A stretch of 64,000 nt of DNA, from contig JAVKHP010000001.1 in NCBI GenBank assembly GCA_031459855.1, positions 602,059 through 666,058 of the forward strand, given 5' to 3'. The notes below the pieces were generated by a model. The model was not told the DNA's origin, searched no databases, and saw only the letters and a program-made list of their open reading frames with translations. Position numbers and translations under genes: made by a program. This DNA comes from Armatimonadota bacterium (GTDB lineage: Bacteria > Sysuimicrobiota > Sysuimicrobiia > Sysuimicrobiales > Humicultoraceae). Positions 1 to 64,000 of the stretch are shown here, piece by piece. Positions within the stretch are counted from its first letter, which is position 1. Each line of letters begins with the position of its first letter.

Positions 1-651
1 CTCCCAGATCACGATCTCGATGCGGTCGCGGGCCACGACGCGGGCGAACTGGACGTTGGTCCGGTGGGGGAACAGCGGGTGCGTCTCCAGCAACGGCCCG
101 AGGTGATGCAGTGCCACCTGCCCCAGGTCGGGCACGAACACCACGCAGTGGGGGTTGCCCACCGACACGCCCGTGAACGTCAGCAGCTGTCCGCCGACCT
201 CGATCGGTTCGCCCACCACCTCACGGCGGGGCCCCGCCACGGGGATCTCGTCGCTCCAGAACGTGGCGCGCCCCACGTCCACCGTCATGAGCCCCACGCG
301 GCCGTCGCGCAGGTGCAGCGTCACGTCGGCCACCCCGCCGGGCGTCTCGATGGTGAACCGCGCGCGCCGCGTGTACGCGTGGTCGTAGAGGAACTTGGCG
401 AAGATCCGCAGGCCGTTGCCGCTCTTCTCGGCCTCGCTGCCGTCGGGGTTGAAGATCCGCAGGCCGAAGTCGGCGCGTGTCGTCGGCGCCAGCGCCAGGA
501 TCCCGTCGGAGCCGACGCCGAGGTGGCGGTCGCACAGGCGACGGATCACGGCAGGGGTCAGCGCAAAGGTCAACGCCCCCGGGTCGAGCACCACGTAGTC
601 GTTGCCCAGCGCATGCGACTTCACGATCCAGTTGCGTCCCTGTAGCGGCAC
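1..651 (-). CDS. dapF: Diaminopimelate epimerase, C-terminus cut by window edge
   Basis: DapF interconverts LL- and meso-diaminopimelate for lysine and peptidoglycan synthesis in the cytoplasm. The 217 codons present begin with a GTG preceded by GGAGGAG at a 9-nt spacing. The N-terminus reads NWIVKSHALGNDY, and the family signature NPDGSEAE is followed by KSGNGLRIF. The second half of the fold is recognisable up to GNPHCVVF, but the last quarter, with the second catalytic cysteine, lies beyond base 1. Oddity: the first catalytic cysteine (normally in CGNG) is a serine here (SGNG). It follows ddl on the same strand after about 220 bp. The family assignment is firm; the exact chemistry is open because of the Ser. 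Confidence 0.88.
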   Translation of the reverse strand, partial: MPLQGRNWIVKSHALGNDYVVLDPGALTFALTPAVIRRLCDRHLGVGSDGILALAPTTRADFGLRIFNPDGSEAEKSGNGLRIFAKFLYDHAYTRRARFTIETPGGVADVTLHLRDGRVGLMTVDVGRATFWSDEIPVAGPRREVVGEPIEVGGQLLTFTGVSVGNPHCVVFVPDLGQVALHHLGPLLETHPLFPHRTNVQFARVVARDRIEIVIWE

Positions 652-870
652 GGCCGCGCACTCCTCCACCCGAGGGTCAGGGCTGCACGAAACGCTCCCG
701 GCCCACCTCGCCCCGCACCCCCGATGGTCTTGGCACAGGTCGTATGCCCCGTGCTGGGGCCCGGACTCGCCTCCCGCACCCGGTCCGCCGGCGCACCACC
801 GCGCGTGCCGTCGGCGCCACCAGATGGGGACCGCCGGCAGCCCGGCACGCCGACCCCACCGCACGTTCGC
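652..870. other. Intergenic region between ddl and dapF
   Basis: About 220 bp between two co-directional envelope genes. I see no convincing ORF, promoter or hairpin apart from the dapF ribosome-binding site at its left end. Confidence 0.5.
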
Positions 871-1845
871 CTACGCGATGCGCACTCCCTCCGCGAGCCG
901 GCCAGCCCGCCGCAGCGCCGCGGTGATCAGCCGGTCCACCAACCTGGGGAAGTCGATGCCCGCGGCCTGCGCGGCCTTGGGCAGGAGGCTCTCCTTGGTG
1001 AGGCCCGGGATGGTGTTGACCTCCAGTACGACCACGTCAGCGTCGCGCACGAAGAGGTCGACGCGGGCGACATCGGCGCAGCCCAGCGCCCGGTAGGCCC
1101 GCAAGGCGGCCGCCTGTGCCCGCCACACCGCGGCCGGCGGCAGGCGCGCGGGGCAGATCTCCTCGGCCGCGCCGGGGGTGTACTTGGCCTCGTAGTCGAA
1201 GAACTCGCGCGCCGGCACGATCTCCACCAGCGGCAGCGCCACCGGGCCGCCCACGTCCGGGTCGTCCAGGATGCCGCAGGTGGCCTCGACGCCGGTCAGG
1301 TACTCCTCCACCAGCACGAGGTCGCCCAGGGCGAAGGCCGCCTCGAGGGCGCGCGGCAACTCCGCGGGGGCGCGCACGATGGACACGCCGATGCTGCTCC
1401 CCTGCGCGTTGGGCTTCACCACGCAGGGGAACCCCAGCGTCTGCTCGATCTCGCGCACCAGCCCGCCCTCCCGGGCCGCCAGCGCCTCGCGCTCCACGGC
1501 CAGCGACGCCGGCACCGGCACGCCGTTGGAGGCCATCACGTGGCGCGCCCGCCGCTTGTCCATCGCCAGCGCGCTGGCCAGCACGCCCGACCCCGTGTAG
1601 GGGATCCCGGCGAACTCCAGCAACCCCTGGATCGTGCCGTCCTCCCCGTAGGGTCCGTGCAGCGCGATGAAGGCCACGTCCAGCCCCTCGGGCGGCATCC
1701 ACGGTCCCGTTCGCGGGATCTCCACCGGCACCGCCTCGTAGCGGCTGCCCTCCAGCGCCTCGAGCACGCACGCGCCGCTGCGCAGCGAGACCTCGCGCTC
1801 GGGCGAGCGGCCACCCATCAGCACCCCGACCCGCAGCCGGTTCAT
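871..1845 (-). CDS. ddl: D-alanine--D-alanine ligase
   Basis: ATP-grasp ligase that makes D-Ala-D-Ala for peptidoglycan; cytoplasmic, 324 aa, the usual length for Ddl. It has the N-terminal GGRSPEREVSLRSG loop (about residues 11-24), the HGPYGEDGTIQG motif (64-75), the ATP-grasp loop GSSIGVS, the active-site segment DYEAKYTPG, and the C-terminal metal and substrate motif EVNTIPGLT. The ATG at 1845 is preceded by AAGGAGG. It overlaps the stop of the upstream GntR gene as ATGA, so the two are translationally coupled and share the promoter near 2850. Confidence 0.95.
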   Translation of the reverse strand: MNRLRVGVLMGGRSPEREVSLRSGACVLEALEGSRYEAVPVEIPRTGPWMPPEGLDVAFIALHGPYGEDGTIQGLLEFAGIPYTGSGVLASALAMDKRRARHVMASNGVPVPASLAVEREALAAREGGLVREIEQTLGFPCVVKPNAQGSSIGVSIVRAPAELPRALEAAFALGDLVLVEEYLTGVEATCGILDDPDVGGPVALPLVEIVPAREFFDYEAKYTPGAAEEICPARLPPAAVWRAQAAALRAYRALGCADVARVDLFVRDADVVVLEVNTIPGLTKESLLPKAAQAAGIDFPRLVDRLITAALRRAGRLAEGVRIA

Positions 1846-2807
1846 GCCGACGCCCTCCTTGCGGCCTGGCGCGCGTGGCGCGCGCGCCAGGCCGCGATGC
1901 GTTCCTGCAGCACCGCCACCGCGCCCTCGCTCAGGACGCTGGCGAAGGGCACGACGCGGACGCGCGCGGGGACGAGGTCGCGAATCCTGGCCAGCACCCG
2001 GGGCGCGGCCAGCACCACGTCGGCGTCGGCCAGGGTGGCAGCCAGCGTGGTCGGCGCTGCCAGGGTGGCGGTCCGCAGCCGCGGCGGGCGCAGCCCCACA
2101 GCCGCCAGGGAGCGCGCCTTGCTGCGCACACCCTCGACCGTGGCGCACACCAGCGCGATGCGGCTGCGGCGGGGGAGCCGGGCGAGCTCGTCCAGCGCGC
2201 GGAAATCGGGCGAGGCCATCAGCCCCACCACCTCCAGCCCGGCGCACCGCCGGCGGACCTCCTCCACGTGGAAGAACGTGGTGGCGACCAGGTCGACGCC
2301 GTCAGGGCGCGCCACGAGGTCGTCGAGCAGCAGGGGTACCACGGGCACGTCGGTCGCCTCCCGCACCAGCCGGCCGAAGTAGGCCAGGTCGACCGGGTTG
2401 CACTCGACGAACCCCAGCCGCGGCCGGGTACGCAGCGTGGGGCGGCGCGGGCGCGCCCGCACCGCCAGCATGGCCTGCAGGTCGGCCACCGTCACGCCCG
2501 CCGCGGCCGCCGTGGTCAGCAGGCGATCGATCTGGGCGGCGAGGGCCCGGGCTGCGTGGGCGGGCGGCGGCGTCCAGACCACGACGGTGCCGCGGCCGGG
2601 GCGCGCATCGACCACGCCCTCGGCCTCGAGTTCGGCGTAGGCGCGGGCCACAGTGTTGCGGTTGATGCGCAGGAACCCCGCCAGCGTCCGGACGGGGGGC
2701 AGCCGCTGCCCGGCCGGGAGCAGACCGGTCAGGATCTGGTGGCGGATCTGGGCCTTCAGCTGATCGGGCAGCGAGACGGCGGCGTGGCGGTCGAGGCGCA
2801 GGCGCAT
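1842..2807 (-). CDS. GntR-family transcriptional regulator (YtrA-like HTH)
   Basis: A 321-aa protein. Residues about 10-76 are a GntR winged helix (SLPDQLKAQIRHQILTG, LPPVRTLAGFL, INRNTVARAYAELEAEGVV). The remaining 240 residues form an alpha/beta domain with alternating strands (VGLMASPDF, RIALVCATVEG, ADVVLAAP), resembling sugar/amino-acid-binding effector folds rather than FadR or UTRA domains. It is the first gene of an operon with ddl (ATGA overlap). A perfect inverted repeat overlaps its own ribosome-binding region, so autoregulation is likely. YtrA-type regulators often sense cell-wall stress, which would fit control of ddl; the ligand is unknown. Confidence 0.85.
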   Translation of the reverse strand: MRLRLDRHAAVSLPDQLKAQIRHQILTGLLPAGQRLPPVRTLAGFLRINRNTVARAYAELEAEGVVDARPGRGTVVVWTPPPAHAARALAAQIDRLLTTAAAAGVTVADLQAMLAVRARPRRPTLRTRPRLGFVECNPVDLAYFGRLVREATDVPVVPLLLDDLVARPDGVDLVATTFFHVEEVRRRCAGLEVVGLMASPDFRALDELARLPRRSRIALVCATVEGVRSKARSLAAVGLRPPRLRTATLAAPTTLAATLADADVVLAAPRVLARIRDLVPARVRVVPFASVLSEGAVAVLQERIAAWRARHARQAARRASA

Positions 2808-2811
2808 CGGA

Positions 2812-2834
2812 TTGTCCTAGTTCAACTAGGACAA
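2812..2834 (-). promoter_or_regulatory. GntR operator (perfect inverted repeat)
   Basis: Arms TTGTCCTAGTT and AACTAGGACAA (11 bp each) surround a single C. The core TAGTTxAACTA is typical of GntR/YtrA-family operators. It abuts the -10 hexamer of the gntR-ddl promoter and ends 4 bp before the gntR start codon, so bound protein would block both transcription start and the ribosome-binding site. Confidence 0.8.
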
Positions 2835-2862
2835 GTATCCCCGCAGGGCGCGCTGCAGTCAA
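2834..2862 (-). promoter_or_regulatory. Sigma70-type promoter of gntR-ddl
   Basis: Read on the - strand: -35 TTGACT (2857-2862), a 17-bp spacer, -10 GATACT (2834-2839). Transcription would start inside the operator just downstream. Confidence 0.7.
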
Positions 2863-3025
2863 TGGGCCTTCCGGGTACCTCCCAGAGTACACAACCTCGC
2901 GTACGCTACCCTGCTGAGCCGGCAGCGTGCCGCGATCCACGATGCCGCCAGGCGTCCCGGGCTGCCCGGTCGACGCAGGCCCGGCCCGCGCCACCGCCCC
3001 CCCCGCGGCCGTCGCCCGGCCCCGC

Positions 3026-3898
3026 TCACGTCCTGACCTCCGCCAGCCCGTCCTGCAGGACCACCTTCCCTGCGGGGTTGCGCGCGTCAAAGGCGTACAC
3101 GGCGCGGTCGCCCTGCCGGCCGGCGGCCCACAGGCGTACGGTGATCTCCTGCCCGGGCAGCACGGGCCGGGCGAACCGCACGGCCAGCCGCGCCAGCCGT
3201 GTGGAGTCGCCCGCGCAGGCATGGGCGACGACGAGCCGGCTGGCCACGCCCAGCGTGCACATGCCGTGGACGATCACGCCGGGCAGCCCGACGGCGCGGG
3301 CGACGTCCGGGTCCAGGTGGATGGGGTTGTGGTCGCCCGATGCGGCCGCGTAGCGGGCCGGCTGGTCCTCGGTGATCCGGTACACCTGACAGGCTGCCGG
3401 CGGATGGTCACGGGGAACGACCGGCGCCTGATGGTCCGGGGCGTCTTCGCCCAGCCCCGCCGCAAGCCGGCGGCGCACGAAGAGCGAGATGTACTGCTCG
3501 GCGACCGGCATCCCGGCGCCGTCGGTGGAGACGGTCTTGACGATCACCGCAGCGCCAGGGCGCCGCGGTCGCGCCCCGACCACGGCGGCCCGGGTGCACA
3601 GAACCATGCCCGGCCGTACCGGGCGGAAAAAACGCATGTCCTGAGCGTCGTGCAGCGCAGCGGCCCGGTCGGCTGCCGACAACGCGGCGTCCAGCGCCTG
3701 GGGCAGCACGGCCGAGACGGGCACCACTATGAACACCGGCGGGGCCAGCGCGCCCGCGCGGTGCAGCGGGTGCTCGTCGTCGAGGGCGGCCGCGTAGGCG
3801 CGGATCTGCGCCTCCTCCACCGTCATCACGTGCTCCGGCCCCCAGCGGCCCAGCGCATCGGCGCGCAGCTCCAGCGTGTCGTCCAGCGCCTGACTCAT
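3026..3898 (-). CDS. MaoC-type hydratase, two hotdog domains
   Basis: A 290-aa double-hotdog protein. The N-terminal half (about 1-140) matches the FAS1/MaoC_dehydratase_N type, including GPEHVMTVEEAQIRAYAAALDDEHP. The C-terminal half (about 160-285) carries the catalytic hydratase motif YAAASGDHNPIHLD followed by GLPGVIVHGM. Enzymes of this build hydrate 2-enoyl-CoA or dehydrate 3-hydroxyacyl thioesters. The start used is the ATG just before SQALDDTLEL; the frame is open further upstream, but those residues look non-coding. It stands alone, divergent from the ABC operon, so its acyl substrate cannot be inferred. Confidence 0.8.
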   Translation of the reverse strand: MSQALDDTLELRADALGRWGPEHVMTVEEAQIRAYAAALDDEHPLHRAGALAPPVFIVVPVSAVLPQALDAALSAADRAAALHDAQDMRFFRPVRPGMVLCTRAAVVGARPRRPGAAVIVKTVSTDGAGMPVAEQYISLFVRRRLAAGLGEDAPDHQAPVVPRDHPPAACQVYRITEDQPARYAAASGDHNPIHLDPDVARAVGLPGVIVHGMCTLGVASRLVVAHACAGDSTRLARLAVRFARPVLPGQEITVRLWAAGRQGDRAVYAFDARNPAGKVVLQDGLAEVRT

Positions 3899-4062
3899 GT
3901 GGACGGAGATTCGCCCTGCCCCGCGGCCTCCCTGTGGGAGCAGGCTGCGCGGGTGCCGCGTGCTGCGCTGGGCCCTTTCGCGTGGAGGAGCCCGCGCTGG
4001 CGGCGCGAATCGGCTTCCCGACCGCAGGCAGGGTCGAGAGCCTACTCCAGGGGGGAGCAACC

Positions 4063-5115
4063 ATGGGGACCAGGGGGATCGTCGCGGGAATCCTGGTGCT
4101 GGCCGTCGCCGGCACGCTCGCCGGCGCGGCCCTCGCCCAGGCGCCGACGCGGCCGGGGCGCACCGTGCAGTGGAAGTTCACGCTGGACTTCATCGTGCAG
4201 GGGCCGCAGGCTCCGTTCATCGTCGCCGCGGAAAAGGGCTACTACGCCCAGGAAGGGCTGCAGGTCACCATCGACCGCGGGTTCGGGTCGGCGGACGCGG
4301 TCACGAAGATCGCCTCGGGCGCCTACCACCTCGGCTACGCCGACATCAACTCGATGATCGAGTTCAACGCGCGCAACCCGGGCCGCGAGCTGGTGGCGAT
4401 CGCCATCGTCCTGAACGAGCCTCCGTTCTCGATCATCACGCTCCGGCGCGAGAACATCACCCGCCCCATCGAGCTGTACGGCAAGCGGCTCGGCGCACCG
4501 GCCGGCGATGCGCCGCGGCGGCTGTGGCCCCTGTTCGCCCGGGCCGTGGGCATGGATCCGCGGGCCGTGGAGTGGGTCACGATGGACGTCCCGCTGCGGG
4601 AGCCGATGTTGATCCGCGGGGAGGTCAACGCCATCTCGGGGTTCTACTTCACCTCCTTCATCAACCTGAAGACGGCACGGGTGGATCCCAACGAGATCGT
4701 GGCCTTCATGTACGCGGACCAGGGGCTGCCCCTCTACGGGAACGCCATCATGACCACGCCCGCCCTGCTGCAGAGTGAGCCGGAGGCGGTGCGCGGGTTC
4801 CTCCGGGCGTTCGTCCGTGGCCTCAAGGACACCATCACCAATCCCCAGGAGGCGGTGGCCGCCGTGAAGCGGCGCGACCCGCTGCTGCGCGACGACGTGG
4901 AGCTCGAACGCCTGCTGCTGGCGCTGCGGCTCAACATCCTCACGCGCGACGTCCGCGCCCACGGGTTCGGCGTCGTGAAAGGCGAACGGCTGGCCCGCTC
5001 GATCGACCTCCTGGCCGAGGCGTTCGCCTTCCCGCGCAAGCCAGCCTGGCAGCAGGTGTTCACCGACCGGTTCCTGCCGCCGCGCGCCGAGCGGATGCTG
5101 CCGGCACTGCGGTAG
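4063..5115 (+). CDS. ABC transporter substrate-binding protein (NMT1/SsuA type)
   Basis: A 350-aa exported binding protein. An N-terminal signal sequence (hydrophobic GIVAGILVLAVAGTLAGAALA, ending AQA) is followed by an NMT1/THI5-like fold: WKFTLDFIVQGPQAPFIVA, EKGYYAQEGLQVTID, GSADAVTKIASGAYHLGYAD. The ATG is preceded by GGGGGAG. It heads a run ATPase - permease - AllG - pucG, all on the + strand, inside a purine-catabolism island. I therefore infer uptake of a purine base or ureide such as allantoin, although the family also carries pyrimidines, sulfonates and nitrate. Confidence 0.85.
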   Translation: MGTRGIVAGILVLAVAGTLAGAALAQAPTRPGRTVQWKFTLDFIVQGPQAPFIVAAEKGYYAQEGLQVTIDRGFGSADAVTKIASGAYHLGYADINSMIEFNARNPGRELVAIAIVLNEPPFSIITLRRENITRPIELYGKRLGAPAGDAPRRLWPLFARAVGMDPRAVEWVTMDVPLREPMLIRGEVNAISGFYFTSFINLKTARVDPNEIVAFMYADQGLPLYGNAIMTTPALLQSEPEAVRGFLRAFVRGLKDTITNPQEAVAAVKRRDPLLRDDVELERLLLALRLNILTRDVRAHGFGVVKGERLARSIDLLAEAFAFPRKPAWQQVFTDRFLPPRAERMLPALR

Positions 5116-5192
5116 GTGGGCGTCGGGGACGTGGTCCGTCCGGCGCGGTCGGGAGCGTCCGACGGTCGCTGGCGCCCGGTTCGGGTGCGCCC

Positions 5193-6041
5193 GTGACGTC
5201 GACTGACGCCTTCGTCGTCGTCGACCACGTCACCCTCGGCTACCCGCACCGGGGGCGGGTGGTACGGGCGGTCGACGACGTGACCCTCGCGGCCCGGCGC
5301 GGCGAGTTCGTCGCCGTCGCCGGACCCAGCGGCTGCGGGAAGACGACGCTGCTCAAGAGCCTGGCGGGCCTGATCCTCCCCGACCGGGGCGAGGTCCGCG
5401 TGGGCGGCGCCGTGGTGGCCGGCCCCACGCGACGGGTGGGCATGGCGTTCCAGAACCCGATCCTGCTGCCGTGGCGGCGCACCCTCGACAACGTGCTGCT
5501 GCCGCTGGAGATCGTGGCGCCCCACCGGCGACGCTTCCGGCGGGAGCGGGCGGCGTACGCCGCGCGCGCGCACGCGCTGCTGGCCGCGGTGGGCCTGGAC
5601 GGCTGCGGCGACCGGTATCCCTGGCAGCTCTCGGGCGGGCAGCAGCAGCGCGCGAGCCTCTGCCGGGCGCTGATCCACGAGCCCGACCTGCTGCTGCTGG
5701 ACGAGCCGTTCGGCGCCCTGGATGCGTTCACGCGCGAGGAGCTGTGGCTGGTCCTGCAGGACCTCTGGCTGCAGCAGCGGTTCACGGTCTTCCTGGTCAC
5801 CCACGACCTGCGCGAGGCGGTCTTCCTGGCCGACACGGTCTACGTGATGAGCGCGCGCCCGGGCAGGATCGTCGCCCGCACCGAGATCCCGCTGCCGCGG
5901 CCGCGGACCCTGGAGGATACGTTCACGCCGGCGTTCACCGACCTCTACCACCTGGTGCGCCGGCACATCGGCACGGGGCGGACGGCGGGAGGGCAACTAG
6001 GGGACGAGGTCGGCGCCCGCGTGACGGAGGTCCAGGGATGA
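5193..6041 (+). CDS. ABC transporter ATP-binding protein (SsuB/TauB type)
   Basis: A 282-aa importer ATPase. Walker A is GPSGCGKTT (about residues 45-53), the Q-loop is AFQNPILLPWR, the signature LSGGQQQR, Walker B LLLLDEPFGALD and the H-loop LVTHDLREAV. The layout is that of nitrate/sulfonate/taurine-type importers. GTG start. Its stop overlaps the permease start (ATGA), so the two are translationally coupled. Confidence 0.92.
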   Translation: MTSTDAFVVVDHVTLGYPHRGRVVRAVDDVTLAARRGEFVAVAGPSGCGKTTLLKSLAGLILPDRGEVRVGGAVVAGPTRRVGMAFQNPILLPWRRTLDNVLLPLEIVAPHRRRFRRERAAYAARAHALLAAVGLDGCGDRYPWQLSGGQQQRASLCRALIHEPDLLLLDEPFGALDAFTREELWLVLQDLWLQQRFTVFLVTHDLREAVFLADTVYVMSARPGRIVARTEIPLPRPRTLEDTFTPAFTDLYHLVRRHIGTGRTAGGQLGDEVGARVTEVQG

Positions 6042-6805
6042 GCCTGCGCGGCACCGGTGCCGTGTGGGGGCCACCGGCTGTGGTGGTGGTCGCCAGCCTG
6101 CTCCTGTGGGAGCTCGCTGCGCGCGTCATGCCGGTCTTCGTGCTCCCCGGCCCCCGGGACGTTACCGGCGCCCTGGCGCAGTGGCGGGCGGCGATCTGGT
6201 TCAACGCGGCGCAGACCCTCGGCACCACCCTCGTGGGGTTCGGGCTGGCCATCGCGGCCGGCCTGGGCCTGGGGATGGCGGTCGGCTACTCGGCGCTGGC
6301 CTACCGCGCGCTCTACCCGCTGCTGGTGGCGTTCAACAGCGTGCCGAAGGCCGCCATCGTGCCGGTGCTGGTGATCTGGTTCGGCATCGGCACCGTCCCG
6401 GCCATCCTCACGGCGTTTCTGATCTCGTTCTTCCCCATCGTCGTCAACGTCGCCACGGGCCTGGCCACGATCGAGCCCGAGCTCCAGGACGTGTTGCGCT
6501 CGCTGGGCGCCACGCGCCGCGAGATCTTCACCAAGATCGGCATCCCCCGGTCCCTCCCCTATTTCTTCGCCTCGTTGAAGGTGGCGGCCACCCTCGCGTT
6601 CGTCGGGGCCGTGATCGCGGAGACCGTGGCCTCCAACCGCGGCATCGGATACCTGATGCTGGCGGCCAGCTCCCGCTTCGAGGTCCCGCTGGTCTTCGCC
6701 GGCCTGGTGGTGGTGGCGGCGATGGGCGTGGTGCTGTTCGCGGTGTTCGCCGTGCTGGAACGCCGCCTGGCCGGATGGGCGTACCGGGGGCAGGGCACGA
6801 CGTGA
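6038..6805 (+). CDS. ABC transporter permease (SsuC/BPD_transp_1 type)
   Basis: A 255-aa inner-membrane permease with about six hydrophobic segments. The EAA-type cytoplasmic loop, which contacts the ATPase, reads LRSLGATRREIFTKIGIPRSLPYF. It starts with an ATGA overlap with the ATPase and ends with a GTGA overlap with the AllG-like gene, so all four genes are physically one operon. Confidence 0.92.
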   Translation: MSLRGTGAVWGPPAVVVVASLLLWELAARVMPVFVLPGPRDVTGALAQWRAAIWFNAAQTLGTTLVGFGLAIAAGLGLGMAVGYSALAYRALYPLLVAFNSVPKAAIVPVLVIWFGIGTVPAILTAFLISFFPIVVNVATGLATIEPELQDVLRSLGATRREIFTKIGIPRSLPYFFASLKVAATLAFVGAVIAETVASNRGIGYLMLAASSRFEVPLVFAGLVVVAAMGVVLFAVFAVLERRLAGWAYRGQGTT

Positions 6806-8196
6806 GCCGCGCACCCGACGACCCCGCAGCCGCCACGCGGCCAGCGCGCAGCGAGGGATCGCTGGCTGGCGCTACGTGTGTGCCGGCGCCGGCCGGGTCG
6901 GACGCGCCGCCTGCGGCGGGCACGGTGTCGGCACGGATCGCCGCGGCCAACGCCGCGGCGCTGCGGCGGCTCGACCGCGGTGCGCCGGTCCTCGTCGGCC
7001 TGCGCGTGGCCCGCGAGGTGATCCCGCCGCTGGCCGGGGGCCGCGCCCTGCTCCACGCCGGGCCCCCGGTTGCGGTCGAGCGCCTGTGTGGGCCCATGCG
7101 GGGCGCGTGCATCGGGGCCGCCCTCTACGAGGGATGGGCGCACGCCCCCGACGCTGCCGCCGCCCTGCTGGACCGCGGGGCGATCGCCCTGCACTGCACG
7201 CACGACTGGAACGTGGTCGCACCCATGGCCGGCGTGGTCTCGCCCTCGATGCCGCTGTTCGAGGTGCACGACGACGCTGCGGGCGTGGTGGCCTACGGCC
7301 CGCTCAACGAGGGCATCGGCGCGGTGCTGCGGTTCGGGGCGTACGGCGCCACGGTGCTCGAGCGCCTGCGCTGGCTGCAGGAGGTGCTGGCACCGGCGCT
7401 GGATGCAGCGCTCCGGCGCGCCGACGGTGTGGCCCTGGTGCCGCTCGTGGCCCGTGCCCTGACCATGGGCGACGAGCTGCACCAGCGCAACGTGGCCGCC
7501 ACCAGCCTGTTCCTCCGTCAGGTCGGACCGCTGCTAGCGGAGGTGACGACGGGCGCCACCCTGACGGCCATCCTGCGCTTCCTGAGCGAGGTCGACCAGT
7601 TCTTCCTGAACCTGGCGATGGCGGCGGCGAAAGCCCTGACACTCGCGATCCGCCACCTGCCCGGCTGCACGCTGGCCTCGACAATGAGCCGCAACGGCGT
7701 GGAGTTCGGCCTGCGGGTGAGTGGCCTCGGCGACCGGTGGTTCACCGCGCCAGCCCCCATGCCCGACGGCCTGTACTTCCCCGGCTACACCGCAACCGAC
7801 GCCAACCCTGATATGGGGGACTCGGCGATCGTGGAGACCGTGGGCCTGGGCGCGTTCGCCATGGCCGCGGCGCCGGCGGTCGTGGGGTTCCTGGGGCTGG
7901 GCTCGGTGCGCGCGGCCATGGAGATCACCCGGGCCATGGGGGAGATCACCGCAGGCCGGAGCAGCCGGTTGCTGATCCCTGCGCTGGAGTTCGAGGGGAC
8001 GCCGCTGGGGATCGACGTGCGCGCCGTCGTGCGCCTGGGGACGACGCCGGTGATCAACACCGGCATTGCCCACCGCGCACCGGGCGTCGGACAGATCGGT
8101 GCGGGGATCGTCCGGGCACCCCTCGAGGCGTTCGAGCAGGCGCTGGAGGCCCTGGGCGCTGCCCTCGCGCCGACCACCGGCCCCTGCACCGATTGA
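6802..8196 (+). CDS. allG: DUF1116 protein, AllG-like (oxamate carbamoyltransferase subunit family)
   Basis: A 464-aa protein of the DUF1116 family, to which E. coli AllG (YlbE) belongs. Recognisable segments are ALLHAGPPVAVERLCGPMRGA, HCTHDWNVVAPMAGVVSPSMP, GDELHQRNVAATSLFL and TMSRNGVEFGLRVSG. In enteric bacteria AllG acts with AllF (FdrA) and AllH in making or using carbamoyl phosphate from oxalurate at the end of allantoin breakdown. Here neither partner is adjacent. The first 45 residues (rich in A, P and D) look like a linker, so the true start could be at a later GTG or ATG. The GTGA overlap with the permease couples it to ureide or purine uptake. Confidence 0.75.
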   Translation: MSRAPDDPAAATRPARSEGSLAGATCVPAPAGSDAPPAAGTVSARIAAANAAALRRLDRGAPVLVGLRVAREVIPPLAGGRALLHAGPPVAVERLCGPMRGACIGAALYEGWAHAPDAAAALLDRGAIALHCTHDWNVVAPMAGVVSPSMPLFEVHDDAAGVVAYGPLNEGIGAVLRFGAYGATVLERLRWLQEVLAPALDAALRRADGVALVPLVARALTMGDELHQRNVAATSLFLRQVGPLLAEVTTGATLTAILRFLSEVDQFFLNLAMAAAKALTLAIRHLPGCTLASTMSRNGVEFGLRVSGLGDRWFTAPAPMPDGLYFPGYTATDANPDMGDSAIVETVGLGAFAMAAAPAVVGFLGLGSVRAAMEITRAMGEITAGRSSRLLIPALEFEGTPLGIDVRAVVRLGTTPVINTGIAHRAPGVGQIGAGIVRAPLEAFEQALEALGAALAPTTGPCTD

Positions 8197-8262
8197 CTCC
8201 CGCACCCGCCAGGCGCGCAACGCCGCGCAGGGCTTTGCATCCCGCATAGTGAAATCCCCGGT

Positions 8263-9465
8263 ATGGCCACCGAACTGAATCCTCCGACCCGACTGCTGTG
8301 CGGCACGGGGCCCACCAATCCCGACCCCAGGGTGCTGCGGGCGATGAGCGCCCCGGTGCTGGGGCAGTTCGACCCGGCGTTCACCGCGATCATGGGCGAG
8401 GCGGCCGACCTTGCCCGCGCCGTGTTCCGGACGGCCAACCCCCGCACGCTGGCCGTCTCGGGCACGGGCCGTGCGGCCATGGAGGCGGCCCTCGCGTCGC
8501 TCATCGAACCCGGCGACCCGGTCCTGGTGGGCAACTGCGGACGGTTTGGCGATCTGTTCGCCGACATTGCGCGCCGCTACGGCGCGCAGGTCACCGAGGT
8601 GCGCGCCGGCTGGGGCGAGGTCCTCGACCCCGACGCCATCGCCTCCGCGCTGCGCCGGGCACCGGCCAAGCTGGTGTGCATCGTCCACGGCGAGACGTCG
8701 ACGGGCATGCTGCAGCCCGAGATGCCGACCCTGGGCCGCCTGTGCCGCGAGCACGACGCCCTGCTGGTGGTCGATGCCGTAGTCACCCTGGGCGGCGTGG
8801 CCGTCGAGACCGATGCGTGGGACCTCGACGTCGTCTTCGCCGGCGGACAGAAGTGCCTGGGATATCCGTCCGGGCTGTCGCCGATCACCTGGAACCATCG
8901 AGCGGCGCACGCAATGGCGGCGCGCGCCAGCCCGGTGGTGAGCAACTACCTCGACCTCACCCAGCTCGAGCGCTACTGGAGCCCCGAGCGCCTCAACCAC
9001 CACACCCTGCCCACGAGCATGACCTACGCCATGCGCGAGGCGCTGCGCCTCGTGCTCGAGGAGGGCCTGGAGGCCCGGTGCGCACGGCACCGGCGGGCCG
9101 GTGACGCCCTCAAGGCCGGCCTGACCGCCATGGGGCTGGAGCTGTTCGGCGACCCGCAGCACCGGCTGCCGATGATCACGGCCGTGGTCGTCCCCGACGG
9201 CATCGACGACGAGCGGGCGCGGCTGCGGCTGCTGGAGGAGTTCGGCATCGAGATCGCCACGTCGTTCGGGCCGTTGCGCGGTCGCATCTGGCGCATCGGC
9301 ACCATGGGCTACAACGCCGACCTGCGCGTCGTGCTGGCCGTCCTGGCCGGCCTGGAGCACGTGCTCCGCGCCTTCGGACATCCCGCGCCGCGCGGCGTGG
9401 GGGTGGAGGTGGCCCGCGACGTCTACACGCGCGCGGCCCCGGCGTACACCGGAGGAGGCCTATGA
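8263..9465 (+). CDS. pucG: (S)-ureidoglycine--glyoxylate aminotransferase (class V)
   Basis: A 400-aa PLP enzyme that moves the amino group of ureidoglycine to glyoxylate, giving glycine and oxalurate. Class V aminotransferase features are LCGTGPTNPDPRVLRAM at the N-terminus, SGTGRAAMEAALASLIEPGD, VHGETSTGM, the Asp of VVDAV, and the PLP lysine in GGQKCLGYPSG (about residue 197). Alanine- or serine-glyoxylate aminotransferases look similar; the purine-degradation context decides for PucG. Its end overlaps the start of the next regulator gene. No clear Shine-Dalgarno precedes the ATG. Confidence 0.85.
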   Translation: MATELNPPTRLLCGTGPTNPDPRVLRAMSAPVLGQFDPAFTAIMGEAADLARAVFRTANPRTLAVSGTGRAAMEAALASLIEPGDPVLVGNCGRFGDLFADIARRYGAQVTEVRAGWGEVLDPDAIASALRRAPAKLVCIVHGETSTGMLQPEMPTLGRLCREHDALLVVDAVVTLGGVAVETDAWDLDVVFAGGQKCLGYPSGLSPITWNHRAAHAMAARASPVVSNYLDLTQLERYWSPERLNHHTLPTSMTYAMREALRLVLEEGLEARCARHRRAGDALKAGLTAMGLELFGDPQHRLPMITAVVVPDGIDDERARLRLLEEFGIEIATSFGPLRGRIWRIGTMGYNADLRVVLAVLAGLEHVLRAFGHPAPRGVGVEVARDVYTRAAPAYTGGGL

Positions 9466-10208
9466 CCCCCGAGCCGCGGGCGGTCCTGCACGCCCCGCCG
9501 CGGATCCCGCTGTCCAAGCGCCTGGCCGCCGACCTCCGGCGCGAGATCCTGACGGGACGGTTCGCCACGGCCGACCGGCTGCCGTCGGAAGCCGCGCTCG
9601 CCCGGGAATGCGGCGTGAGCCGGGCGACGCTGCGCGAAGCCCTGCGCGCCCTGGAACAGGAGGGACTGGTCAGCCGCCGGCACGGGGTGGGCGCGTTCAT
9701 CAACCGCCACATCACGGCCCGCATCGACCGCTTCGAGAACTTCGACGAGGCGATCCGACGCGTGGGGCGGCGGGCGGAGGACCGGGTGCTGCACGTCCTC
9801 CCCGTCACGGTCGCAGACGAGACCGCAGACCTGCTGGGCGTGGCGCCCGGCACCCCCGGTGTGCTCGTCCAGAGCCTGCGCCTCGCCGACGGGGAGCCGG
9901 TGCTCTACTGCGAGAACGTGCTGCCCGCCGCGCTGGTCGGGTCGCTGGACGTAGCAGAGCGCCGGCGCCGCTACGAGTCGCTCAAGGAGTTCCTGCTCGA
10001 GGAGCTGGGCGTGCGCGCCGACCACAGCCTCGTGACCCTGAAGGCCGTGGGCGCCCCGCCAGCCGTGGCGCCGGTGCTGGCGGTGGCCCCCGGGACGCCG
10101 TTGCTGGCCGTGAACGGCGCGATCTACGACGTGGCGGCACGGCCGGTGGCGACGTCGCTGAGCTACATCCGCTCAGACCGGCTGGTCTTCACCATCCTGC
10201 GGCGGTGA
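9462..10208 (+). CDS. GntR-family regulator with UTRA ligand domain
   Basis: A 248-aa HutC-subfamily regulator. The N-terminal GntR helix-turn-helix spans about 15-85 (LPSEAALARECGVSRATLREALRALEQEGLVSRRHGVGAFI). It is followed by a UTRA effector domain (about 95-245: VLVQSLRLADGEPVLYCENVLP, LLAVNGAIYD, SLSYIRSD). The ATG lies in an overlap with the pucG stop. Probably the local regulator of purine or ureide catabolism (inferred). Its 3' end overlaps that of the convergent allantoinase gene by 36 bp. Confidence 0.87.
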   Translation: MTPEPRAVLHAPPRIPLSKRLAADLRREILTGRFATADRLPSEAALARECGVSRATLREALRALEQEGLVSRRHGVGAFINRHITARIDRFENFDEAIRRVGRRAEDRVLHVLPVTVADETADLLGVAPGTPGVLVQSLRLADGEPVLYCENVLPAALVGSLDVAERRRRYESLKEFLLEELGVRADHSLVTLKAVGAPPAVAPVLAVAPGTPLLAVNGAIYDVAARPVATSLSYIRSDRLVFTILRR

Positions 10209-11540
10209 CGCCCGCAGCCACTGGCCCGCGGGGGCGCCGGTGACTTCGCCCTCCCGGGCGACCGTGCGACCCCGCACCAGCACCCGCTCCGTCCAGCCCT
10301 GCATCTCGCGGCCCAGGAACGGCGACTGCCGGTGGCGTGACTGGAGCCACCCCGCCTCGAGCCGCCAGCGCCGGTCCAGGTCCACGATCACCAGGTCGGC
10401 GTCGGCACCCACCGCAATGACGCCCTTGCGCGGCCACAGGCCGGCGATGCGCGCGGGGGTGCCGGCCAGGAGCGCCGCGAGCTGCTCTAGCGGCATGCGC
10501 CGGCGATGCACGCCCTCGGTGAGCATCACGGGCAGGAGGGTCTGGACGCCCGTGATCCCGCCCCAGGCCTCCCAGACGTCGTCCTCGCCGCGCGCCTTGT
10601 CCTCCAGCGGGCAGGGCGAATGGTCGGAGGTGACGCAGTCGACCCGGCCGGCCAGCACGACCTGCCAGAGCCGCTCCTGCCTGGCTGCGTCTCGCAGCGG
10701 CGGCGCGCACTTGGCCACCGGTCCCAGCGCCACGAAGTCGTCCTCGGTGAGCGCGAGGTAGTGCGCGCAGGTCTCGACGGTGACCGGCTGCCCGGCGGCG
10801 CGCGCGGTGTCGATCAGCTGGATGCCTTCGGGCAGGCTGGTGTGCACGACGTGCAGGCGGCAGCGGGCCTGCCCCGCGAGGAAGAGCGCGCGGTGGATCG
10901 CTTCCAGCTCCGCCACGGGCGGCCGGGCTTCGCCCCAGGCCCGCCGATCGCGGCGCCCGGCCGCCTGCAACCGGCGGGTGCGCTCCTCGGTGATGGCGTT
11001 GCTCTCGGCATGCACGGCCAGGACCTGGCCCAGCGCCCCCAGCCGCTGGAGCCCGTCGAAGAGCACGCCATCCTCCACGTGGGTGAACTCCTCGGTGCCG
11101 CTGCGGCTCATGAACGCCTTGAACCCGATCACGCCCGCGCGCGCGAGGGCGGGCAGGTGATCGCGGTTGTCGGTGACGAGCCCACCCCACAGCGCGTAGT
11201 CCACGAGCGACTGCCCGGTAGCGGCGGCCAGCTTGGCCTGCAGCGCGTCGACGGTCGTGACCGGCGGCAGGCTGTTGAGGGGCATCTCGACCACGGTCGT
11301 GACCCCGCCCGCAGCGGCCGCGCGGCTGCCCGGCCCCCATCCTTCCCAGTGGGTGCGGCCCGGATCGTTGAAGTGCACGTGCAGGTCCACGACGCCGGGC
11401 AGCACGATACGGCCGGTGGCGTCGATGGTCTCGTGCCCATCGAGGGGCCCCTCGGCGATGGCAGCGATCCGGCCGCGGGCGATCCCCAGGCTGGCCGCGA
11501 CCACGCCGGCCGGCAGCACCACGCGCCCGCCCCGGATCAC
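10173..11540 (-). CDS. allB: Allantoinase (cyclic amidohydrolase)
   Basis: A 455-aa amidohydrolase that opens allantoin to allantoate. Metal ligands are HVHFNDPGR (about 52-60), the bridging lysine in GFKAFMSRSG, the histidines in HAESNAI and HVVHTS, and Asp in TSDHSPC. HVHFNDPGRTHWEGW and GFKAFMS distinguish it from dihydroorotase and hydantoinase. The first canonical start in frame is the GTG at 11540, but no Shine-Dalgarno sits near it. A strong AGGGAGGGG lies 21 nt upstream and would fit a start four codons earlier at an ATC. It is the last gene of the - strand purine operon. Confidence 0.92.
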   Translation of the reverse strand: MIRGGRVVLPAGVVAASLGIARGRIAAIAEGPLDGHETIDATGRIVLPGVVDLHVHFNDPGRTHWEGWGPGSRAAAAGGVTTVVEMPLNSLPPVTTVDALQAKLAAATGQSLVDYALWGGLVTDNRDHLPALARAGVIGFKAFMSRSGTEEFTHVEDGVLFDGLQRLGALGQVLAVHAESNAITEERTRRLQAAGRRDRRAWGEARPPVAELEAIHRALFLAGQARCRLHVVHTSLPEGIQLIDTARAAGQPVTVETCAHYLALTEDDFVALGPVAKCAPPLRDAARQERLWQVVLAGRVDCVTSDHSPCPLEDKARGEDDVWEAWGGITGVQTLLPVMLTEGVHRRRMPLEQLAALLAGTPARIAGLWPRKGVIAVGADADLVIVDLDRRWRLEAGWLQSRHRQSPFLGREMQGWTERVLVRGRTVAREGEVTGAPAGQWLRASPPQDGEDQPV

Positions 11541-11579
11541 GACGTCGTACCGGATAGCGTTCCCCTCCCTCTTACAAGC

Positions 11580-11677
11580 AACGACCCCCTCCGGATCGCG
11601 TCACCCAAGCATCATGACGTGCCCATGACTGTGGCCATCACCCCCGTTACAACGACCCCCTCCGGATCGCCTCACCC
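11580..11677 (-). repeat. Direct repeat pair flanking the xdhA 3' end
   Basis: Two 27-bp copies with one mismatch (11580-11606 and 11651-11677), 71 bp apart. The right copy contains the xdhA stop codon and the next 20 bp; the left copy lies in the leader of allantoinase. On the - strand each carries GGAGGGGGTCGTT. The rest of the gap holds only a tiny ATG...TGA reading frame. Confidence 0.75.
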
Positions 11678-14065
11678 GTCCCGCATCAGCTCGCCCTGCC
11701 CCGCTGCCAGCCCGGCCAGCTTCGGGATCGCCTCCGGCCACGGCACGTCGAGCGCCGGCGGCGGTTCGCCGCCGGCTGCGGGCGGGCTGAGGCCGATCAG
11801 GTCGTCGGGGCGCACGGGCACGCGGTTGAGCTCGCGGCCGGTGGCGTCGCGCAGCGCGGCCACGATGGCGGCGGTCGCGACCACCGTCGACGGCTCGCCA
11901 ACTCCCTTGGCGCCAAAGGGGACCCCGGGTTCGGGCTCTTCGACCAGCACGCTCACCACCGGCGGCATGTCGAGGACGGTGGGGATCAGGTAGTCGGTGA
12001 ACGAGGCGTTGCGGATCACGCCGTCGCGCAGCTGGAGCTCTTCCATGAGCGCCAGCCCCAGCCCCTGGGCGATGCCGCCCTCGATCTGCCCGTGGACGGC
12101 CTGCGGGTTGAGGGCGCGGCCGACGTCCTGCGCGGCGGCGATCTGCACGACGCGCACCAGGCCCAGGTCGAGGTCGACGTCGACCACGGCGCGCTGGGCC
12201 GCGAACGCGAACGTGACGTGCGGGTCGCCCTGCCCCCGGCGGTCGAGCGGCGTGGTACGCCGGTGGTGGTAGGTGCGCGTGGCCGCCACCGGCTCGTCGA
12301 GGAAGGCGGTCACCGGCGCCAGCGGGCCGTCCCCGGCGAGGATCATCCCGCCCGCAAGCGCCAGGGTCGGGGGTACCGGCCGGCCCTGGGCAGCCAGCCG
12401 AGCCCGCACGCGCTGGAACAGGGCGTCACGCACCGCCTGACAGGCCAGCTGCACCGCGCCGCCGGACATCATGGTCTGTCGGGACGCGGACGTCGACCCT
12501 GCGGAGCCGATGCCGGTGTCGGCGGGGCGGATCACGACCTGCTCCACGCCGAGCTCGGTCCGCGCGATCTGCGCCAGGACGGTGTAGAGGCCCTGGCCGA
12601 CCTCGGCCGCGGCCGTGTAGATCTCGACCACCGGACCCGTGGCCCCGGCGAACAGCGTGACGCGGGCCTCGGCCGCGTCGTCGAACCCTTCGCTGTAGCC
12701 GATGTTCTTGTAGCCGACGGCGAGGCCGACCCCGCGGCGCACCCGCTCGCCGCGCGAGACGCCGCCGGCACCCCCCGGGAGGGCCAGCGGGCCGGAGCGC
12801 GCCTCGGCCGGCAGCGGGATCGCCACGCACCGCTCGATGAGCTCCCGCACGGGCGCGCTGCCGCGCACGACCTGCCCGGTGGGCAGCACCGATCCGGTTC
12901 GCAGGGCGTTGCGCAGGCGCAGCGCCACCGGGTCCATCCCGAGCGCCCGGGCCAGCTTGTCCATCTGGGCCTCATAAGCCACGCACGCCTGCACGGCCCC
13001 GAACCCGCGCATCGCGCCGCACGGCGGGTTGTTGGTGTAGACGGCCGTGCCCTCCACGAGGGCGTTGGGCACCTCGTAGGGGCCGGTGGCGAACGTCGCG
13101 GCGTTGCCGATCACGGCCGCCGACGACGACGCGTAGGCGCCCCCGTCGATGAGGATGCGCGCGCGCACGCACACCAGGCGGCCATCGCGCGTGGCGCCGT
13201 GGCGCATCCAGATCCGTGCGGGATGCCGGTGGACGTGTCCGTAGAACGACTCCTCGCGGCTGTAGACCATCTTCACCGGCCGGCCCGTGCGCAGCGCCAG
13301 CAGGCACGCGTGGATGTGCATGCTGACGTCCTCCCGGGCGCCGAACGCCCCGCCCACCCCCGCCAGGTGCACGCGCACTCGCTCGGGCGGCAGCCCCAGG
13401 CACGGCGCGATCTGCTGGCGGTCGACGTGCAGCCACTGGGTGGCCACGTAGAGGTCCACGCCGCCATCGGCCGCGGGCACGGCCAGGCCCGCCTCGGGCC
13501 CCAACGGCGCCTGGTCCTGCATGCCGGTCTCGTAGTAGCCGTCGACCCACACGTCGGCGGGGGTCGCGGGGTCGCCGTGCTCGATGCGCACGTGCCGCAC
13601 GACGTTGCCGAAGTCGTGCACCCGGGGCGCGTCGGGCCGCAGCGCCGCGGCCATGTCGGTGACCGCGGGCAGCACCTCGTAGTCGACGACGACCTGCGCA
13701 GCGGCGCGACGCGCCGTCTCCAGGTCGACTGCCGCCAGCACCGCCACCGGCTCGCCGGCGAAGCGCACGCGGTCCCAGGCCAGCACGGGCTGGTCGGCGA
13801 ACTCCAGCCCAAAGGTCTTCTTGCCCGGGACGTCCGCCGCCAGCAGCACCGCCGCCACGCCGGGCGTGGCCAGGGCCGGCGCGACGTCGATGGCGCGGAT
13901 CCGGGCGTGCGGGTGCGGGCTGCGCACCGTGCAACCCCACAGCATGCCCTCGGCCCACAGGTCGCTGGCGTAGAGGAACTGGCCCTTGACCTTGGGGACG
14001 CCGTCGATGCGCCGCGCGCTCTCGCCGACGCCGCCGCGCGTCGTCACCACCGCGCGCACCGTCAT
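11672..14065 (-). CDS. xdhA: Purine hydroxylase / xanthine dehydrogenase, molybdopterin subunit
   Basis: A 797-aa large subunit of a three-subunit molybdenum hydroxylase. It starts RRIDGVPKVKGQFLYASDL. It has the aldehyde oxidase/xanthine dehydrogenase first domain, GGAFGAREDVSMHIHA, the cofactor-contacting PCGAMRGFGAVQ, AAEVGQGLYTV, and the catalytic-glutamate loop GAKGVGEPSTV near the C-terminus. The role inferred from context is hypoxanthine and xanthine to urate. The ATG overlaps the stop of the 8-oxoguanine deaminase-like gene (ATGA). The FAD and iron-sulfur subunits lie upstream, separated by that deaminase. Confidence 0.9.
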   Translation of the reverse strand: MTVRAVVTTRGGVGESARRIDGVPKVKGQFLYASDLWAEGMLWGCTVRSPHPHARIRAIDVAPALATPGVAAVLLAADVPGKKTFGLEFADQPVLAWDRVRFAGEPVAVLAAVDLETARRAAAQVVVDYEVLPAVTDMAAALRPDAPRVHDFGNVVRHVRIEHGDPATPADVWVDGYYETGMQDQAPLGPEAGLAVPAADGGVDLYVATQWLHVDRQQIAPCLGLPPERVRVHLAGVGGAFGAREDVSMHIHACLLALRTGRPVKMVYSREESFYGHVHRHPARIWMRHGATRDGRLVCVRARILIDGGAYASSSAAVIGNAATFATGPYEVPNALVEGTAVYTNNPPCGAMRGFGAVQACVAYEAQMDKLARALGMDPVALRLRNALRTGSVLPTGQVVRGSAPVRELIERCVAIPLPAEARSGPLALPGGAGGVSRGERVRRGVGLAVGYKNIGYSEGFDDAAEARVTLFAGATGPVVEIYTAAAEVGQGLYTVLAQIARTELGVEQVVIRPADTGIGSAGSTSASRQTMMSGGAVQLACQAVRDALFQRVRARLAAQGRPVPPTLALAGGMILAGDGPLAPVTAFLDEPVAATRTYHHRRTTPLDRRGQGDPHVTFAFAAQRAVVDVDLDLGLVRVVQIAAAQDVGRALNPQAVHGQIEGGIAQGLGLALMEELQLRDGVIRNASFTDYLIPTVLDMPPVVSVLVEEPEPGVPFGAKGVGEPSTVVATAAIVAALRDATGRELNRVPVRPDDLIGLSPPAAGGEPPPALDVPWPEAIPKLAGLAAGQGELMRDG

Positions 14066-15507
14066 GTCGCCACCTCCTCCGCCCCGGCAGCGATCGCACG
14101 GGCCAGCCGGTGCCCCTGGGCCGCGATGGCCTCTTCGTCCGCCGTGACCAGGTGGAAGTCGCGCACGACCACCCGCCCGTCGACCACCAGGTGTTTGACC
14201 CGTCCGGGGGCGCAGTAGACCAGGGCCGCGACGGGATCGCGTGCGGCGCCGGCGTGCGCCAGGTCCTCGACGTCGAACAGGGCGACGTCCGCCCGGCGAC
14301 CGGGCACCAGGGCGCCGATGTCGTCGCGTCCCAGGCATGCCGCGCCGCCCCGGGTGGCGATGCGCAGCACCTCGCGCGCGTCCAACCATCGGTGCTCACC
14401 GGCCCGCGAGACCAGCAGGCCGATCCGCGCCTCCGCCAGCAGATCGCCGCTGTCGTTGGACGCCGCGCCGTCCACGCCCAGGCCGACCCGCGTGCCGGCG
14501 TCCAGCAGCGCGCGCACCGGCGCGATGCCCGAGCCCAGCCGCAGGTTGGACACAGGACACCACGCCACCCCGGTCCGCGTGGCGCCCAGACGCGCCGCGC
14601 CCGCGCCGACGTGCACGCAGTGGGCCAGCCACACGTCGTCGCCCAGCCATCCCCACTCGTCCAGCAGGTCCAGCGGCCGGCGCCCGAACACCTGCAGGCA
14701 GTAGTCCTCTTCGTCGCGGGTCTCGGCGATGTGGGTGTGCAGGCGCACCCCCAGGCGCCGGGCCAGCCCGGCGGCCTCCTGCATCAACCGCGGCGTCACC
14801 GAGAACGGCGAGCAGGGCGCGATCGCCACCTGGAGCATCGCCCCCGGGGCGGGATCGTGGTAGCGGCGCACCGCCGCCTCGGTCTGCGCCAGGATCTCGT
14901 CGGTGTCCTGCACGATGGCGTCCGGAGGCAGCCCGCCCCGTGAGGCCCCCAGGTCCATCGCGCCGCGGCAGGGGTGGAACCGCAATCCCAGCTCGCGCGC
15001 CGCCGCGATCGCGGCGTCCAGCACGTCGAAGCCGTCGCTGCCTGCGGGGAAGACGTAGTGGTGATCGGTCGTGGTGGTGCAGCCCGACAGCGCCAGTTCC
15101 GCCAGCCCCACGCGGGCGGCTGCGTGGACCCACGCCGCGTTCACCCGGGCCCAGAGGGGGTAGAGTGTCCGCAACCAGCCGAACAACGGCTGGTCGGTGG
15201 CGTGCGCGCGCGTGAGGGTCTGGTAGAGGTGGTGGTGCGTGTTCACCAGCCCTGGCAGGGCGACGCAGCCGCGGCCATCCAGGCGCGCTAGGCCGTCGAC
15301 CGCCGGCGGCGACGAGCGCAGCAGGGCTGCTGGCGGCGCGCCGGCGCCCACCCAGACGACCTTGCCGTCGTCCACGAGGATCGAGCCACCGGAGATCTCG
15401 GTGCCGGCGTCGTCCATCGTCACGACCACCGCGCACTGCTCGATCAGCAGCCGGCCCATGGGTGACGTCTGGGTCCGCCCGGCGACTGGCGCGCCCGCCG
15501 CGGTCAC
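14062..15507 (-). CDS. 8-oxoguanine deaminase-like amidohydrolase
   Basis: A 481-aa amidohydrolase of the 8-oxoguanine deaminase / hydroxyatrazine hydrolase group. Motifs are LPGLVNTHHHLYQTLTRA (metal His-x-His), SGCTTTTDHHYVFP, HTHIAET, AHCVHV and GLGVDGAASND. The subgroup turns 8-oxoguanine into urate, which suits this operon. I use the GTG at 15507, which overlaps the 2Fe-2S gene stop as GTGA and has a GGGGG stretch upstream; an ATG at 15459 would remove 16 residues. It sits between the hydroxylase subunit genes. Guanine deaminase is a weaker alternative. Confidence 0.83.
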   Translation of the reverse strand: MTAAGAPVAGRTQTSPMGRLLIEQCAVVVTMDDAGTEISGGSILVDDGKVVWVGAGAPPAALLRSSPPAVDGLARLDGRGCVALPGLVNTHHHLYQTLTRAHATDQPLFGWLRTLYPLWARVNAAWVHAAARVGLAELALSGCTTTTDHHYVFPAGSDGFDVLDAAIAAARELGLRFHPCRGAMDLGASRGGLPPDAIVQDTDEILAQTEAAVRRYHDPAPGAMLQVAIAPCSPFSVTPRLMQEAAGLARRLGVRLHTHIAETRDEEDYCLQVFGRRPLDLLDEWGWLGDDVWLAHCVHVGAGAARLGATRTGVAWCPVSNLRLGSGIAPVRALLDAGTRVGLGVDGAASNDSGDLLAEARIGLLVSRAGEHRWLDAREVLRIATRGGAACLGRDDIGALVPGRRADVALFDVEDLAHAGAARDPVAALVYCAPGRVKHLVVDGRVVVRDFHLVTADEEAIAAQGHRLARAIAAGAEEVAT

Positions 15508-15989
15508 CGGTCGCCCCCGGCCGCGGATGCGCGCATCCGGGCAGCGGCCAGGCGGACGGCGTCGAGGATCTTCCCGTACCCGGTGCAGCGGCACAGGTTC
15601 CCGGCCAGGGCCTCGCGGATCGCGTCGTCGTCGGGGGTCGGGACACGCTGGAGCAGGTCGACCGCGGCCACGATCAACCCCGGGGTGCAGAAGCCGCACT
15701 GCACCGCGCCGGTCTCCAGGAACGCCTCCTGGACCGGGTGCAACGCCCCCTCGGGCGCCAGCCCTTCCACCGTGCGGACGTCGCGCTCGTGCGCCTGCGC
15801 CGCCAGCACCAGGCACGCGCACACCAGCTCACCGTCGAGCCACACCGAGCACGAGCCGCACTCGCCCTGCTCGCACGCGTTCTTGGCCCCGGGCAGCCCC
15901 AGGGCGTCCCGCAGCAGGCCCAGCAAACTCGCGCCGGGCCACACGTCGCCCGTGCGCCACTCGCCGTTGACGCGCACGCGGATCAGCAC
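15504..15989 (-). CDS. xdhC: Purine hydroxylase, 2Fe-2S subunit
   Basis: A 161-aa electron-transfer subunit with two [2Fe-2S] sites. The plant-ferredoxin-type cluster cysteines are in CEQGECGSCSVWLDGELVCAC, and the C-terminal four-helix domain binds the second cluster through CGFCTPG and CRCTGY. Its GTG start overlaps the 3' end of the FAD-subunit gene by 7 bp, and its stop overlaps the next gene (GTGA). Confidence 0.93.
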   Translation of the reverse strand: MLIRVRVNGEWRTGDVWPGASLLGLLRDALGLPGAKNACEQGECGSCSVWLDGELVCACLVLAAQAHERDVRTVEGLAPEGALHPVQEAFLETGAVQCGFCTPGLIVAAVDLLQRVPTPDDDAIREALAGNLCRCTGYGKILDAVRLAAARMRASAAGGDR

Positions 15990-16864
15990 GACGTCGCCTC
16001 CTGCGCGCGGTCCTCCAGGATCCAGCGGAACGCGCGCTGCCCCAGCACGGCGCACGCGTGCCGGCGGTAGGCGGCCGTGCCCCGCACGTCGTCGATCGGC
16101 CGCGCGGCTGCGGCCACCCGCTCGCCGAACTCCTCGGCGACGCGCGGGGCCACTGCGACCCCCGGATCGTCCCACCAGCCGGCGGCCGTCAACACCTGCT
16201 CCGCGTAGGCTTCCGCATCGGGCGCGCGGAGGATCGTGGGGCCCACGGAGCCCAGGGCCACGTGGATGTGCCGCCGGTCCAGGTCAGCGACCAAGCACAG
16301 GCTGGCTACGGCGATGACCATGGCGTTGCGCGGGCCCACCTTGGCGAAGACACCCGGCCCCCGGGCCAGACGCCACTGCGCGCCGAGGATGAGCTCGTCG
16401 GGCGCGAGCATGGTGCGTTTGGGGCCCACCATGAACGCGTGCCACGGCACGACGCGGCGCTGCCCGCCCGCGCGGACCAGCACGATCTCCGCGTCGTAGG
16501 CGGCGAGCACCGGCAGCGTATCGCCCGCCGGGGATGCCGTGCCCAGGTTACCGCCCAGGGTGCCCCGGTTGCGGATCTGCGGCGAGCCCACCGTTCGGGC
16601 CGCCTGGACCAGCGGGCGGACCGCCGGCAACTCCCGCAGCATCCGGCTGTAGGTGACGCCCGCGCCAACGAAGAGCATCCCGTCTTCCCGGCGCCAGACC
16701 TGCAGGTCCTCCAGGCGGGAGATGTCCAGCAGCGACGGCGGGCGCCGGCGGCCGAAGTTCAGCTCGACCATGAGGTCGGTGCCGCCGGCGATGGGCACGG
16801 CCTCGGGCCGGCGCGCCTTGACCTCCAGCGCCTCCTCGAGCGTCCGCGCGAGGTAGACGTCCAC
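15983..16864 (-). CDS. xdhB: Purine hydroxylase, FAD-binding subunit
   Basis: A 293-aa FAD_binding_5/CO_deh_flav_C protein that passes electrons from the iron-sulfur clusters to the acceptor. The FAD-binding loop is PIAGGTDLMVELN and the second FAD contact is RNRGTLGGNLGTASPAGDTLPVL. The GTG start follows a gap of about 200 bp, so the hydroxylase genes may also have their own promoter. -35-like CTGACC and -10-like CATACT with a 17-bp spacer lie at about 16970-17000 on the - strand. Confidence 0.9.
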   Translation of the reverse strand: MDVYLARTLEEALEVKARRPEAVPIAGGTDLMVELNFGRRRPPSLLDISRLEDLQVWRREDGMLFVGAGVTYSRMLRELPAVRPLVQAARTVGSPQIRNRGTLGGNLGTASPAGDTLPVLAAYDAEIVLVRAGGQRRVVPWHAFMVGPKRTMLAPDELILGAQWRLARGPGVFAKVGPRNAMVIAVASLCLVADLDRRHIHVALGSVGPTILRAPDAEAYAEQVLTAAGWWDDPGVAVAPRVAEEFGERVAAAARPIDDVRGTAAYRRHACAVLGQRAFRWILEDRAQEATSC

Positions 16865-17067
16865 GGCTGAAACAATGGCATTCCACGGGGACGCGCAGGG
16901 GTTCCTGCCAGGAGGGTCCTGCCCACCTACGCCGCAGCCCGGCATGGCGCCGGCTGTTCGGCCGGGCATCGGCAGTATGCGCGCTGCCCCCCGACAGGTC
17001 AGCGCACGCCCCGGCGGTATCAGGGTGCGTGGCCATGCTGGCCGCGCACCTGGCAGCCGCCGGTAGG
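16865..17067 (-). other. Gap with duplicated gene end and possible promoter
   Basis: No ORF here looks real. It holds the left copy of a 24-bp repeat of the uraD gene end and a weak promoter-like pair (CTGACC, 17 bp, CATACT) pointing at xdhB. The -35 of this pair falls inside the repeat copy. Confidence 0.45.
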
Positions 17068-17088
17068 TCAGCGCACGCCCCGGCGGTA
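16996..17088 (-). repeat. Direct repeat of the uraD 3' end
   Basis: AGGTCAGCGCACGCCCCGGC followed by GGTA occurs identically at 16996-17019 and 17065-17088. The right copy encodes the last residues YRRGVR and stop of uraD. The left copy, 69 bp away, is non-coding. Similarity fades beyond the 24 bp, so this looks like an old local duplication. Confidence 0.75.
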
Positions 17089-17511
17089 GCGGTCTACCGC
17101 GATGGCCACCAGGTCGTCGAGGGCCCGCTGCAGCTCTTCCTCGCGCGAGTGCTGCAGGCACGCCCGCAACACCTCGAGGATCACGCGGCGCGGCCGGCGG
17201 TTGACGAACACCAGGAACCGGAACCCGAACCTGGCTTCGTAGAGCGCGTTGAGGCGCTCCAGCTCGGCCAGGATGGCGGGGTCGTCGTCGGCGCCCTGCT
17301 CGGCCGCCGACACCGGGGGCAGCTGTCGTGCGCCGATGCGGGGGTGGGCGTTGAGCGCCTCCACGAGCTCGTCCTCGGGCAACGTCCGCAGCAGCTCCCG
17401 CGCGCAGCCCAGCGGATTCTCGCACGCCGCCAGGCGGTCGACCAAGCGGGTCCGCCCGCCGAACAGCGCCGCCAGCACGTCACCGCTCAGCTGCCGCGGT
17501 AGGTCGTGCAT
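17068..17511 (-). CDS. uraD: OHCU decarboxylase
   Basis: A 147-aa all-helical 2-oxo-4-hydroxy-4-carboxy-5-ureidoimidazoline decarboxylase, which gives stereospecific (S)-allantoin after HIU hydrolysis. Family motifs are the catalytic histidine in NAHPRIG, SAAEQ and the C-terminal RFGFRFLVFVN. The ATG at 17511 lies inside the end of the HIU hydrolase gene (25-bp overlap), so translation is coupled. Confidence 0.92.
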   Translation of the reverse strand: MHDLPRQLSGDVLAALFGGRTRLVDRLAACENPLGCARELLRTLPEDELVEALNAHPRIGARQLPPVSAAEQGADDDPAILAELERLNALYEARFGFRFLVFVNRRPRRVILEVLRACLQHSREEELQRALDDLVAIAVDRYRRGVR

Positions 17512-17789
17512 GCGTAGGGCGCGACCAGCAGGGGAATGTGGTGGTGGCGGTGGGGCTCGGTGATCTCCACCTGGAGCTCGACGCGGGTGAAGAACGGCGA
17601 GGGTGGATAGAAGACGAGCCGGTACGTGCCGGCCTCGAGCGGCCCGCCCAGCAGGTCGGGAATGCGGCCGTCCTCGTTCGTCTCACGGGCGGCCAGCAGC
17701 GTCGCGCCCCGGTAGAGCTCGACGCGCACGCCGCGGGCGGGCAGGCCGCGCGCGGCGTCCAGCACGTGTGTGGAGAGGGACGCTGCCAT
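17487..17789 (-). CDS. uraH: 5-hydroxyisourate hydrolase (transthyretin-like)
   Basis: A 100-aa protein with the HIU hydrolase hallmarks: N-terminal STHVLDAARGLPA and C-terminal YRGS just before the stop. The central ETNEDGRI and RHHHIPLL segments supply the remaining active-site residues. It hydrolyses the uricase product HIU to OHCU, which passes to the neighbouring UraD. It starts 12 bp after the PRTase gene. It lacks a signal peptide, so it is cytoplasmic. Confidence 0.94.
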   Translation of the reverse strand: MAASLSTHVLDAARGLPARGVRVELYRGATLLAARETNEDGRIPDLLGGPLEAGTYRLVFYPPSPFFTRVELQVEITEPHRHHHIPLLVAPYACTTYRGS

Positions 17790-17801
17790 GAGCCGCGCCC
17801 G

Positions 17802-18383
17802 CTACGGTGTCCCCGATGGCCCGGCGGCCTTGAAGATGGGGAGGACGCCCAGGTGCTGCACGTCCGGCCGCTCGTCGCCTTCCAGCAGGATGGCGGCCCT
17901 GGCCGCGACCGTCCCGCCCGCCTGCGCGACCAGCTGCGCCATGGCCTCCAGCGTCTCGCCGGTGCTGACGATGTCGTCGACGATGCCTACCTGGCGGCCG
18001 CGGAGCTTGTGGGCATCGCGGCCGTCCATGTAGAGCTCTTCCTCGGTGCGGGCCGTGATCGGCTTGTACCGCACCACCAGCGGCGACAGCATGAACGGCC
18101 GCAGCTCCTTGCGGCAGACGACGTAGGGTTTGAGCCCCAGGTGCGTGGCGATGGCGTGGGCCAGGGGGATGCCCTTGGTCTCGGTGGTGACGAAGATCTC
18201 GCACTGAGCCAGGCCGGGCGCGAGCAGGCGCGCGGCGCGGTCGATCACCTCGGTGTCGCCCAGGCTGTAGTAGTAGGCGATCCAGGTATCGGGCGCCACC
18301 TGGATCAGCGGCAGGGTGCGCACCGTCCCGGCGATCTCCAGGTCGTAGGTCGGCTGACCGTGAAACGGCAACACGTGCGACAT
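17802..18383 (-). CDS. Purine phosphoribosyltransferase (type I PRTase)
   Basis: A 193-aa PRTase that would salvage a purine base with PRPP. The PRPP motif is VGIVDDIVSTGETL, with a hydrophobic core FVTTETKGIPLAHAIATHLG and a flexible-loop region RPFMLSPLVVRYKPITA. It is closer to adenine/xanthine than to hypoxanthine PRTases, but I cannot assign the base. The ATG at 18383 has GAGGTGGAG in front; an upstream ATG at 18413 lies in an inverted repeat and is less likely. First gene of the - strand purine operon, divergent from ade. Confidence 0.82.
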   Translation of the reverse strand: MSHVLPFHGQPTYDLEIAGTVRTLPLIQVAPDTWIAYYYSLGDTEVIDRAARLLAPGLAQCEIFVTTETKGIPLAHAIATHLGLKPYVVCRKELRPFMLSPLVVRYKPITARTEEELYMDGRDAHKLRGRQVGIVDDIVSTGETLEAMAQLVAQAGGTVAARAAILLEGDERPDVQHLGVLPIFKAAGPSGTP

Positions 18384-18394
18384 GCTCCACCTCG

Positions 18395-18413
18395 ATGCGT
18401 CGGCCCGACGCAT
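18395..18413. promoter_or_regulatory. Inverted repeat upstream of the PRTase gene
   Basis: Perfect dyad with arms ATGCGTCGG and CCGACGCAT and one base between, 12 bp upstream of the PRTase start. The length and tight spacing suit a dimeric repressor; one of the purine regulators is an obvious candidate, but this is inference. Confidence 0.5.
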
Positions 18414-18418
18414 GCGAT

Positions 18419-18443
18419 CAGCCGGGCCGTAACCGCCCGGCTG
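18419..18443. promoter_or_regulatory. Stem-loop in the PRTase/ade divergent region
   Basis: Arms CAGCCGGGC and GCCCGGCTG (9 bp) with a 7-nt loop. It lies in the 186-bp region between divergent genes, next to the dyad at 18395. No T-run follows on either strand, so it looks more like an operator or leader hairpin than a terminator. Confidence 0.45.
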
Positions 18444-18569
18444 GTCTCGCTAGAAAAGTTCTCGGCCGACGCCGACGACGCCTGCCGGACCGCCCTCCAC
18501 GGGCGGGTGGTTGGGACCGCGGTCCGGGTCGGAGAGGGAAGCCGGCGGGCGACACGAACCTCCGGGCCA

Positions 18570-20285
18570 GTGGACCTGCCGCGGCTCATCCAGGTCGCCC
18601 GTGGTCGGCAGCCTGCCGACCTGCTGCTGGCGAACGCCCGCGTCGTCGACCTGTTCACCCCGGCCGTCGTGGAGGCGGACCTGCTGGTGGCCGAGGGCCG
18701 GATCGCCGGGCTGCGCCCCCGCGGCACGGCGCCGGCCGCAGCCGCGGTGATCGACCTCCGGGGCGCGTACGTGGCCCCGGGGTTCATCGATGCCCACGTC
18801 CACATCGAGAGCAGCCTGCTGACCCCACCCCAGTTCGCAGCGGCGGTGGTGCCGCGCGGCGTCACGACCGTGATCGCCGACCCTCACGAGATCGCCAACG
18901 TGCTGGGCGTGACCGGCATCCGGTACATGCTGCAGGCCGCCCGGTGGAACCCGCTGAGCGTCTACGTCATGGCGCCCTCGTGCGTGCCCGCGGGCCCCCT
19001 GGAGAGCGCCGGCGCCGAGCTCTCGGCCCTCGACCTGGAGGGGGTGCTCCAGGACCGGTGGGTCCTGGGTCTTGGCGAGATGATGAACGTACCGGGCGTG
19101 CTGGCCGCCGACCCGGAGGTGCTGGCCAAGCTGGCCGCCGCGCGCCCGCGGCCGGTGGACGGCCACGCGCCGGGTCTGGTGGGGCCCGACCTCGACGCGT
19201 ACACTGCGGCGGGCATCGGCTCGGACCACGAATGCACCACGATGGAGGAAGCCCGGGAGAAGCTGCGCCGCGGCCTCATGGTCCTGATCCGCGAGGCCAC
19301 CGGCGCGCGCAACCTCGAGACGCTGCTGCCCCTGGTGCATGCCGGGAACGCCCGGCGCTTTGCCTTCGCCACCGACGACCGCACGCCGCTGCATCTGCTA
19401 GACGAAGGCTCGATCGACGGCATGGTCCGGACGGCCATCGCGCGCGGCCTGGACCCGCTGGTGGCCCTGCAGCTCGCCAGCCTGAACGCCGCCGAGCACT
19501 ACGGCCTGCGCGACCGGGGCGCGCTTGGCCCCGGGCGCCTGGCCGATCTGGTGGTCTTCGACGACCTGCGCGCGCCACAGCCGCGGCTGGTCTTCCGCCA
19601 CGGCCGGCTGGTGGCGCGCGAGGGCGCGCTGCTGCCCTACGACCGCCCCGAGCGGCCGCCGGCGGTCCGGGGCTCGGTGAACGTGCCGCGCCACACGCTG
19701 CTGTTCCGGGTGCCCGCGCGCGGCCGCCGGCTGCGGGTGATCGACGTGATCCCCGATCAGATCACGACCGGTGTCGCCATCGTCGACGCCCGCGTCGTCG
19801 CCGGCGAGGTCGTCGCCGATCCCGCGCGCGACGTGCTGAAGCTGGCGGTGATCGAGCGGCACGCCGGCAGCGGCCGCGTGGGCATCGGGTTCGTGCGCGG
19901 CTTCGGCCTGCGGCTCGGCGCCCTGGCCTCGTCGGTGGCCCACGACGCCCACAACATCATCGTGGTCGGCGCCAGCGACGACGCCATGCGGGCGGCGGTC
20001 GACCTGGTGCTGGAGATGCAGGGCGGCCTGGCCGCCGTCGCAGGGCGGGAGACGGCGACGCTGCCGCTTCCCATCGCGGGGTTGATGTCCGACCGACCGC
20101 TGGCGGAGGTGGCCGCTGCGCAGCGGCGGCTGCTGGATCTGACGCGGCGCATGGGGAGCCGGCTAGCCGATCCATTCATGACGCTGTCGTTCATGGCGCT
20201 GTCGGTGGTGCCGGCCCTGAAGCTCACCGACCGGGGGCTGGTGGACGTGACGCGGGGCGAGGTGGTGGACGTCTTCGTGGAGTAG
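18570..20285 (+). CDS. ade: Adenine deaminase
   Basis: A 571-aa binuclear amidohydrolase converting adenine to hypoxanthine, which feeds the purine hydroxylase. Diagnostic motifs are APGFIDAHVHIESSLLTP, VVIADPHEIANVLG-type (here TTVIADPHEIANV), GHAPGL, GIGSDHECTT and ATDDRTPLHLL. The C-terminal Ade domain has FGLRLGALASSVAHDAHNI and ends in the usual VALKLTD-like region. The GTG start at 18570 gives the family length. It is divergent from the PRTase operon and shares its regulatory region. Confidence 0.95.
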   Translation: MDLPRLIQVARGRQPADLLLANARVVDLFTPAVVEADLLVAEGRIAGLRPRGTAPAAAAVIDLRGAYVAPGFIDAHVHIESSLLTPPQFAAAVVPRGVTTVIADPHEIANVLGVTGIRYMLQAARWNPLSVYVMAPSCVPAGPLESAGAELSALDLEGVLQDRWVLGLGEMMNVPGVLAADPEVLAKLAAARPRPVDGHAPGLVGPDLDAYTAAGIGSDHECTTMEEAREKLRRGLMVLIREATGARNLETLLPLVHAGNARRFAFATDDRTPLHLLDEGSIDGMVRTAIARGLDPLVALQLASLNAAEHYGLRDRGALGPGRLADLVVFDDLRAPQPRLVFRHGRLVAREGALLPYDRPERPPAVRGSVNVPRHTLLFRVPARGRRLRVIDVIPDQITTGVAIVDARVVAGEVVADPARDVLKLAVIERHAGSGRVGIGFVRGFGLRLGALASSVAHDAHNIIVVGASDDAMRAAVDLVLEMQGGLAAVAGRETATLPLPIAGLMSDRPLAEVAAAQRRLLDLTRRMGSRLADPFMTLSFMALSVVPALKLTDRGLVDVTRGEVVDVFVE

Positions 20286-20313
20286 CGACAGACCTACAAC
20301 GACCGTCGTGGCG

Positions 20314-20344
20314 TTGCGAGAGTCCGGCGTGCGTGCTATATAAT
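20314..20344 (+). promoter_or_regulatory. Promoter of the beta-barrel gene
   Basis: -35 TTGCGA (20314-20319), then TATATAAT at 20337-20344, giving TATATA at a 17-bp or TATAAT at a 19-bp spacing. An AGGAGGTG ribosome-binding site follows 30 bp later. Confidence 0.65.
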
Positions 20345-20385
20345 CCCTGGTCGTCTGGCGTCGCACAACTATCAGGAGGTGACTG

Positions 20386-21087
20386 ATGCGCACGTTGGCT
20401 GTTCTGACCCTGGCCCTGACGCTGACAGGCCTCACGGGTATGCCCGCTGCGGCCCAGAACGGGCCGTACCAGTGGTGGGTGCAATTGCGGTACTGGGGGT
20501 CCGGACTCGACTTCGGCAACCCGGCGCCGCCCAGCGCCCATGACAACGGCAGCGGGTGGGGTGGCACGGTGCGCCTCGACCACCGTACGATGCCGTGGTC
20601 GCTGTCCTTCCGGTACGATACGCTGAGCATCACGCCGAACAACTGGGTCTGGGACCGCTTCTCGGTGTGGGACGCCAGCGTGCACTACCGGTTCGGCCCG
20701 AGCCTCGACTCCTACTTCGGACTTCTCGCCGGCTGGCAGGGCACCAGCCTCAACGCGCCCGGCAGTCCCCCCAACACCGGGTCGGCCACCGGGCTGCGCC
20801 TGGGCGTGGAGGCGCTTCACCGCAGCGGTCCTTGGTACTTCACGGGAGAAGCATCGTACGCCTGGTTGACGAACAGCGGCTTCACGGGCTTTAATCTTGC
20901 GAACGGGAACGCCACCGATCTGCGCGCTGCGCTCGGCTACGAGTTCCAGGGTGGCTGGGGGCTCGAGGTAGGGTGGCGCCAGTACACCTGGCGGATCCCC
21001 GATGCCCCGGGGTCGGGCTGCCCCACCGCGCCAGGGTGTGAATTTCGGTTCAGCGGGATTACCGCGGCTCTGACGTTTCGAAGGTAG
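20386..21087 (+). CDS. Secreted beta-barrel-like protein, unknown function
   Basis: A 233-aa protein with a clear signal peptide (MRTLAVLTLALTLTGLTGMP, cleavage after AAAQ). The mature part alternates aromatic and polar residues in short strands separated by Gly/Asn turns (WWVQLRYWGSGLDF, WGGTVRLDHR, WSLSFRYDTL, ATDLRAALGYEF, WGLEVGWRQY) and ends in ITAALTFRR. This pattern fits an eight- to ten-stranded outer-membrane barrel. It has a strong promoter and SD (AGGAGGTG), is flanked by a hairpin terminator, and is therefore monocistronic. I recognise no family. Confidence 0.7.
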   Translation: MRTLAVLTLALTLTGLTGMPAAAQNGPYQWWVQLRYWGSGLDFGNPAPPSAHDNGSGWGGTVRLDHRTMPWSLSFRYDTLSITPNNWVWDRFSVWDASVHYRFGPSLDSYFGLLAGWQGTSLNAPGSPPNTGSATGLRLGVEALHRSGPWYFTGEASYAWLTNSGFTGFNLANGNATDLRAALGYEFQGGWGLEVGWRQYTWRIPDAPGSGCPTAPGCEFRFSGITAALTFRR

Positions 21088-21113
21088 TCGCACGCGAACA
21101 GCGTGCAGTGACG

Positions 21114-21151
21114 CATGCGGAGGGCCGGGATCTCGCCCGGCCCTCCGCATG
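21114..21151. terminator. Strong hairpin between convergent genes
   Basis: A perfect 16-bp stem (CATGCGGAGGGCCGGG and its complement) with a 6-nt ATCTCG loop, lying between the + strand barrel gene and the - strand ACT gene. There is no T-run, so it is a GC-rich bidirectional terminator type. Confidence 0.7.
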
Positions 21152-21252
21152 AGCAGCTCGGGGTACAACACCGCGGCACGAGCGGCGAGGTGGCGTGCGC
21201 CGCGAACCGCGAGACGGTTCGTGAGCGTACCGGCAGGGTGAACCGGTCTCCC

Positions 21253-21729
21253 TCAGGACGGCCGGTCGCAGGACGTCTCGCGCGCCGCAGCGACAAGGTC
21301 CCGAAGTACCTCTCCGACCTGTCCCACCTGCGTCGCCCGCACCAGCAAGTGCTCGTGGTGGAACGACGGGAGCACCTGCGCCTGAATGCCCGCCCGTGTC
21401 AGCGCTGCCGCCACGGCCGGCAGGTAGTCCGGCCCGGTGGGATCGCGGTGCGCGTCCAGCACCATGAGCCGGTAGCCGGCCTCCACCTGCGCGCGAGGGA
21501 ACCGGTGCGCGACCTTTGCCCACTCGTCGGCGGCCAGGACCGCCCGCACCTCCCGCCCTCCCACCTGCACGAAGAACGGCGCCAGCAGGCTCGCCAGCGC
21601 CAGGCGCAGGCTGGGCCCGTAGGCGGCCGCGACGCGCACGACGGCGAACTCCCGGGGGTCGACGTCGATGCGCAGTCCGGCCAGCACGGCCGCCAGGCGC
21701 GGGTCGATGGCGTCGTCGGCGGGCTGCAC
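21253..21729 (-). CDS. ACT-domain protein (CASTOR-like)
   Basis: A 158-aa small regulatory-type protein. Its second half resembles the ACT_7 domain found in CASTOR-like amino-acid sensors (GIQAQVLPSFHHEHLLVRATQVGQV). The first half has a strand-helix pattern with IDVDPREFAVVRVAA. It may bind an amino acid; no catalytic residues are seen. The GTG at 21729 is chosen because upstream residues look non-coding. It follows the Cys/Met lyase gene by 70 bp on the same strand and could respond to its product (inference). Confidence 0.65.
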   Translation of the reverse strand: MQPADDAIDPRLAAVLAGLRIDVDPREFAVVRVAAAYGPSLRLALASLLAPFFVQVGGREVRAVLAADEWAKVAHRFPRAQVEAGYRLMVLDAHRDPTGPDYLPAVAAALTRAGIQAQVLPSFHHEHLLVRATQVGQVGEVLRDLVAAARETSCDRPS

Positions 21730-21799
21730 GGTCAGACCGTGCCCTGCACCCCGTCCCCCCGGACGACGGACACACGATCGGCGCCGACCAGGAGCACGG

Positions 21800-22981
21800 T
21801 CAGGCCGCCGCACGCAGGGCCTGGTCGAAGTCGGCGATCAGGTCGCCGACGTCTTCGAGCCCCACCGAGACGCGGATCAGCCCGTCGCTGATGCCCGCAC
21901 GCTGGCGGTCCTCGGCGGGAATCCCCACACTGCTGGTGGAGGCCGGATGCGTCACCAGCGTCTCCGGCCCGCCCAGGCTCACGGCCAGCAGGCAGGTGCG
22001 CAGCGCCTCGCAGGTACGCACGCCGGCGTCGAACCCCCCGCGGACCTCGAACGACAGCATGCCGCCAAAGCCGCGCATCTGCCGGACGGCCACCGCGTGC
22101 TGGGGGTGGGCGGGCAGGCCAGGGTAGTTGACGCGCGCCACCTGGGGGTGGTCGGCCAGGAACTCGGCCAGGCGCTGGGCGTTGGCGTTGTGGCGCTCCA
22201 TGCGCAGCCCCAGCGTCTTCAGGCCGCGCAGCACCAGCCACGCGGCGAACGGATCGAGCACCGCACCGTACAGCCGCAGCAGCTGCCGGGCGCGCCCGAC
22301 CAGCGCGGCCCGCCCTACCACGACGCCCGCCGTGACGTCGGAGTGGCCGCCCAGGTACTTGGTGGCGCTGTGCACCACCAGGTCGGCGCCCAGCGCCAGC
22401 GGCGTCTGGTTGTAGGGCGAGGCAAAGGTGCTGTCCACCACGGTGACCGCGCCGACGCGACGCGCCAGCGCCGCGACGGCGGCGATGTCGGTGACCTGCA
22501 GCAACGGGTTGTTGGGCGTCTCCACGTAGAGCAGGCGCGTGTGCGGCCGCAGCGCCGCCTCGTAGGCCGCCGGATCGACCGCGTCGATGAACGTGACCTC
22601 GACGCCCTGCTGGGGGAGCACGTCGCGGGCGAACTGGAACGTCGCCTGGTAGACGCCCCGGGGCATCACGGCATGGGCGCCCGGGGCGAGGGCGGCGAGG
22701 ACCGCCACGCTGATGGCGCCCATGCCCGACGCGGTGGCGAGCGCGTCCTCACCCTCCTCCAGCAGCGCCAGGCGTTCCTCGAGCAGCCGCGTGGTCGGAT
22801 TCCCCCACCGCGTGTAGTACCAGCCCGTGCCACGGTCGGCACCCAGCGCCGCGCCCTCGGCCATCGTCGCGTACCAGAAGGTGGACGTCTGGTAGATCGG
22901 CGGGCCCACCGCACGCAGCGGATCGCGCACAGTCCCGCCGTGGATCGCGCGGGTCTGGAACCCTCGGGGATCAGTGGTCAT
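21800..22981 (-). CDS. Cys/Met-metabolism PLP lyase (cystathionine gamma-lyase / methionine gamma-lyase family)
   Basis: A 393-aa fold-type I PLP enzyme. Features are the R-x-IHGG N-terminus (FQTRAIHGGTVRDP), the YxRxxNPT equivalent YYTRWGNPTTR, SGMGAISVAVLAAL, the ETPNNP motif, and the PLP lysine in VVHSATKYLGGHSDV. The C-terminal SLGGPETLVTHPAS is typical. The exact reaction (gamma-synthase, gamma-lyase or homocysteine synthase) cannot be settled from these residues. The ATG at 22981 overlaps the end of the EamA gene by 11 bp. Confidence 0.87.
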   Translation of the reverse strand: MTTDPRGFQTRAIHGGTVRDPLRAVGPPIYQTSTFWYATMAEGAALGADRGTGWYYTRWGNPTTRLLEERLALLEEGEDALATASGMGAISVAVLAALAPGAHAVMPRGVYQATFQFARDVLPQQGVEVTFIDAVDPAAYEAALRPHTRLLYVETPNNPLLQVTDIAAVAALARRVGAVTVVDSTFASPYNQTPLALGADLVVHSATKYLGGHSDVTAGVVVGRAALVGRARQLLRLYGAVLDPFAAWLVLRGLKTLGLRMERHNANAQRLAEFLADHPQVARVNYPGLPAHPQHAVAVRQMRGFGGMLSFEVRGGFDAGVRTCEALRTCLLAVSLGGPETLVTHPASTSSVGIPAEDRQRAGISDGLIRVSVGLEDVGDLIADFDQALRAAA

Positions 22982-23867
22982 GGTCTGGACGCTCCTCGTC
23001 GGCACCGTTCCTCATCTCCGCAATCACGATCCCCGCCAGGATCAGCCCGGCGCCCCACGCCTGCCGCGCCGCGAGCGCCTCACCCAGCAGCACGGCGGCC
23101 GTGCCAGCCGCGGCCACGGGCTCGAACGCGAACATCAACCCGACGTGGGCGGGGCTGGTGAAGCGCTGGGCCCACCCCTGCACCACCAGCGCGGCCACGG
23201 TGCCCGCGAGCGCCATGAACGCCACCAGCGCGTACACCGTGACCCCGGCGGCGGCCAGCGCGGGCAGCGGTCGTTCGACGATCGCCGCCGCGGCCGACAG
23301 CGCGACGACCGGCAGGACCTGCACCGTCGCCAGCACGGGCGCGGGCGCGCCGACGGCCAGTCGATCGACCAGCACGATCTGTCCCGCGAAGCAGACCGCG
23401 CAGGCCAGCACCAGCATGTCACCCGGATTGGGTCCGCCGGGCTCGACCAGGGACAGCAGGGCCAATCCCAGCGTGGCCGCCACGATCCCGACGACCACGC
23501 CAGGCCGCGGCCGCCGTCGCAGCCACAGGGCGGCCAGCAGCGGCACGAGCGCCACCGACAGCCCCGTGATGAAGCCGGCCTTGGACGCGGTCGTCACCCG
23601 CAGCCCCATGGTCTGCAACGCGTAGCCCGCGAACAGCACGACGCCGGCCAGCACGCCGAGCGTCCAGATCCCGGTCGCCGCCGCGCGCAGCCGCCCCCGC
23701 TGCCACACCAGCAGCACCACGGCGGCCATGGCGAAGCGCAGCGCGAGGTAGGTGAACGGCGGCATCGCCTCGAGCACGCGCTTGCCCAGCGGAAACGTCA
23801 ACCCCCAGGCCCCGGCCACCGCCAGCAACGCGACATCGGCGGCAACGCGGCGTCCCCACCGGCCCAT
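22971..23867 (-). CDS. EamA/DMT-family transporter
   Basis: A 298-aa inner-membrane protein with ten predicted helices in two EamA repeats. The first repeat begins LLAVAGAWGLTFPLGKRVLEAMPPFTYLALRF. The second ends FAFEPVAAAGTAAVLLGEALAARQAWGAGLILAGI, the usual EamA signature. Such carriers export amino acids or metabolites. Coupling to the following Cys/Met lyase suggests a sulfur amino-acid or related metabolite, but this is a guess. Confidence 0.87.
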   Translation of the reverse strand: MGRWGRRVAADVALLAVAGAWGLTFPLGKRVLEAMPPFTYLALRFAMAAVVLLVWQRGRLRAAATGIWTLGVLAGVVLFAGYALQTMGLRVTTASKAGFITGLSVALVPLLAALWLRRRPRPGVVVGIVAATLGLALLSLVEPGGPNPGDMLVLACAVCFAGQIVLVDRLAVGAPAPVLATVQVLPVVALSAAAAIVERPLPALAAAGVTVYALVAFMALAGTVAALVVQGWAQRFTSPAHVGLMFAFEPVAAAGTAAVLLGEALAARQAWGAGLILAGIVIAEMRNGADEERPDHDH

Positions 23868-24028
23868 CACGAATGCCCGCTCTTCGCGCCGCGCCACGGC
23901 GGCTCCTGTCCTGTCGGGCGCGACCCGCGCCGTTCCGATGGTCCGTCGACGGGTGGGCACACCGGAGCTCCCCCTCCCGCAAGACCGCCCGGCAGGCCCG
24001 GTGGCCGCCGCGGGGAACATACCCGCTG

Positions 24029-25822
24029 ATGAGCATCGAGGGCTGGATCGCCACAGGGATCCTGGTAGCGACGGTGGCGGCGTTCGCGTGGGGCCGGGCG
24101 CGGCCAGAGGTGGTCACGCTGGGCGCGGTGGCCGCGCTGGGCCTCTCGCGCATCCTGCCACCCGCCCAGGCCTTTGCGGGGTTCGGAGATCCCGCCGCGG
24201 TCACCGTGGCGCTGGTGTTCGTGCTGAGCGCGGCGATGGAGCGCACCGGCCTGGCGCACCGCGCCGCGCGGTCGCTCGTGGGCGCCGTCGGCGACGGGGA
24301 AGGACGGCTGATGGCCGCGCTGATGGTGCTGGCCGGCCTGCTGGCCGGGGTCATGAACAACATCGGCGCCATGGCCGTGCTGATGCCGGTGGCCATCGCC
24401 GTGGCCCGTGAAGCCAGCATCAGCCCCGCGCGGCTGCTGATGCCGCTCGCCATCGCGATCCGCCAGGGCGGCGCCCTCACCCTGATCGCGGGGCCGTCGA
24501 ACCTGGTCGTGAGCGGCCTGCTGGCCGCAGCCGGCTACGGGGCGCTCCACTTCTTCTCGTACCTGCCGGTGGGCCTCGCGCTGCTGGCGGTGGCCATGGC
24601 CTTCATGCTCACCGCGGGCCGTCGTCTGCTGCCCACGCGGCCCGTGCCGCCGCACGCCGGCCGACCGCGCCGTCGCGACCTCCCCGACGAGTACCGGCTC
24701 GCTGAGCGGCTGTTCCGGCTGCGCGTCGACGACGACTCGCCCCTGGCACGACGGACGCTGGCCGAGAGCGCGCTCGGCCACGCCTTCCGCCTCCACGTGC
24801 TGGCCATCCAGCGCGGTCGCCGGCGCATCGTGGCGCCGCCCCCACAGGAGCGCGTGCTACCCGGCGACGTGCTGGTCGTCCAGGGACGCCCGGAGGACCT
24901 CGAGCGGCTCCAGCACCTGGGCCCGATCGAGACCGTCACACGCGACGCGAGCCGTGCAGAGCCGCTGGAGACCGACGGGATCGGGCTGGTCGAGGCGGTG
25001 CTGGCACCGCGCGCCGAGCTGGCCGGCAAGACGCTGCGCGACCTGGCGTTCCGCCAGCACTACGGCCTCAACGTCGTCGCTATCTGGCGCGAGGGCCGTC
25101 CCTATCGCACCGGGCTGGGCGAGATCGCCTTGCGCTGGGGGGATGCGCTGCTGATCCAGGGGCCGCGCGACCGCTTGCGGGCGCTGCGTGCCGATCCCGC
25201 CTTCATCGTCCTCGAGGAACCGCAGGCGCCGCGCACGGCCCGCGCGGGCGTGGCGGCCGCCGCCGTGGCGGTGTTGGTCGCGCTGGCCAGCACGGGGCAG
25301 GTCCCGGTGGCGCTGGCCGCGCTCCTGGCCGCCGGTGTGGCCGTCGTCGGCGGGGCCGTCACGGTGGAGGAAGCCATCGGCGCCGTGGACTGGCGGACCG
25401 TGATCACCATCGGCGGGCTGCTGCCCCTGGGGGCGGCGCTCCAGGCCACAGGGGCAGCGGCGGCCATCGCGCGCAGCGGGCTGGCGGTGGCGGGCGCGTC
25501 GCCCCTCGGGGCGTTGGTCGCCACGTTCGTGGCGGCCGCGGGCATCGGGCACTTCGTGCCCAGTATCCCCACGACGATCCTGCTGGCGCCCATCGCCCTG
25601 GACCTGGCCAGGACACTGGGCGCCAACCCGGTGCCGTTCATGATCGTCGTCTCGTGCGCCAGCAGCACCACGCTGCTCACGCCCATCAGCCACCCCGTCA
25701 GCCTGATGATCATGGGCCCGGGGGACTACCAGTTCGGCGACTACGTCCGTGTGGGCGCGCCCCTGGCCGTGGTGCTCAGCATCACCCTGATCGCGGTGGC
25801 CGTGCTGGTGTGGGGCCTGTAG
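24029..25822 (+). CDS. SLC13/DASS-type anion transporter with two TrkA-C domains
   Basis: A 597-aa inner-membrane carrier. N- and C-terminal blocks of helices (about 1-205 and 410-597) flank two soluble TrkA-C (RCK_C) modules (about 225-300 and 315-395). GVMNNIGAMAVLMPVAI and GIGHFVPSIPTTILLAPIAL match the SLC13/CitT re-entrant motifs, and SCASSTTLLTPISHPVSLMIMGPG is the C-terminal signature. This layout is found in putative sulfate/dicarboxylate carriers; the RCK_C modules suggest ligand control. It is divergent from the EamA gene. Confidence 0.85.
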   Translation: MSIEGWIATGILVATVAAFAWGRARPEVVTLGAVAALGLSRILPPAQAFAGFGDPAAVTVALVFVLSAAMERTGLAHRAARSLVGAVGDGEGRLMAALMVLAGLLAGVMNNIGAMAVLMPVAIAVAREASISPARLLMPLAIAIRQGGALTLIAGPSNLVVSGLLAAAGYGALHFFSYLPVGLALLAVAMAFMLTAGRRLLPTRPVPPHAGRPRRRDLPDEYRLAERLFRLRVDDDSPLARRTLAESALGHAFRLHVLAIQRGRRRIVAPPPQERVLPGDVLVVQGRPEDLERLQHLGPIETVTRDASRAEPLETDGIGLVEAVLAPRAELAGKTLRDLAFRQHYGLNVVAIWREGRPYRTGLGEIALRWGDALLIQGPRDRLRALRADPAFIVLEEPQAPRTARAGVAAAAVAVLVALASTGQVPVALAALLAAGVAVVGGAVTVEEAIGAVDWRTVITIGGLLPLGAALQATGAAAAIARSGLAVAGASPLGALVATFVAAAGIGHFVPSIPTTILLAPIALDLARTLGANPVPFMIVVSCASSTTLLTPISHPVSLMIMGPGDYQFGDYVRVGAPLAVVLSITLIAVAVLVWGL

Positions 25823-25970
25823 AGCCAAGGCGCGTTGCGCCGCAGGCGCCCGGATCCTGGCGGCCCGCGCCCGCGTCCAAGCCGTCTGCGCCCGCGCCCC
25901 GGCAGGCCGTCGCCTCGCACGAGCAGACATGAGCAGGGCCGCCCTGCGCGCCCACAGAAGAGCACGACGC

Positions 25971-26858
25971 ATGCGGATCGGCGCGCACGTCTCCATCAGC
26001 GGCCAGATCGATCGGGCGATCGACCGCGCCCTGGCTCTGGGGTGCGAGTGCCTGCAGATCTTCTGGGGCTCCCCGCGGCAGTGGCGTCCGGCGGCCTACC
26101 CCGAGGACGCGCTGGACCGGTTCGCCGCCAAACGCCGGGCGGCCGGGCTCGATCCCCTGGTGGTGCACGCTGCCTACCTGGTGAACCCGGCGGCCGCCGA
26201 CCGGGCGCTGTGGCGTCGCTCGATCGCCTCGCTGCTGGCCAGCGCCCGCGGCGCCGAGCGGCTTGGCGGGCTGGCGGTCGTCACGCACCTCGGAAGCGCG
26301 GGCGGCGGCCGCGGCCTTGCGCTCCGGCGGGTGGCCGCCGCCGTCGGCGAGGTCCTCGACGCCACGCAGCGGGTGTGCGTGCTGCTGGAGAACAGCGCGG
26401 GCGGCGGCGGACAGCTGGGCGCGTCGCTGGACGAGCTGGCCGCGGTCCTTGACCGGTTGGGCGGCCACCCCCGTGTGGGCGTCTGCCTGGACACGGCCCA
26501 TCTGTTCGCCGCAGGATGGGATCTCCGCACGGCGGCCGGTGTGGACGCGACGGTCGCCGCCTGCGACCGCGCGTTTGGCTGGGCCCGGGTACGGTTCATG
26601 CACCTGAACGACTCGAAGGCACCGCTGGGCTCGCACCGTGACCGGCACGAGAACATCGGCGAGGGCGAGATCGGGATCGAGGGGTTCCGCGTGCTGCTGC
26701 GTCATCCCGGCATGCGTCACCTCGCGGGCGTCATCGAGACGCCGGGGTTCGATCGCACCGGTCCCGACCGACGGAACCTCCAGCGCCTGAAGCGGTTGCG
26801 GGCGCCAGGCCGCCACAGAGCGCGGCCCACGAGCGCGCGCACAGGGGGGACGGCATGA
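25971..26858 (+). CDS. nfo: Endonuclease IV (AP endonuclease)
   Basis: A 295-aa TIM-barrel AP endonuclease that cuts 5' of abasic sites in base-excision repair. It starts MRIGAHVSISG. Zn ligands are in VVTHLGS, LLENSAGGGGQLG, CLDTAHLFAAGWD, FMHLNDSK and RHENIGEGEIG. The C-terminus ends IETPGFDRTGPDRRNL. The last 25 residues (RAPGRHRARPTSARTGGTA) are unstructured. Confidence 0.94.
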   Translation: MRIGAHVSISGQIDRAIDRALALGCECLQIFWGSPRQWRPAAYPEDALDRFAAKRRAAGLDPLVVHAAYLVNPAAADRALWRRSIASLLASARGAERLGGLAVVTHLGSAGGGRGLALRRVAAAVGEVLDATQRVCVLLENSAGGGGQLGASLDELAAVLDRLGGHPRVGVCLDTAHLFAAGWDLRTAAGVDATVAACDRAFGWARVRFMHLNDSKAPLGSHRDRHENIGEGEIGIEGFRVLLRHPGMRHLAGVIETPGFDRTGPDRRNLQRLKRLRAPGRHRARPTSARTGGTA

Positions 26859-27000
26859 CTGCCGCGTGCGGCGTGCATCCGGCTGCAGGTCCAGACGCTG
26901 GGGACGCAACGCGCAGGCCCGGCGGTGATGCTGATGGCGGACTGCAGGTCCGGGCACTGCGGGCACGCACGGGGCAGGGACGAGAGCAGGGACGATTAGC
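26859..27000. other. Intergenic region with short direct repeats
   Basis: No gene. GCAGGGACGA occurs twice 12 bp apart just before the hydrolase start, and CTGCAGGTCC occurs twice about 70 bp apart. Function unknown. Confidence 0.45.
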
Positions 27001-27885
27001 GTGACTGCTGAGCACATCGTGCAGGTGCAGGGGGTGCCGCTGCGCTACCGGCAGGAAGGGAGCGGGCCGGCCGTGCTCCTGCTGCACGGTGTGGGTGCGT
27101 CGCTGGAGTTCTGGGACTGGACCGTCCCGGTGCTGCGCGACGCGTTCACTACCCTGGCGGTGGACCTGCCAGGCTTTGGCAAGTCCGCGTTTACGCCCGC
27201 GGTCCTGTCGCCCCAGCGCGCTGCGCAGTTCGTGTGGGCGTTCCTCGACGCGGTGGGCGTCGAACGGGTGGCGCTCGTGGGATCGTCGCTGGGCGGTACC
27301 CTCGCCGTGCTGGCGGCGGGCGCGGCGCCCCGGCGTGTCTGGGCCCTGGCGCTCGCCGCACCCGGTGGCTTCGGACGCGAGGTGAGCGTGCTGCTGCGCC
27401 TGGCCACGCTCCCCGGCGTGGGCGAGGCGCTGGTGGCGGCGGCCCGTCGCGCACCTCGCCTGGCCCTCGCGCGCGTCTTCGCCGATTCGCGCCGCATCCC
27501 GCCCACGTTGATCGCGACGGTGCAGGCGCACGCCGCGCGCGGCACACCGGGCCGCGCCTACCTTGAGGTGTTGCGCTACGCCCTGACCCTGCGGGGCGTG
27601 CGCCCGGCGCTGGTGGCTGCCGTCCGCGCCGCCGCGGCGCGCATCGAGGCACCCACCCTCGTCGTGTGGGGCGCACGCGACCGCGTGATCCCGCCGGCCC
27701 ACGCCGCCACGGTGGCAGCCAGCATCCCGCAGGCACAGGTCCGGGTGCTGCACGGCTGCGGGCACCTGCCGATCGTCGAGGCGGCCGAGACGTTCACCGC
27801 GTTGCTCGCCTCGTTCCTGCGTGACGCCGCCGGCCGGTCCGCTGCCGACGTCGCCGCGCCTGCCCGCGGGAGGCGCGGCCCGTGA
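27001..27885 (+). CDS. Alpha/beta hydrolase
   Basis: A 294-aa single-domain alpha/beta hydrolase. The oxyanion segment is LLLHGVGASLEFWD, the nucleophile elbow GSSLGG (Ser about 98), the acid loop VVWGARDRVIPP, and the base HGCGHLPIVE. The helical lid is about 130-200. This set fits C-C bond hydrolases, esterases or haloperoxidase-like members; the substrate is not predictable. GTG start. The stop overlaps the next small gene (GTGA). Confidence 0.85.
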   Translation: MTAEHIVQVQGVPLRYRQEGSGPAVLLLHGVGASLEFWDWTVPVLRDAFTTLAVDLPGFGKSAFTPAVLSPQRAAQFVWAFLDAVGVERVALVGSSLGGTLAVLAAGAAPRRVWALALAAPGGFGREVSVLLRLATLPGVGEALVAAARRAPRLALARVFADSRRIPPTLIATVQAHAARGTPGRAYLEVLRYALTLRGVRPALVAAVRAAAARIEAPTLVVWGARDRVIPPAHAATVAASIPQAQVRVLHGCGHLPIVEAAETFTALLASFLRDAAGRSAADVAAPARGRRGP

Positions 27886-28121
27886 GCGGCATCGCCTGCG
27901 CCCACCACCCGGACCGCACGGCCATGGGCTACTGCGCCGGCTGCGGCAAAGCCCTCTGCCGTGCGTGCATCGTCCGCCTGCCGGAGGGCAACTACTGCAA
28001 CGCCTGCGCCAGCGCACCCGACCACCGGCCGCAGGCGTCCGCGCGCCGCACCCGCGCGTGGGTGTGGGCAGCCGTGGCCGCGCTGGCGGTGGTGCTGTAC
28101 GCGCTCTCACGCCTGCTATGA
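27882..28121 (+). CDS. Small B-box-like zinc-finger membrane protein
   Basis: A 79-aa protein. The N-terminal half has a Cys/His cluster like a B-box zinc finger (CAHHPDR, YCAGCGKALCRAC, YCNAC). A basic linker and one C-terminal transmembrane helix (VWAAVAALAVVLYALSRLL) follow. It starts in a GTGA overlap with the hydrolase, so it is co-translated. Function unknown; similar short rhomboid-associated B-box modules occur in other bacteria. Confidence 0.75.
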   Translation: MSGIACAHHPDRTAMGYCAGCGKALCRACIVRLPEGNYCNACASAPDHRPQASARRTRAWVWAAVAALAVVLYALSRLL

Positions 28122-28415
28122 GCCAGGGTGCTACTCCGGCCACCGGCCGCGGTACGCGCCGATGCCCCGCCGCGCACGGGCGCACAGGGCCGGGCAGGGA
28201 CGGATCGTTCCTCCTTACGGCGCCGATCATGGCACGCGCGAACGCCTCCGGTACGCTTGGCGCTGACCAGGGATACACTGTTCCTGCTGCGGGTAGTACG
28301 GGAAGCCACCGACGGTGCCCGGGGGGCGGTTCTACAGGACACCGTGAAGAAGGGAGGGATAGTCTGGCAACTGTCTTGAGCGTCCTCGCATCGCCGAGGC
28401 AGTAGCCAGGGACCT
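28122..28415. other. Intergenic region before the VOC gene
   Basis: About 290 bp. A GTG-started frame (28128-28379) ends DTVKKGGIVWQLS, but its first half looks random and I do not call it. No hairpin or strong promoter seen. Confidence 0.4.
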
Positions 28416-29327
28416 ATGCCCGCGATCGACCCGGGAACCCGACTCGGCCCGGTCCTGCTCACCGTGGCGGACCTCGAACGCTCCCTGCGGTTCTACCGCG
28501 AGGTGCTCGGGCTACGCCTGCGAGAACACCAGGACGATGTCGCCGTCTTGACCGCCGATGGCACTGCGCCGCTGGTAGTACTGGTGGCCCTGCCGGGCGC
28601 GCGGCCTCAGCCGCGCCGGACCACCGGCCTGTACCATTTCGCGGTGCTCCATCCCAACCGGCGCGAGCTCGCCCGGGCGCTTGCGCGGCTCCTCCAGGCG
28701 CGCTACCCGCTGCAGGGCGCCTCGGACCACCGGGTGAGCGAGGCGCTCTACCTCGCCGACCCCGACGGGCACGGCATCGAGCTCTACGCCGACCGGCCGC
28801 GGGACCAGTGGCCTACTACCGGGCGCGGTGTGGCCATGACCACCGAGCCGCTCGACCTGGACGACCTGCTCGCCACCCTCGATGACACCCTTGACGACGC
28901 GCCCACCGCCGCGACCGATGCCATCTCCCCGCAGGCGCGCATCGGGCACGTGCACCTGCGCGTGGCCAACCTGAAGGACGCCGAAGCGTTCTACCACGGG
29001 CGGCTGGGCTTCGAGGTCACGCAGCGCGACTACCCCGGCGCGCTGTTCCTGGCCGCCGGCGGCTACCACCACCACATCGGCGCGAACATCTGGGGCAGCC
29101 GGGGAGCCCCACCGCCTCCCCCCGATGCCGTGGGCCTGCGGGCGTTCACCATCGTGTTGCCCGATGCCGCAGCGGCCCGTGCCGTCCTGGCGCGGCTCGA
29201 TCCGCCCGCCAGGGAGAGTCCGGCCGGGTGGTTCACCCGCGATCCGTTCGGCATCGGCGTCCTCCTGGCGGTCGAGGGCGCCGCGGCGCGCACGGAGGAC
29301 CTGCGCGCCGTGGCCCTGGGACCCTAG
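28416..29327 (+). CDS. Two-domain VOC/glyoxalase protein (CatE-like)
   Basis: A 303-aa protein with two vicinal-oxygen-chelate modules. Module 1 (about 10-125) starts LGPVLLTVADLERSLRFYREVLGL. Module 2 (about 170-290) starts IGHVHLRVANLKDAEAFYHGRLGFEV. Candidate metal ligands are His in YHFAVLHP, Glu in HGIELYAD, and His in GHVHLRV with YHHHIGANIW. The layout resembles Bacillus CatE-type 2,3-dioxygenases, but the substrate is unknown. It lies 3 bp upstream of rlmI. Confidence 0.82.
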   Translation: MPAIDPGTRLGPVLLTVADLERSLRFYREVLGLRLREHQDDVAVLTADGTAPLVVLVALPGARPQPRRTTGLYHFAVLHPNRRELARALARLLQARYPLQGASDHRVSEALYLADPDGHGIELYADRPRDQWPTTGRGVAMTTEPLDLDDLLATLDDTLDDAPTAATDAISPQARIGHVHLRVANLKDAEAFYHGRLGFEVTQRDYPGALFLAAGGYHHHIGANIWGSRGAPPPPPDAVGLRAFTIVLPDAAAARAVLARLDPPARESPAGWFTRDPFGIGVLLAVEGAAARTEDLRAVALGP

Positions 29328-29330
29328 CGC

Positions 29331-30530
29331 ATGGCTTCCGCGCTCGCGGAGCGCGTCGCCGGCCGCGTCCGCCTGACCCCATCGGGCGAGCGCCGGCTGG
29401 CCGCGGGGCACCTGTGGGTCTTCGACGGCGAGGTGGCCGCGCTCGACGGCCAGCCGGGCCCCGGCGACGTGGTCGACGTGGCCTCCCGGCGGGGCCGCTT
29501 CCTGGGGCGCGGCGACTTCAACCCGCACTCGCGCATTCGCGTCCGTCTCCTGACGCGGCGAGACGAGGCGGTCGACGAGGCGTTGCTGACCCGGCGCCTG
29601 CGGGCGGCCCTGGCCCTGCGCGCCCGCGTGGTGGCCGAGACGACCGCCTGCCGCCTGGTGTTCGGCGAGGGCGACCTGCTCCCCGGCCTGGTGGTGGACC
29701 GGTACGGCGACGTGCTGGTCATGCAGACGCTGACGGCGGGCATGGAGCGCCGCCGTGCCGCGCTGGCGGCCCTGCTGCAGACCCTGACCGGGGCACAGGC
29801 GGTGTACCTGCGCAACGACGCCAGGGTGCGCGCCCTGGAGGGCCTGCCGCGCTACCAGGAGTTCGCGATCGGCGAGGCGCCCACGCGCGTGGAGGTCGTC
29901 GAGGGGCCGGCGCGTTTCGTCGTGGACATCGCCCGCGGCCAGAAGACCGGCTGGTTCTGCGACCAGCGGGAGAACCGCCTCGCCATCGCCCCGCTGGCAC
30001 GCGGGGCGCGGGTGCTGGACGCGTTCTGCTACACGGGGGCGTTCGGGGTGCAGGCGGCACTCGCCGGCGCCGAGGCGGTACTGGGACTGGACGTGTCGCC
30101 GGACGCGGTCGCTGCCGCGCAGGAGCACGCCGCGCGCAACGGGGTCGCCGCACGCTGCACCTGGCAGCCAGGCGACGCCTTCGAGGCGATGCGGCGCCTG
30201 CTGGGCGCCGGCGAGCGGTTCGACCTGGTGATCCTCGACCCACCGGCGTTCGCGCGCACCAAGGAGGCCGTACCCCGTGCGCTGGCCGGCTACAAGGAGG
30301 TGAACCTGAGCGCGCTGCGGCTGCTGCGAAGCGAGGGCTTCCTCGTCAGCTGCTCGTGTTCGTGGCACGTGGACGAGCAGATGCTCTGGGGCGCCATCCT
30401 GGACGCGGCCCGCGACGCCCGGCGCGACCTGCGCCTGGTGGAGTTCCGCTCGCAGGCCCGCGACCATCCCATGCTGGCGACGATGCCGGAGACACGCTAC
30501 CTGAAGTGCTTCGTGCTGCAGGTGTGGTGA
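29331..30530 (+). CDS. rlmI: 23S rRNA m5C1962 methyltransferase RlmI-type
   Basis: A 399-aa class I SAM methyltransferase. The N-terminal PUA domain (about 10-80) has the LAAGHLWVFDGEV entry motif. An EEHEE-like middle domain includes GLVVDRYGDVLVMQ. The Rossmann domain (about 195-399) has GQKTGWFCDQRENR, motif I VLDAFCYTGAFGVQAALAGA and motif IV LDPPAFARTK. The catalytic cysteine is in LVSCSCS. Family assignment is firm; the precise rRNA position is by homology. Confidence 0.9.
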   Translation: MASALAERVAGRVRLTPSGERRLAAGHLWVFDGEVAALDGQPGPGDVVDVASRRGRFLGRGDFNPHSRIRVRLLTRRDEAVDEALLTRRLRAALALRARVVAETTACRLVFGEGDLLPGLVVDRYGDVLVMQTLTAGMERRRAALAALLQTLTGAQAVYLRNDARVRALEGLPRYQEFAIGEAPTRVEVVEGPARFVVDIARGQKTGWFCDQRENRLAIAPLARGARVLDAFCYTGAFGVQAALAGAEAVLGLDVSPDAVAAAQEHAARNGVAARCTWQPGDAFEAMRRLLGAGERFDLVILDPPAFARTKEAVPRALAGYKEVNLSALRLLRSEGFLVSCSCSWHVDEQMLWGAILDAARDARRDLRLVEFRSQARDHPMLATMPETRYLKCFVLQVW

Positions 30531-30620
30531 GGCCCGCACGCGTCCGACGGCACTTTCAAGCTCGCGGATGTTGGTGTTGATGCGTTGAGCGATGAATTCC
30601 GCGACATCGTCGGGTGCACC
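30531..30620 (-). pseudogene. dnaA fragment (AAA+ domain III piece)
   Basis: On the - strand about 30 codons read PDDVAEFIAQRINTNIRELE then SAVGRV. This is the DnaA segment that normally reads PDDVLEFIA-RI-SNIRELEGAL-RV. No start, no remaining DnaA domains and no downstream DNA-binding helix are present, so it is a broken or transferred fragment. It runs into the rlmI 3' end. An 8-bp inverted repeat (GAATTCCG ... CGGAATTC, 30594-30630) borders its N-terminal side. Confidence 0.65.
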
Positions 30621-30880
30621 CCCGGAATTCTCCAGGCCGGCGGCCATGGGCGTGGGCTGCTCGCAGCCATTACGGCGCGTGCGCCACCGGCCACCCGGAA
30701 TCCCCCACGCAGGCGGCATGGGCGCGGACAGCCGCGGGCGCGCCCGGGCCCGTGCGAGCCCCGCGTCGCGGCCCAGGAGTAGGCGGTGCGGCCGCGAAGT
30801 AGAGTCCCGGCCGGGTCCAGGACGCCGGCACGGCCCGGGACGTCGGGCCCAGGCGCAATCACACTCGAGGAGGCGAGCAG
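30621..30880. other. Leader region of the HU gene
   Basis: GC-rich non-coding sequence after the dnaA fragment. GAGGAGG just before 30881 is the HU ribosome-binding site. I see no convincing promoter hexamers. Confidence 0.4.
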
Positions 30881-31171
30881 ATGGCGAAGGCGATGACCAA
30901 GACGCAGATCGCAGCGTACCTGGCCAACAAGTGCGGCCTCACGCGGAAGACGGCCGTGCAGTTCCTGGAAGAGCTGGCGAAGCTGGCCTACAAGGAGGCC
31001 AAGAACTCGTTCACGCTGCCGGGACTCGGCAAGCTCGTCGTGGTCAACCGCAAGGCGCGCATGGGCCGCAACCCGCAGACGGGCGAGCCCATCAAGATTC
31101 CTGCGCGCCGTGTCCTGCGCTTCCGGGTCGCCAAGGCCGCCAAGGACGCCATCCTGGGGGGCAAGAAGTAG
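30881..31171 (+). CDS. hup: HU-family nucleoid protein
   Basis: A 96-aa histone-like DNA-bending protein. The N-terminal helices (MTKTQIAAYLANKCGLTRK, FLEELAKLAYKEA) are followed by the saddle and beta-arm segment GLGKLVVVNRKARMGRNPQTGEP and IKIPARRVLRFRVAKAAKDAI. The canonical proline is in GRNPQTGE. Strong SD GAGGAGG. It stands alone and ends in front of a strong hairpin. Confidence 0.95.
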   Translation: MAKAMTKTQIAAYLANKCGLTRKTAVQFLEELAKLAYKEAKNSFTLPGLGKLVVVNRKARMGRNPQTGEPIKIPARRVLRFRVAKAAKDAILGGKK

Positions 31172-31232
31172 GCGCACGCGCAGTGCCGCTGCGGGCGTGG
31201 GACGTCTGGTGGGATGGTCCGCAGTGGCAGGG

Positions 31233-31268
31233 GCGGGCGGCCGCGGGCATCTGCCCGCGGCCGCCCGC
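31233..31268. terminator. Hairpin terminator between hup and holB
   Basis: Perfect 17-bp stem GCGGGCGGCCGCGGGCA with a 2-nt TC gap, between convergent hup (+) and holB (-). It has no T-run on either side. Confidence 0.65.
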
Positions 31269-31282
31269 AACGCTTCCCGCGC

Positions 31283-32326
31283 CTACGGCACCGGCGTCGC
31301 CGCAGGCGGTGCGCCAAAGGAGAGGAACAACCGCTCCAGCACCAGCCGCGGGTTGGCGTTGCGCCGCAGGGCCTCCTTGGCGTCCTCCAGGGCTGCGATC
31401 CGCTCGCCCAGGCGTGCGTCGTCGTAGCCCGGCGCCAGGCGGGTGATCGCCTCCAGACGGTCCTGGTTGGCCAGCCGGGACGGCTCGCCCAGCTGGCGGT
31501 AGACCAGCAGGTCGCGGTACCACAGGATCGCCAGGTCCAGGAGGTCGGGCAGCAGCTCGGGCTCCTTGGCCAGGGCCTCGGCGGCGTCCAGCTGCGCCAG
31601 CAGGTCGCCGCCTTCCAGCTGCGGCAGCAGGTCCAGCAGGCGCTCGCGTGCGGCCAGGCGCGGCTCCGACTGCGCCCACTCCAGCGCCCGTCCCAGCCGG
31701 CCGTCGGCCAGCAGGGCCAGCACCCGCGCGCGCGCATCGGGGACCTGCCACCGGACGCACAGCGCACGCTCGATCTCGTCGGCGCGCAGGTACGAGCAGC
31801 GCACCAGCTGACAGCGGGACACGATGGTGGGCAGCAACGCGGTGGCCGACTCGGCCACGAGGACGAACACCACGCGCGCGGGCGGCTCCTCCAGCGTCTT
31901 GAGGAGACTGTTGGCTGCCGCGGGGCTCATCCGCTCGGCATCGGCGACGATGTACACCTTCCACGGGGCCTCGTAGGGCGGGAACGCCGCGTCGCGCCGC
32001 AGCGCGCGGATCTGGTCGACCGGGATCTCCTTGCCCTTGTAGTCGCGCGGGGGCTGGTCGATGAAGCGCTCGTGGGCGACGTCCAGCACGCGCACGTCCG
32101 GGTGGGCCCCGGCAGCGATCCGCCGACACGTCCCGCAGCCCCCGCACGCATCGCCGTCCGCTGGCCGCTCGCAGTTGAGCAGCTGCGCGAACGCCAGCGC
32201 CACCTGCCGGCGCCCGACGCCCGCCGGGCCCACCAGCAGGTACGCGTGCCCCACCTTGCCGGTGCGCACGGCGGTGCGCAGCAGCAGGATCGCATGGTCC
32301 TGGTTGACGACGTCGCGGAAGGGCAT
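31283..32326 (-). CDS. holB: DNA polymerase III delta-prime subunit
   Basis: A 347-aa clamp-loader subunit. The AAA+ fold starts NQDHAILLLRTAVRTGKVGHAYLLVGPAGVGRR; Walker A has Arg where Lys is usual, as expected of a non-hydrolysing delta prime. A zinc module is in CGGCGTCRR, the sensor in AAANSLLKTLEEPP, and the SRC arginine finger in TIVSRCQLVR. ATG at 32326 with AGGTGG in front. It follows darA in the tmk-darA-holB operon, 11 bp after its stop. Confidence 0.93.
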   Translation of the reverse strand: MPFRDVVNQDHAILLLRTAVRTGKVGHAYLLVGPAGVGRRQVALAFAQLLNCERPADGDACGGCGTCRRIAAGAHPDVRVLDVAHERFIDQPPRDYKGKEIPVDQIRALRRDAAFPPYEAPWKVYIVADAERMSPAAANSLLKTLEEPPARVVFVLVAESATALLPTIVSRCQLVRCSYLRADEIERALCVRWQVPDARARVLALLADGRLGRALEWAQSEPRLAARERLLDLLPQLEGGDLLAQLDAAEALAKEPELLPDLLDLAILWYRDLLVYRQLGEPSRLANQDRLEAITRLAPGYDDARLGERIAALEDAKEALRRNANPRLVLERLFLSFGAPPAATPVP

Positions 32327-32337
32327 CCACCTGCCCG

Positions 32338-32676
32338 CTAGACCCGCTCCATCCGCTCCACGTTGAGCACGAACGCGATCGCCCCGCCCACCTCGACCTT
32401 CACGGGGTAGGTCACGTACGAGTCGACGGGCTCCACCACCGGGGGAATGGGCGTCATCAGCTGCTCCCGCCGCTGACAGGTGCGGCGGACGATGCCCAGC
32501 ACCACGTCGACCTGGTCGTCCTCGACGACGGTGAGGATCGTGGCGTTGCCCTCCCGCAGGAAGCCCCCGGTGCTCGCCAGCATCGTTGCCTGGAGGTCCG
32601 CCTCCGTCAGTGCCTCCAGCAGCCGTCCCGCGTCGCGGCTCTGCACGATGGCCAGCACGAGCTTGATGGGGCTCAC
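32338..32676 (-). CDS. darA: Cyclic di-AMP receptor (PII-like)
   Basis: A 112-aa PII-like protein of the CdAMP_rec (DUF970) family. It closely follows DarA/PstA: LVLAIVQSRDAGRLLEALTE, LASTGGFLREGNATIL, CQRREQLMTPIPP and YPVKVEVGGAIAFVLNVE. The family binds c-di-AMP as a trimer; the effector target is unknown. GTG start overlaps the tmk stop (GTGA). Its place between tmk and holB is the same as in Firmicutes. Confidence 0.95.
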   Translation of the reverse strand: MSPIKLVLAIVQSRDAGRLLEALTEADLQATMLASTGGFLREGNATILTVVEDDQVDVVLGIVRRTCQRREQLMTPIPPVVEPVDSYVTYPVKVEVGGAIAFVLNVERMERV

Positions 32677-33395
32677 CCCTCTCCCGGCCGGCCGCCGACC
32701 GGGGCATCGAGCCCCTCGACGCCCCACCCGCGGGCGACCAGCAGCCGCCGCACCGCCGCCAGCGCCGCCGCGAAGACCGCGTCGGGTGCGCCGGCACCGT
32801 CGATGACGACAAATCGCGCCGGTTCTTCGCGCGCCAGCTGCAGGAATCCTGCGCGCACGCGCTGGTGGAACGCGAGCGTCTCCTGCTCCAGCCGGTCGCC
32901 GCGCCCCGGCGTCCCCTCCTTGCCCGCGGCGGCGCGGGCGCGGGCCAGGCCCACGGCGGGGTCGATGTCCAGCAGGAGCGTGAGGTCCGGGCGCACGCCG
33001 CCGGTGGCCAGGTCGTTCACCTGCCGGACCACCGCCACGGGCAGCCCGCGGCCGAACCCCTGGTAGGCCACGGAGGCGTCCACGTAGCGCTCGGAGAGCA
33101 GGCACACGCCGGCCGCCAGCGCCGGCCGCACGACCTCGGCCACGTACTGGGCCCGGCTCGCCGCGAACAACAGCATCTCCGTCTCGGGCCGCATCGCGCG
33201 GTGCGCCTCGTCGAGCAACAGCCGGCGGATCGCCTCGCCGATGGGCGTGCCACCCGGCTCGCGGGCCAGGCGCACGGGCACCCTCCCGCGCAGCGTCTCG
33301 TAGAGCCGGCGCGCCGTGGTGGTCTTGCCGGCACCCTCGGGGCCCTCGAGGGTGATGAACACCCCCTGCCGCGGTGCGGGCGCGGACGCGGGCAC
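32673..33395 (-). CDS. tmk: Thymidylate kinase
   Basis: A 240-aa dTMP kinase. The P-loop is EGPEGAGKTTTARRL, the DR-type substrate loop REPGGTPIGEAIR, then LLSERYVDASVAYQGFGRG and the lid with Arg residues (GRGDRLEQE). It is slightly long, with a C-terminal extension LDAPVGGRPGEG. It overlaps darA (GTGA) and starts 6 bp after the R3H-AAA gene, so all four genes form an operon. Confidence 0.95.
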   Translation of the reverse strand: MPASAPAPRQGVFITLEGPEGAGKTTTARRLYETLRGRVPVRLAREPGGTPIGEAIRRLLLDEAHRAMRPETEMLLFAASRAQYVAEVVRPALAAGVCLLSERYVDASVAYQGFGRGLPVAVVRQVNDLATGGVRPDLTLLLDIDPAVGLARARAAAGKEGTPGRGDRLEQETLAFHQRVRAGFLQLAREEPARFVVIDGAGAPDAVFAAALAAVRRLLVARGWGVEGLDAPVGGRPGEG

Positions 33396-33400
33396 GGTGG

Positions 33401-34942
33401 TTACTTGGGGAAGATCACCACGCGCCGGAACGGCTCCTCGCCCTTGCTCTCCGACGCGAGGCCGTAGCGCTGGACGAGCTGGTGCTGCAGGCGGCGGATG
33501 TACGCGTTCTGCGGGGCGAGTTCCACCGGCTTGGCCGACTCGAGGACGGCGGCGATCGCCCGTTCGACCTCGGTCAACGCGGCCTCGTGCTCGGCGGCCC
33601 CCTCCTCGATCTCGAACACCTCGCGCAAGAACTCCTGGATCTGGCTCACCGTGTTGCTGCGCAGTACGTGGACGGGCACACCGCGGCCGGCGGCGTCGTG
33701 CAGGCGCCGGGGCTGGCGCTTCTCCTGCGACTTGAGGGTCAGGACCAGATCGGCCTCGGCCAGCGACTCGGCGACGAAGGCCGGCACCCCCAGCTCCCGG
33801 ATCGCCCGCTCCAGGCGGTTGCGGCTGACCGCGTACGGGTAGATGCGCAGCGCGCGGTGGCCGGGCCGCCTGGCGTCCTCGGCCGGAGCCGGGGCGAACG
33901 GACCTTCGGGCGCCCAGCGCGGGGTGGGCGCGGGCGACGCCGAGATCTCCACCTGACCGCCCTCGGTGCGCACCCGCAGCTCGGGGCGGGGCGCCACGCC
34001 CCGCAGGTAGCGGTCGACGACGGTGGCGACGTCGTGGTGCACCGCCAGCCGGTCCTTGTCCTGGATCTCGATGACGACGTCGAAGGTCGGCGGGGCCTTG
34101 CGCTCCAGCACGGTCTTCTGCGTGCCGCGCCGGCGGGCTTCCTCGTCGGAGAGGGTCACGGCCTGGATGCCCCCCACCAGGTCGGAGAGGGTGGGGTTCT
34201 GCAGGAGGTTGTCCAGGGTGTTGCCGTGGGCCGTCGCGATGAGCTGCACGCCGCGTTCGGCGATGGTGCGGGCGGCCAGCGCCTCGGCCTCGGTGCCGAT
34301 CTCGTCGATGACGATCACCTCGGGCATGTGGTTCTCCACGGCCTCGATCATCACCGCGTGCTGGAGCGTGGGCACCGGCACCTGCATCCGGCGCGCCGCG
34401 CCGATCCCCGGATGGGGGATGTCGCCGTCGCCGGCGATCTCGTTGGACGTGTCGACGATCACGACGCGCTTGCGCAGCTCGTCGGCCAGCACCCGGGCGG
34501 CCTCGCGCAGGAGCGTCGTCTTCCCCACGCCCGGCCGCCCCAGCAGCAGGATGGAGCGCCCCGACTCGATGACGTCGCGGATGATGTCGACGGTGCCGAA
34601 GACCGCGCGCCCCACGCGGCAGGTCAGGCCGATGATCTCCCCGCGGCGGTTCCGGATGGCGCTGATGCGGTGCAGGGTGCGCTCGATGCCCGCCCGGTTG
34701 TCCTTGCCGAACGCGCCCACCCGCTCGGTGACGTACTGGAGCATCTCGCGGGTCACGAAGTCCTCGCTGAGGTAGAGCGCCTCGCTGGGGAACCGGGCCT
34801 CGGGCCGGCGGCCGAGGTCGAGCACGACCTCCAGCAGCTGGTCGAGGTCAGGCCGGCGTTCCAGCGCCGCGCGGAGTTCCGGCGGCAGGACCGCCAGCAG
34901 CAGGTGCAGGTCATCGGTGATCTGGATGCGCCTGGCGGTCAC
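33401..34942 (-). CDS. AAA ATPase with C-terminal R3H domain (SpoIIIAA/Ycf45-like)
   Basis: A 513-aa protein using the GTG at 34942, which has GGGGAG upstream and gives the normal N-terminus [16 protein letters not shown]. The ATPase core (about 60-330) has Walker [10 protein letters not shown] (about 135-143), Walker [14 protein letters not shown] and sensor IATAHGNTL, as in SpoIIIAA-type secretion-like ATPases. A basic middle region and a C-terminal R3H single-strand nucleic-acid-binding motif ([16 protein letters not shown]) follow. The role is unknown. An open frame continues upstream to 35074, but that stretch contains a perfect hairpin and is better read as an RNA leader. Confidence 0.85.
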
Positions 34943-34976
34943 GCGTGCCGGTGCTCCCCGCGCGGACGTGGAAATG

Positions 34977-35002
34977 GCAGGAGGCCCCGGGGGGCCTCCT
35001 GC
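34977..35002 (-). promoter_or_regulatory. Leader hairpin before the R3H-AAA/tmk/darA/holB operon
   Basis: A perfect 12-bp stem (GCAGGAGGCCCC / GGGGCCTCCTGC) with a 2-nt gap, in the 5' leader about 35 nt upstream of the GTG start. It is followed on the - strand by CATTTCC, so it could act as an attenuator or mask the start region. Downstream of the TATAAT at 35086. Confidence 0.5.
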
Positions 35003-35085
35003 GTCGACGCCGGCGGTATACGGCTGTTGCCCTCGTAGCGTCGTCACTGCGCTGCGAACGCGATCGACCATCACCCAGAGCCATT

Positions 35086-35114
35086 ATACTACCCCGGCTG
35101 CGGGGTCGGAAAGC
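35086..35114 (-). promoter_or_regulatory. Promoter of the R3H-AAA operon
   Basis: On the - strand: -10 TATAAT (35086-35091) and -35-like TTTCCG (35109-35114) with a 17-bp spacer. The resulting leader would be about 135 nt. Confidence 0.6.
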
Positions 35115-35158
35115 CGTCCCGCCGCTCCGGCCGCAGCGGCGTGACGGCCGGGACGGCT
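35112..35158 (-). terminator. Terminator of the endonuclease Q-like gene
   Basis: On the - strand a 10-bp stem AGCCGTCCCG/CGGGACGGCT, with a GC-rich inner hairpin, begins right at the stop codon. It is followed by TTTCC, which overlaps the next promoter's -35. Confidence 0.5.
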
Positions 35159-36423
35159 CAGAACAGGCTGGTCTGGGCGGGCTCGGGGGTCCGGACGGGC
35201 ACAGCCCCTGCTCCGCCTGAGGGCGCGCTGTCGGCGAAGATGCTGATGGTGCCAAAGACGCCGTCGTAGCCCGGCGCGATCGTCACCCGCCCTTCGCGGA
35301 CACGGCGCAGCCCCTCCGCAACCCGCGCCGTCGTCACGCGCTCGACCTCGGCGACGGGCACGTCCAGGAGGACGGCGAACTCCCCGCCGAACTCCTGACA
35401 GAGCGTGGAGTACGCTTCCCGCACCGCCACCGTGCCGGGCTGGGCGCCCATGGCCTCCGCGATGATCTCCTCCAGCGGGATCAGGTTCCGGTACGGGATC
35501 GCCCCCTCGGGCACGAACCCCTCCTCGCGGTCGGCCAGGACCTCCACGCGGTGCAGCACCCCCACCGTGGGCGGCTTGCCGCACACGGGGCACCGGCCGC
35601 CAGAGGCCCGCGTCTCCTTCGGCGTCATGCGCCGGTTGCACGCGCGATGCCCGTCGTAGTGGTACTTCCCCTCTTCGGGGAAGAACTCGATGGTGTACAG
35701 GAAGCGCGCCGTGTCCTTCTCGCGCAGCACCCGCACGATCTCGAAGTAGTCGAGCTCGCAGGCGAAGACGTTGGCCTCGCGGCCCAACTTCGCCGGCGAG
35801 TGGGCGTCGGAGTTGCTCACCAGCACCACCCGGTCGAGCTCCGAGAGGCGCCAGTTCATGGGCGGGTCGCTGGACAGGCCGGTCTCGACGGCCGCGATGT
35901 GTCGCAGCTGGTCGCCGAAGCACTCGGCGATGGAGTCGAAGCCAGAGTGGCTGCCGTACAGGGAGAACCACGGCGTCCACGCGTGCGCGGGGATGACCAG
36001 GCAGTCGGGCGAGATCTCCATGACGTACTCGACCAGGCGATCGCTGGGCAGGGTGAGGGTCGGACGCCCGTCGGCCAGCAGGTTGCCGAACCGCCCGAGG
36101 ACGGCGTTGATGCGGTCCACCACCTCGAACGACGGCGCCAGGATGATGTTGTGGATCTTGCGCAGCCGTCCTCCGGCCGGGTAGACGTTGGAGACCTCGA
36201 CGGTGAGCATGAAGTGCGCGCCGCCGTGGGTGTACAGCCCGCGGTCGGTGGGGCGCAACTTCGCCCGCAGCTCCCGCAGCCAGACCGGGTGCGTGAAGTC
36301 GCCGGTGCCCAGCAGCGTGATCCCCTTCAGCCTGGCCCACCGGGCCATGTTCTCCACGTCCATGTCCCGGCTGGTCGCCCGGCTGTACCGCGAGTGCAGG
36401 TGCAGGTCGGCAATGATCCGCAC
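35158..36423 (-). CDS. Endonuclease Q-like PHP-domain nuclease
   Basis: A 421-aa protein of the EndoQ family, which nicks DNA 5' of deaminated bases (uracil, hypoxanthine, xanthine). The PHP fold has ADLHLHSRYSRATS (about 4-17), GTGDFTHPVW, HAWTPWFSLYGSHSGFDS, ETGLSSDPPMNW and SNSDAHSPAKLGREANVF. A zinc motif (CNRRMTP... CPVCGKPPTVG) and LHRVEVLADR follow. The GTG at 36423 with GGGGAG gives the usual N-terminus. Older databases label such proteins UvrD-like helicases, which is wrong. Confidence 0.85.
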   Translation of the reverse strand: MRIIADLHLHSRYSRATSRDMDVENMARWARLKGITLLGTGDFTHPVWLRELRAKLRPTDRGLYTHGGAHFMLTVEVSNVYPAGGRLRKIHNIILAPSFEVVDRINAVLGRFGNLLADGRPTLTLPSDRLVEYVMEISPDCLVIPAHAWTPWFSLYGSHSGFDSIAECFGDQLRHIAAVETGLSSDPPMNWRLSELDRVVLVSNSDAHSPAKLGREANVFACELDYFEIVRVLREKDTARFLYTIEFFPEEGKYHYDGHRACNRRMTPKETRASGGRCPVCGKPPTVGVLHRVEVLADREEGFVPEGAIPYRNLIPLEEIIAEAMGAQPGTVAVREAYSTLCQEFGGEFAVLLDVPVAEVERVTTARVAEGLRRVREGRVTIAPGYDGVFGTISIFADSAPSGGAGAVPVRTPEPAQTSLF

Positions 36424-36477
36424 GGCAGCTCGCTCCCCTACCAAGATGTAGTGGATCTTCCGTCTCTTTCGGCACGA

Positions 36478-36505
36478 TATATAGTAGTTCCTTGCTGGCA
36501 GGAAC
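36478..36505 (-). promoter_or_regulatory. Promoter region and dyad upstream of the EndoQ-like gene
   Basis: AT-rich TATATA/TACTAT (36478-36486) could be the -10 on the - strand. The -35 position is occupied by an inverted repeat, GTTCCT - TGCTGGC - AGGAAC (36487-36505), suggesting an operator. Confidence 0.5.
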
Positions 36506-36695
36506 ACTACCTGGTGCCTCGCCCCGACGGCTCCTTCCCCCGAGATCTTGGGCTGGTCAGGCACCCGACGCGGCGCCCGGGTGGGCGGCCAGGTCGTTGG
36601 AACGCCAGGCCGGCCTCGGACCGGTCACGATTCCGTCTGGCGTGGTAAAGACGATACGCTGGCCGCAGACCATCGCGGTCATCGTCGGTGCGGGG
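36506..36695. other. Gap between the flavoprotein and EndoQ-like genes
   Basis: About 190 bp with no recognisable gene or hairpin. Confidence 0.4.
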
Positions 36696-38045
36696 TCACG
36701 ACTCCGGCCGACGCGGTGGGGACGACAGGAACCGTCCATCGCGCGGGGCCCTGTCGGCAAGGGCGCCATCGCCACGTGCGCCGTCGCGCCACAACGCGAG
36801 CGCTGCCGCGCCCAGGGCCGCCGCCACCGTCGGGGTCAGGCGGACGTCGCGTACCCCGGCGCGCAGCACCGCCCCCAGCACCGGGCGCAGCAGGCGGGAC
36901 TGGTACTGCGTGTCGCCGTGCTCCTCCACCGCCCGGCGCAGGCCGGCGTCGGTGGCCAGCGCGCGAATCGCCATGTTCAGGTGGCGGTCGGGGAGGCGGT
37001 TCAGGGCTGCGCGGACGATCGACGTGAACCGCACCTCGCGCCCGAACGCCGCCTGCCAGGCGCGCTCGTAGCCGGCCAGCGCGCCGGCGGCGACCGCCCC
37101 ACCCGCGACCACGTCTGCGGCCGCCCGCGCGGCCAGTTCGCCGGCCAGCATGGCGAAGTAGATGCCGCCCCCGCTCGTCGCCTTGACGTGTCCCGCAGCG
37201 TCCCCGACGACCAGCATGCCCGGCACGTAAGAGGGCCGGCGCGGGCCGAGCACCGGGATCCGGCCGGCCAGGCGGCGGACGATGCGGGCGCCTCGCAGGC
37301 GGCGCGCGGCCAGCGGGTGCTCCGCCCGCAGCCGCTCGAGGTAGTACGCGGGCGACCGGGCGGTGAGCCGGGGATCGATGGCCACCCCCAGCCGTCCGCG
37401 GTCCCCGCCGATCGGCATCAGCCAGCCGAAGAAACCAGGCGCCACGTCGGCACCGAAGTAGAGCTCCGGGGTATCGTCGGCGTCGATGCGCGCGCCCTCC
37501 ACCTCGTACTGCAGGCCGTGCACGAGCCGGCGGCGCAGGCGCAGCCCGAGCTGGGCCGGCAACACGGGATGGGCCCCCTCGGCGTCGATCACCACGACCG
37601 CGTCGATCGTCAGCCGCCCCCGCGGCCGGTCGGCCACCACACGCAGCCGCCCGCCGGTCCGCTCGACCAGGCGCGCTCTGGCCTCCGTGATCACCTCGGC
37701 GCCGGCGGCGGCCGCACGGTCGGCCAGGAAGCGGTCGAACACGGCCCGGTCGACCACGTACGAGTCGATCGCCGCGCGCCGCACCACGGCCGTGCCGCCG
37801 TCGGGGGCGCACAGGACCGCCGCCCGCAGCGCGGTCTGCGCGAGCGCGACCGGCAGCGCGAACCGGCGGAACGCATGGACCGACAGTTTGCCGGTGCAGT
37901 GGGTGGGGCACCCGACCTGGCGGTGCGCTTCCAGCACCACCACGCGCAGCCCGGCCAGCGCAGCGGCACGGGCCGCGCTGGCACCGCCGGGCCCGGCCCC
38001 GACCACCAGGACGTCGCAACGCACGATGGGCTCCTCGACGCGCAT
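36696..38045 (-). CDS. Geranylgeranyl reductase-family flavoprotein
   Basis: A 449-aa FAD-dependent reductase. The dinucleotide fold is CDVLVVGAGPGGASAARAAALAG, then VGCPTHCTGKLSVHAF with the family cysteine, WLMPIGGDRGRLGVAID, and the second FAD motif MLVVGDAAGHVKATSGGGIYFA. Relatives reduce prenyl chains of chlorophyll, archaeal lipids or menaquinone. No isoprenoid gene is adjacent, so the substrate is open. The ATG at 38045 has no clear SD; a GTG seven codons later is possible. Confidence 0.83.
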   Translation of the reverse strand: MRVEEPIVRCDVLVVGAGPGGASAARAAALAGLRVVVLEAHRQVGCPTHCTGKLSVHAFRRFALPVALAQTALRAAVLCAPDGGTAVVRRAAIDSYVVDRAVFDRFLADRAAAAGAEVITEARARLVERTGGRLRVVADRPRGRLTIDAVVVIDAEGAHPVLPAQLGLRLRRRLVHGLQYEVEGARIDADDTPELYFGADVAPGFFGWLMPIGGDRGRLGVAIDPRLTARSPAYYLERLRAEHPLAARRLRGARIVRRLAGRIPVLGPRRPSYVPGMLVVGDAAGHVKATSGGGIYFAMLAGELAARAAADVVAGGAVAAGALAGYERAWQAAFGREVRFTSIVRAALNRLPDRHLNMAIRALATDAGLRRAVEEHGDTQYQSRLLRPVLGAVLRAGVRDVRLTPTVAAALGAAALALWRDGARGDGALADRAPRDGRFLSSPPRRPES

Positions 38046-38085
38046 GCGCCGCGGGCCGCGGCTCGGTCCCGCGACGACGCCGGTC

Positions 38086-38115
38086 TGTGGTACCGTAGTG
38101 AAAGAGTCTACCACA
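38086..38115. promoter_or_regulatory. Inverted repeat between divergent genes
   Basis: TGTGGTA and TACCACA separated by 16 bp, in the 182-bp region between the flavoprotein (-) and DUF192 (+) genes. Possible operator; no family match claimed. Confidence 0.35.
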
Positions 38116-38227
38116 CGGGCGGCGCGGTGTGCCGCGGCATCGGGGTGCCGGCGTTGCGGCCGCCACCCCGCCGCCGGGGACAGGGTCTGCGAGCACGAGC
38201 CGAACGCAGCGGGGAGTACTGCCGACG

Positions 38228-38845
38228 ATGCCCACACCTCGGGAGCCTGACACGCACGGCGACCTGCAGGCGCCCCCCGGAGCCCTCTCGCAGGGCGCGA
38301 TGCCCGCACCCCGGGCGTCCGCAGCCGCCGCGCCCGCGGCCCGCAGCACCGCACGCCGCCGCGTGGCCGCGACGCTCGTCGTCGCCGCCATCGGCACTGC
38401 GGCGCTGTGGGGGCTGCGCGAGCCCTCCGTGCCCGCCGGTCCGCAGCCACGGTTTGGCCGCGGCACCCTGGTGTTCGTTCAGGACGGGCGGCGCGTGCGC
38501 CTGGCGGTCGAGATCGCCGACACGCCCGAAGCCCGCGCCCAGGGCTTGATGTACCGGCGGCACCTGGACGAAGACGCGGGGATGCTGTTCGTCTTCGACG
38601 AGGACGCCCGGTGGGGCTTTTGGATGAAGAACACGTTCATCCCGCTGTCCATCGGGTTCCTCGATCGCTCCTGGCGGCTGCTGGAGATCCTGGACATGGC
38701 GGTGGCGGCCGATCCGGAGCGCGGGCCATGGCCGATCTACGAGCCCGCACGCCCCTACCGGTACGCGGTGGAGGTCAACCAGGGCTACTTCCTCCGCCGG
38801 GGGATCACGCCCGGCGCGCGGGCCGAACTGGTGGTGCACAACTAG
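38228..38845 (+). CDS. DUF192 protein, membrane-anchored
   Basis: A 205-aa protein. After an Ala/Pro-rich N-terminus and one transmembrane helix (VAATLVVAAIGTAALWGL, about 46-63) comes a DUF192 domain (about 85-200): VRLAVEIADTPEARAQGLMYRRHL, AGMLFVFDEDARWGFWMKNTFIPLSIGFLD, and a C-terminal VNQGYFLRRGITPG. The domain faces outside; its function is unknown. It precedes the sensor-kinase gene by 28 bp. Confidence 0.82.
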   Translation: MPTPREPDTHGDLQAPPGALSQGAMPAPRASAAAAPAARSTARRRVAATLVVAAIGTAALWGLREPSVPAGPQPRFGRGTLVFVQDGRRVRLAVEIADTPEARAQGLMYRRHLDEDAGMLFVFDEDARWGFWMKNTFIPLSIGFLDRSWRLLEILDMAVAADPERGPWPIYEPARPYRYAVEVNQGYFLRRGITPGARAELVVHN

Positions 38846-38873
38846 CCGGACGCGACGGCGAGGACGACCGGAG

Positions 38874-40544
38874 ATGAGCCTGAGATCGTCGGAGGTCGAG
38901 CAGGCCCAGCGGCTGGCCCGCAAGGAGGCCGAGATCGCCGCGCTGCGGGAGATCAGCCGCGCCATCTCCGCCGCCCTCGACCTGGAGGCGACCCTGCAGC
39001 TCATCACCCGCACCACGGCCGAGGTCATGAAGATGGACTCGTGTTCCATCTACCTGCTGGATCCGGCCGGCGAGTGGCTGGTCCTGAAGGCCACCACGGG
39101 CCTGGCGGCGGAGTCCATCGGGCGCGCGCGGCTGCGCTTCGGCGAGGGGCTGACGGGCTACGCCGCCCAGGCGCGCACGCCGGTCTACAGCAGCGACGCC
39201 GCCAGCGACCCCCGCTTCGTCTACGTCCCCGGCACGCGGGAGTACGCGTTCCGCTCGCTGCTGGCCGTCCCGCTGCAGACCGCCGGCAAGGTGCTGGGTG
39301 CCATGAACGTCCAGACCACCGCCGTCCACGAGTACGGGCCCGACGAGATCGAGCTGCTGTCGATCATCGCCGACCTGGCAGCGGGCGCCATCGAGAAGGC
39401 CACGCTCTACGACAGCATGCGCCGGCAGATCGCCGAGCTCTCCACCCTGGCGGAGGTCAGCAAGACCCTCACCGCCCCGCTGTACCTGGAGGAGATCCTG
39501 CGGCTGATCTGCGAGATGGCCGCCGGACTGCTGGATGCCCGGCTGTGCGCCCTCATGCTGCTGGACGAGCAGACGGGCGAGCTGGTGCTTGCGGCCTCCC
39601 ACCGGGCGGGCGAGCGCTACCAGCGCAAGCCCGCGCTGCGCGCCGGCGAGGGCATCAGCGGCCTGGTGGCCGCCACGGGCGAGCCCGTCGCGGTCCCCGA
39701 CGTGCTGGACGACCCGCGCTTTATCCACAAGGACCTGGCCCGCGCCGAGGGGCTACGGGCCCTGCTGACCGTGCCGCTGCGCGTGCGCGATCGCATCATC
39801 GGCGTCTTCAACTGCTACAAGGATCGCCCCTACCAGTTCAGCCGCGACGAGATCTCGCTGCTGTCCACCCTGGCGAACCAGACGGCGCTGGCCATCGAGA
39901 ACGCATCGCTCGTGGTGCGCTCGGCCATCGTCCGGGAGATGCACCACCGGGTCAAGAACAACCTGCAGACCATCGCCATGCTGCTGCGCCTGCAGCTGCG
40001 CGACGGCCGCGAGGTCTCGGGGCGCGAGGTGCTCACCGAGACGATCAACCGCATCTTGAGCATCGCCGCGGTGCACGAGATCCTCTCGGTCGAAGGCTTC
40101 CGGCTCATCAACCTCCGCGACCTGCTCGAGCGCGTGACCCGGACCGTGAGCCAGACCATGGCCCGGCCGCCGTTGCAGGTGGCCATCACCGTCGAGGGCG
40201 AAGCCCTGTTCCTGCCCTCGCAGCAGGCGACGTCGGTGGCCCTGGCGGTCACCGAGCTGGTGCAGAACGCCATGGAGCACGCCTTCCCCGAGCGGACGAC
40301 GGGCCGCATCCGCATCGTGCTGGCCCAGACCGACCGCGACTGGCTGCTGGAAGTGACCGACGACGGCGTGGGCCTGCCGGCTGGCGCCGACCCCCTGGCC
40401 ACCGACAACCTGGGGCTGAAGATCGTGCGCGCCCTGGTCACCGAGGACCTGCAGGGGCGCTTCGACCTGGAGGGCGCACCCGGCGCTGGCACCCGGGCGG
40501 TGCTGACCATCCCCCGGGTGCGCGAGACGGGCCCGGTGCGGTGA
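38874..40544 (+). CDS. Sensor histidine kinase, GAF-GAF-HisKA_2-HATPase
   Basis: A 556-aa soluble kinase without membrane segments. After an N-terminal coiled coil there are two GAF domains (about 25-175 and 195-345: CSIYLLDPAGEWLVLKATTG, LCALMLLDEQTGELVLAASH). The HisKA_2 phosphoacceptor is His in REMHHRVKNNLQT (about 358-370). The ATPase has N-box ELVQNAMEHAF and G-boxes DDGVGLP and LGLKIV. HisKA_2 kinases pair with ANTAR regulators, and one follows 190 bp downstream. The signal is cytosolic and unknown. Confidence 0.9.
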   Translation: MSLRSSEVEQAQRLARKEAEIAALREISRAISAALDLEATLQLITRTTAEVMKMDSCSIYLLDPAGEWLVLKATTGLAAESIGRARLRFGEGLTGYAAQARTPVYSSDAASDPRFVYVPGTREYAFRSLLAVPLQTAGKVLGAMNVQTTAVHEYGPDEIELLSIIADLAAGAIEKATLYDSMRRQIAELSTLAEVSKTLTAPLYLEEILRLICEMAAGLLDARLCALMLLDEQTGELVLAASHRAGERYQRKPALRAGEGISGLVAATGEPVAVPDVLDDPRFIHKDLARAEGLRALLTVPLRVRDRIIGVFNCYKDRPYQFSRDEISLLSTLANQTALAIENASLVVRSAIVREMHHRVKNNLQTIAMLLRLQLRDGREVSGREVLTETINRILSIAAVHEILSVEGFRLINLRDLLERVTRTVSQTMARPPLQVAITVEGEALFLPSQQATSVALAVTELVQNAMEHAFPERTTGRIRIVLAQTDRDWLLEVTDDGVGLPAGADPLATDNLGLKIVRALVTEDLQGRFDLEGAPGAGTRAVLTIPRVRETGPVR

Positions 40545-40734
40545 CCATGGCGCGCCCGCAGCGTCCTGTCACCGTCGCGCACGCCCCCCGGCACGGCACC
40601 CGCCGTGCACCCGCACGGGCGTGGGTGCCCGCACGGAGTCGGAGATCCGCACGGCCCTGCCTCACCCCGTGCTGCTGGCCGCGCGCGCGTCCTGGCCGAG
40701 GCCGGCGGGCGCCGCGCGGATCGACCTGTCGCCG
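40545..40734 (+). other. Gap between kinase and response regulator
   Basis: The regulator frame is open back to 40621, but residues before MPPLRVLIADDE look non-coding. No promoter or hairpin recognised. Confidence 0.4.
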
Positions 40735-41307
40735 ATGCCGCCGCTGCGGGTCCTGATCGCCGACGACGAGGCCCTGATCCGCATGGGCCTGCGGGCCATG
40801 CTCACCGAGGCGGGCTACCAGGTCGTCGGTGAGGCGGGCGACGGGCGGCGCACGTTGGACCTCATCCGCAAGCTGGACCCCGACCTGGTCTTCCTGGACA
40901 TCAAGATGCCGCCGCCCGATGGGCTCGCCGTCGCCGAGCAGGTCATGGCCGCGGCGCCGCGCCCGATCATCCTGCTGACGGCCTACGGCGACCGCGACTA
41001 CATCGAGCGCGCCCGGGCGGCGGGCGTGATGGCGTACCTGGTCAAGCCCATCAAGGAGGCCGACCTGGTGCCCACCATCGAGCTGGCCCTGCAGCACTTC
41101 CGCACGCAGGGGGCGCTGGCCGACGAGATCCGCAGCCTCGAGGACGCCCTGCAGACGCGCAAGCTGGTGGAGCGGGCCAAGGGCGTGCTGATGGAGCGCG
41201 AGGGCCTCTCGGAGGTCGACGCGTTCCGCCGCATCCAGCGGGCCAGCCGCGACGAGCGGCGGCCCATGAAGGTCATCGCGCAGGAGATCCTGGAGGGGAA
41301 GCGCTAG
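40735..41307 (+). CDS. Response regulator with ANTAR RNA-binding domain
   Basis: A 190-aa antiterminator-type regulator. The receiver domain (1-125) has acidic DDE, the phosphoacceptor in VFLDIKMPPPDG, Thr in LLTAY, and Lys in YLVKPI. After a coiled coil comes ANTAR (about 135-190): ALQTRKLVERAKGVLMEREGLSEVDAFRRIQRASRDERRPMKVIAQEIL. ANTAR proteins bind paired hexaloop hairpins in nascent RNA and prevent termination. Its phosphodonor is presumably the upstream HisKA_2 kinase. Its 3' end overlaps znuB on the other strand by 35 bp. Confidence 0.92.
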   Translation: MPPLRVLIADDEALIRMGLRAMLTEAGYQVVGEAGDGRRTLDLIRKLDPDLVFLDIKMPPPDGLAVAEQVMAAAPRPIILLTAYGDRDYIERARAAGVMAYLVKPIKEADLVPTIELALQHFRTQGALADEIRSLEDALQTRKLVERAKGVLMEREGLSEVDAFRRIQRASRDERRPMKVIAQEILEGKR

Positions 41308-42121
41308 GGGGCGCGCCCTCGCCTCGCCGGCGCCCCACGAGCGACGCCGCACCGAACAGCCCCAGGGCCACCAGCACGATCGCCCCGCCGGCGGCCAGGT
41401 CGAGGTAGAAGGCCGCCACCAGGCCCAGCAGCACCGCGGCCAGGGCGAAGGCCACCGCGGCCACCACCGTGCCGCGGAACGACGTGGCCACCCGCATGGC
41501 CGCCAGCGCGGGGACGACCAGCAGCGCGCTCACCAGCAGGATGCCCACGACCCGCATGGACAGCACGACCACCAGCGCCGTCAGCACCGTGAGCAGGGTG
41601 TTGAGCGCACCGACGGGCATGCCGCTGGTGCGGGCGGCCTCCTCGTCGAGCGTGACCGCGAAGAAGTCCTTGTAGAGCACCAGCACCACGGCCGCCGTCG
41701 CGGCGCCCAGCCCGGCCATCACCCGCAGGTCGGCGGGCTGCACGGTGGCGATGCTGCCGAACAGGTACCCGAACAGGTCAACGGTGAAGCCCCGGGCCAG
41801 GCTGATCAGCACGATGGCCACCGCGAGCCCGCCCGAGAGGAACACGGCCAGGGCAGCCTCCCCGGACAGGTGGCCGCGCGTGCGCAACGCCTCGATGCCG
41901 ACCCCGCCCGCCACGGCCACGATCAGCGCGCCGGCCAGCGGCGGCGCGCCGGCGAACAGCCCCAGGGCCACGCCGGCCAGGGCGAGGTGCGCCAGGGTGT
42001 CGGCGATCAGTGCGAGCCGCCGCAGGACCAGGAAGACCCCGATGAGCGGGCAGACCACGGCCACGATCACGCCGGCCAGCAGGGCCCGCTGCATGAAGGC
42101 GTGCTGGAGCACCTCGGGCAT
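41273..42121 (-). CDS. znuB: Zinc/manganese ABC transporter permease (ZnuB type)
   Basis: A 282-aa ABC-3 family permease with eight to nine hydrophobic segments. It begins MPEVLQHAFMQRALLAGVIVAVVCPLIGVFLVLRRLALI and has HLALAGVALG and SALLVVPALAA. It should work with ZnuC and ZnuA, which lie 2 kb away on the same strand; a hydrolase (-) and ferrochelatase (+) separate them. Confidence 0.88.
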   Translation of the reverse strand: MPEVLQHAFMQRALLAGVIVAVVCPLIGVFLVLRRLALIADTLAHLALAGVALGLFAGAPPLAGALIVAVAGGVGIEALRTRGHLSGEAALAVFLSGGLAVAIVLISLARGFTVDLFGYLFGSIATVQPADLRVMAGLGAATAAVVLVLYKDFFAVTLDEEAARTSGMPVGALNTLLTVLTALVVVLSMRVVGILLVSALLVVPALAAMRVATSFRGTVVAAVAFALAAVLLGLVAAFYLDLAAGGAIVLVALGLFGAASLVGRRRGEGAPPSASPPGSPAR

Positions 42122-42198
42122 GGCCGCCTCAGGCGACGCGCAGCGCCCCGGCGTCGTCCCAGGGGATCTCGGAGGGCGCGCGCCGGCGGCGCACGGCG

Positions 42199-43041
42199 CT
42201 AGCGGGCCAGGTGCGCGCGCAGCCGGGCCACCGCCGTGGGCAGCACGACCTCGAGCCGGTAGCCCGGGAACCGTGTGCGCAGCGCCTCGACGATGCCCTC
42301 GTCCGTCCAGCCTGCGGCCAGGCCGTCGCGCACCACCGCCTCCACCGCGTCGTGGTAGGCGGCCTGCAGGTCGATCACCTCGGCCCCGGCGACGGGACCG
42401 TGCCCCGGGACGAAGACGTCGGCGTCCAGGGCGCGCAGCGCGTCGAGCCCGCGCCGCAGCTGGTCCAGCCGCGCGTGCTCGTAGTTGTAGTGGTAGCCGT
42501 TGAAGAGCAGGTCGCCCGCGATGGCCACGCGCTCGGCCGGCACGTAGACGAAGGCGTCGCCGGGCGTGTGCACCCATCCCGGGTGCCACACCTCGACCTC
42601 GAGCCCGCCGGGGTGCACCGTCAGCGTCTGCTCGAAGGTGACCAGCGGGGCCACCACCTCGGCGTCGGCGAACAGGTCGGCGAGCTCCGGACGGGCCCGC
42701 CGCTCGGCGAGCAGGGCCGGGTGTTCGGCCAGGATGCGCTCGCGGCAGGCCTGGTGGGCGATGACCGCCGCGCCCTGACGCGCGAACAGCGCGGCGCCCA
42801 GCGTGTGGTCGGTATGGTGGTGCGTCAGCACCACCGCCCGCACCGGCGCCGCCGTGTGCGCCCGCAGCGCGGCTTCGACCTCGCGGGCGTGCGCCGGCGC
42901 GATCAGCGGATCGACCAGCACCACGCCCTCGCTGCCGACGACCGCGGCGCAGTTGGTCCCGTACGCGGCCTGGATCGTGTCCTCCCCGAACGTCCAGACG
43001 AACACCCGGTCACCGATCTGGTACTCCGTCAATGCGCTCAT
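42199..43041 (-). CDS. Metallo-beta-lactamase-fold hydrolase
   Basis: A 280-aa MBL-fold protein. The metal motif is LTHHHTDHTLGAALF (about 73-87), further ligands are HTPGDAFVYV, AGDLLF and PGHG. It resembles quinoprotein-relay/glyoxalase-like members rather than a beta-lactamase. It is divergent from hemH with a 24-bp gap, so their promoters must overlap. Substrate unknown. Confidence 0.82.
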   Translation of the reverse strand: MSALTEYQIGDRVFVWTFGEDTIQAAYGTNCAAVVGSEGVVLVDPLIAPAHAREVEAALRAHTAAPVRAVVLTHHHTDHTLGAALFARQGAAVIAHQACRERILAEHPALLAERRARPELADLFADAEVVAPLVTFEQTLTVHPGGLEVEVWHPGWVHTPGDAFVYVPAERVAIAGDLLFNGYHYNYEHARLDQLRRGLDALRALDADVFVPGHGPVAGAEVIDLQAAYHDAVEAVVRDGLAAGWTDEGIVEALRTRFPGYRLEVVLPTAVARLRAHLAR

Positions 43042-43065
43042 GCCTATGGTATTCTGTGTGGAGCC

Positions 43066-43977
43066 ATGAGTCCCTCGGCCGTCCTGCTGATGGCATACGG
43101 GACGCCGGCATCGCTGGCCGACGTGCCCGCGTACTACACCCACATCCGCCAGGGACGCCCGCCGACGCCCGAGCAGGTGGCGCACCTGGTGGCGCGCTAC
43201 GAGGCCATCGGCGGCACCTCGCCGCTGCTGGCCATCACCCAGGAGGTCGCCACGGCGCTGGCTGCGCGCTTGGCCCTGCCCGTGTACGTCGGCATGAAGC
43301 ACTGGCACCCATTCATCGCCGACGTGGTGGCGCAGATGCACCGCGACGGCGTCGCCCGGGCCGCGGCGATCGTCCTGGCGCCCCACTACTCGCGCATGAG
43401 CGTGGGCGTCTACCTCGCCACGGCGCAGGAGGCGGCGGCCCGGTGCGGCGGGCCCGCGCTCGTGCCCGTGGAGGCGTGGCACCTGCACCCCGGGCTGGTG
43501 GCCACCCTGGCCGACCGTGTGCGGGCCGCGCAGGCCGGGCTGTCCGCCCGCGCTCATGTGCTCTTCACCGCGCACAGCCTGCCCAAGCGCATCCTCGCGT
43601 GGGGTGATCCGTACCCGGGGCAGCTCGTTGCCTCGGCGCGCGCCGTGGCGGCGGCCGCGGGCGTGGGGCGGTGGTCGTTCGCCTTCCAGAGCGCCAGCGC
43701 CACCGGCGAGCCGTGGCTGGGCCCTGACGTGCTCGAGGCCCTCCGCGACCTGCACGCCGCGGGCGTCAGCGAGGTGGTCGTCTGCCCCATCGGCTTCGTC
43801 GCCGACCACCTCGAGGTGCTCTACGACCTCGACGTCGAGGCCGCGGCCCTGGCGCGCGAGCTGGGCGTGCGCCTAGTGCGCACGGCCTCGCTGAACTGGT
43901 CGCCGCCGTTCATCGACGTGCTGGCCGACCTCGCCGCGACTGCCCTCGGCCTGCGCTACCCTGCCGCCCATCGGTGA
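43066..43977 (+). CDS. hemH: Ferrochelatase (HemH/CpfC)
   Basis: A 303-aa class II chelatase inserting iron into a porphyrin. It starts AVLLMAYGTPASLADVPAYYTHIRQG. It has GGTSPLLAITQEVA, the catalytic-His region APHYSRMSVGVY, the hallmark FTAHSLPKRIL, and the glutamate-containing C-terminal segment CPIGFVADHLEVLYDLDVEA. Length and motifs fit the coproporphyrin ferrochelatases of monoderm bacteria. No other heme genes are adjacent. SD GGAG precedes the ATG. Confidence 0.92.
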   Translation: MSPSAVLLMAYGTPASLADVPAYYTHIRQGRPPTPEQVAHLVARYEAIGGTSPLLAITQEVATALAARLALPVYVGMKHWHPFIADVVAQMHRDGVARAAAIVLAPHYSRMSVGVYLATAQEAAARCGGPALVPVEAWHLHPGLVATLADRVRAAQAGLSARAHVLFTAHSLPKRILAWGDPYPGQLVASARAVAAAAGVGRWSFAFQSASATGEPWLGPDVLEALRDLHAAGVSEVVVCPIGFVADHLEVLYDLDVEAAALARELGVRLVRTASLNWSPPFIDVLADLAATALGLRYPAAHR

Positions 43978-44112
43978 CCGCAGCGCCCCGGAGCGCGCGC
44001 CCGACCGGTCCACACGGCACCCGGCACCCGCTGTCCGACGCCGCGGGCACGCTCGCCCGAGCGCTCGCGGCCACCCACCGGCGTGTGCGCCGTGGCCGGT
44101 GGCGCGTGCCCG
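43978..44112. other. Gap between convergent hemH and znuC
   Basis: About 135 bp of GC-rich sequence without a clean hairpin or ORF. Confidence 0.4.
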
Positions 44113-44922
44113 TCAGTGCACGTGGGAGACCACGCGCACGCCGGTGCGGTAGACGGCGCGCAGGGCGTCGCTCTCGAGGAAGCCTGCGGGCGCGCCGTGG
44201 TAGACCAGCACCCCATTGAGGCAGGCCAGCGTCGTCACCTCCGAGGCGATCACCCCCACGTCGTGGGACACCATGACGAGCGTCACCCCGAGGTCGCGGT
44301 GGAGGTGGCGGAGCAGCGCGTAGAAGTGCGCCTGGGCGTCGGCGTCCACGCCCACGAGCGGCTCGTCCAGCACCAGCAGGTCGGGCTCGCTGGCCAGCGC
44401 ACGGGCGATGAACGCCCGCTGCTGCTGGCCGGCGGAGAGCGCTCCGATGGGTCGATCGCGCAGCGCGGCCAGCCCCACCGTCTCCAGCGCCTGCACCACG
44501 GCGCGCTGGTCGGCGGGCGAGAACCGACGTCCGACCCCGGCCCGCGCGGCCCGACCGCTGGCGACGACTTCCGCCACCGTGGCCGGGACGCGCGCCTCCA
44601 GGCCGACGACGCGCTGCGGGACGTAGCCGATCCGGCTCCACTGCCGAAACCGCGCGATCTCGGTCCCAAACAGCCGCACCGTCCCGCACTGGGGCCGCAG
44701 CAGGCCCAGCACGATCTTGACCAGGGTGGTCTTGCCCGACCCGTTCGGGCCGATGATGCCCAGGAAGTCCCCGGCGGCGACGGTGAGGGTGATGTCGTCC
44801 AGCACGCGCTGCCCGTCGTAGGCGAAGCAGACGCCCGCCACTTCCACGACGGGGGTGCCCCGCGCCGGTGGCCGCCGCCGCTCCCGCGGGCCGACGAGGC
44901 CGGGGCGCTCGGGTGTGCTCAT
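44113..44922 (-). CDS. znuC: Zinc ABC transporter ATPase (ZnuC type)
   Basis: A 269-aa ATPase. Walker A is GPNGSGKTT, Q-loop GYVPQR, signature LSAGQQQRAF (Ala for the usual Gly, common in metal importers), Walker B LLVLDEPLVGVD, and H-loop MVSHDVG. The ATG at 44922 overlaps the znuA stop (ATGA). It is the last gene of fur-znuA-znuC. Confidence 0.9.
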   Translation of the reverse strand: MSTPERPGLVGPRERRRPPARGTPVVEVAGVCFAYDGQRVLDDITLTVAAGDFLGIIGPNGSGKTTLVKIVLGLLRPQCGTVRLFGTEIARFRQWSRIGYVPQRVVGLEARVPATVAEVVASGRAARAGVGRRFSPADQRAVVQALETVGLAALRDRPIGALSAGQQQRAFIARALASEPDLLVLDEPLVGVDADAQAHFYALLRHLHRDLGVTLVMVSHDVGVIASEVTTLACLNGVLVYHGAPAGFLESDALRAVYRTGVRVVSHVH

Positions 44923-45836
44923 GGCGCGCACCCCAGCTCGGCGCGCAGCGTGCGCAGGTTGGAGCGCATCGCGCTGAAGTAGTCGCCGCCCGCAGGCGGC
45001 GGGCTCTCCACCGGATCCAGCGGCACCGTGCGCGCGCCGATCTCCTGCGCCAGCGCCTCCGCCAGCCGCGACGGGCCACCCGGTTCCACGAAGATCGTCC
45101 GCACCCCGCGCGCCCGCAGCGCCCCGGCCAGCCTGGCGACCGCGCCCGGCGCCGGGTCCGCTTCCGGGGTCGCGCCGGCCAGCCCGACGTGCTCGAGCCC
45201 GTACCGCCGGGCCAGGTAGGCGAACGCGGTATGCGAGGCCACCAGCAGGCGGCGCGCACAGCGCTCCAACCCCGCCTGGAACTCGGCGTGGAGCCGGTCG
45301 AGCTCTGCGCGGGTCCGCGCCGCACCGTCGCGGTAGATCCGCGCGCCGTCGGCGTCGGCGGCGATCAACGCGAACGCGATAGCTTCCACGACCTGCTGCG
45401 CCAGGACCGGATCCAGCCAGACGTGGGGATCCCAGCCCTCCTGGCCGGGGCCGCCGGGGCGACCCGCCGCCGGCAGGAGCGGCAACCCGGCGGTGGCCCG
45501 CACCACCCCCACGCGCCGCGGCAAGGTGGGCACCACGCGGCCGACCCAGGGCTCGAACCCTGCGCCGACGTAGACGAACAGCCGCGCGCGGCCAAGCGCG
45601 ACCAGGTCCTGCGGCGTGGGCTCGTAGTCGTGGGCTTCGACGCCCGCGGGCACCAGCACCCGCACCGCCACGCGCTCGGCGCCCACACGGCGCGCGAACT
45701 CGGCCAGGGGGGCGATGGTGGCCACCACCTCAAGCCGCGGGCTCCCCTGGCGCCATCCGGCGAGCCGCGCGGTAACCACCAGCGCCGCCACCAGCGCGGC
45801 CACCACGCCCACCACCGTCGCGATCCGGCGCGTCAC
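44919..45836 (-). CDS. znuA: Zinc ABC transporter substrate-binding protein (ZnuA type)
   Basis: A 305-aa exported or membrane-anchored binding protein of cluster A-I. An N-terminal hydrophobic segment (about 5-26) precedes the fold. Metal-binding histidines are in EAHDYEPTPQD (about 69), DPHVWLDP (about 138) and ASHTAFAYLARRYGL (about 202). A short His-poor loop replaces the long His-rich loop of E. coli ZnuA, so Mn or Zn is possible; proximity to a Fur-family repressor fits either. The GTG at 45836 has GGGGGA upstream. Confidence 0.88.
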   Translation of the reverse strand: MTRRIATVVGVVAALVAALVVTARLAGWRQGSPRLEVVATIAPLAEFARRVGAERVAVRVLVPAGVEAHDYEPTPQDLVALGRARLFVYVGAGFEPWVGRVVPTLPRRVGVVRATAGLPLLPAAGRPGGPGQEGWDPHVWLDPVLAQQVVEAIAFALIAADADGARIYRDGAARTRAELDRLHAEFQAGLERCARRLLVASHTAFAYLARRYGLEHVGLAGATPEADPAPGAVARLAGALRARGVRTIFVEPGGPSRLAEALAQEIGARTVPLDPVESPPPAGGDYFSAMRSNLRTLRAELGCAP

Positions 45837-45971
45837 CCCCGATTCCCCCACGCCGTGCGCAACGACGGCGCAGCGCCTGCAGCGGACGCTGCCGCGCGCC
45901 GAGGACACGCCGCGCGCGGACGGTCACCCCACGCCCCGTGCACGGCCATCGAGCGGATCGTCGCCATCGCC
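45837..45971 (-). other. Gap between fur and znuA
   Basis: About 135 bp with no hairpin that would separate the two; the genes are probably co-transcribed. Confidence 0.4.
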
Positions 45972-46367
45972 CTACCCGCCGCCGGCCTGGCAGGCCGCGC
46001 AGATCCCGTAGATGCCCAGCTGGTGCCCGGTCATGCGGAACCCCGCGGGCAACAGGCGCGGGACGTGGGGCACGATGCACTGCCGCAGCGCCTGAAAGCG
46101 TCCGCAGCGCACGCAGACGGCGTGGTCGTGGTGTTTGGCCGCGAGCCCGTAGCGGACGCCGCCGTCGGCGAGGTAGGCTGGCTCCACCAGCCCGCTGCGC
46201 ACGAACAACTCCACGGTCCGATAGACCGTGGCCAGCCCCACCCGGTGCCCGCGCCGCCGCAACCGGCCGTGGATCTCGTCCGCCGTCAGATGACAGCCTG
46301 CCGCCGCGAGGATCTGGAGGATACGCGCGCGCTGGCGTGTCTGCCGTGGTGTCGCTGCGATGTGCAT
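45972..46367 (-). CDS. fur: Fur-family metalloregulator (Zur-like)
   Basis: A 131-aa repressor. The winged helix spans about 8-75 (QTRQRARILQIL, HLTADEIHGRLRRRG, ATVYRTVELFVRSGLV). The regulatory metal ligands include AKHHDHAVC (about 78-85). Structural zinc cysteines are CVRC (85, 88) and CAAC (123, 126). Zinc-transporter genes downstream suggest Zur. A Fur-type operator lies 22 bp upstream of the ATG, so the fur-znuA-znuC operon is probably autoregulated by metal. Confidence 0.92.
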   Translation of the reverse strand: MHIAATPRQTRQRARILQILAAAGCHLTADEIHGRLRRRGHRVGLATVYRTVELFVRSGLVEPAYLADGGVRYGLAAKHHDHAVCVRCGRFQALRQCIVPHVPRLLPAGFRMTGHQLGIYGICAACQAGGG

Positions 46368-46388
46368 GCACGCCCCGCCCGGTTTTAC

Positions 46389-46405
46389 TTGAGAATTATT
46401 TTCAA
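46389..46405 (-). promoter_or_regulatory. Fur-family operator
   Basis: TTGAGAAT-T-ATTTTCAA, an 8-1-8 palindrome with a single mismatched pair, in the AT-rich form used by Fur/Zur/PerR proteins. It lies just downstream of the promoter start point and upstream of fur. Confidence 0.85.
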
Positions 46406-46415
46406 ATTCGAGCCC

Positions 46416-46445
46416 ATGGTAGGCCCACCGCGGTGGACCTGTCAA
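46416..46445 (-). promoter_or_regulatory. Promoter of fur-znuA-znuC
   Basis: On the - strand: -35 TTGACA (46440-46445), 18-bp spacer, -10 TACCAT (46416-46421). The spacer holds a perfect 12-bp palindrome CCACCGCGGTGG (46425-46436), which could be a second binding site. Confidence 0.7.
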
Positions 46446-46840
46446 GTGCGGGCACGGCTGCGCGGGTACGGCGGTGGTGGCGTGGCGGAGGACGCGGTGC
46501 CCGGCACGGGGCTCCGCCGAGGCCGCGGCCGCAAGCCCGCGTGGTGGGCCCGTTCCTCGGAGGCGTCCGGGCAGACCGGGACGTGCCCGCGAGGGCGTTG
46601 ACCGGTTGCCCGAGGCGTTCCCCGTCGTGCTGGAAACCGTCGACGCAGGCTGGCACGGCCGGCCCGGGGGAGGCAAGGGGATGCGACGGTGCGCCCAGTT
46701 GCCCGCAGGGCGCTGCGCAGGGGAAGATCAGGTCGGCGTCGGTACGCCGTGCCGGAGTCGGCGACCAACGCGTGCTCCCCGGTGGGCCGGCCGCGCCATC
46801 TCCAGCGTACTGGTGAGGACGCGGCCCCAAACGGGCCCCG
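46446..46840 (-). other. Region without a recognisable gene, behind the riboswitch
   Basis: About 400 bp between the riboswitch terminator and the fur promoter. Frames are open on both strands, but the predicted products are Arg/Pro/Ala-rich and resemble no protein. A decayed gene or a long leader is possible. Confidence 0.45.
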
Positions 46841-46890
46841 CAAACAACGACGCGAGCGCCGGGGAAGCACTCGCGTTCGCCTGTGCTTCC
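46841..46890 (-). terminator. Riboswitch expression platform (terminator/antiterminator)
   Basis: Read on the - strand: hairpin A GGAAGCAC ... GTGCTTCC (46863-46890) and hairpin B GCGAGTGC-ttccccg-GCGCTCGC (46852-46874) share the same bases and exclude each other. B is followed by GTCGTTGTTTG, a T-rich tail, so B is an intrinsic terminator and A its antiterminator. The 3' strand of riboswitch P1 (GAGG) overlaps the base of A. Confidence 0.85.
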
Positions 46891-46976
46891 TCTTCGGCAA
46901 CCCGGCCGACCACCGCTCCCGGTGGTCCCGTCGGCTTTGCGTCCCCGGATTACTCCGGGTTTGCCCGTTCGGAGGT
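46889..46976 (-). promoter_or_regulatory. c-di-GMP-I (GEMM) riboswitch aptamer
   Basis: On the - strand the conserved core appears in order. P1 is CCUC/GAGG. GGGCAAACC is followed by the P2 stem CCGGA with a GUAA (GNRA) tetraloop and UCCGG. Then come GGACGCAAAGCC, a P3 hairpin (ACCACC ... GGUGGU), and the closing GCCGGGUUGCCG. These are the c-di-GMP-I signature elements, including the tetraloop that docks on P3. The aptamer runs straight into a terminator/antiterminator pair. Confidence 0.92.
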
Positions 46977-47004
46977 TCGCCGCGCTATGCGATTGGTGCC
47001 TTGC

Positions 47005-47033
47005 ATACTAGCGCATCCGCGCCGTTTTGGCAA
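47005..47033 (-). promoter_or_regulatory. Promoter of the riboswitch RNA
   Basis: On the - strand: -35 TTGCCA (47028-47033), exactly 17 bp, -10 TAGTAT (47005-47010). The transcript would begin near 46998, about 20 nt before the aptamer. Confidence 0.75.
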
Positions 47034-47198
47034 CGCCAGTTCGGGAGAGGTTCGTGGCGAAGCCAAGGGAACTTCCGCGTGTGGCCGTCGTGGCCCCACC
47101 GGCCGAATTCGGGCGCGCAGGTCCCCACCTCCGCCAGCGACGACGCTTCCACAACAGGACGCAGGAGGACCCACGGCACTTCGCCGAAGGCAACGCCC

Positions 47199-47933
47199 GT
47201 GCAGGATGCCGAGTACCTGATCCGACACCTGGTGGACTGGCTGCGGGCACGTGCCGATGAGGCCGGCGCCGTGGGTGCGGTGGTGGGGATCTCCGGCGGG
47301 GTCGACTCGGCGACCGTGGCCGCGCTGTGCCTGCGTGCTTTCCCCGACGCCACCCTGGGCGTGGTGATGCCCTGCCACTCCGACCCGCGCGACCTCGACG
47401 ACGCCCGCACGGTGGCCGGGGCGCTGGGTCTGCCGGTGACGACCGTGGTGCTCGACGGAGTCTACGACGCCCTGGTGGCCGCGCTGCAGACGTCGGCCTA
47501 CTACGCCGACCACCGCCTTGCGCTGGCCAACCTGAAGCCGCGCCTGCGCATGACCACGCTCTACTACTTCGCCAACCGCCTCAACCGGCTGGTGGTCGGC
47601 ACCGGCAACCGCAGTGAGCTCGCGGTCGGATACTTCACCAAGTACGGCGACGGCGGTGTGGACGTGCTGCCGCTGGGCTGCCTGACCAAGGGCGAGGTGC
47701 GGGCGCTGGCCCGGGCGCTCGGCGTGCCGGAGGCGATCGTGGACCGCGTGCCCACGGCCGGGCTGTGGCCGGGCCAGACCGACGAGCAGGAGCTCGGCCT
47801 AACCTACGCCGTCCTCGATCGGTACCTCCTCACGGGCGAGGCGCCCGCCGACGTGCGCCAGCGCATCGAGCGGCTGCGCGCGGCCAGCGAACACAAGCGG
47901 CGCCCCCCACCCGTTCCCGAGTTGCCCCGCTGA
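47199..47933 (+). CDS. nadE: NAD+ synthetase, ammonia-dependent
   Basis: A 244-aa enzyme amidating nicotinic acid adenine dinucleotide. The PP-loop is GISGGVDSATVAALC (about 28-42). RLRMTTLYYFANRLNRLVVGTGNRSE, VGYFTKYGDGGVDVLP and the C-terminal WPGQTDEQELGLTY complete the family pattern. There is no glutaminase domain, so free ammonia is used. The GTG start has GAAGG at a suitable distance. Single gene, divergent from the riboswitch promoter. Confidence 0.92.
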   Translation: MQDAEYLIRHLVDWLRARADEAGAVGAVVGISGGVDSATVAALCLRAFPDATLGVVMPCHSDPRDLDDARTVAGALGLPVTTVVLDGVYDALVAALQTSAYYADHRLALANLKPRLRMTTLYYFANRLNRLVVGTGNRSELAVGYFTKYGDGGVDVLPLGCLTKGEVRALARALGVPEAIVDRVPTAGLWPGQTDEQELGLTYAVLDRYLLTGEAPADVRQRIERLRAASEHKRRPPPVPELPR

Positions 47934-48073
47934 GCGCCGGCGCTCCGCGGGCACCGCCTCCCGGGCGCCGTCGGGGATTGCCACCCCAGGGAGGACTCCC
48001 GGGGTCTGGCGGTCGTCTCCCAGGCAACGCACGGCATCGCGGAGCGCGCGGGGTCTCCGCGGGATCGCCACGG

Positions 48074-48079
48074 TATAAT
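48074..48079 (+). promoter_or_regulatory. -10 element upstream of mfd
   Basis: A consensus TATAAT 33 bp before the mfd start codon; the -35 position (TCTCCG) is poor. Confidence 0.5.
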
Positions 48080-48111
48080 GAAAGTTACGGCCGAATGATC
48101 CGGAGACACGC

Positions 48112-51100
48112 GTGCTGACGGGAGTCCTGGCGCTCCTGCGGGAAGCGCCGCAGTACCATCTGGTCCGGGAGACGTTGCGGGCGGGCGCCGCGCCGGCAGT
48201 ACTTGGCCCGTCGGCGACCGCGGCGGCGGCGGTGCTCGCGGCGGTCCTCACCGATCCTGCGCTCGCAGCCCAACCTGCGCTGGTGGTGACGCCGTCGCAG
48301 GACGTGGCCGAACGCCTGGCCGACGACCTGCGCGCCCTGCTGGACGGCACCGACCTGCACGTGCGCGTCTACCCGGCGGGTTCCGGGCCGGGGACGCGTG
48401 ACGAGACGACGGACGACGAGCGTGCGGCGGCCGCCGCCGCTGTGGCGGAGCGCCTTGCGATCGTCGAGGCACTGGGGCGCGGCCTGGCATACGCTGGACC
48501 CGCAGGCACAGGACCTGCAGACGCGGGACTCCGTGAGACCGACCCGGCGCCTCCGCGCCCCGTGGTGGCGGTGGCCTCGGTCGAGTCGGCCATCGAGCCG
48601 CTGCTGGCCCCGCCAGCGCTGCAGGCCGCCACCCTGACGCTTGCGCCCGGCGCGTACCTCCCGCGCGACCAGTTCGTCGCCCACCTGGAGGAGGCGGGCT
48701 ACACGCGCGTGAGCCTGGTGGCCGCACCAGGGGAGTTTGCGGTGCGCGGCGACGTGGTCGACGTCTTCCCGGTCGGCGCGCCCGCGCCGCTCCGTGTCGA
48801 CCTGTGGGGCGACGAGGTGGAGCGGCTGCGGACCCTCGACGCCGCGACCCAGCGCGCGGGACCCACGGTGCAGGCTGCGCGCCTCCGGCCGGCACGCCTG
48901 GCCGCACCCACCCCTGCGGTCGCAGCGGGACTGGCCGCCCATCTGGCACCGGGAGGCGTGCTGGTCCTCTACGAGCCCGCAGAGAGCGCCGCACGGGCAG
49001 CCGAGCTGGCCGGGCACGCCGCGCACGGCGGCGTGCCACCCCTCACCTGGACGACGGCGGTCGACGTCGCGCCCGACCGGATGCGCCTGGCCATCGCGGG
49101 AGCGCGGTGCAGCGAGGACGCATGGGTCGAGATCCGCATCCCGGTCGGCGGCATCGAGGCGTTCGGGGGACAGACCCATCTCCTGGCCCAGACCCTGCGC
49201 GGGCTCGCCGGCGAGGGGCTGCGCGTGGTCGTCGCCTCGGCCCAGGCGGCGCGCGTCGTCGACATCCTGACCGAGGCCGGGGTGGACGTGGCGCGCGCCG
49301 ACGCGCTGGAGGTACCGCCGCCTGTCGGGCGCATCGTGGCGATTCCGGCACGGCTGCACCGCGGCTTCCGCGTGGACGCCGTCGGCCTGGCGGTGCTCAC
49401 CGACAGCGAGATCGTGGGCTGGCGGCGGCGCCGGGCACGCATGCGGTACCTGCGCGACGGCGAGCGCCTGACCTCGTGGGCCGACCTGAGGCCCGGCGAC
49501 TACGTGGTCCACGTCCACCACGGGATCGGGCGGTACCGCGGGCTGGTGCAGGTGCCCGCCGACGGCGCGGCGCGCGAGTACCTGTTGCTGGAGTACGCGC
49601 AGGGCGACCGGCTCTACGTGCCCGTCGAGCAGATCCACCTGGTGCAGCGCTACGTCGGCGCCGAAGGCGAGCACCCGCGGCTGCACCGGCTGGGCGGCGC
49701 CGACTGGGAGCGCGAGAAGCGGCGCGTCAAGGAGGCCGCGCGGGAGATGGCCGCCGAGCTGCTGAGCCTCTACGCTGCGCGTGCCTCCACGCCGGGGCAC
49801 GCCTTCGGTCCCGACACGCCGTGGCAGCGCGAGATGGAGGCCGCCTTCCCCTACACCGAGACGCCCCACCAGCTCCGGGCCATCGAGGACGTCAAGCGCG
49901 ACATGGAGGCCCCGCGGCCCATGGACCGGCTCGTGGCGGGCGACGTGGGGTACGGCAAGACCGAGGTGGCGCTGCGCGCGGCGTTCAAGGCGGTGATGGA
50001 CGGCAAGCAGGTGGCCGTGGTCGTGCCCACGACCATCCTGGCCCAGCAGCACTACGCCGTCTTCGCCGAGCGCTTCGCCAAGTTCCCCGTGACCGTGGAG
50101 CTGCTCAGCCGCTTCCGCACGCCTGCGGAGCAGAAGGAGATCCTGGCCCAGACCGCGGCGGGGGTGGTGGACGTGCTGATCGGCACCCACCGGCTGCTGG
50201 CCCGCGACGTGGTCTTCCGCGACCTGGGGCTGGTGATCATCGACGAGGAGCAGCGCTTCGGCGTGCGCCACAAAGAGCACCTCAAGATGCTGCGCAAGCA
50301 CGTGGACGTCCTGACGCTGACGGCGACGCCCATCCCGCGCACGCTGCACATGGCCCTCAGCGGGCTGCGCGACCTCACGGTGATGGAGACGCCGCCCGAG
50401 GCGCGGCTGCCGATCCACACCGAGATCCGCCCCGACGACGATGGCGTGGTGGCCGAGGCGATCCGCCGCGAGCTGGCTCGGGGCGGGCAGGTCTACGTGG
50501 TCCACAACCGGGTGGAGACCATCGAGCGCGCCGCCCGGCGCATCCGCCAGCTGGTGCCCGAGGCCACGGTGGCGGTCGCCCACGGCCAGATGCCCGAGGA
50601 ACGCCTGGAGGCCGTGATGCTGGACTTCCTGGGCGGGCGCTTCGCCGTGCTGGTGTGCACCACCATCGTCGAGATCGGTCTCGACATCCCCCGGGTCAAC
50701 ACCATCATCATCGAGGACGCACACCGGCTGGGCCTGGCGCAGCTGTACCAGCTCCGCGGCCGCGTGGGCCGGGCCGACCGGCAGGCGTACTGCTACCTGC
50801 TCTACCCGCGCCACGTGCCCCTGACCCCGGAGGCCGAGCAGCGGTTGCGCGCCATGGCCGAGTTCGTGGAGCTGGGGTCGGGGCTGGGGCTTGCGATGCG
50901 CGACCTGGAGATCCGCGGCGCGGGTAACCTGCTGGGCCCCGAGCAGCACGGGCACATCGCCGCGGTGGGCTTCGACCTCTACTGCCGGTTGCTGGACGAG
51001 GCGATCCGGGAGGCGAAGGGCGAGATCGTGGAAGAGCCCCGCGACCCGGTCCTGGAGCTGGGCGTCGACGCCCGCCTGCCGGCAACGTTCCTGCCCGACG

Positions 51101-51510
51101 AGAACGAGCGCCTCCGGATCTACCGGCGGCTGGCCGCTGCGCGCAGCCTGGACGACGTCGACGACATCGCCGCCGCCCTGGCCGAGGCGGGGCCGCTGCC
51201 CCCGCCGGTGGAGGCGCTGCTGGACGTGGTGCGGGTGCGGGTCGTGGCCCGACAGGTGGGCGTGGCCGCCATCACGCGCGAGGGCGACCAGTACGTGGTG
51301 CGCCTGGCCGCGGCCGGTCACCTGGACGGCGCCACCCAGCGACGGCTGCAGCAGGCGCTGGGCACCCGGGCGCGGGTCACCGCGGTCGGGCTCGCGGTGC
51401 GCACGGGCGGCACGACGTTCGCCGAGCAGGCGGCCAGCCTGCGCGAGGTCCTGGCGCTGCTGGGGTGGGTGGGCGCGGGCGCTATGCCGGTGCCCGCGGC
51501 CTCGCGGTAG
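48112..51510 (+). CDS. mfd: Transcription-repair coupling factor
   Basis: A 1132-aa DNA translocase that removes stalled RNA polymerase and recruits UvrA. The N-terminal UvrB-like modules (to about 330) include GAYLPRDQFVAHLEEAGYTR. The polymerase-interacting CarD-like domain is near 460-530 (PGDYVVHVHHGIGRYRG). The RecG-like motor has Walker A GDVGYGKTEVALRAA (about 605), DEEQ in IIDEEQRFGVRH, TATPIPRTLHMAL, and motif VI LRGRVGRADRQAYCYLLY. A TRCF C-terminal domain ends the protein. GTG start. It heads the mfd-PpiC-mazG block. Confidence 0.97.
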   Translation: MLTGVLALLREAPQYHLVRETLRAGAAPAVLGPSATAAAAVLAAVLTDPALAAQPALVVTPSQDVAERLADDLRALLDGTDLHVRVYPAGSGPGTRDETTDDERAAAAAAVAERLAIVEALGRGLAYAGPAGTGPADAGLRETDPAPPRPVVAVASVESAIEPLLAPPALQAATLTLAPGAYLPRDQFVAHLEEAGYTRVSLVAAPGEFAVRGDVVDVFPVGAPAPLRVDLWGDEVERLRTLDAATQRAGPTVQAARLRPARLAAPTPAVAAGLAAHLAPGGVLVLYEPAESAARAAELAGHAAHGGVPPLTWTTAVDVAPDRMRLAIAGARCSEDAWVEIRIPVGGIEAFGGQTHLLAQTLRGLAGEGLRVVVASAQAARVVDILTEAGVDVARADALEVPPPVGRIVAIPARLHRGFRVDAVGLAVLTDSEIVGWRRRRARMRYLRDGERLTSWADLRPGDYVVHVHHGIGRYRGLVQVPADGAAREYLLLEYAQGDRLYVPVEQIHLVQRYVGAEGEHPRLHRLGGADWEREKRRVKEAAREMAAELLSLYAARASTPGHAFGPDTPWQREMEAAFPYTETPHQLRAIEDVKRDMEAPRPMDRLVAGDVGYGKTEVALRAAFKAVMDGKQVAVVVPTTILAQQHYAVFAERFAKFPVTVELLSRFRTPAEQKEILAQTAAGVVDVLIGTHRLLARDVVFRDLGLVIIDEEQRFGVRHKEHLKMLRKHVDVLTLTATPIPRTLHMALSGLRDLTVMETPPEARLPIHTEIRPDDDGVVAEAIRRELARGGQVYVVHNRVETIERAARRIRQLVPEATVAVAHGQMPEERLEAVMLDFLGGRFAVLVCTTIVEIGLDIPRVNTIIIEDAHRLGLAQLYQLRGRVGRADRQAYCYLLYPRHVPLTPEAEQRLRAMAEFVELGSGLGLAMRDLEIRGAGNLLGPEQHGHIAAVGFDLYCRLLDEAIREAKGEIVEEPRDPVLELGVDARLPATFLPDENERLRIYRRLAAARSLDDVDDIAAALAEAGPLPPPVEALLDVVRVRVVARQVGVAAITREGDQYVVRLAAAGHLDGATQRRLQQALGTRARVTAVGLAVRTGGTTFAEQAASLREVLALLGWVGAGAMPVPAASR

Positions 51511-51604
51511 TCGCCGCTGGGGCTGTGCGCGTGGGGCCTCGCCACGGCGTCCCATGCCAGGGCACATCCGGCGCCGTGCGCTGGCCCCGCAGCCCCTCGT
51601 GCGG

Positions 51605-51610
51605 TATGCT
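51605..51610 (+). promoter_or_regulatory. Possible -10 element upstream of the PpiC gene
   Basis: TATGCT 30 bp before the start codon, with AAAGGAGGG between. No good -35, so this is tentative. Confidence 0.3.
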
Positions 51611-51640
51611 GGACCCGCTGTCCAAAAGGAGGGAGCGTGC

Positions 51641-52621
51641 ATGACAGTCCGCAGAGTCGCGGTGGCCGTGGCCGTGGTGGTCGCGCTGGGCGCGGCCGGC
51701 GTGGGCGCCTGGTATCTGTCGACCCAGGCACGACGGGGCGCAGCCGTGGCCGTCCGCGTGAACGGCGAGGCGATCTACTGGTCCCAGGTGGACGCCGAGG
51801 TCAGGCGCGCCGCCGCGCAGTTCGGGGTCGACCCGTCCACCCCCGAGTTCGAGAAGCAACGGGAGCAGATCACCAAGATCATCGTCGACCAGATGGTGGC
51901 CCAGCGCCTCATCATGCAGGAAGCCCGCAAGCGCCACCTGACCGCGACCGACCAGGAGGTCGAGGCACAGCTGGCCGAGATCGTCAAGCGGTTCCCCGGC
52001 AAGGCGGAGTTCGAGCAGGCGCTGGCCCGCAACCACCTCACCCTGACCGGGCTCCGGGACCTGCTGCGCGTGCAGCTGACGCAGCGGCGCGTGGCCGAGG
52101 CCGTGGCGCAGGTGACGGTGAGCGACGACGAGGTGCGCCGGCAGTTCGACAGCAACCGGCGCCTCTACGATCGGCCCGCGCAGATCCGCGTGAGCCACAT
52201 CCTGGTGCGCGTGGCGGACAAGACCCAGGAGGCCGTGGCGCAGGCGAAGGTCAAGGTCGTCCAGGCCCGCCTCGCGGACGGCGCCGCCTTCGACGCGCTG
52301 GCCCGGCAGTACTCCGAGGACCCGGGCAGCGCGCCCCAGGGCGGTGACCTCGGCTACGTCAGCCGGGGAACGCTCGTCAAGGAGTTCGAGGACGCGGCGT
52401 GGGCGCTGAAGCCCGGCCAGGTCAGCGGGCCCGTCCGGACCCAGTACGGCCTCCACATCATCAAGGTGACCGACGTCCGGCCGGCCGAGGCCGCAGACTT
52501 CGCCAAGGTCAAAGAGCAGATCCGCCAGGAGCTGCTGGCGTCCAAGCGGGAGAAAGCCTTCGAGGCCTGGCTGGCGCGGGTGCGCAAGGAGGCCGCGATC
52601 GAGCAGTTCCCGCGCATCTAG
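51641..52621 (+). CDS. Peptidyl-prolyl isomerase/foldase (SurA/PrsA type)
   Basis: A 326-aa extracytoplasmic foldase. An N-terminal signal anchor (VAVAVAVVVALGAAGVGAWYL) is followed by a SurA_N-like helical chaperone part (about 40-170). A parvulin domain (about 180-280) has IRVSHILVR, QYSEDPGSAPQGGDLGYVSRGTLVKEFEDAAW and YGLHIIKV. A C-terminal helix follows. No lipobox cysteine is seen, unlike Bacillus PrsA. SD AAAGGAGGG. The mfd-prsA-mazG order matches Firmicutes. Confidence 0.92.
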   Translation: MTVRRVAVAVAVVVALGAAGVGAWYLSTQARRGAAVAVRVNGEAIYWSQVDAEVRRAAAQFGVDPSTPEFEKQREQITKIIVDQMVAQRLIMQEARKRHLTATDQEVEAQLAEIVKRFPGKAEFEQALARNHLTLTGLRDLLRVQLTQRRVAEAVAQVTVSDDEVRRQFDSNRRLYDRPAQIRVSHILVRVADKTQEAVAQAKVKVVQARLADGAAFDALARQYSEDPGSAPQGGDLGYVSRGTLVKEFEDAAWALKPGQVSGPVRTQYGLHIIKVTDVRPAEAADFAKVKEQIRQELLASKREKAFEAWLARVRKEAAIEQFPRI

Positions 52622-52625
52622 GACG

Positions 52626-53294
52626 ATGCGGTTTCGGTTCGACGACCTCGTGGCCGTGATGGCGCGACTGCGCAGCGACCAGGGGTGCCCCTGGGACCGC
52701 CAGCAGACCCACGCCACGCTGGGCCGCTACCTCCTGGAAGAGGCTCACGAGGCCCTGGAGGCCATCGCCCGGGACGACCCCGCCGCGTTGCGACAGGAGC
52801 TCGGCGACCTGCTGCTCCAGGTCGTCTTCCACGGCCAGCTGGGCCGCGAGGCAGGCACGTTCACGGCCGACGACGTGGTCGACGGGCTGGTGCGCAAGCT
52901 CCTCGCCCGCCACCCGCACGTCTTCGGCGACCTGCACCTGGGCACGGCGCGCGAGGTCGAGGTGCAGTGGGAAGAGCTGAAGCGTCGCGAAGAGCCTACC
53001 CGCGGCCCGCTGGACGGGATCCCGGCGACGCTCCCGGCCCTCGCGCGCGTCCAGGCGATGGTCGAGCGGCTCGCCCGGGCCGACGACGGACGCCACCTGG
53101 CCGATCCGACGGCGGCGGCCGCTGCCCTCCGCGCCGCCGTGGACGCCGCGCTGGCCGCGACGCACGCGCCGGAAGCCGCGCGGACCCGCGCGTTGGGCGA
53201 CCTGCTGCTGGCGGCGACGCGCCTGGCCGTGGCCCTGCAGGTCAACGCGGAAGCGGCCCTGCGCGCGGCGGGCGAACGTATCGCGGCAGGGTGA
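52626..53294 (+). CDS. mazG: MazG-type nucleoside triphosphate pyrophosphohydrolase
   Basis: A 222-aa house-cleaning NTP hydrolase. One full MazG domain (about 1-110) carries RSDQGCPWDRQQTHATL, the Mg-binding EEAHEAL and ELGDLLLQVVFH motifs, and KLLARHPHVFGD. The second, usually active, MazG half is truncated and degenerate, with only an Ala-rich helix left. It is therefore closer to the short form. It starts 4 bp after the foldase stop. Confidence 0.92.
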   Translation: MRFRFDDLVAVMARLRSDQGCPWDRQQTHATLGRYLLEEAHEALEAIARDDPAALRQELGDLLLQVVFHGQLGREAGTFTADDVVDGLVRKLLARHPHVFGDLHLGTAREVEVQWEELKRREEPTRGPLDGIPATLPALARVQAMVERLARADDGRHLADPTAAAAALRAAVDAALAATHAPEAARTRALGDLLLAATRLAVALQVNAEAALRAAGERIAAG

Positions 53295-53327
53295 TGGCCG
53301 GAGCGTCGATGCGGGCGCGGTATCGCC

Positions 53328-53588
53328 GTGCGGCTGGATAAGTTTCTGCAGGTCAGTCGCCTCGTGCGACGCCGCGTCCTGGCCAACCGGCTGTGCGACG
53401 CCGGACGGGTCACCCTGAACGGCAGACCCGCCAAGGCGGCCGCGCCGGTGCGCGCCGGCGACGTGCTGGGGATCGCTCTCGGGGCGCGGCGCCTAGTGGT
53501 GCGGATCGTCGAGGTGCCCGACGGACGGCCCGCGGTGGACCCGCCCTACGAGGTGCTGGAGGACCAGCGGGTCGCCGACGCCTGGTGA
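53328..53588 (+). CDS. S4-domain RNA-binding protein (RqcP/HslR-like)
   Basis: An 86-aa S4 protein: MRLDKFLQVSRLVRRRVLANRLCDAGRVTLNGRPAKAAAPV, then a short beta tail. Firmicute RqcP (YlmH-independent, formerly YabO) sits in the same place near mazG and divIC and assists ribosome quality control on the 60S-like 50S-peptidyl-tRNA complex. The assignment to RqcP rests on length and context. GTG start. Confidence 0.85.
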   Translation: MRLDKFLQVSRLVRRRVLANRLCDAGRVTLNGRPAKAAAPVRAGDVLGIALGARRLVVRIVEVPDGRPAVDPPYEVLEDQRVADAW

Positions 53589-54890
<1,302 letters not shown>

Positions 54891-55151
54891 CCGGCCCGCA
54901 GGTACCGTGGGGCCTGAGGCTACCCGGGGCGTTCGGCCGCGCGGGCGGATGCCAGGCCGGGGCAGGCTGTCGGGAGCATCACCCGGGAGGTCGGGCCGCG
55001 GCGGGGTGGCTGGGGATCCAGCCATTCCTACGCGGCGCAGGCCGTCAGGGCACCACACGAGACGCTGGAGCCGGTGGCTCCGGGGCAGGAGTCAGGCGCC
55101 CGTGCGCGAATGGCCCTGTAGTCACCCGGTTCGGGCCGCCGTCGCAGCGAC
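54891..55151 (+). other. Gap between eno and the FtsB/DivIC gene
   Basis: 260 bp without a gene. It holds a small dyad GGAGCC-GGT-GGCTCC near 55070. No good promoter hexamers. Confidence 0.4.
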
Positions 55152-55559
55152 ATGGCATCCTCCGCGCACCCTTCCCTCCCGCCCCGCCCGTTTCGCCGTA
55201 CCGTGCCGCGCTGGCTCGGGCCGCTGGTGGCCATAGCGCTGCTGGCAGGGGCCGGCGCGGTCTTTGGGGGAACCTACTGGGGCACGTACGAGCTGCGCCG
55301 CGAGGCGGCACGGCTCGCGCAGGAACGGGATGCGCTGGTCCGGCAGAAGGCGCAGTTGCGCGAGGAGATCCGGTTGCTCCACCGGCCCGAGTACATCGAG
55401 CGGCTGGCGCGAGAGCAGCTCGGGCTGGTGCGGCCGGGGGAGATCGCGGTGATCGTGGTCGAGCCCACGCCGGCGCCGTCGCCTGCGCCCGCGGACGGCG
55501 TCCCGCGGTGGCCCCGGCAGGGCCCGGGACGCGCCAGCCCGCCGGACGGTGTGCGTTGA
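55152..55559 (+). CDS. Septum formation initiator family protein (FtsB/DivIC)
   Basis: A 135-aa bitopic division protein. A basic N-terminus and one transmembrane helix (LGPLVAIALLAGAGAVFGGTY, about 22-42) are followed by a coiled coil (about 45-75: LRREAARLAQERDALVRQKAQL). The DivIC hydrophobic box is YIERLAREQLGLVRPGEI, then a Pro-rich tail. Same position, between S4/eno and the S1 gene, as divIC in Firmicutes. Confidence 0.9.
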   Translation: MASSAHPSLPPRPFRRTVPRWLGPLVAIALLAGAGAVFGGTYWGTYELRREAARLAQERDALVRQKAQLREEIRLLHRPEYIERLAREQLGLVRPGEIAVIVVEPTPAPSPAPADGVPRWPRQGPGRASPPDGVR

Positions 55560-55584
55560 CACCCGCGGGGGGTGTCGGTACAAT
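55556..55584 (+). promoter_or_regulatory. Strong promoter of the S1 gene with internal dyad
   Basis: -35 TTGACA (55556-55561), 17 bp, -10 TACAAT (55579-55584). A perfect dyad GACACCC-gcggg-GGGTGTC (55558-55576) spans the spacer and partly the -35, and overlaps the preceding stop region, so it may be an operator or the divIC terminator. Confidence 0.8.
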
Positions 55585-55626
55585 CACCCCGCCACATCGC
55601 AACGGAAGGAGCGGAGCCGACAGGGA

Positions 55627-56001
55627 ATGAGCGTGGAGCCGGGAACGATCGTCGAGGGCACCGTGGTCAAGATCACGCCCTACGGAGCGTTCGTCGAACT
55701 CCCCGATGGCAAGAGCGGCCTCGTGCACATCTCCGAGATCGCCGACACCTACGTCAAGGACGTCAAGGACTACCTCAAGGAACAGGATCGGGTCCGGGTG
55801 AAGGTCCTCGGGCTCAACGAGAAGGGGAAGCTCGACCTCTCCATCAAGCAGGCGCTCTCCCCCGAAGAACGCGCCCAGCGGGCCCGCCAGAAAGCCTCCT
55901 TCGAGGAGAAGCTGAAGGCCTTCATGAAGGAGAGCGAGGAGCGCCTGCTCGACCTCAAGCGGAACACCGAGGCCAAGCGCGGCGGCCGCCGGCGGCGGTA
56001 G
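55627..56001 (+). CDS. S1 RNA-binding domain protein (YabR-like)
   Basis: A 124-aa protein. The N-terminal S1 domain (about 5-75) has GTIVEGTVVKITPYGAFVELPDG, SGLVHISEIADTYVKDV and DRVRVKVLGLNEKGKLDLSIK. A charged helical tail and basic C-terminus follow. Short S1 proteins of this type follow divIC in Firmicutes and influence translation or stress survival; the mechanism is unclear. It has its own strong promoter. Confidence 0.9.
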   Translation: MSVEPGTIVEGTVVKITPYGAFVELPDGKSGLVHISEIADTYVKDVKDYLKEQDRVRVKVLGLNEKGKLDLSIKQALSPEERAQRARQKASFEEKLKAFMKESEERLLDLKRNTEAKRGGRRRR

Positions 56002-56062
56002 GGCCGGAGCCGGTCACCGCTTCGTATCGCTGACCCGGCTGGGGCATCTTTCTGCGCAACAG

Positions 56063-56087
56063 GAGACGCGGAGGGCGCCTGCGTCTC
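56063..56087. terminator. Hairpin between convergent S1 and nuclease genes
   Basis: GAGACGC ... GCGTCTC (7 bp) with a GC-rich loop, between the + strand S1 gene and the - strand nuclease-like gene. A second imperfect stem (AGCCGG ... CCGGCT) lies at 56008-56041. Confidence 0.4.
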
Positions 56088-56140
56088 GGTAGCGTGCAGA
56101 CCGCGGCCAGAACGCTGATGGGGCGGTCAACTGCGACGTC

Positions 56141-56779
56141 TCATCGTTCCTCATGCCCGAGCAGGACATCAAAGAACTGATCGATGTTGTTTCGGACATT
56201 CCTGACCAACGCGATGTACCATTCATACCCGGCTCCAACACACTCCTGTAACACCTCTCTAGTAATAACCAGCTCCACGCTCACAGGAGCCACGCACTGC
56301 CGCAATTCGGCCAACGCGTCGCTCATGCCCTGCTCGTGGTCCCACCACGAAACGATGAACCCTGAGATCTCGTACTCCCGACGTCTGTACTCAACTTGTC
56401 GTGCGAGCAACCAAGCAAAATCCCAGACCCGTTTAGTAAATGGTGATGGGGATAACTCCTGCACCCAATTCTTGGCCTCCCACACGAAGTACCCGTTGCC
56501 TCGTCGAAAGAGGCCATCGGGCGTGCAATAGGCCGCGTGTCGTTGAAGCTGCCTCAGTTTGGCTGCGAGCCGTGCATGGTAGCCGCTTCGCACTTGAACC
56601 GGCAAAGGGATCTTCTTCCAGAAAATTCTGGGCTTGCCCGGAAGAACTTCGTACCCCCTGTGCGTGAAGTAGCCACGCAAGAGGTCTTCATAGAACTTCG
56701 CAAATAGTGCAACCCGCAGTGCGCCAGCATTTGCTGGACTAAACAACTCGTCGATTGGCGCCTGCATCCGCTTGCTCAT
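56141..56779 (-). CDS. Orphan PD-(D/E)XK nuclease-like protein
   Basis: A 212-aa protein that I do not recognise by family. It contains a textbook PD-(D/E)XK core: a helix with Glu (KFYEDLLRGYF, E31), then TPDGLF (D88), a short turn, and YFVWEAKNW (E101-x-K103). The gene is markedly AT-richer than its neighbours and uses codons they avoid, a sign of horizontal transfer. It has no partner methylase. The ATG at 56779 is preferred to a TTG at 56827. It may be a restriction-like or defence nuclease. Confidence 0.7.
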   Translation of the reverse strand: MSKRMQAPIDELFSPANAGALRVALFAKFYEDLLRGYFTHRGYEVLPGKPRIFWKKIPLPVQVRSGYHARLAAKLRQLQRHAAYCTPDGLFRRGNGYFVWEAKNWVQELSPSPFTKRVWDFAWLLARQVEYRRREYEISGFIVSWWDHEQGMSDALAELRQCVAPVSVELVITREVLQECVGAGYEWYIALVRNVRNNIDQFFDVLLGHEER

Positions 56780-56884
56780 CACTACAACCCATCGCGCGCT
56801 CTTCGCACGGACTTTGTGCCAGCCCAACAGTCCGTCGACAAGCCCGGCGAGCGCGCGGCATACCCGCGTGGCTGGCGGAACCGG

Positions 56885-59422
56885 TCAGCGCGGTCCCCCG
56901 CGCGGGGGCTCGATCAGGAGCGCAGCACCGAAGTCGTACGCGCGCAGCGCCATGTAGTGCGCCGGCGCGGCCATGAGCAGCCGGTGGATACGGCCGTCAG
57001 CGAGGCCGATCCACGCGGCGAAGGCCGCCGTCTGATCCGGCGCATCCCAGAGGACGATCTGGCACGTGGCGTCGCCGCAGGGCAGCCGCCGCCCGAGCCG
57101 TGCGCCCTGGGCCCCACGGGTGTAGCCGAGGGCGCCCTCGATGGGCCCGCCCTGCTCGAGATCGCGTACGACCCAGGCGGCCCCGGGTTCGCGCAGGTAC
57201 TGCCGCTGGCCGATGCGGATCAGGTCCACCCCGGTCGACGTCCGCAGCCGCAGGCGGTCGCCGTAGCGAATCTCGTAGTGCGCGGTCAGCGCGCCCCCTG
57301 CGCCGTCGGTCAGATGCTCTTCCTCCCGCCACGTACGCGCGGCGGCCATCGCGGCTCGGGCGCGCTCCAGCAGGCGCTGCGCCTGCGGATCGGGTGCCGG
57401 CCGCTGCGGGCCCGCGACGAACGGGAACCCCAGCACGACGTCGGGCTGTCCCCGACGTCGCACGGTGACGACGAGCTCCCACCAGCCCGCGACGGCCAGC
57501 TCTGCCCCCTCCCCGACGGCCCGCCCGGGCCCGGCACCGCGCAACGTCGGCACGACCACCTCGGTCTCCTCGGCGAGTTCGACGAAGCGCAGCAGCACCC
57601 GGCTGTCGGGGTCCAGCGGCCGTCCGTCCGCGTACCGCGCCGTCACCTCGTACCGGGACCAGCCGGGGGCGCCGGCCGGGGCGACCACCAGTCCCACGCG
57701 CAGCCCGCCCACCAGGCTGGCGAACACCAGTGGCCGCTGCACCGACGCCGACGCGGCCTGCTGCTCGCTCACCGTGCGGGCAGGTGGCGCGAGCGCGATC
57801 ACCGTGGCGACGCCGACCACGAGCGCCGCGACGGCCAGCTCGAGCCGCACGACCCGCAGCAGGCCCGCCAGGGCTGCGCCCGTGGCGTGGGGCGGGGCGT
57901 CGGCTGCAGCGGACCGTGGGGTGGGCGACCGGGTTGCCGCTGCCGGGTCGGGAGGCTGGAGGAGGACCAACGGACCTGCTGCTGTGGGGTCGGCAGGTCG
58001 CGCACCTTCCGCCACGCCCGCGCCGAGCACCTGCGGCACCAGCCGGAACCGATTCACGGCCCCCAGCGCCGCCACCGCGGCCACCAGCAGCGCCTTCACC
58101 AGCAGCCCGCGGCCGTACAGCGTGTCGACCAGGGCGCGCAGCCCGGGCACGTGCAGCCCCGCCGCGTACGCGCCCGTGACCGCCACCGCGCCCAGGGCCA
58201 CCGCCGCGACACGCGACGCCCGCGGCACGAGGACCGCCGCAAGCGCTGCGCGCTCCGGGGCTGAGGCCGGCGCGACGGCCACCACCACCGCAGCCAGGCC
58301 GCCCAGCCAGGTGGCGGCGGCGACCAGGTGCACCCAGTCCACCACGCCCGCCACGACGCCCGCGCCTGCCGCATGGGACGAGAGGGTGAACCCCAGGAGC
58401 AGCAACGCCGCGGTCGCCAGCGGCACGGGGCGCATCGCAGGGACACGCACGTCGCGGATCTGGGGCAGCAGCGAGGCCGCCAGCACCCCGAGCATGCCGT
58501 AGACGGACGAGGTGAGCACGACGAGGGTGCCGTGCGCGCTCCCAAGCGCCGACAGGCCGCCCAGCGCCGTGGTCATGAGCCCGACCAGCACGAGCCAGAG
58601 TAGTCCGGTCAGTTGCAGGATGCGCCCGGACGGCGAGGGCGGCGCCAGGAGCACCAGCGCCAGCGCAGCGCGCCACAGCGCGCTCTGCCCCGGGCGCGTG
58701 GACACCAGGAACGTGGCGACCCCGCCGCGTGCGACGACCGCCAGCGCGGGCTGGTCGAAGGCCAGGCTGGCCTGCGCGACCACGTCGACCGCGGTGGCCG
58801 CAACGAGGGTGCCGGCCGCGGCCATCGTGAGCCGGCGCAGCCGCCCCAGGGCGGCGCCAGCGGCGGCCGCGGCGAGCGCTGGCAGCGTGGGGGCCGCGAG
58901 CGTCGCGCGCACCCACGTCGCGCCGAACAGCACCATCGCCGCGGCGGTGGCCGTCCACCGCGCCCCGACCAGCACCGCCGGAGGCGTGGCGACGGCCCCC
59001 GACGGTGCCGAGGTCCCGAGCGCGCCGGGTGCCTCCTGGCCCACGGCGAACACGAACGCCCCGGCGGTCTGGTGACCATCGACCAAAGACAGCACGCGCC
59101 ACCGAACGGTGTAGACCCCGGTGCCAAGGCTCCGCAGCGGGACGACGACCGTGCGCCCGTCGGCACCCGTCGCCGCTCGGCCGGACACCGTGGCGCCCGC
59201 GGCGTCACGCACGACCGCGCCGCTGAAGCTGGCGTCGACCGGCTCTGTGAACCGCAGCACGAGCTGACGCGGCGGCGCCTCCAGCCGGCTGCCAGGGGCA
59301 GGGGTCGCGCGCTCCAGCACGGCGTGGGCGGCGGCCGGAGAGGCGGTCATCGCCGCGGCCCCGAGCACGAGCAGCCCGAGCAGCACGGACGCCCGGCCCC
59401 TCAGTCGATGCCCAGCAGCCAC
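56885..59422 (-). CDS. CopC-CopD fusion with extra C-terminal domains
   Basis: An 845-aa copper-uptake or -tolerance protein. After a signal peptide (1-32) the mature chain starts with His33 (HAVLERATPAPGS), the CopC copper ligand. Asp115 and His117 (SLVDGHQ) complete the site. A CopD membrane part follows (about 145-560, eight or more helices; SSHAAGAGVVAGVVDWVHLVAAATWLGGL). Then come a FixH/YtkA-like beta domain (about 575-690) and a LolA/LppX-like half (about 700-845: ARTWREEEHLTDG, LRLRTSTGVDLIRIG). B. subtilis YcnJ has only CopC-CopD. Confidence 0.83.
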   Translation of the reverse strand: MAAGHRLRGRASVLLGLLVLGAAAMTASPAAAHAVLERATPAPGSRLEAPPRQLVLRFTEPVDASFSGAVVRDAAGATVSGRAATGADGRTVVVPLRSLGTGVYTVRWRVLSLVDGHQTAGAFVFAVGQEAPGALGTSAPSGAVATPPAVLVGARWTATAAAMVLFGATWVRATLAAPTLPALAAAAAGAALGRLRRLTMAAAGTLVAATAVDVVAQASLAFDQPALAVVARGGVATFLVSTRPGQSALWRAALALVLLAPPSPSGRILQLTGLLWLVLVGLMTTALGGLSALGSAHGTLVVLTSSVYGMLGVLAASLLPQIRDVRVPAMRPVPLATAALLLLGFTLSSHAAGAGVVAGVVDWVHLVAAATWLGGLAAVVVAVAPASAPERAALAAVLVPRASRVAAVALGAVAVTGAYAAGLHVPGLRALVDTLYGRGLLVKALLVAAVAALGAVNRFRLVPQVLGAGVAEGARPADPTAAGPLVLLQPPDPAAATRSPTPRSAAADAPPHATGAALAGLLRVVRLELAVAALVVGVATVIALAPPARTVSEQQAASASVQRPLVFASLVGGLRVGLVVAPAGAPGWSRYEVTARYADGRPLDPDSRVLLRFVELAEETEVVVPTLRGAGPGRAVGEGAELAVAGWWELVVTVRRRGQPDVVLGFPFVAGPQRPAPDPQAQRLLERARAAMAAARTWREEEHLTDGAGGALTAHYEIRYGDRLRLRTSTGVDLIRIGQRQYLREPGAAWVVRDLEQGGPIEGALGYTRGAQGARLGRRLPCGDATCQIVLWDAPDQTAAFAAWIGLADGRIHRLLMAAPAHYMALRAYDFGAALLIEPPRGGPR

Positions 59423-59754
59423 ACCACGTCCTCGAACGCCCGCCAGGTGATGTCGTCACGCTCCAGCGCCCGCGAGCGGTCGGAGATCTCCGTGCGGGCG
59501 TCCAGCGCGCGCAGTTGCTCGTCCATGCGGGTCAGGCGATTGCGCACGCCGGCCAGCTCGGGCAAGTCGACGTCGTCGGGCAACGCCGCCCGGATCTTCT
59601 CGATGGCCTCCCGCTCGATCTGGCGGGCCATGCGGTCCATCTCCTGGGCGTCGATGCGCGCGTAGATCACGAGACCGCGGCGCTCCTCCAGGGCCGCCAG
59701 CGCGGTCTCCCGCAGCCGCTTCAGCACGGGGTGGCCCTGTCCCCGCGTGCTCAT
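59401..59754 (-). CDS. Small helical protein, unknown
   Basis: A 117-aa mostly helical protein rich in Arg, Glu and Leu, with a coiled-coil-like middle (EMDRMARQIEREAIEKIRAAL, LAGVRNRLTRMDEQLRAL). No domain recognised. It overlaps the ABC exporter stop (ATGA) and the CopC-CopD start (22 bp), so it is the bridge of one operon. Confidence 0.7.
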   Translation of the reverse strand: MSTRGQGHPVLKRLRETALAALEERRGLVIYARIDAQEMDRMARQIEREAIEKIRAALPDDVDLPELAGVRNRLTRMDEQLRALDARTEISDRSRALERDDITWRAFEDVVWLLGID

Positions 59755-61589
59755 GGTCCTCCTCCCCCTCCTCGTCCGACAGCGCCGGCCGCATCCGACC
59801 GGCGCACGCTGGCCTCCTGCTCACGATACTGCAACTGGTACAGGCGCGCGTACAGCCCGCCGCGTGCCAGCAGCGCGGCGTGCGTCCCCTCCTCCACGAT
59901 CCGGCCCCGGTGGAGCACCAGGATCCGGTCGGCGTCCTGGACGGTGGACAGCCGGTGGGCGACGACGATCGCGGTCCGGCCCTGCAGCACCCGGCGCAGC
60001 GCCTCCTGGACCAGGTGCTCGGTCTCGGGGTCCACGCTGCTGGTGGCCTCGTCGAGGACGAGCACGATCTGGGGGTTGTGGGCCAGGGCGCGGGCCAGCG
60101 CCAGCAGCTGCTTCTGCCCCACCGACAGCGTCGCGCCGCGCTCGTGCACCACGGCCTGGTAGCCGCCGGGCAGCCGCTCGATGAACGGCGCGGCGTTCAC
60201 GAACGCGGCCGCGCGGCGCACCGCATCGTCGGTGATGCCCGCTGTGCCCAGCCGGATGTTGTCGGCGATCGTCCCCGAGAACAGGAAGACGTCCTGGGCC
60301 ACCAGGCCCAGCTGCCGCCGCAGGTCCTGCTGGCGCCACGCGCGCACGTCGACCCCGTCCACCAGCACCTGCCCGCGCTGGGGGTCGTAGAAGCGCAGCA
60401 GCAGGTTGATGATGGACGACTTGCCGGCGCCGGTGGGCCCCACCAGCGCCACGCGCTCGCCCGGGTGCACCCGGAACGAGACGTCGCGCAGCACCCAGTC
60501 GTCGGCCTCGTAGGCGAACCACACGCGGCGGAACTCGATCTCGCCCCGCACGGCCGGCACGACGACCGGCGCCGGGGGGTCGTCCACCTCCACGGGTTCG
60601 TCCAGCAACCGGAAGATGCGCTCCGACGACGCCATGGCGGCCTGCAGGATGTTGTACTTCTCGGCCAGGTCCTCGATGGGCTCGAAGAAGCGCTGCGCGT
60701 ACTGGATGAACGCCACCACGAGCCCCACCGTCACGCCGCCGGCCAGCGCGCGCACGCCGCCGTACGCCACGATCACCGCCACGGCCGCCGCCGACAGCGC
60801 GCCGACCATGGGGTGGAAGAACGCAAACGACCGCAGGGCCGCCAGGCTGGCCGCGAGGTGCTCCCGGTTGAGCGCATCGAAGCGCGCCTGTTCGCGCGCC
60901 TCGCGGCCGAACAGCTGCACGACCGTCATGCCCATCAGGTGCTCGTTGAGGAAGGCGTTGATGCGGGCCAGGCGCAGGCGCACCTGCCGGTACGCCTCCC
61001 GGGCGCGGACGCGGAACCGCAGGGTGGCGGCCACGATGAGGGGCAGGACCGCCAGCGTCGCCAGCGCCAGGCGCCAGTCGAGGTAGAGCATGATGGCCAC
61101 GATCCCGACCAGCGTGACCAGGTCGCCGAAGACCGCCACCACGCCCTGCGTGATCAGCTCGTTCAGCGCGTCGATGTCGTTGGTGACGCGGGTGACCAGC
61201 CGGCCGACCGGCTGGCGGGTGTAGAAGCCCACCGACAGCCGCTGCAGGTGCGCGAACACCTCGGTGCGCAGGTCGTGCATCGCGCGCTGCCCCACCCAGG
61301 CCATGACGTACGCCTGCGCGTACCGCAGCCCAAACCCCGCCACCAGCGCGCCCACGTACGCCGCGACGATCCAGCCCAACCCGGCCAGCCGGCCCGGGGC
61401 GATGTGGGCGTCGATGGCCACCCGCACCAGGTAGGGCCCCGCCAGGCCCGCGGCCGAGGTGAGCAGCAGGAGCACGACGGCAGCCGCCACCGCGCCGCGA
61501 TACGGCTGCACGTAGCGCAGCAGGCGGCGCAGCAACCGGCCGTCGTAGGCGACGCCGGCGAACTCTTCCTCGGGGAGGTGCACGCTCAC
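59751..61589 (-). CDS. ABC exporter half-transporter, canonical Walker B
   Basis: A 612-aa half-transporter. Six membrane helices (about 30-330, with GFYTRQPVGRLVTRVTNDIDALNEL) precede an ATPase: Walker A GPTGAGKSS, Q-loop GLVAQDVFLFSG, signature LSVGQKQ (Val for Gly), Walker B VLVLDEATSSVD, and H-loop VAHRLS. Its Walker motifs are intact but its signature is weak, the mirror image of its partner. GTG start overlaps the partner's stop (GTGA). Lipid or multidrug export is typical of such pairs. Confidence 0.93.
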   Translation of the reverse strand: MSVHLPEEEFAGVAYDGRLLRRLLRYVQPYRGAVAAAVVLLLLTSAAGLAGPYLVRVAIDAHIAPGRLAGLGWIVAAYVGALVAGFGLRYAQAYVMAWVGQRAMHDLRTEVFAHLQRLSVGFYTRQPVGRLVTRVTNDIDALNELITQGVVAVFGDLVTLVGIVAIMLYLDWRLALATLAVLPLIVAATLRFRVRAREAYRQVRLRLARINAFLNEHLMGMTVVQLFGREAREQARFDALNREHLAASLAALRSFAFFHPMVGALSAAAVAVIVAYGGVRALAGGVTVGLVVAFIQYAQRFFEPIEDLAEKYNILQAAMASSERIFRLLDEPVEVDDPPAPVVVPAVRGEIEFRRVWFAYEADDWVLRDVSFRVHPGERVALVGPTGAGKSSIINLLLRFYDPQRGQVLVDGVDVRAWRQQDLRRQLGLVAQDVFLFSGTIADNIRLGTAGITDDAVRRAAAFVNAAPFIERLPGGYQAVVHERGATLSVGQKQLLALARALAHNPQIVLVLDEATSSVDPETEHLVQEALRRVLQGRTAIVVAHRLSTVQDADRILVLHRGRIVEEGTHAALLARGGLYARLYQLQYREQEASVRRSDAAGAVGRGGGGGP

Positions 61590-63619
61590 GTCTGCCCCCG
61601 ATCGGACGAGGCGGCGTCCGGCGGGGCGTCATCTGCGGCCGCGGGGGCAGCCGCCGACGCGGGACCCGTTGCCGCCGCGAGGTCGCCGTCCGCGGCCCCG
61701 TCCTCGGCGTCCAGCGCCTCGCGCAACAGCTGGCGCTGGTACAGATCGGCATACAGGCCGCCGCGCGCCAGCAGGTGCTCGTGGGTGCCCTGCTCGACGA
61801 TCGCGCCGCCGTCGAGCACGACGATCAGATCCGCGTGCCGCACCGTAGAGATCCGGTGGGAGACGATCACCGTGGTCCGGCCCGCGGCGACGGCGCGCAG
61901 GCCGCGGAGGATCTGCTCCTCCGTGGCGGCGTCCACGCTCGAGAGCGCATCGTCGAGGATGAGGATGGTGGGGTCGCGGGCCAGCGCGCGCGCCAGCGTG
62001 GCGCGCTGCTTCTGTCCGCCCGAGAGCGTCACGCCGCGCTCGCCCACGGGAGTGGCGTACCCGTGGGGAAACCCGGCGATCTCTCCCGCGAGACCGGCGA
62101 CCGCCGCAGCCTGCCGCACCCGCGCGCCGTCGGTGTGCATCCCATCCGACCCTGCAGCGCCTGCGGCCAACCCGTCGTGGCCTGGCGCGCCGCGGCCGCT
62201 GCGTGCCCCGTCGCTGGCTGACACGGTGCGGCGGGCCGGCACCGTGCCGCTGGCCACCACACCGCCATCGGGCGCTGCGCCCGTCCCAGCCCCGTCGCGC
62301 TCGGGCGCGTCGTCGCCCAGGCCGAAGGCCAGGTTCTCCTCCAGCGTGTCGGAGAACAGGAAGGGCTCCTGGGGCACGAACCCGATCTGCCGGCGCAGCG
62401 CCTGGAGGTCCCAGGCCCGCACGTCGAGGCCGTCCACTAGCACCGCGCCGGCCGTGACGTCCCACAACCGCGGGATCAGCGACACCAGGGTGCTCTTGCC
62501 GGCGCCGGTGGGCCCCACGATGGCCACCGTGGCGCCGGCAGGAATCACCAGCGAGACGTCCCGCAGGACCGGCGCACGGCCGTCGTAGGCGAACGTCACC
62601 CCGCGGAACTCGACCGCACCCCGTCGCACCGGCGGCACCCGTGCCGCCGGCGGCGAGGCGATGGCCGGACGCAGGCTCAGGATCTCGTCGATGCGGCGCA
62701 TCGACGCCAGCCCCTGCTGGGCGATGTTGGCCACCCACCCCAGGGCGATCATGGGCCACGACAGCATCATCAGGTAGCCGAAGAACTGCACCATCTGCCC
62801 CAGCGTGATGCGGCCCGCCACCACCGCCACGCCGCCCTGCCAGAGCACCAGCGCCGCGGCCAGGCCGAGGATGAGGGTCATGGCGGGCCACACCGCCCCC
62901 GAGGTGCGGGCCAGGCGCAGGGCGCGCGCGACGTACTCGCGGCCCGCGGCCGCGAAGGTCTGCAGCTGCGCCTGCTCCTGGGCGAACGCCTTGACGACGC
63001 GGATGCCCGAGAAGTTCTCCTGCGCCAGCGCCGAGAGCGTCGAGAACTGCGCCTGCAGCTGCTCCGAGTGGTGGTGCACCCGCCGGCCCAGCACCAGGAA
63101 GACCACGCTGACCAGGGGGAGCACCGCCAGCACCAGGAGTGCCAGGGGCGCGTCGATGGCGACCATGAACACCCCCGCCGCGGCGAACATCACCACGGTA
63201 TGGAACCCGTACATGACCCCGACGCCGACCAGCCGCCCCACCGCGGTGAGGTCGTTGGTCGCCCGGGCCATCAGGTCGCCCGTGCGCGCGTGCTGGAAGA
63301 AGCCTACCGGCAGCCGCTGCAGGTGGGCGAAGTAGGCGTTGCGGAGCTCGTACTCGATGGTCCGCGCCGCGCCCAGCAACCGCAGACGCCAGAAGAACCG
63401 CACCGCGCCGCCGGCGACGGCCACGCCCAGGTAGGCCAGCGCCAGCATGGCGAGCTGGTGGGGTGCGGCGCCGGTCCGAATGCCGTCCACCGCCAGGCGC
63501 AGCACCCAGGGGTTGGCCAGCGAGAACCCGATGCTGACCAGGCTGAGGGCGAAGCCGGTGAGGTACGCGCGCCGGTGGCGCAGGAGCAAGGCGCGCAGGC
63601 GCCGGACGCTGCTGTCCAT
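61586..63619 (-). CDS. ABC exporter half-transporter, degenerate Walker B, with insertion
   Basis: A 677-aa half-transporter. Membrane part about 1-310 (FFQHARTGDLMARATNDLTAVGRL). ATPase: Walker A GPTGAGKST, Q-loop GFVPQEPFLFSD, signature LSGGQKQR, Walker B LILDDALSSVD with Asp in place of the catalytic Glu, and H-loop VSHRIS. About 60 extra residues rich in Gly, Ala and Asp (near 425-490) sit between Q-loop and signature. With the next gene it should form an asymmetric TM287/288- or BmrCD-like exporter. Confidence 0.93.
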   Translation of the reverse strand: MDSSVRRLRALLLRHRRAYLTGFALSLVSIGFSLANPWVLRLAVDGIRTGAAPHQLAMLALAYLGVAVAGGAVRFFWRLRLLGAARTIEYELRNAYFAHLQRLPVGFFQHARTGDLMARATNDLTAVGRLVGVGVMYGFHTVVMFAAAGVFMVAIDAPLALLVLAVLPLVSVVFLVLGRRVHHHSEQLQAQFSTLSALAQENFSGIRVVKAFAQEQAQLQTFAAAGREYVARALRLARTSGAVWPAMTLILGLAAALVLWQGGVAVVAGRITLGQMVQFFGYLMMLSWPMIALGWVANIAQQGLASMRRIDEILSLRPAIASPPAARVPPVRRGAVEFRGVTFAYDGRAPVLRDVSLVIPAGATVAIVGPTGAGKSTLVSLIPRLWDVTAGAVLVDGLDVRAWDLQALRRQIGFVPQEPFLFSDTLEENLAFGLGDDAPERDGAGTGAAPDGGVVASGTVPARRTVSASDGARSGRGAPGHDGLAAGAAGSDGMHTDGARVRQAAAVAGLAGEIAGFPHGYATPVGERGVTLSGGQKQRATLARALARDPTILILDDALSSVDAATEEQILRGLRAVAAGRTTVIVSHRISTVRHADLIVVLDGGAIVEQGTHEHLLARGGLYADLYQRQLLREALDAEDGAADGDLAAATGPASAAAPAAADDAPPDAASSDRGQT

Positions 63620-63625
63620 GCGAGG

Positions 63626-63642
63626 CGACGGTCGACCCGTCG
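63626..63642. promoter_or_regulatory. Dyad just upstream of the exporter operon
   Basis: CGACGG-TCGAC-CCGTCG ends 6 bp before the exporter start codon, where a ribosome-binding site would be expected but is not seen. Possible operator. Confidence 0.4.
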
Positions 63643-63680
63643 TGACTACCGCACCGGAGCGACGCCGTGTCCGCTCACGA

Positions 63681-64000
63681 TCAGTCCTCCGGGGGGGCCA
63701 GGCGCACGCCCGCGCGTTCCAGCGCGGCGCGTGCGGCCGCGGCCAGCGCCGGGGCCCCCGGCGTGTCGCTGTGGACGCACAGCGTGCGCGGGCGCAGCGT
63801 GACCGGCGTGCCGTCGGTGGCTTCCACGACGCCCTCGGTGGCGAAGCGGACGGCCCTGGCGGCGACGCGCGCGGGGTCGGTGAGCAACGCGCCGGGGAGT
63901 GCGCGGGGCACCAGCGTCCCGTCGGCGCGGTACCCCCGGTCGAGGAACCCCTCGGCGGCCACGCGCACCCCGCGGGCCCGGGCAGCGGCCGCCATCGGCG
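63681..64000 (-). CDS. pxpA: 5-oxoprolinase subunit A (LamB/YcsF family), 5' part beyond window
   Basis: The C-terminal 105 or so residues of PxpA, which works with PxpBC to hydrolyse 5-oxoproline to glutamate. The visible part has RVAAEGFLDRGYRADGTLVPR, GALLTD and LCVHSDTPGAPALAAAARAAL, matching the family C-terminus (usually CVHGDTP). The start lies to the right of base 64000, and pxpB/C are not visible. Confidence 0.9.
   Translation of the reverse strand, partial: PMAAAARARGVRVAAEGFLDRGYRADGTLVPRALPGALLTDPARVAARAVRFATEGVVEATDGTPVTLRPRTLCVHSDTPGAPALAAAARAALERAGVRLAPPED

What the first reader, a model, noticed from the sequence alone, without database searches (positions are those of the whole stretch)
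46841..47033. Complete c-di-GMP-I riboswitch with promoter and transcription-termination switch
On the - strand, a -35/-10 pair with an exact 17-bp spacer is followed by every conserved element of a c-di-GMP-I (GEMM) aptamer, including a GUAA tetraloop on P2. Two mutually exclusive hairpins come next, the second followed by a T-rich tail. P1's 3' strand overlaps the antiterminator, which gives a simple mechanism by which ligand binding would favour termination.
Basis: partly seen in the sequence, partly recalled or inferred. Interest (0 to 1): 0.8.

Follow-up and report, generated by a model that had tools for sequence, protein, structure and literature searches.

The report
c-di-GMP riboswitch controlling noncoding RNA
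An RNA sensor for the bacterial messenger c-di-GMP is followed not by a protein gene but by a newly recognised, conserved, folded noncoding RNA, which suggests that the messenger switches a regulatory RNA on and off in this uncultured bacterial lineage.

Summary
A full-length c-di-GMP-I (RF01051) aptamer lies at 46975-46893 (-), 63.8 bits against a cut-off of 35. Its promoter (TTGCCA-17-TAGTAT), P1, antiterminator and terminator are conserved in relatives. The two competing folds differ by about 1-3 kcal/mol in all six related copies, as expected of a switch. The aptamer has the c-di-GMP-type residues (G20/A47/C92) but lacks the P3 tetraloop-receptor bulges.

No protein gene follows closely. 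DNA conservation resumes past the terminator as a 146-nt structured RNA domain (46797-46652, -), closed by a 14-bp helix, with covarying pairs, no codon signature and sharp ends. The same promoter-aptamer-terminator-domain unit occurs in five genomes of four genera of one bacterial family. In four it precedes a zur-znu operon that has its own promoter and palindromic operator. In the fifth it stands alone, 12 kb from zur, facing a convergent gene.

Best reading: a c-di-GMP OFF switch for a standalone noncoding RNA, built like EutX/Rli55 but with another ligand. The domain matches no Rfam 15 family; its target is unknown. No expression data exist; ligand response and transcription are inferred.

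The parts
47005..47033 (-). Promoter: -35 TTGCCA (47033-47028), 17-base spacer, -10 TAGTAT (47010-47005); start predicted near 46998
   Evidence: hexamers and 17-base spacing kept in the copies of G002, G003, G006 and G008
46893..46975 (-). c-di-GMP-I (GEMM-I) aptamer, GUAA loop on P2, residues equivalent to G20/A47/C92
   Evidence: RF01051, 63.8 bits, gathering score 35; residue mapping read by me from the alignments
46889..46892 (-). 3' strand of P1 (GAGG), pairs with CCUC 46975-46972; shares GG (46890-46889) with the antiterminator
   Evidence: invariant in six copies
46863..46890 (-). Antiterminator hairpin GGAAGCAC (46890-46883) / GUGCUUCC (46870-46863)
   Evidence: 5' arm invariant in six copies, 3' arm differs only in its last base in one copy
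46840..46876 (-). Intrinsic terminator hairpin (46876-46850) with T-rich tail (46849-46840), mutually exclusive with the antiterminator
   Evidence: hairpin conserved and T tail stronger in relatives; -18.9 kcal/mol alone
46652..46797 (-). Conserved structured noncoding RNA domain, 146 nt: closing helix 46797-46784 with 46665-46652; inner helix 46780-46775 with 46672-46667; hairpin A 46771-46736; hairpin B 46713-46691
   Evidence: Found in five genomes of four genera; covariation; folding z-score -3.7; no codon periodicity; no Rfam match
46389..46445 (-). Separate promoter of the zur-like gene (TTGACA 46445-46440, 18 bases, TACCAT 46421-46416) and palindrome TTGAAAATAATTCTCAA (46405-46389); argues against control of zur from the riboswitch promoter alone
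45972..46367 (-). Neighbouring gene, Fur/Zur-family regulator, first of zur-znuA-znuC-znuB; not thought to be the controlled gene
   Evidence: Pfam FUR, ZnuA, ABC_tran, ABC-3

Best explanation
This is a self-contained transcription unit: promoter, c-di-GMP-I aptamer, transcription-termination switch, then a structured noncoding RNA. At low c-di-GMP the nascent RNA forms the antiterminator, polymerase passes the terminator and a noncoding RNA of at least about 350 nt is made. At high c-di-GMP the bound aptamer holds P1, which takes two G residues from the antiterminator; the terminator forms and only a leader of about 160 nt is made. The long RNA probably acts in trans through its closed 146-nt domain, by binding a protein or by pairing with mRNAs through its conserved loops. 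Shown here by computation: the aptamer, the alternative helices and their conservation, and a covarying, non-protein-coding domain. Inferred: ligand response, polarity, transcription past the terminator, action in trans. The target is unknown.
For: RF01051 at 63.8 bits. P1-plus-terminator and antiterminator states within about 1-3 kcal/mol in all six copies, the layout of the Cd1 OFF switch (PMC9262584). Conservation resumes past the terminator after a variable spacer. Domain in five genomes of four genera, once per genome, each time downstream of an aptamer. Six pairs with changes on both sides among four sequences, against 0-1 in slid controls; RNAalifold finds the closing helix and hairpin A unaided; G006, left out of the model, scores 93 bits. 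Folding z-scores -2.9 to -6.4, against -0.35 for the antisense strand and +1.2 for the flank. No codon periodicity, indels not triplets. In G006 the unit is 12 kb from zur and a convergent gene ends about 24 nt past it. zur has its own promoter in all five genomes. The aptamer lies 526 nt from the next gene, against about 100-230 nt for the other six in this genome.
Against: No expression data. Only five homologues in one family, two of them in one genus, and hairpin B is reduced in that genus. No conserved terminator at the 3' end of the domain. In four of five genomes zur follows, so read-through into zur cannot be excluded. The T tail of the terminator in the window copy is weak. Six genomes of the family lack the domain (some are incomplete).
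Confidence: 0.68

Rival explanations
1. Conventional leader: the riboswitch controls the downstream zur-znuA-znuC-znuB operon by termination, and the domain is part of a long 5' untranslated region, tying zinc uptake to c-di-GMP.
For: The unit lies directly upstream of zur on the same strand in four of five genomes; no terminator is evident between the domain and zur in the window.
Against: zur has its own promoter in all five genomes and a palindromic operator in four; the distance from domain to zur varies from about 120 to about 845 nt; in G006 the unit is 12 kb from zur and faces a convergent gene; the stretch between domain and zur is not conserved.
Confidence: 0.14
2. Store or sponge: the RNA serves mainly to hold c-di-GMP, as proposed for merRNA of Bdellovibrio, and the domain only stabilises it.
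For: merRNA is a noncoding RNA with a c-di-GMP-I aptamer and no gene downstream (PMC3627812); the closed GC-rich helix could protect the 3' end.
Against: A conserved, energetically balanced termination switch would cut the domain off exactly when c-di-GMP is bound; a store needs no switch.
Confidence: 0.09
3. The downstream block is conserved as DNA (for example a protein-binding or recombination site) or is a decayed remnant, not an RNA.
For: Only five copies; part of the domain is lost in genus g3; no transcript is known.
Against: Compensatory changes and many G-U pairs that make sense only as RNA of this strand; low folding energy on the sense strand but not on the antisense strand; promoter spacing and switch kept across genera.
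Confidence: 0.07

Closest known systems
c-di-GMP-I riboswitch (RF01051), especially the Cd1 transcriptional OFF switch of Clostridioides difficile (PMC9262584)
   Same: Aptamer class; aptamer and terminator can coexist and compete with an antiterminator that borrows part of the aptamer-stabilising strand.
   Different: Cd1 controls flagellar protein genes; here a structured noncoding RNA follows. P3 lacks the bulged tetraloop receptor.
EutX / Rli55 of Enterococcus and Listeria (PMC5821096)
   Same: A riboswitch on its own promoter controls by termination whether a noncoding RNA is extended into its functional 3' part; the unit need not be joined to a coding gene.
   Different: Senses adenosylcobalamin; its 3' part is a dual-hairpin sponge for the ANTAR regulator EutV. 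Here the aptamer is c-di-GMP-I and the 3' part is a closed multi-helix domain without that motif; target unknown.
merRNA of Bdellovibrio bacteriovorus (PMC3627812)
   Same: A noncoding RNA of similar size (445 nt) with a c-di-GMP riboswitch and no conserved reading frame downstream.
   Different: merRNA was proposed as a c-di-GMP store and reported as not conserved outside Bdellovibrio. Here a conserved termination switch precedes a conserved domain in another lineage; no sequence comparison with merRNA was run.

Membership tests
c-di-GMP-I riboswitch (RF01051) | Covariance-model score above the gathering threshold over the full aptamer | tested here: met
   63.8 bits, threshold 35, model positions 1-87
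c-di-GMP-I riboswitch (RF01051) | Ligand-contact residues G20, A47, C92 (not A20 of the cGAMP type, nor the UAU or GGC variants) | tested here: met
   Alignments; mapping of the residue numbers is mine. The G20A change shifts binding to cGAMP (PMC6274999)
c-di-GMP-I riboswitch (RF01051) | GNRA loop on P2 docking into a tetraloop receptor of P3 | tested here: inconclusive
   GUAA loop present; receptor bulges CUAA/AUG absent, as in the RF03168 model with its continuous P3
c-di-GMP-I riboswitch (RF01051) | Binds c-di-GMP with high affinity and changes gene expression | not testable with these tools
   Needs in-line probing and in vitro transcription
Transcription-termination (OFF) riboswitch | Mutually exclusive antiterminator and terminator, with P1 competing for the antiterminator | tested here: met
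   conserved in six copies, states within about 1-3 kcal/mol; ligand effect itself not tested
Riboswitch-regulated noncoding RNA (EutX/Rli55 kind) | Own promoter, and a conserved noncoding domain downstream of the riboswitch terminator | tested here: met
Riboswitch-regulated noncoding RNA (EutX/Rli55 kind) | Acts in trans on a target when the long form is made | not testable with these tools
   No expression or interaction data
EutX/Rli55 proper | Adenosylcobalamin aptamer | tested here: not met
   The aptamer is c-di-GMP-I; no cobalamin family matches
6S RNA (RF00013), considered because of the long closed stem | Match to RF00013 | tested here: not met
   No match in the window; the genome's own 6S RNA is elsewhere, at C1:2697358-2697546

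The most novel reading that the evidence does not exclude
A c-di-GMP counterpart of EutX/Rli55: a c-di-GMP riboswitch that decides by termination whether a trans-acting structured noncoding RNA of a previously undescribed family is made.
Probability: 0.6. Interest if true: 0.75.

Novelty: new variant of a known kind. Interest (0 to 1): 0.6.

Why it matters
Riboswitches that control a noncoding RNA instead of a protein gene are rare, and the best-studied case (EutX/Rli55) senses adenosylcobalamin. If this one works as read, c-di-GMP could act beyond the cis genes of its riboswitches, through a diffusible RNA. It also gives a defined 146-nt RNA family whose partner can be sought, and a concrete answer to what an orphan c-di-GMP riboswitch may do.

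Tried and rejected
Protein-coding reading of the domain: frames are open because of high GC, but substitutions show no codon periodicity and indels are not multiples of three. In-frame upstream extension of nadE over the unit (ORF 46689-47933 +): rejected, because the unit is not next to nadE in G006 and another gene lies between in G002 and G008. 6S RNA: rejected. Known Rfam family for the domain: none convincing up to E 5. Weak model hit in G029 (33.8 bits, L169): overlaps the end of a reading frame and has no aptamer nearby, taken as chance. Plasmid search with the locus: no match. Exact-pattern scan of named genomes: only the copies of G003 and G006 look genuine, judged by matching contig lengths; the other nine hits are in other taxa and were not examined. 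One fold (L164) used wrong coordinates and is ignored; it was repeated.

Full report
Observation. The finding is real. cmscan gives one match in the window, RF01051 c-di-GMP-I, over the full model at 46975-46893 (-), 63.8 bits against a gathering score of 35. In the small interval the variant model c-di-GMP-I-UAU scores 62.3 bits, below its own cut-off. The residues that contact the ligand read G20, A47, C92, the c-di-GMP type, by my mapping of the Vc2 numbers onto the Rfam alignments. P2 has a GUAA loop. The bulged tetraloop receptor of P3 is missing, so not every classical element is there. The genome holds seven such aptamers and seven GGDEF domains; all 42 relatives searched in the order carry aptamers as well.

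Switch. Aligning the window copy with five related copies (G002, G003 twice, G006, G008) shows P1 (CCUC/GAGG) and the 5' arm of the antiterminator invariant, the 3' arm nearly so, and the terminator hairpin conserved, with a longer T tail in some relatives. In constrained folds the P1-plus-terminator state and the antiterminator state lie within about 1 to 3 kcal/mol of each other in every copy (window: -66.7 and -68.7). These energies ignore tertiary contacts and ligand. The layout, in which aptamer and terminator coexist and compete with an antiterminator, is that of the Cd1 OFF switch described in PMC9262584. I therefore infer that c-di-GMP favours termination.

What it controls. The next coding gene on the strand is a Fur-family regulator (45972-46367), 526 nt after the aptamer, followed by znuA, znuC and znuB genes. 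The other six aptamers of this genome sit about 100 to 230 nt before their genes: a sensor kinase and GGDEF cluster, a sigma factor, roadblock-type genes, glycoside hydrolases and two prepilin clusters (functions judged by eye from the translations). A DNA search of relatives showed that similarity continues about 240 nt past the aptamer. Between genera, identity is 78-91% over the antiterminator and terminator, drops to 26-55% in a spacer, returns to 71-79% over the first part of the downstream domain (and to 75-79% over the second part in the three full-length copies), and falls to 32-45% beyond it.

The domain. It occupies 46797-46652 (-), 146 nt. A 14-bp helix closes it; inside are a short inner helix, hairpin A with the loop A(C/A)UCCGGCA, and hairpin B with the loop UGCGGGCAACU. 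Its folding z-score is -3.7 in the window and between -2.9 and -6.4 in the four relatives, against -0.35 on the opposite strand and +1.2 in the downstream flank. On an alignment of four sequences 94.9% of cells pair and 6 pairs have changes on both sides; structures slid by 1-3 columns give at most one such pair. RNAalifold finds the closing helix, inner helix and hairpin A without being told; hairpin B is not supported by covariation. A covariance model built without G006 finds G006 at 93 bits. The count on alignment A6 is higher, but that alignment is fitted to the model and includes the chance G029 row, so I do not lean on it. Substitutions show no codon periodicity and indels are not triplets. 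No Rfam family matches. Among 43 genomes of the order the domain occurs once each in five, from four genera of one family.

Autonomy. In G002, G003, G008 and the window genome the unit precedes zur. In all five genomes zur has its own TTGACN-17/18-TANNAT promoter, and in four a clear palindrome of the kind TGAGA...TCTCA (weak in G006). In G006 the unit keeps its promoter and lies between nadE and zur on the same contig, but 12 kb from zur, with a convergent gene ending about 24 nt past the domain. This argues that promoter, switch and domain form one independent unit.

Organism. Two of the related contigs belong to uncultured MAGs that NCBI labels Armatimonadota (G003 and G006 match the lengths of JACQHU010000059.1 and JAVHMA010000026.1). 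They may belong to the group now called Sysuimicrobiota (PMC11604079), but I did not test that.

Comparison. The arrangement works like EutX/Rli55, where a cobalamin riboswitch ends a noncoding RNA before its protein-binding part (PMC5821096). Bdellovibrio merRNA is a c-di-GMP aptamer in a noncoding RNA, proposed as a store (PMC3627812). My literature searches found no c-di-GMP riboswitch described as switching a noncoding RNA on and off; the library is open-access only, so such a report may exist elsewhere.

Limits. Everything is computational. The 3' end of the RNA, its transcription, the ligand response and the target are not shown. Five homologues are few. The aptamer itself is ordinary; the interest lies in what follows it.

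Noticed in passing
window 46389-46445 (-): The zur-like gene has its own promoter (TTGACA-18-TACCAT) and a palindrome TTGAAAATAATTCTCAA between promoter and start codon; relatives carry the related TGAGAAAGATTCTCA, a likely Zur operator.
   Followed up: partly
L136 (G003:C133), 7745-7628 (-): A second copy of the same aptamer-antiterminator-terminator platform (87% identical) stands before a protein gene with cysteine-rich stretches (6570-7502), so one platform serves both a coding gene and the noncoding RNA in that genome.
   Followed up: partly
own genome C1:1564520, 2814804, 2816871, 1012312, 1941224, 1933679 (L001-L003, L005-L007): Six further c-di-GMP-I aptamers before a sensor kinase/GGDEF cluster, a sigma factor, roadblock-type genes, glycoside hydrolases and two prepilin clusters.
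   Followed up: partly
G039:C4:11974-12163, G025:C57:3992-5316, G036:C4:679-1949, G013:C4:148056-148568: Several relatives carry two or more c-di-GMP-I aptamers in close series on one strand, possibly tandem riboswitches.
   Followed up: no
G006:C49 (L132): Genes that look copper-related (SCO1-, CopC-, CopD-like) and a second metal-uptake ABC cluster lie between nadE, the riboswitch unit and zur, which are neighbours in other genomes.
   Followed up: partly
own genome C1:2697358-2697546 (-) (L163): A 6S RNA (RF00013, 54.1 bits) in this lineage.
   Followed up: no
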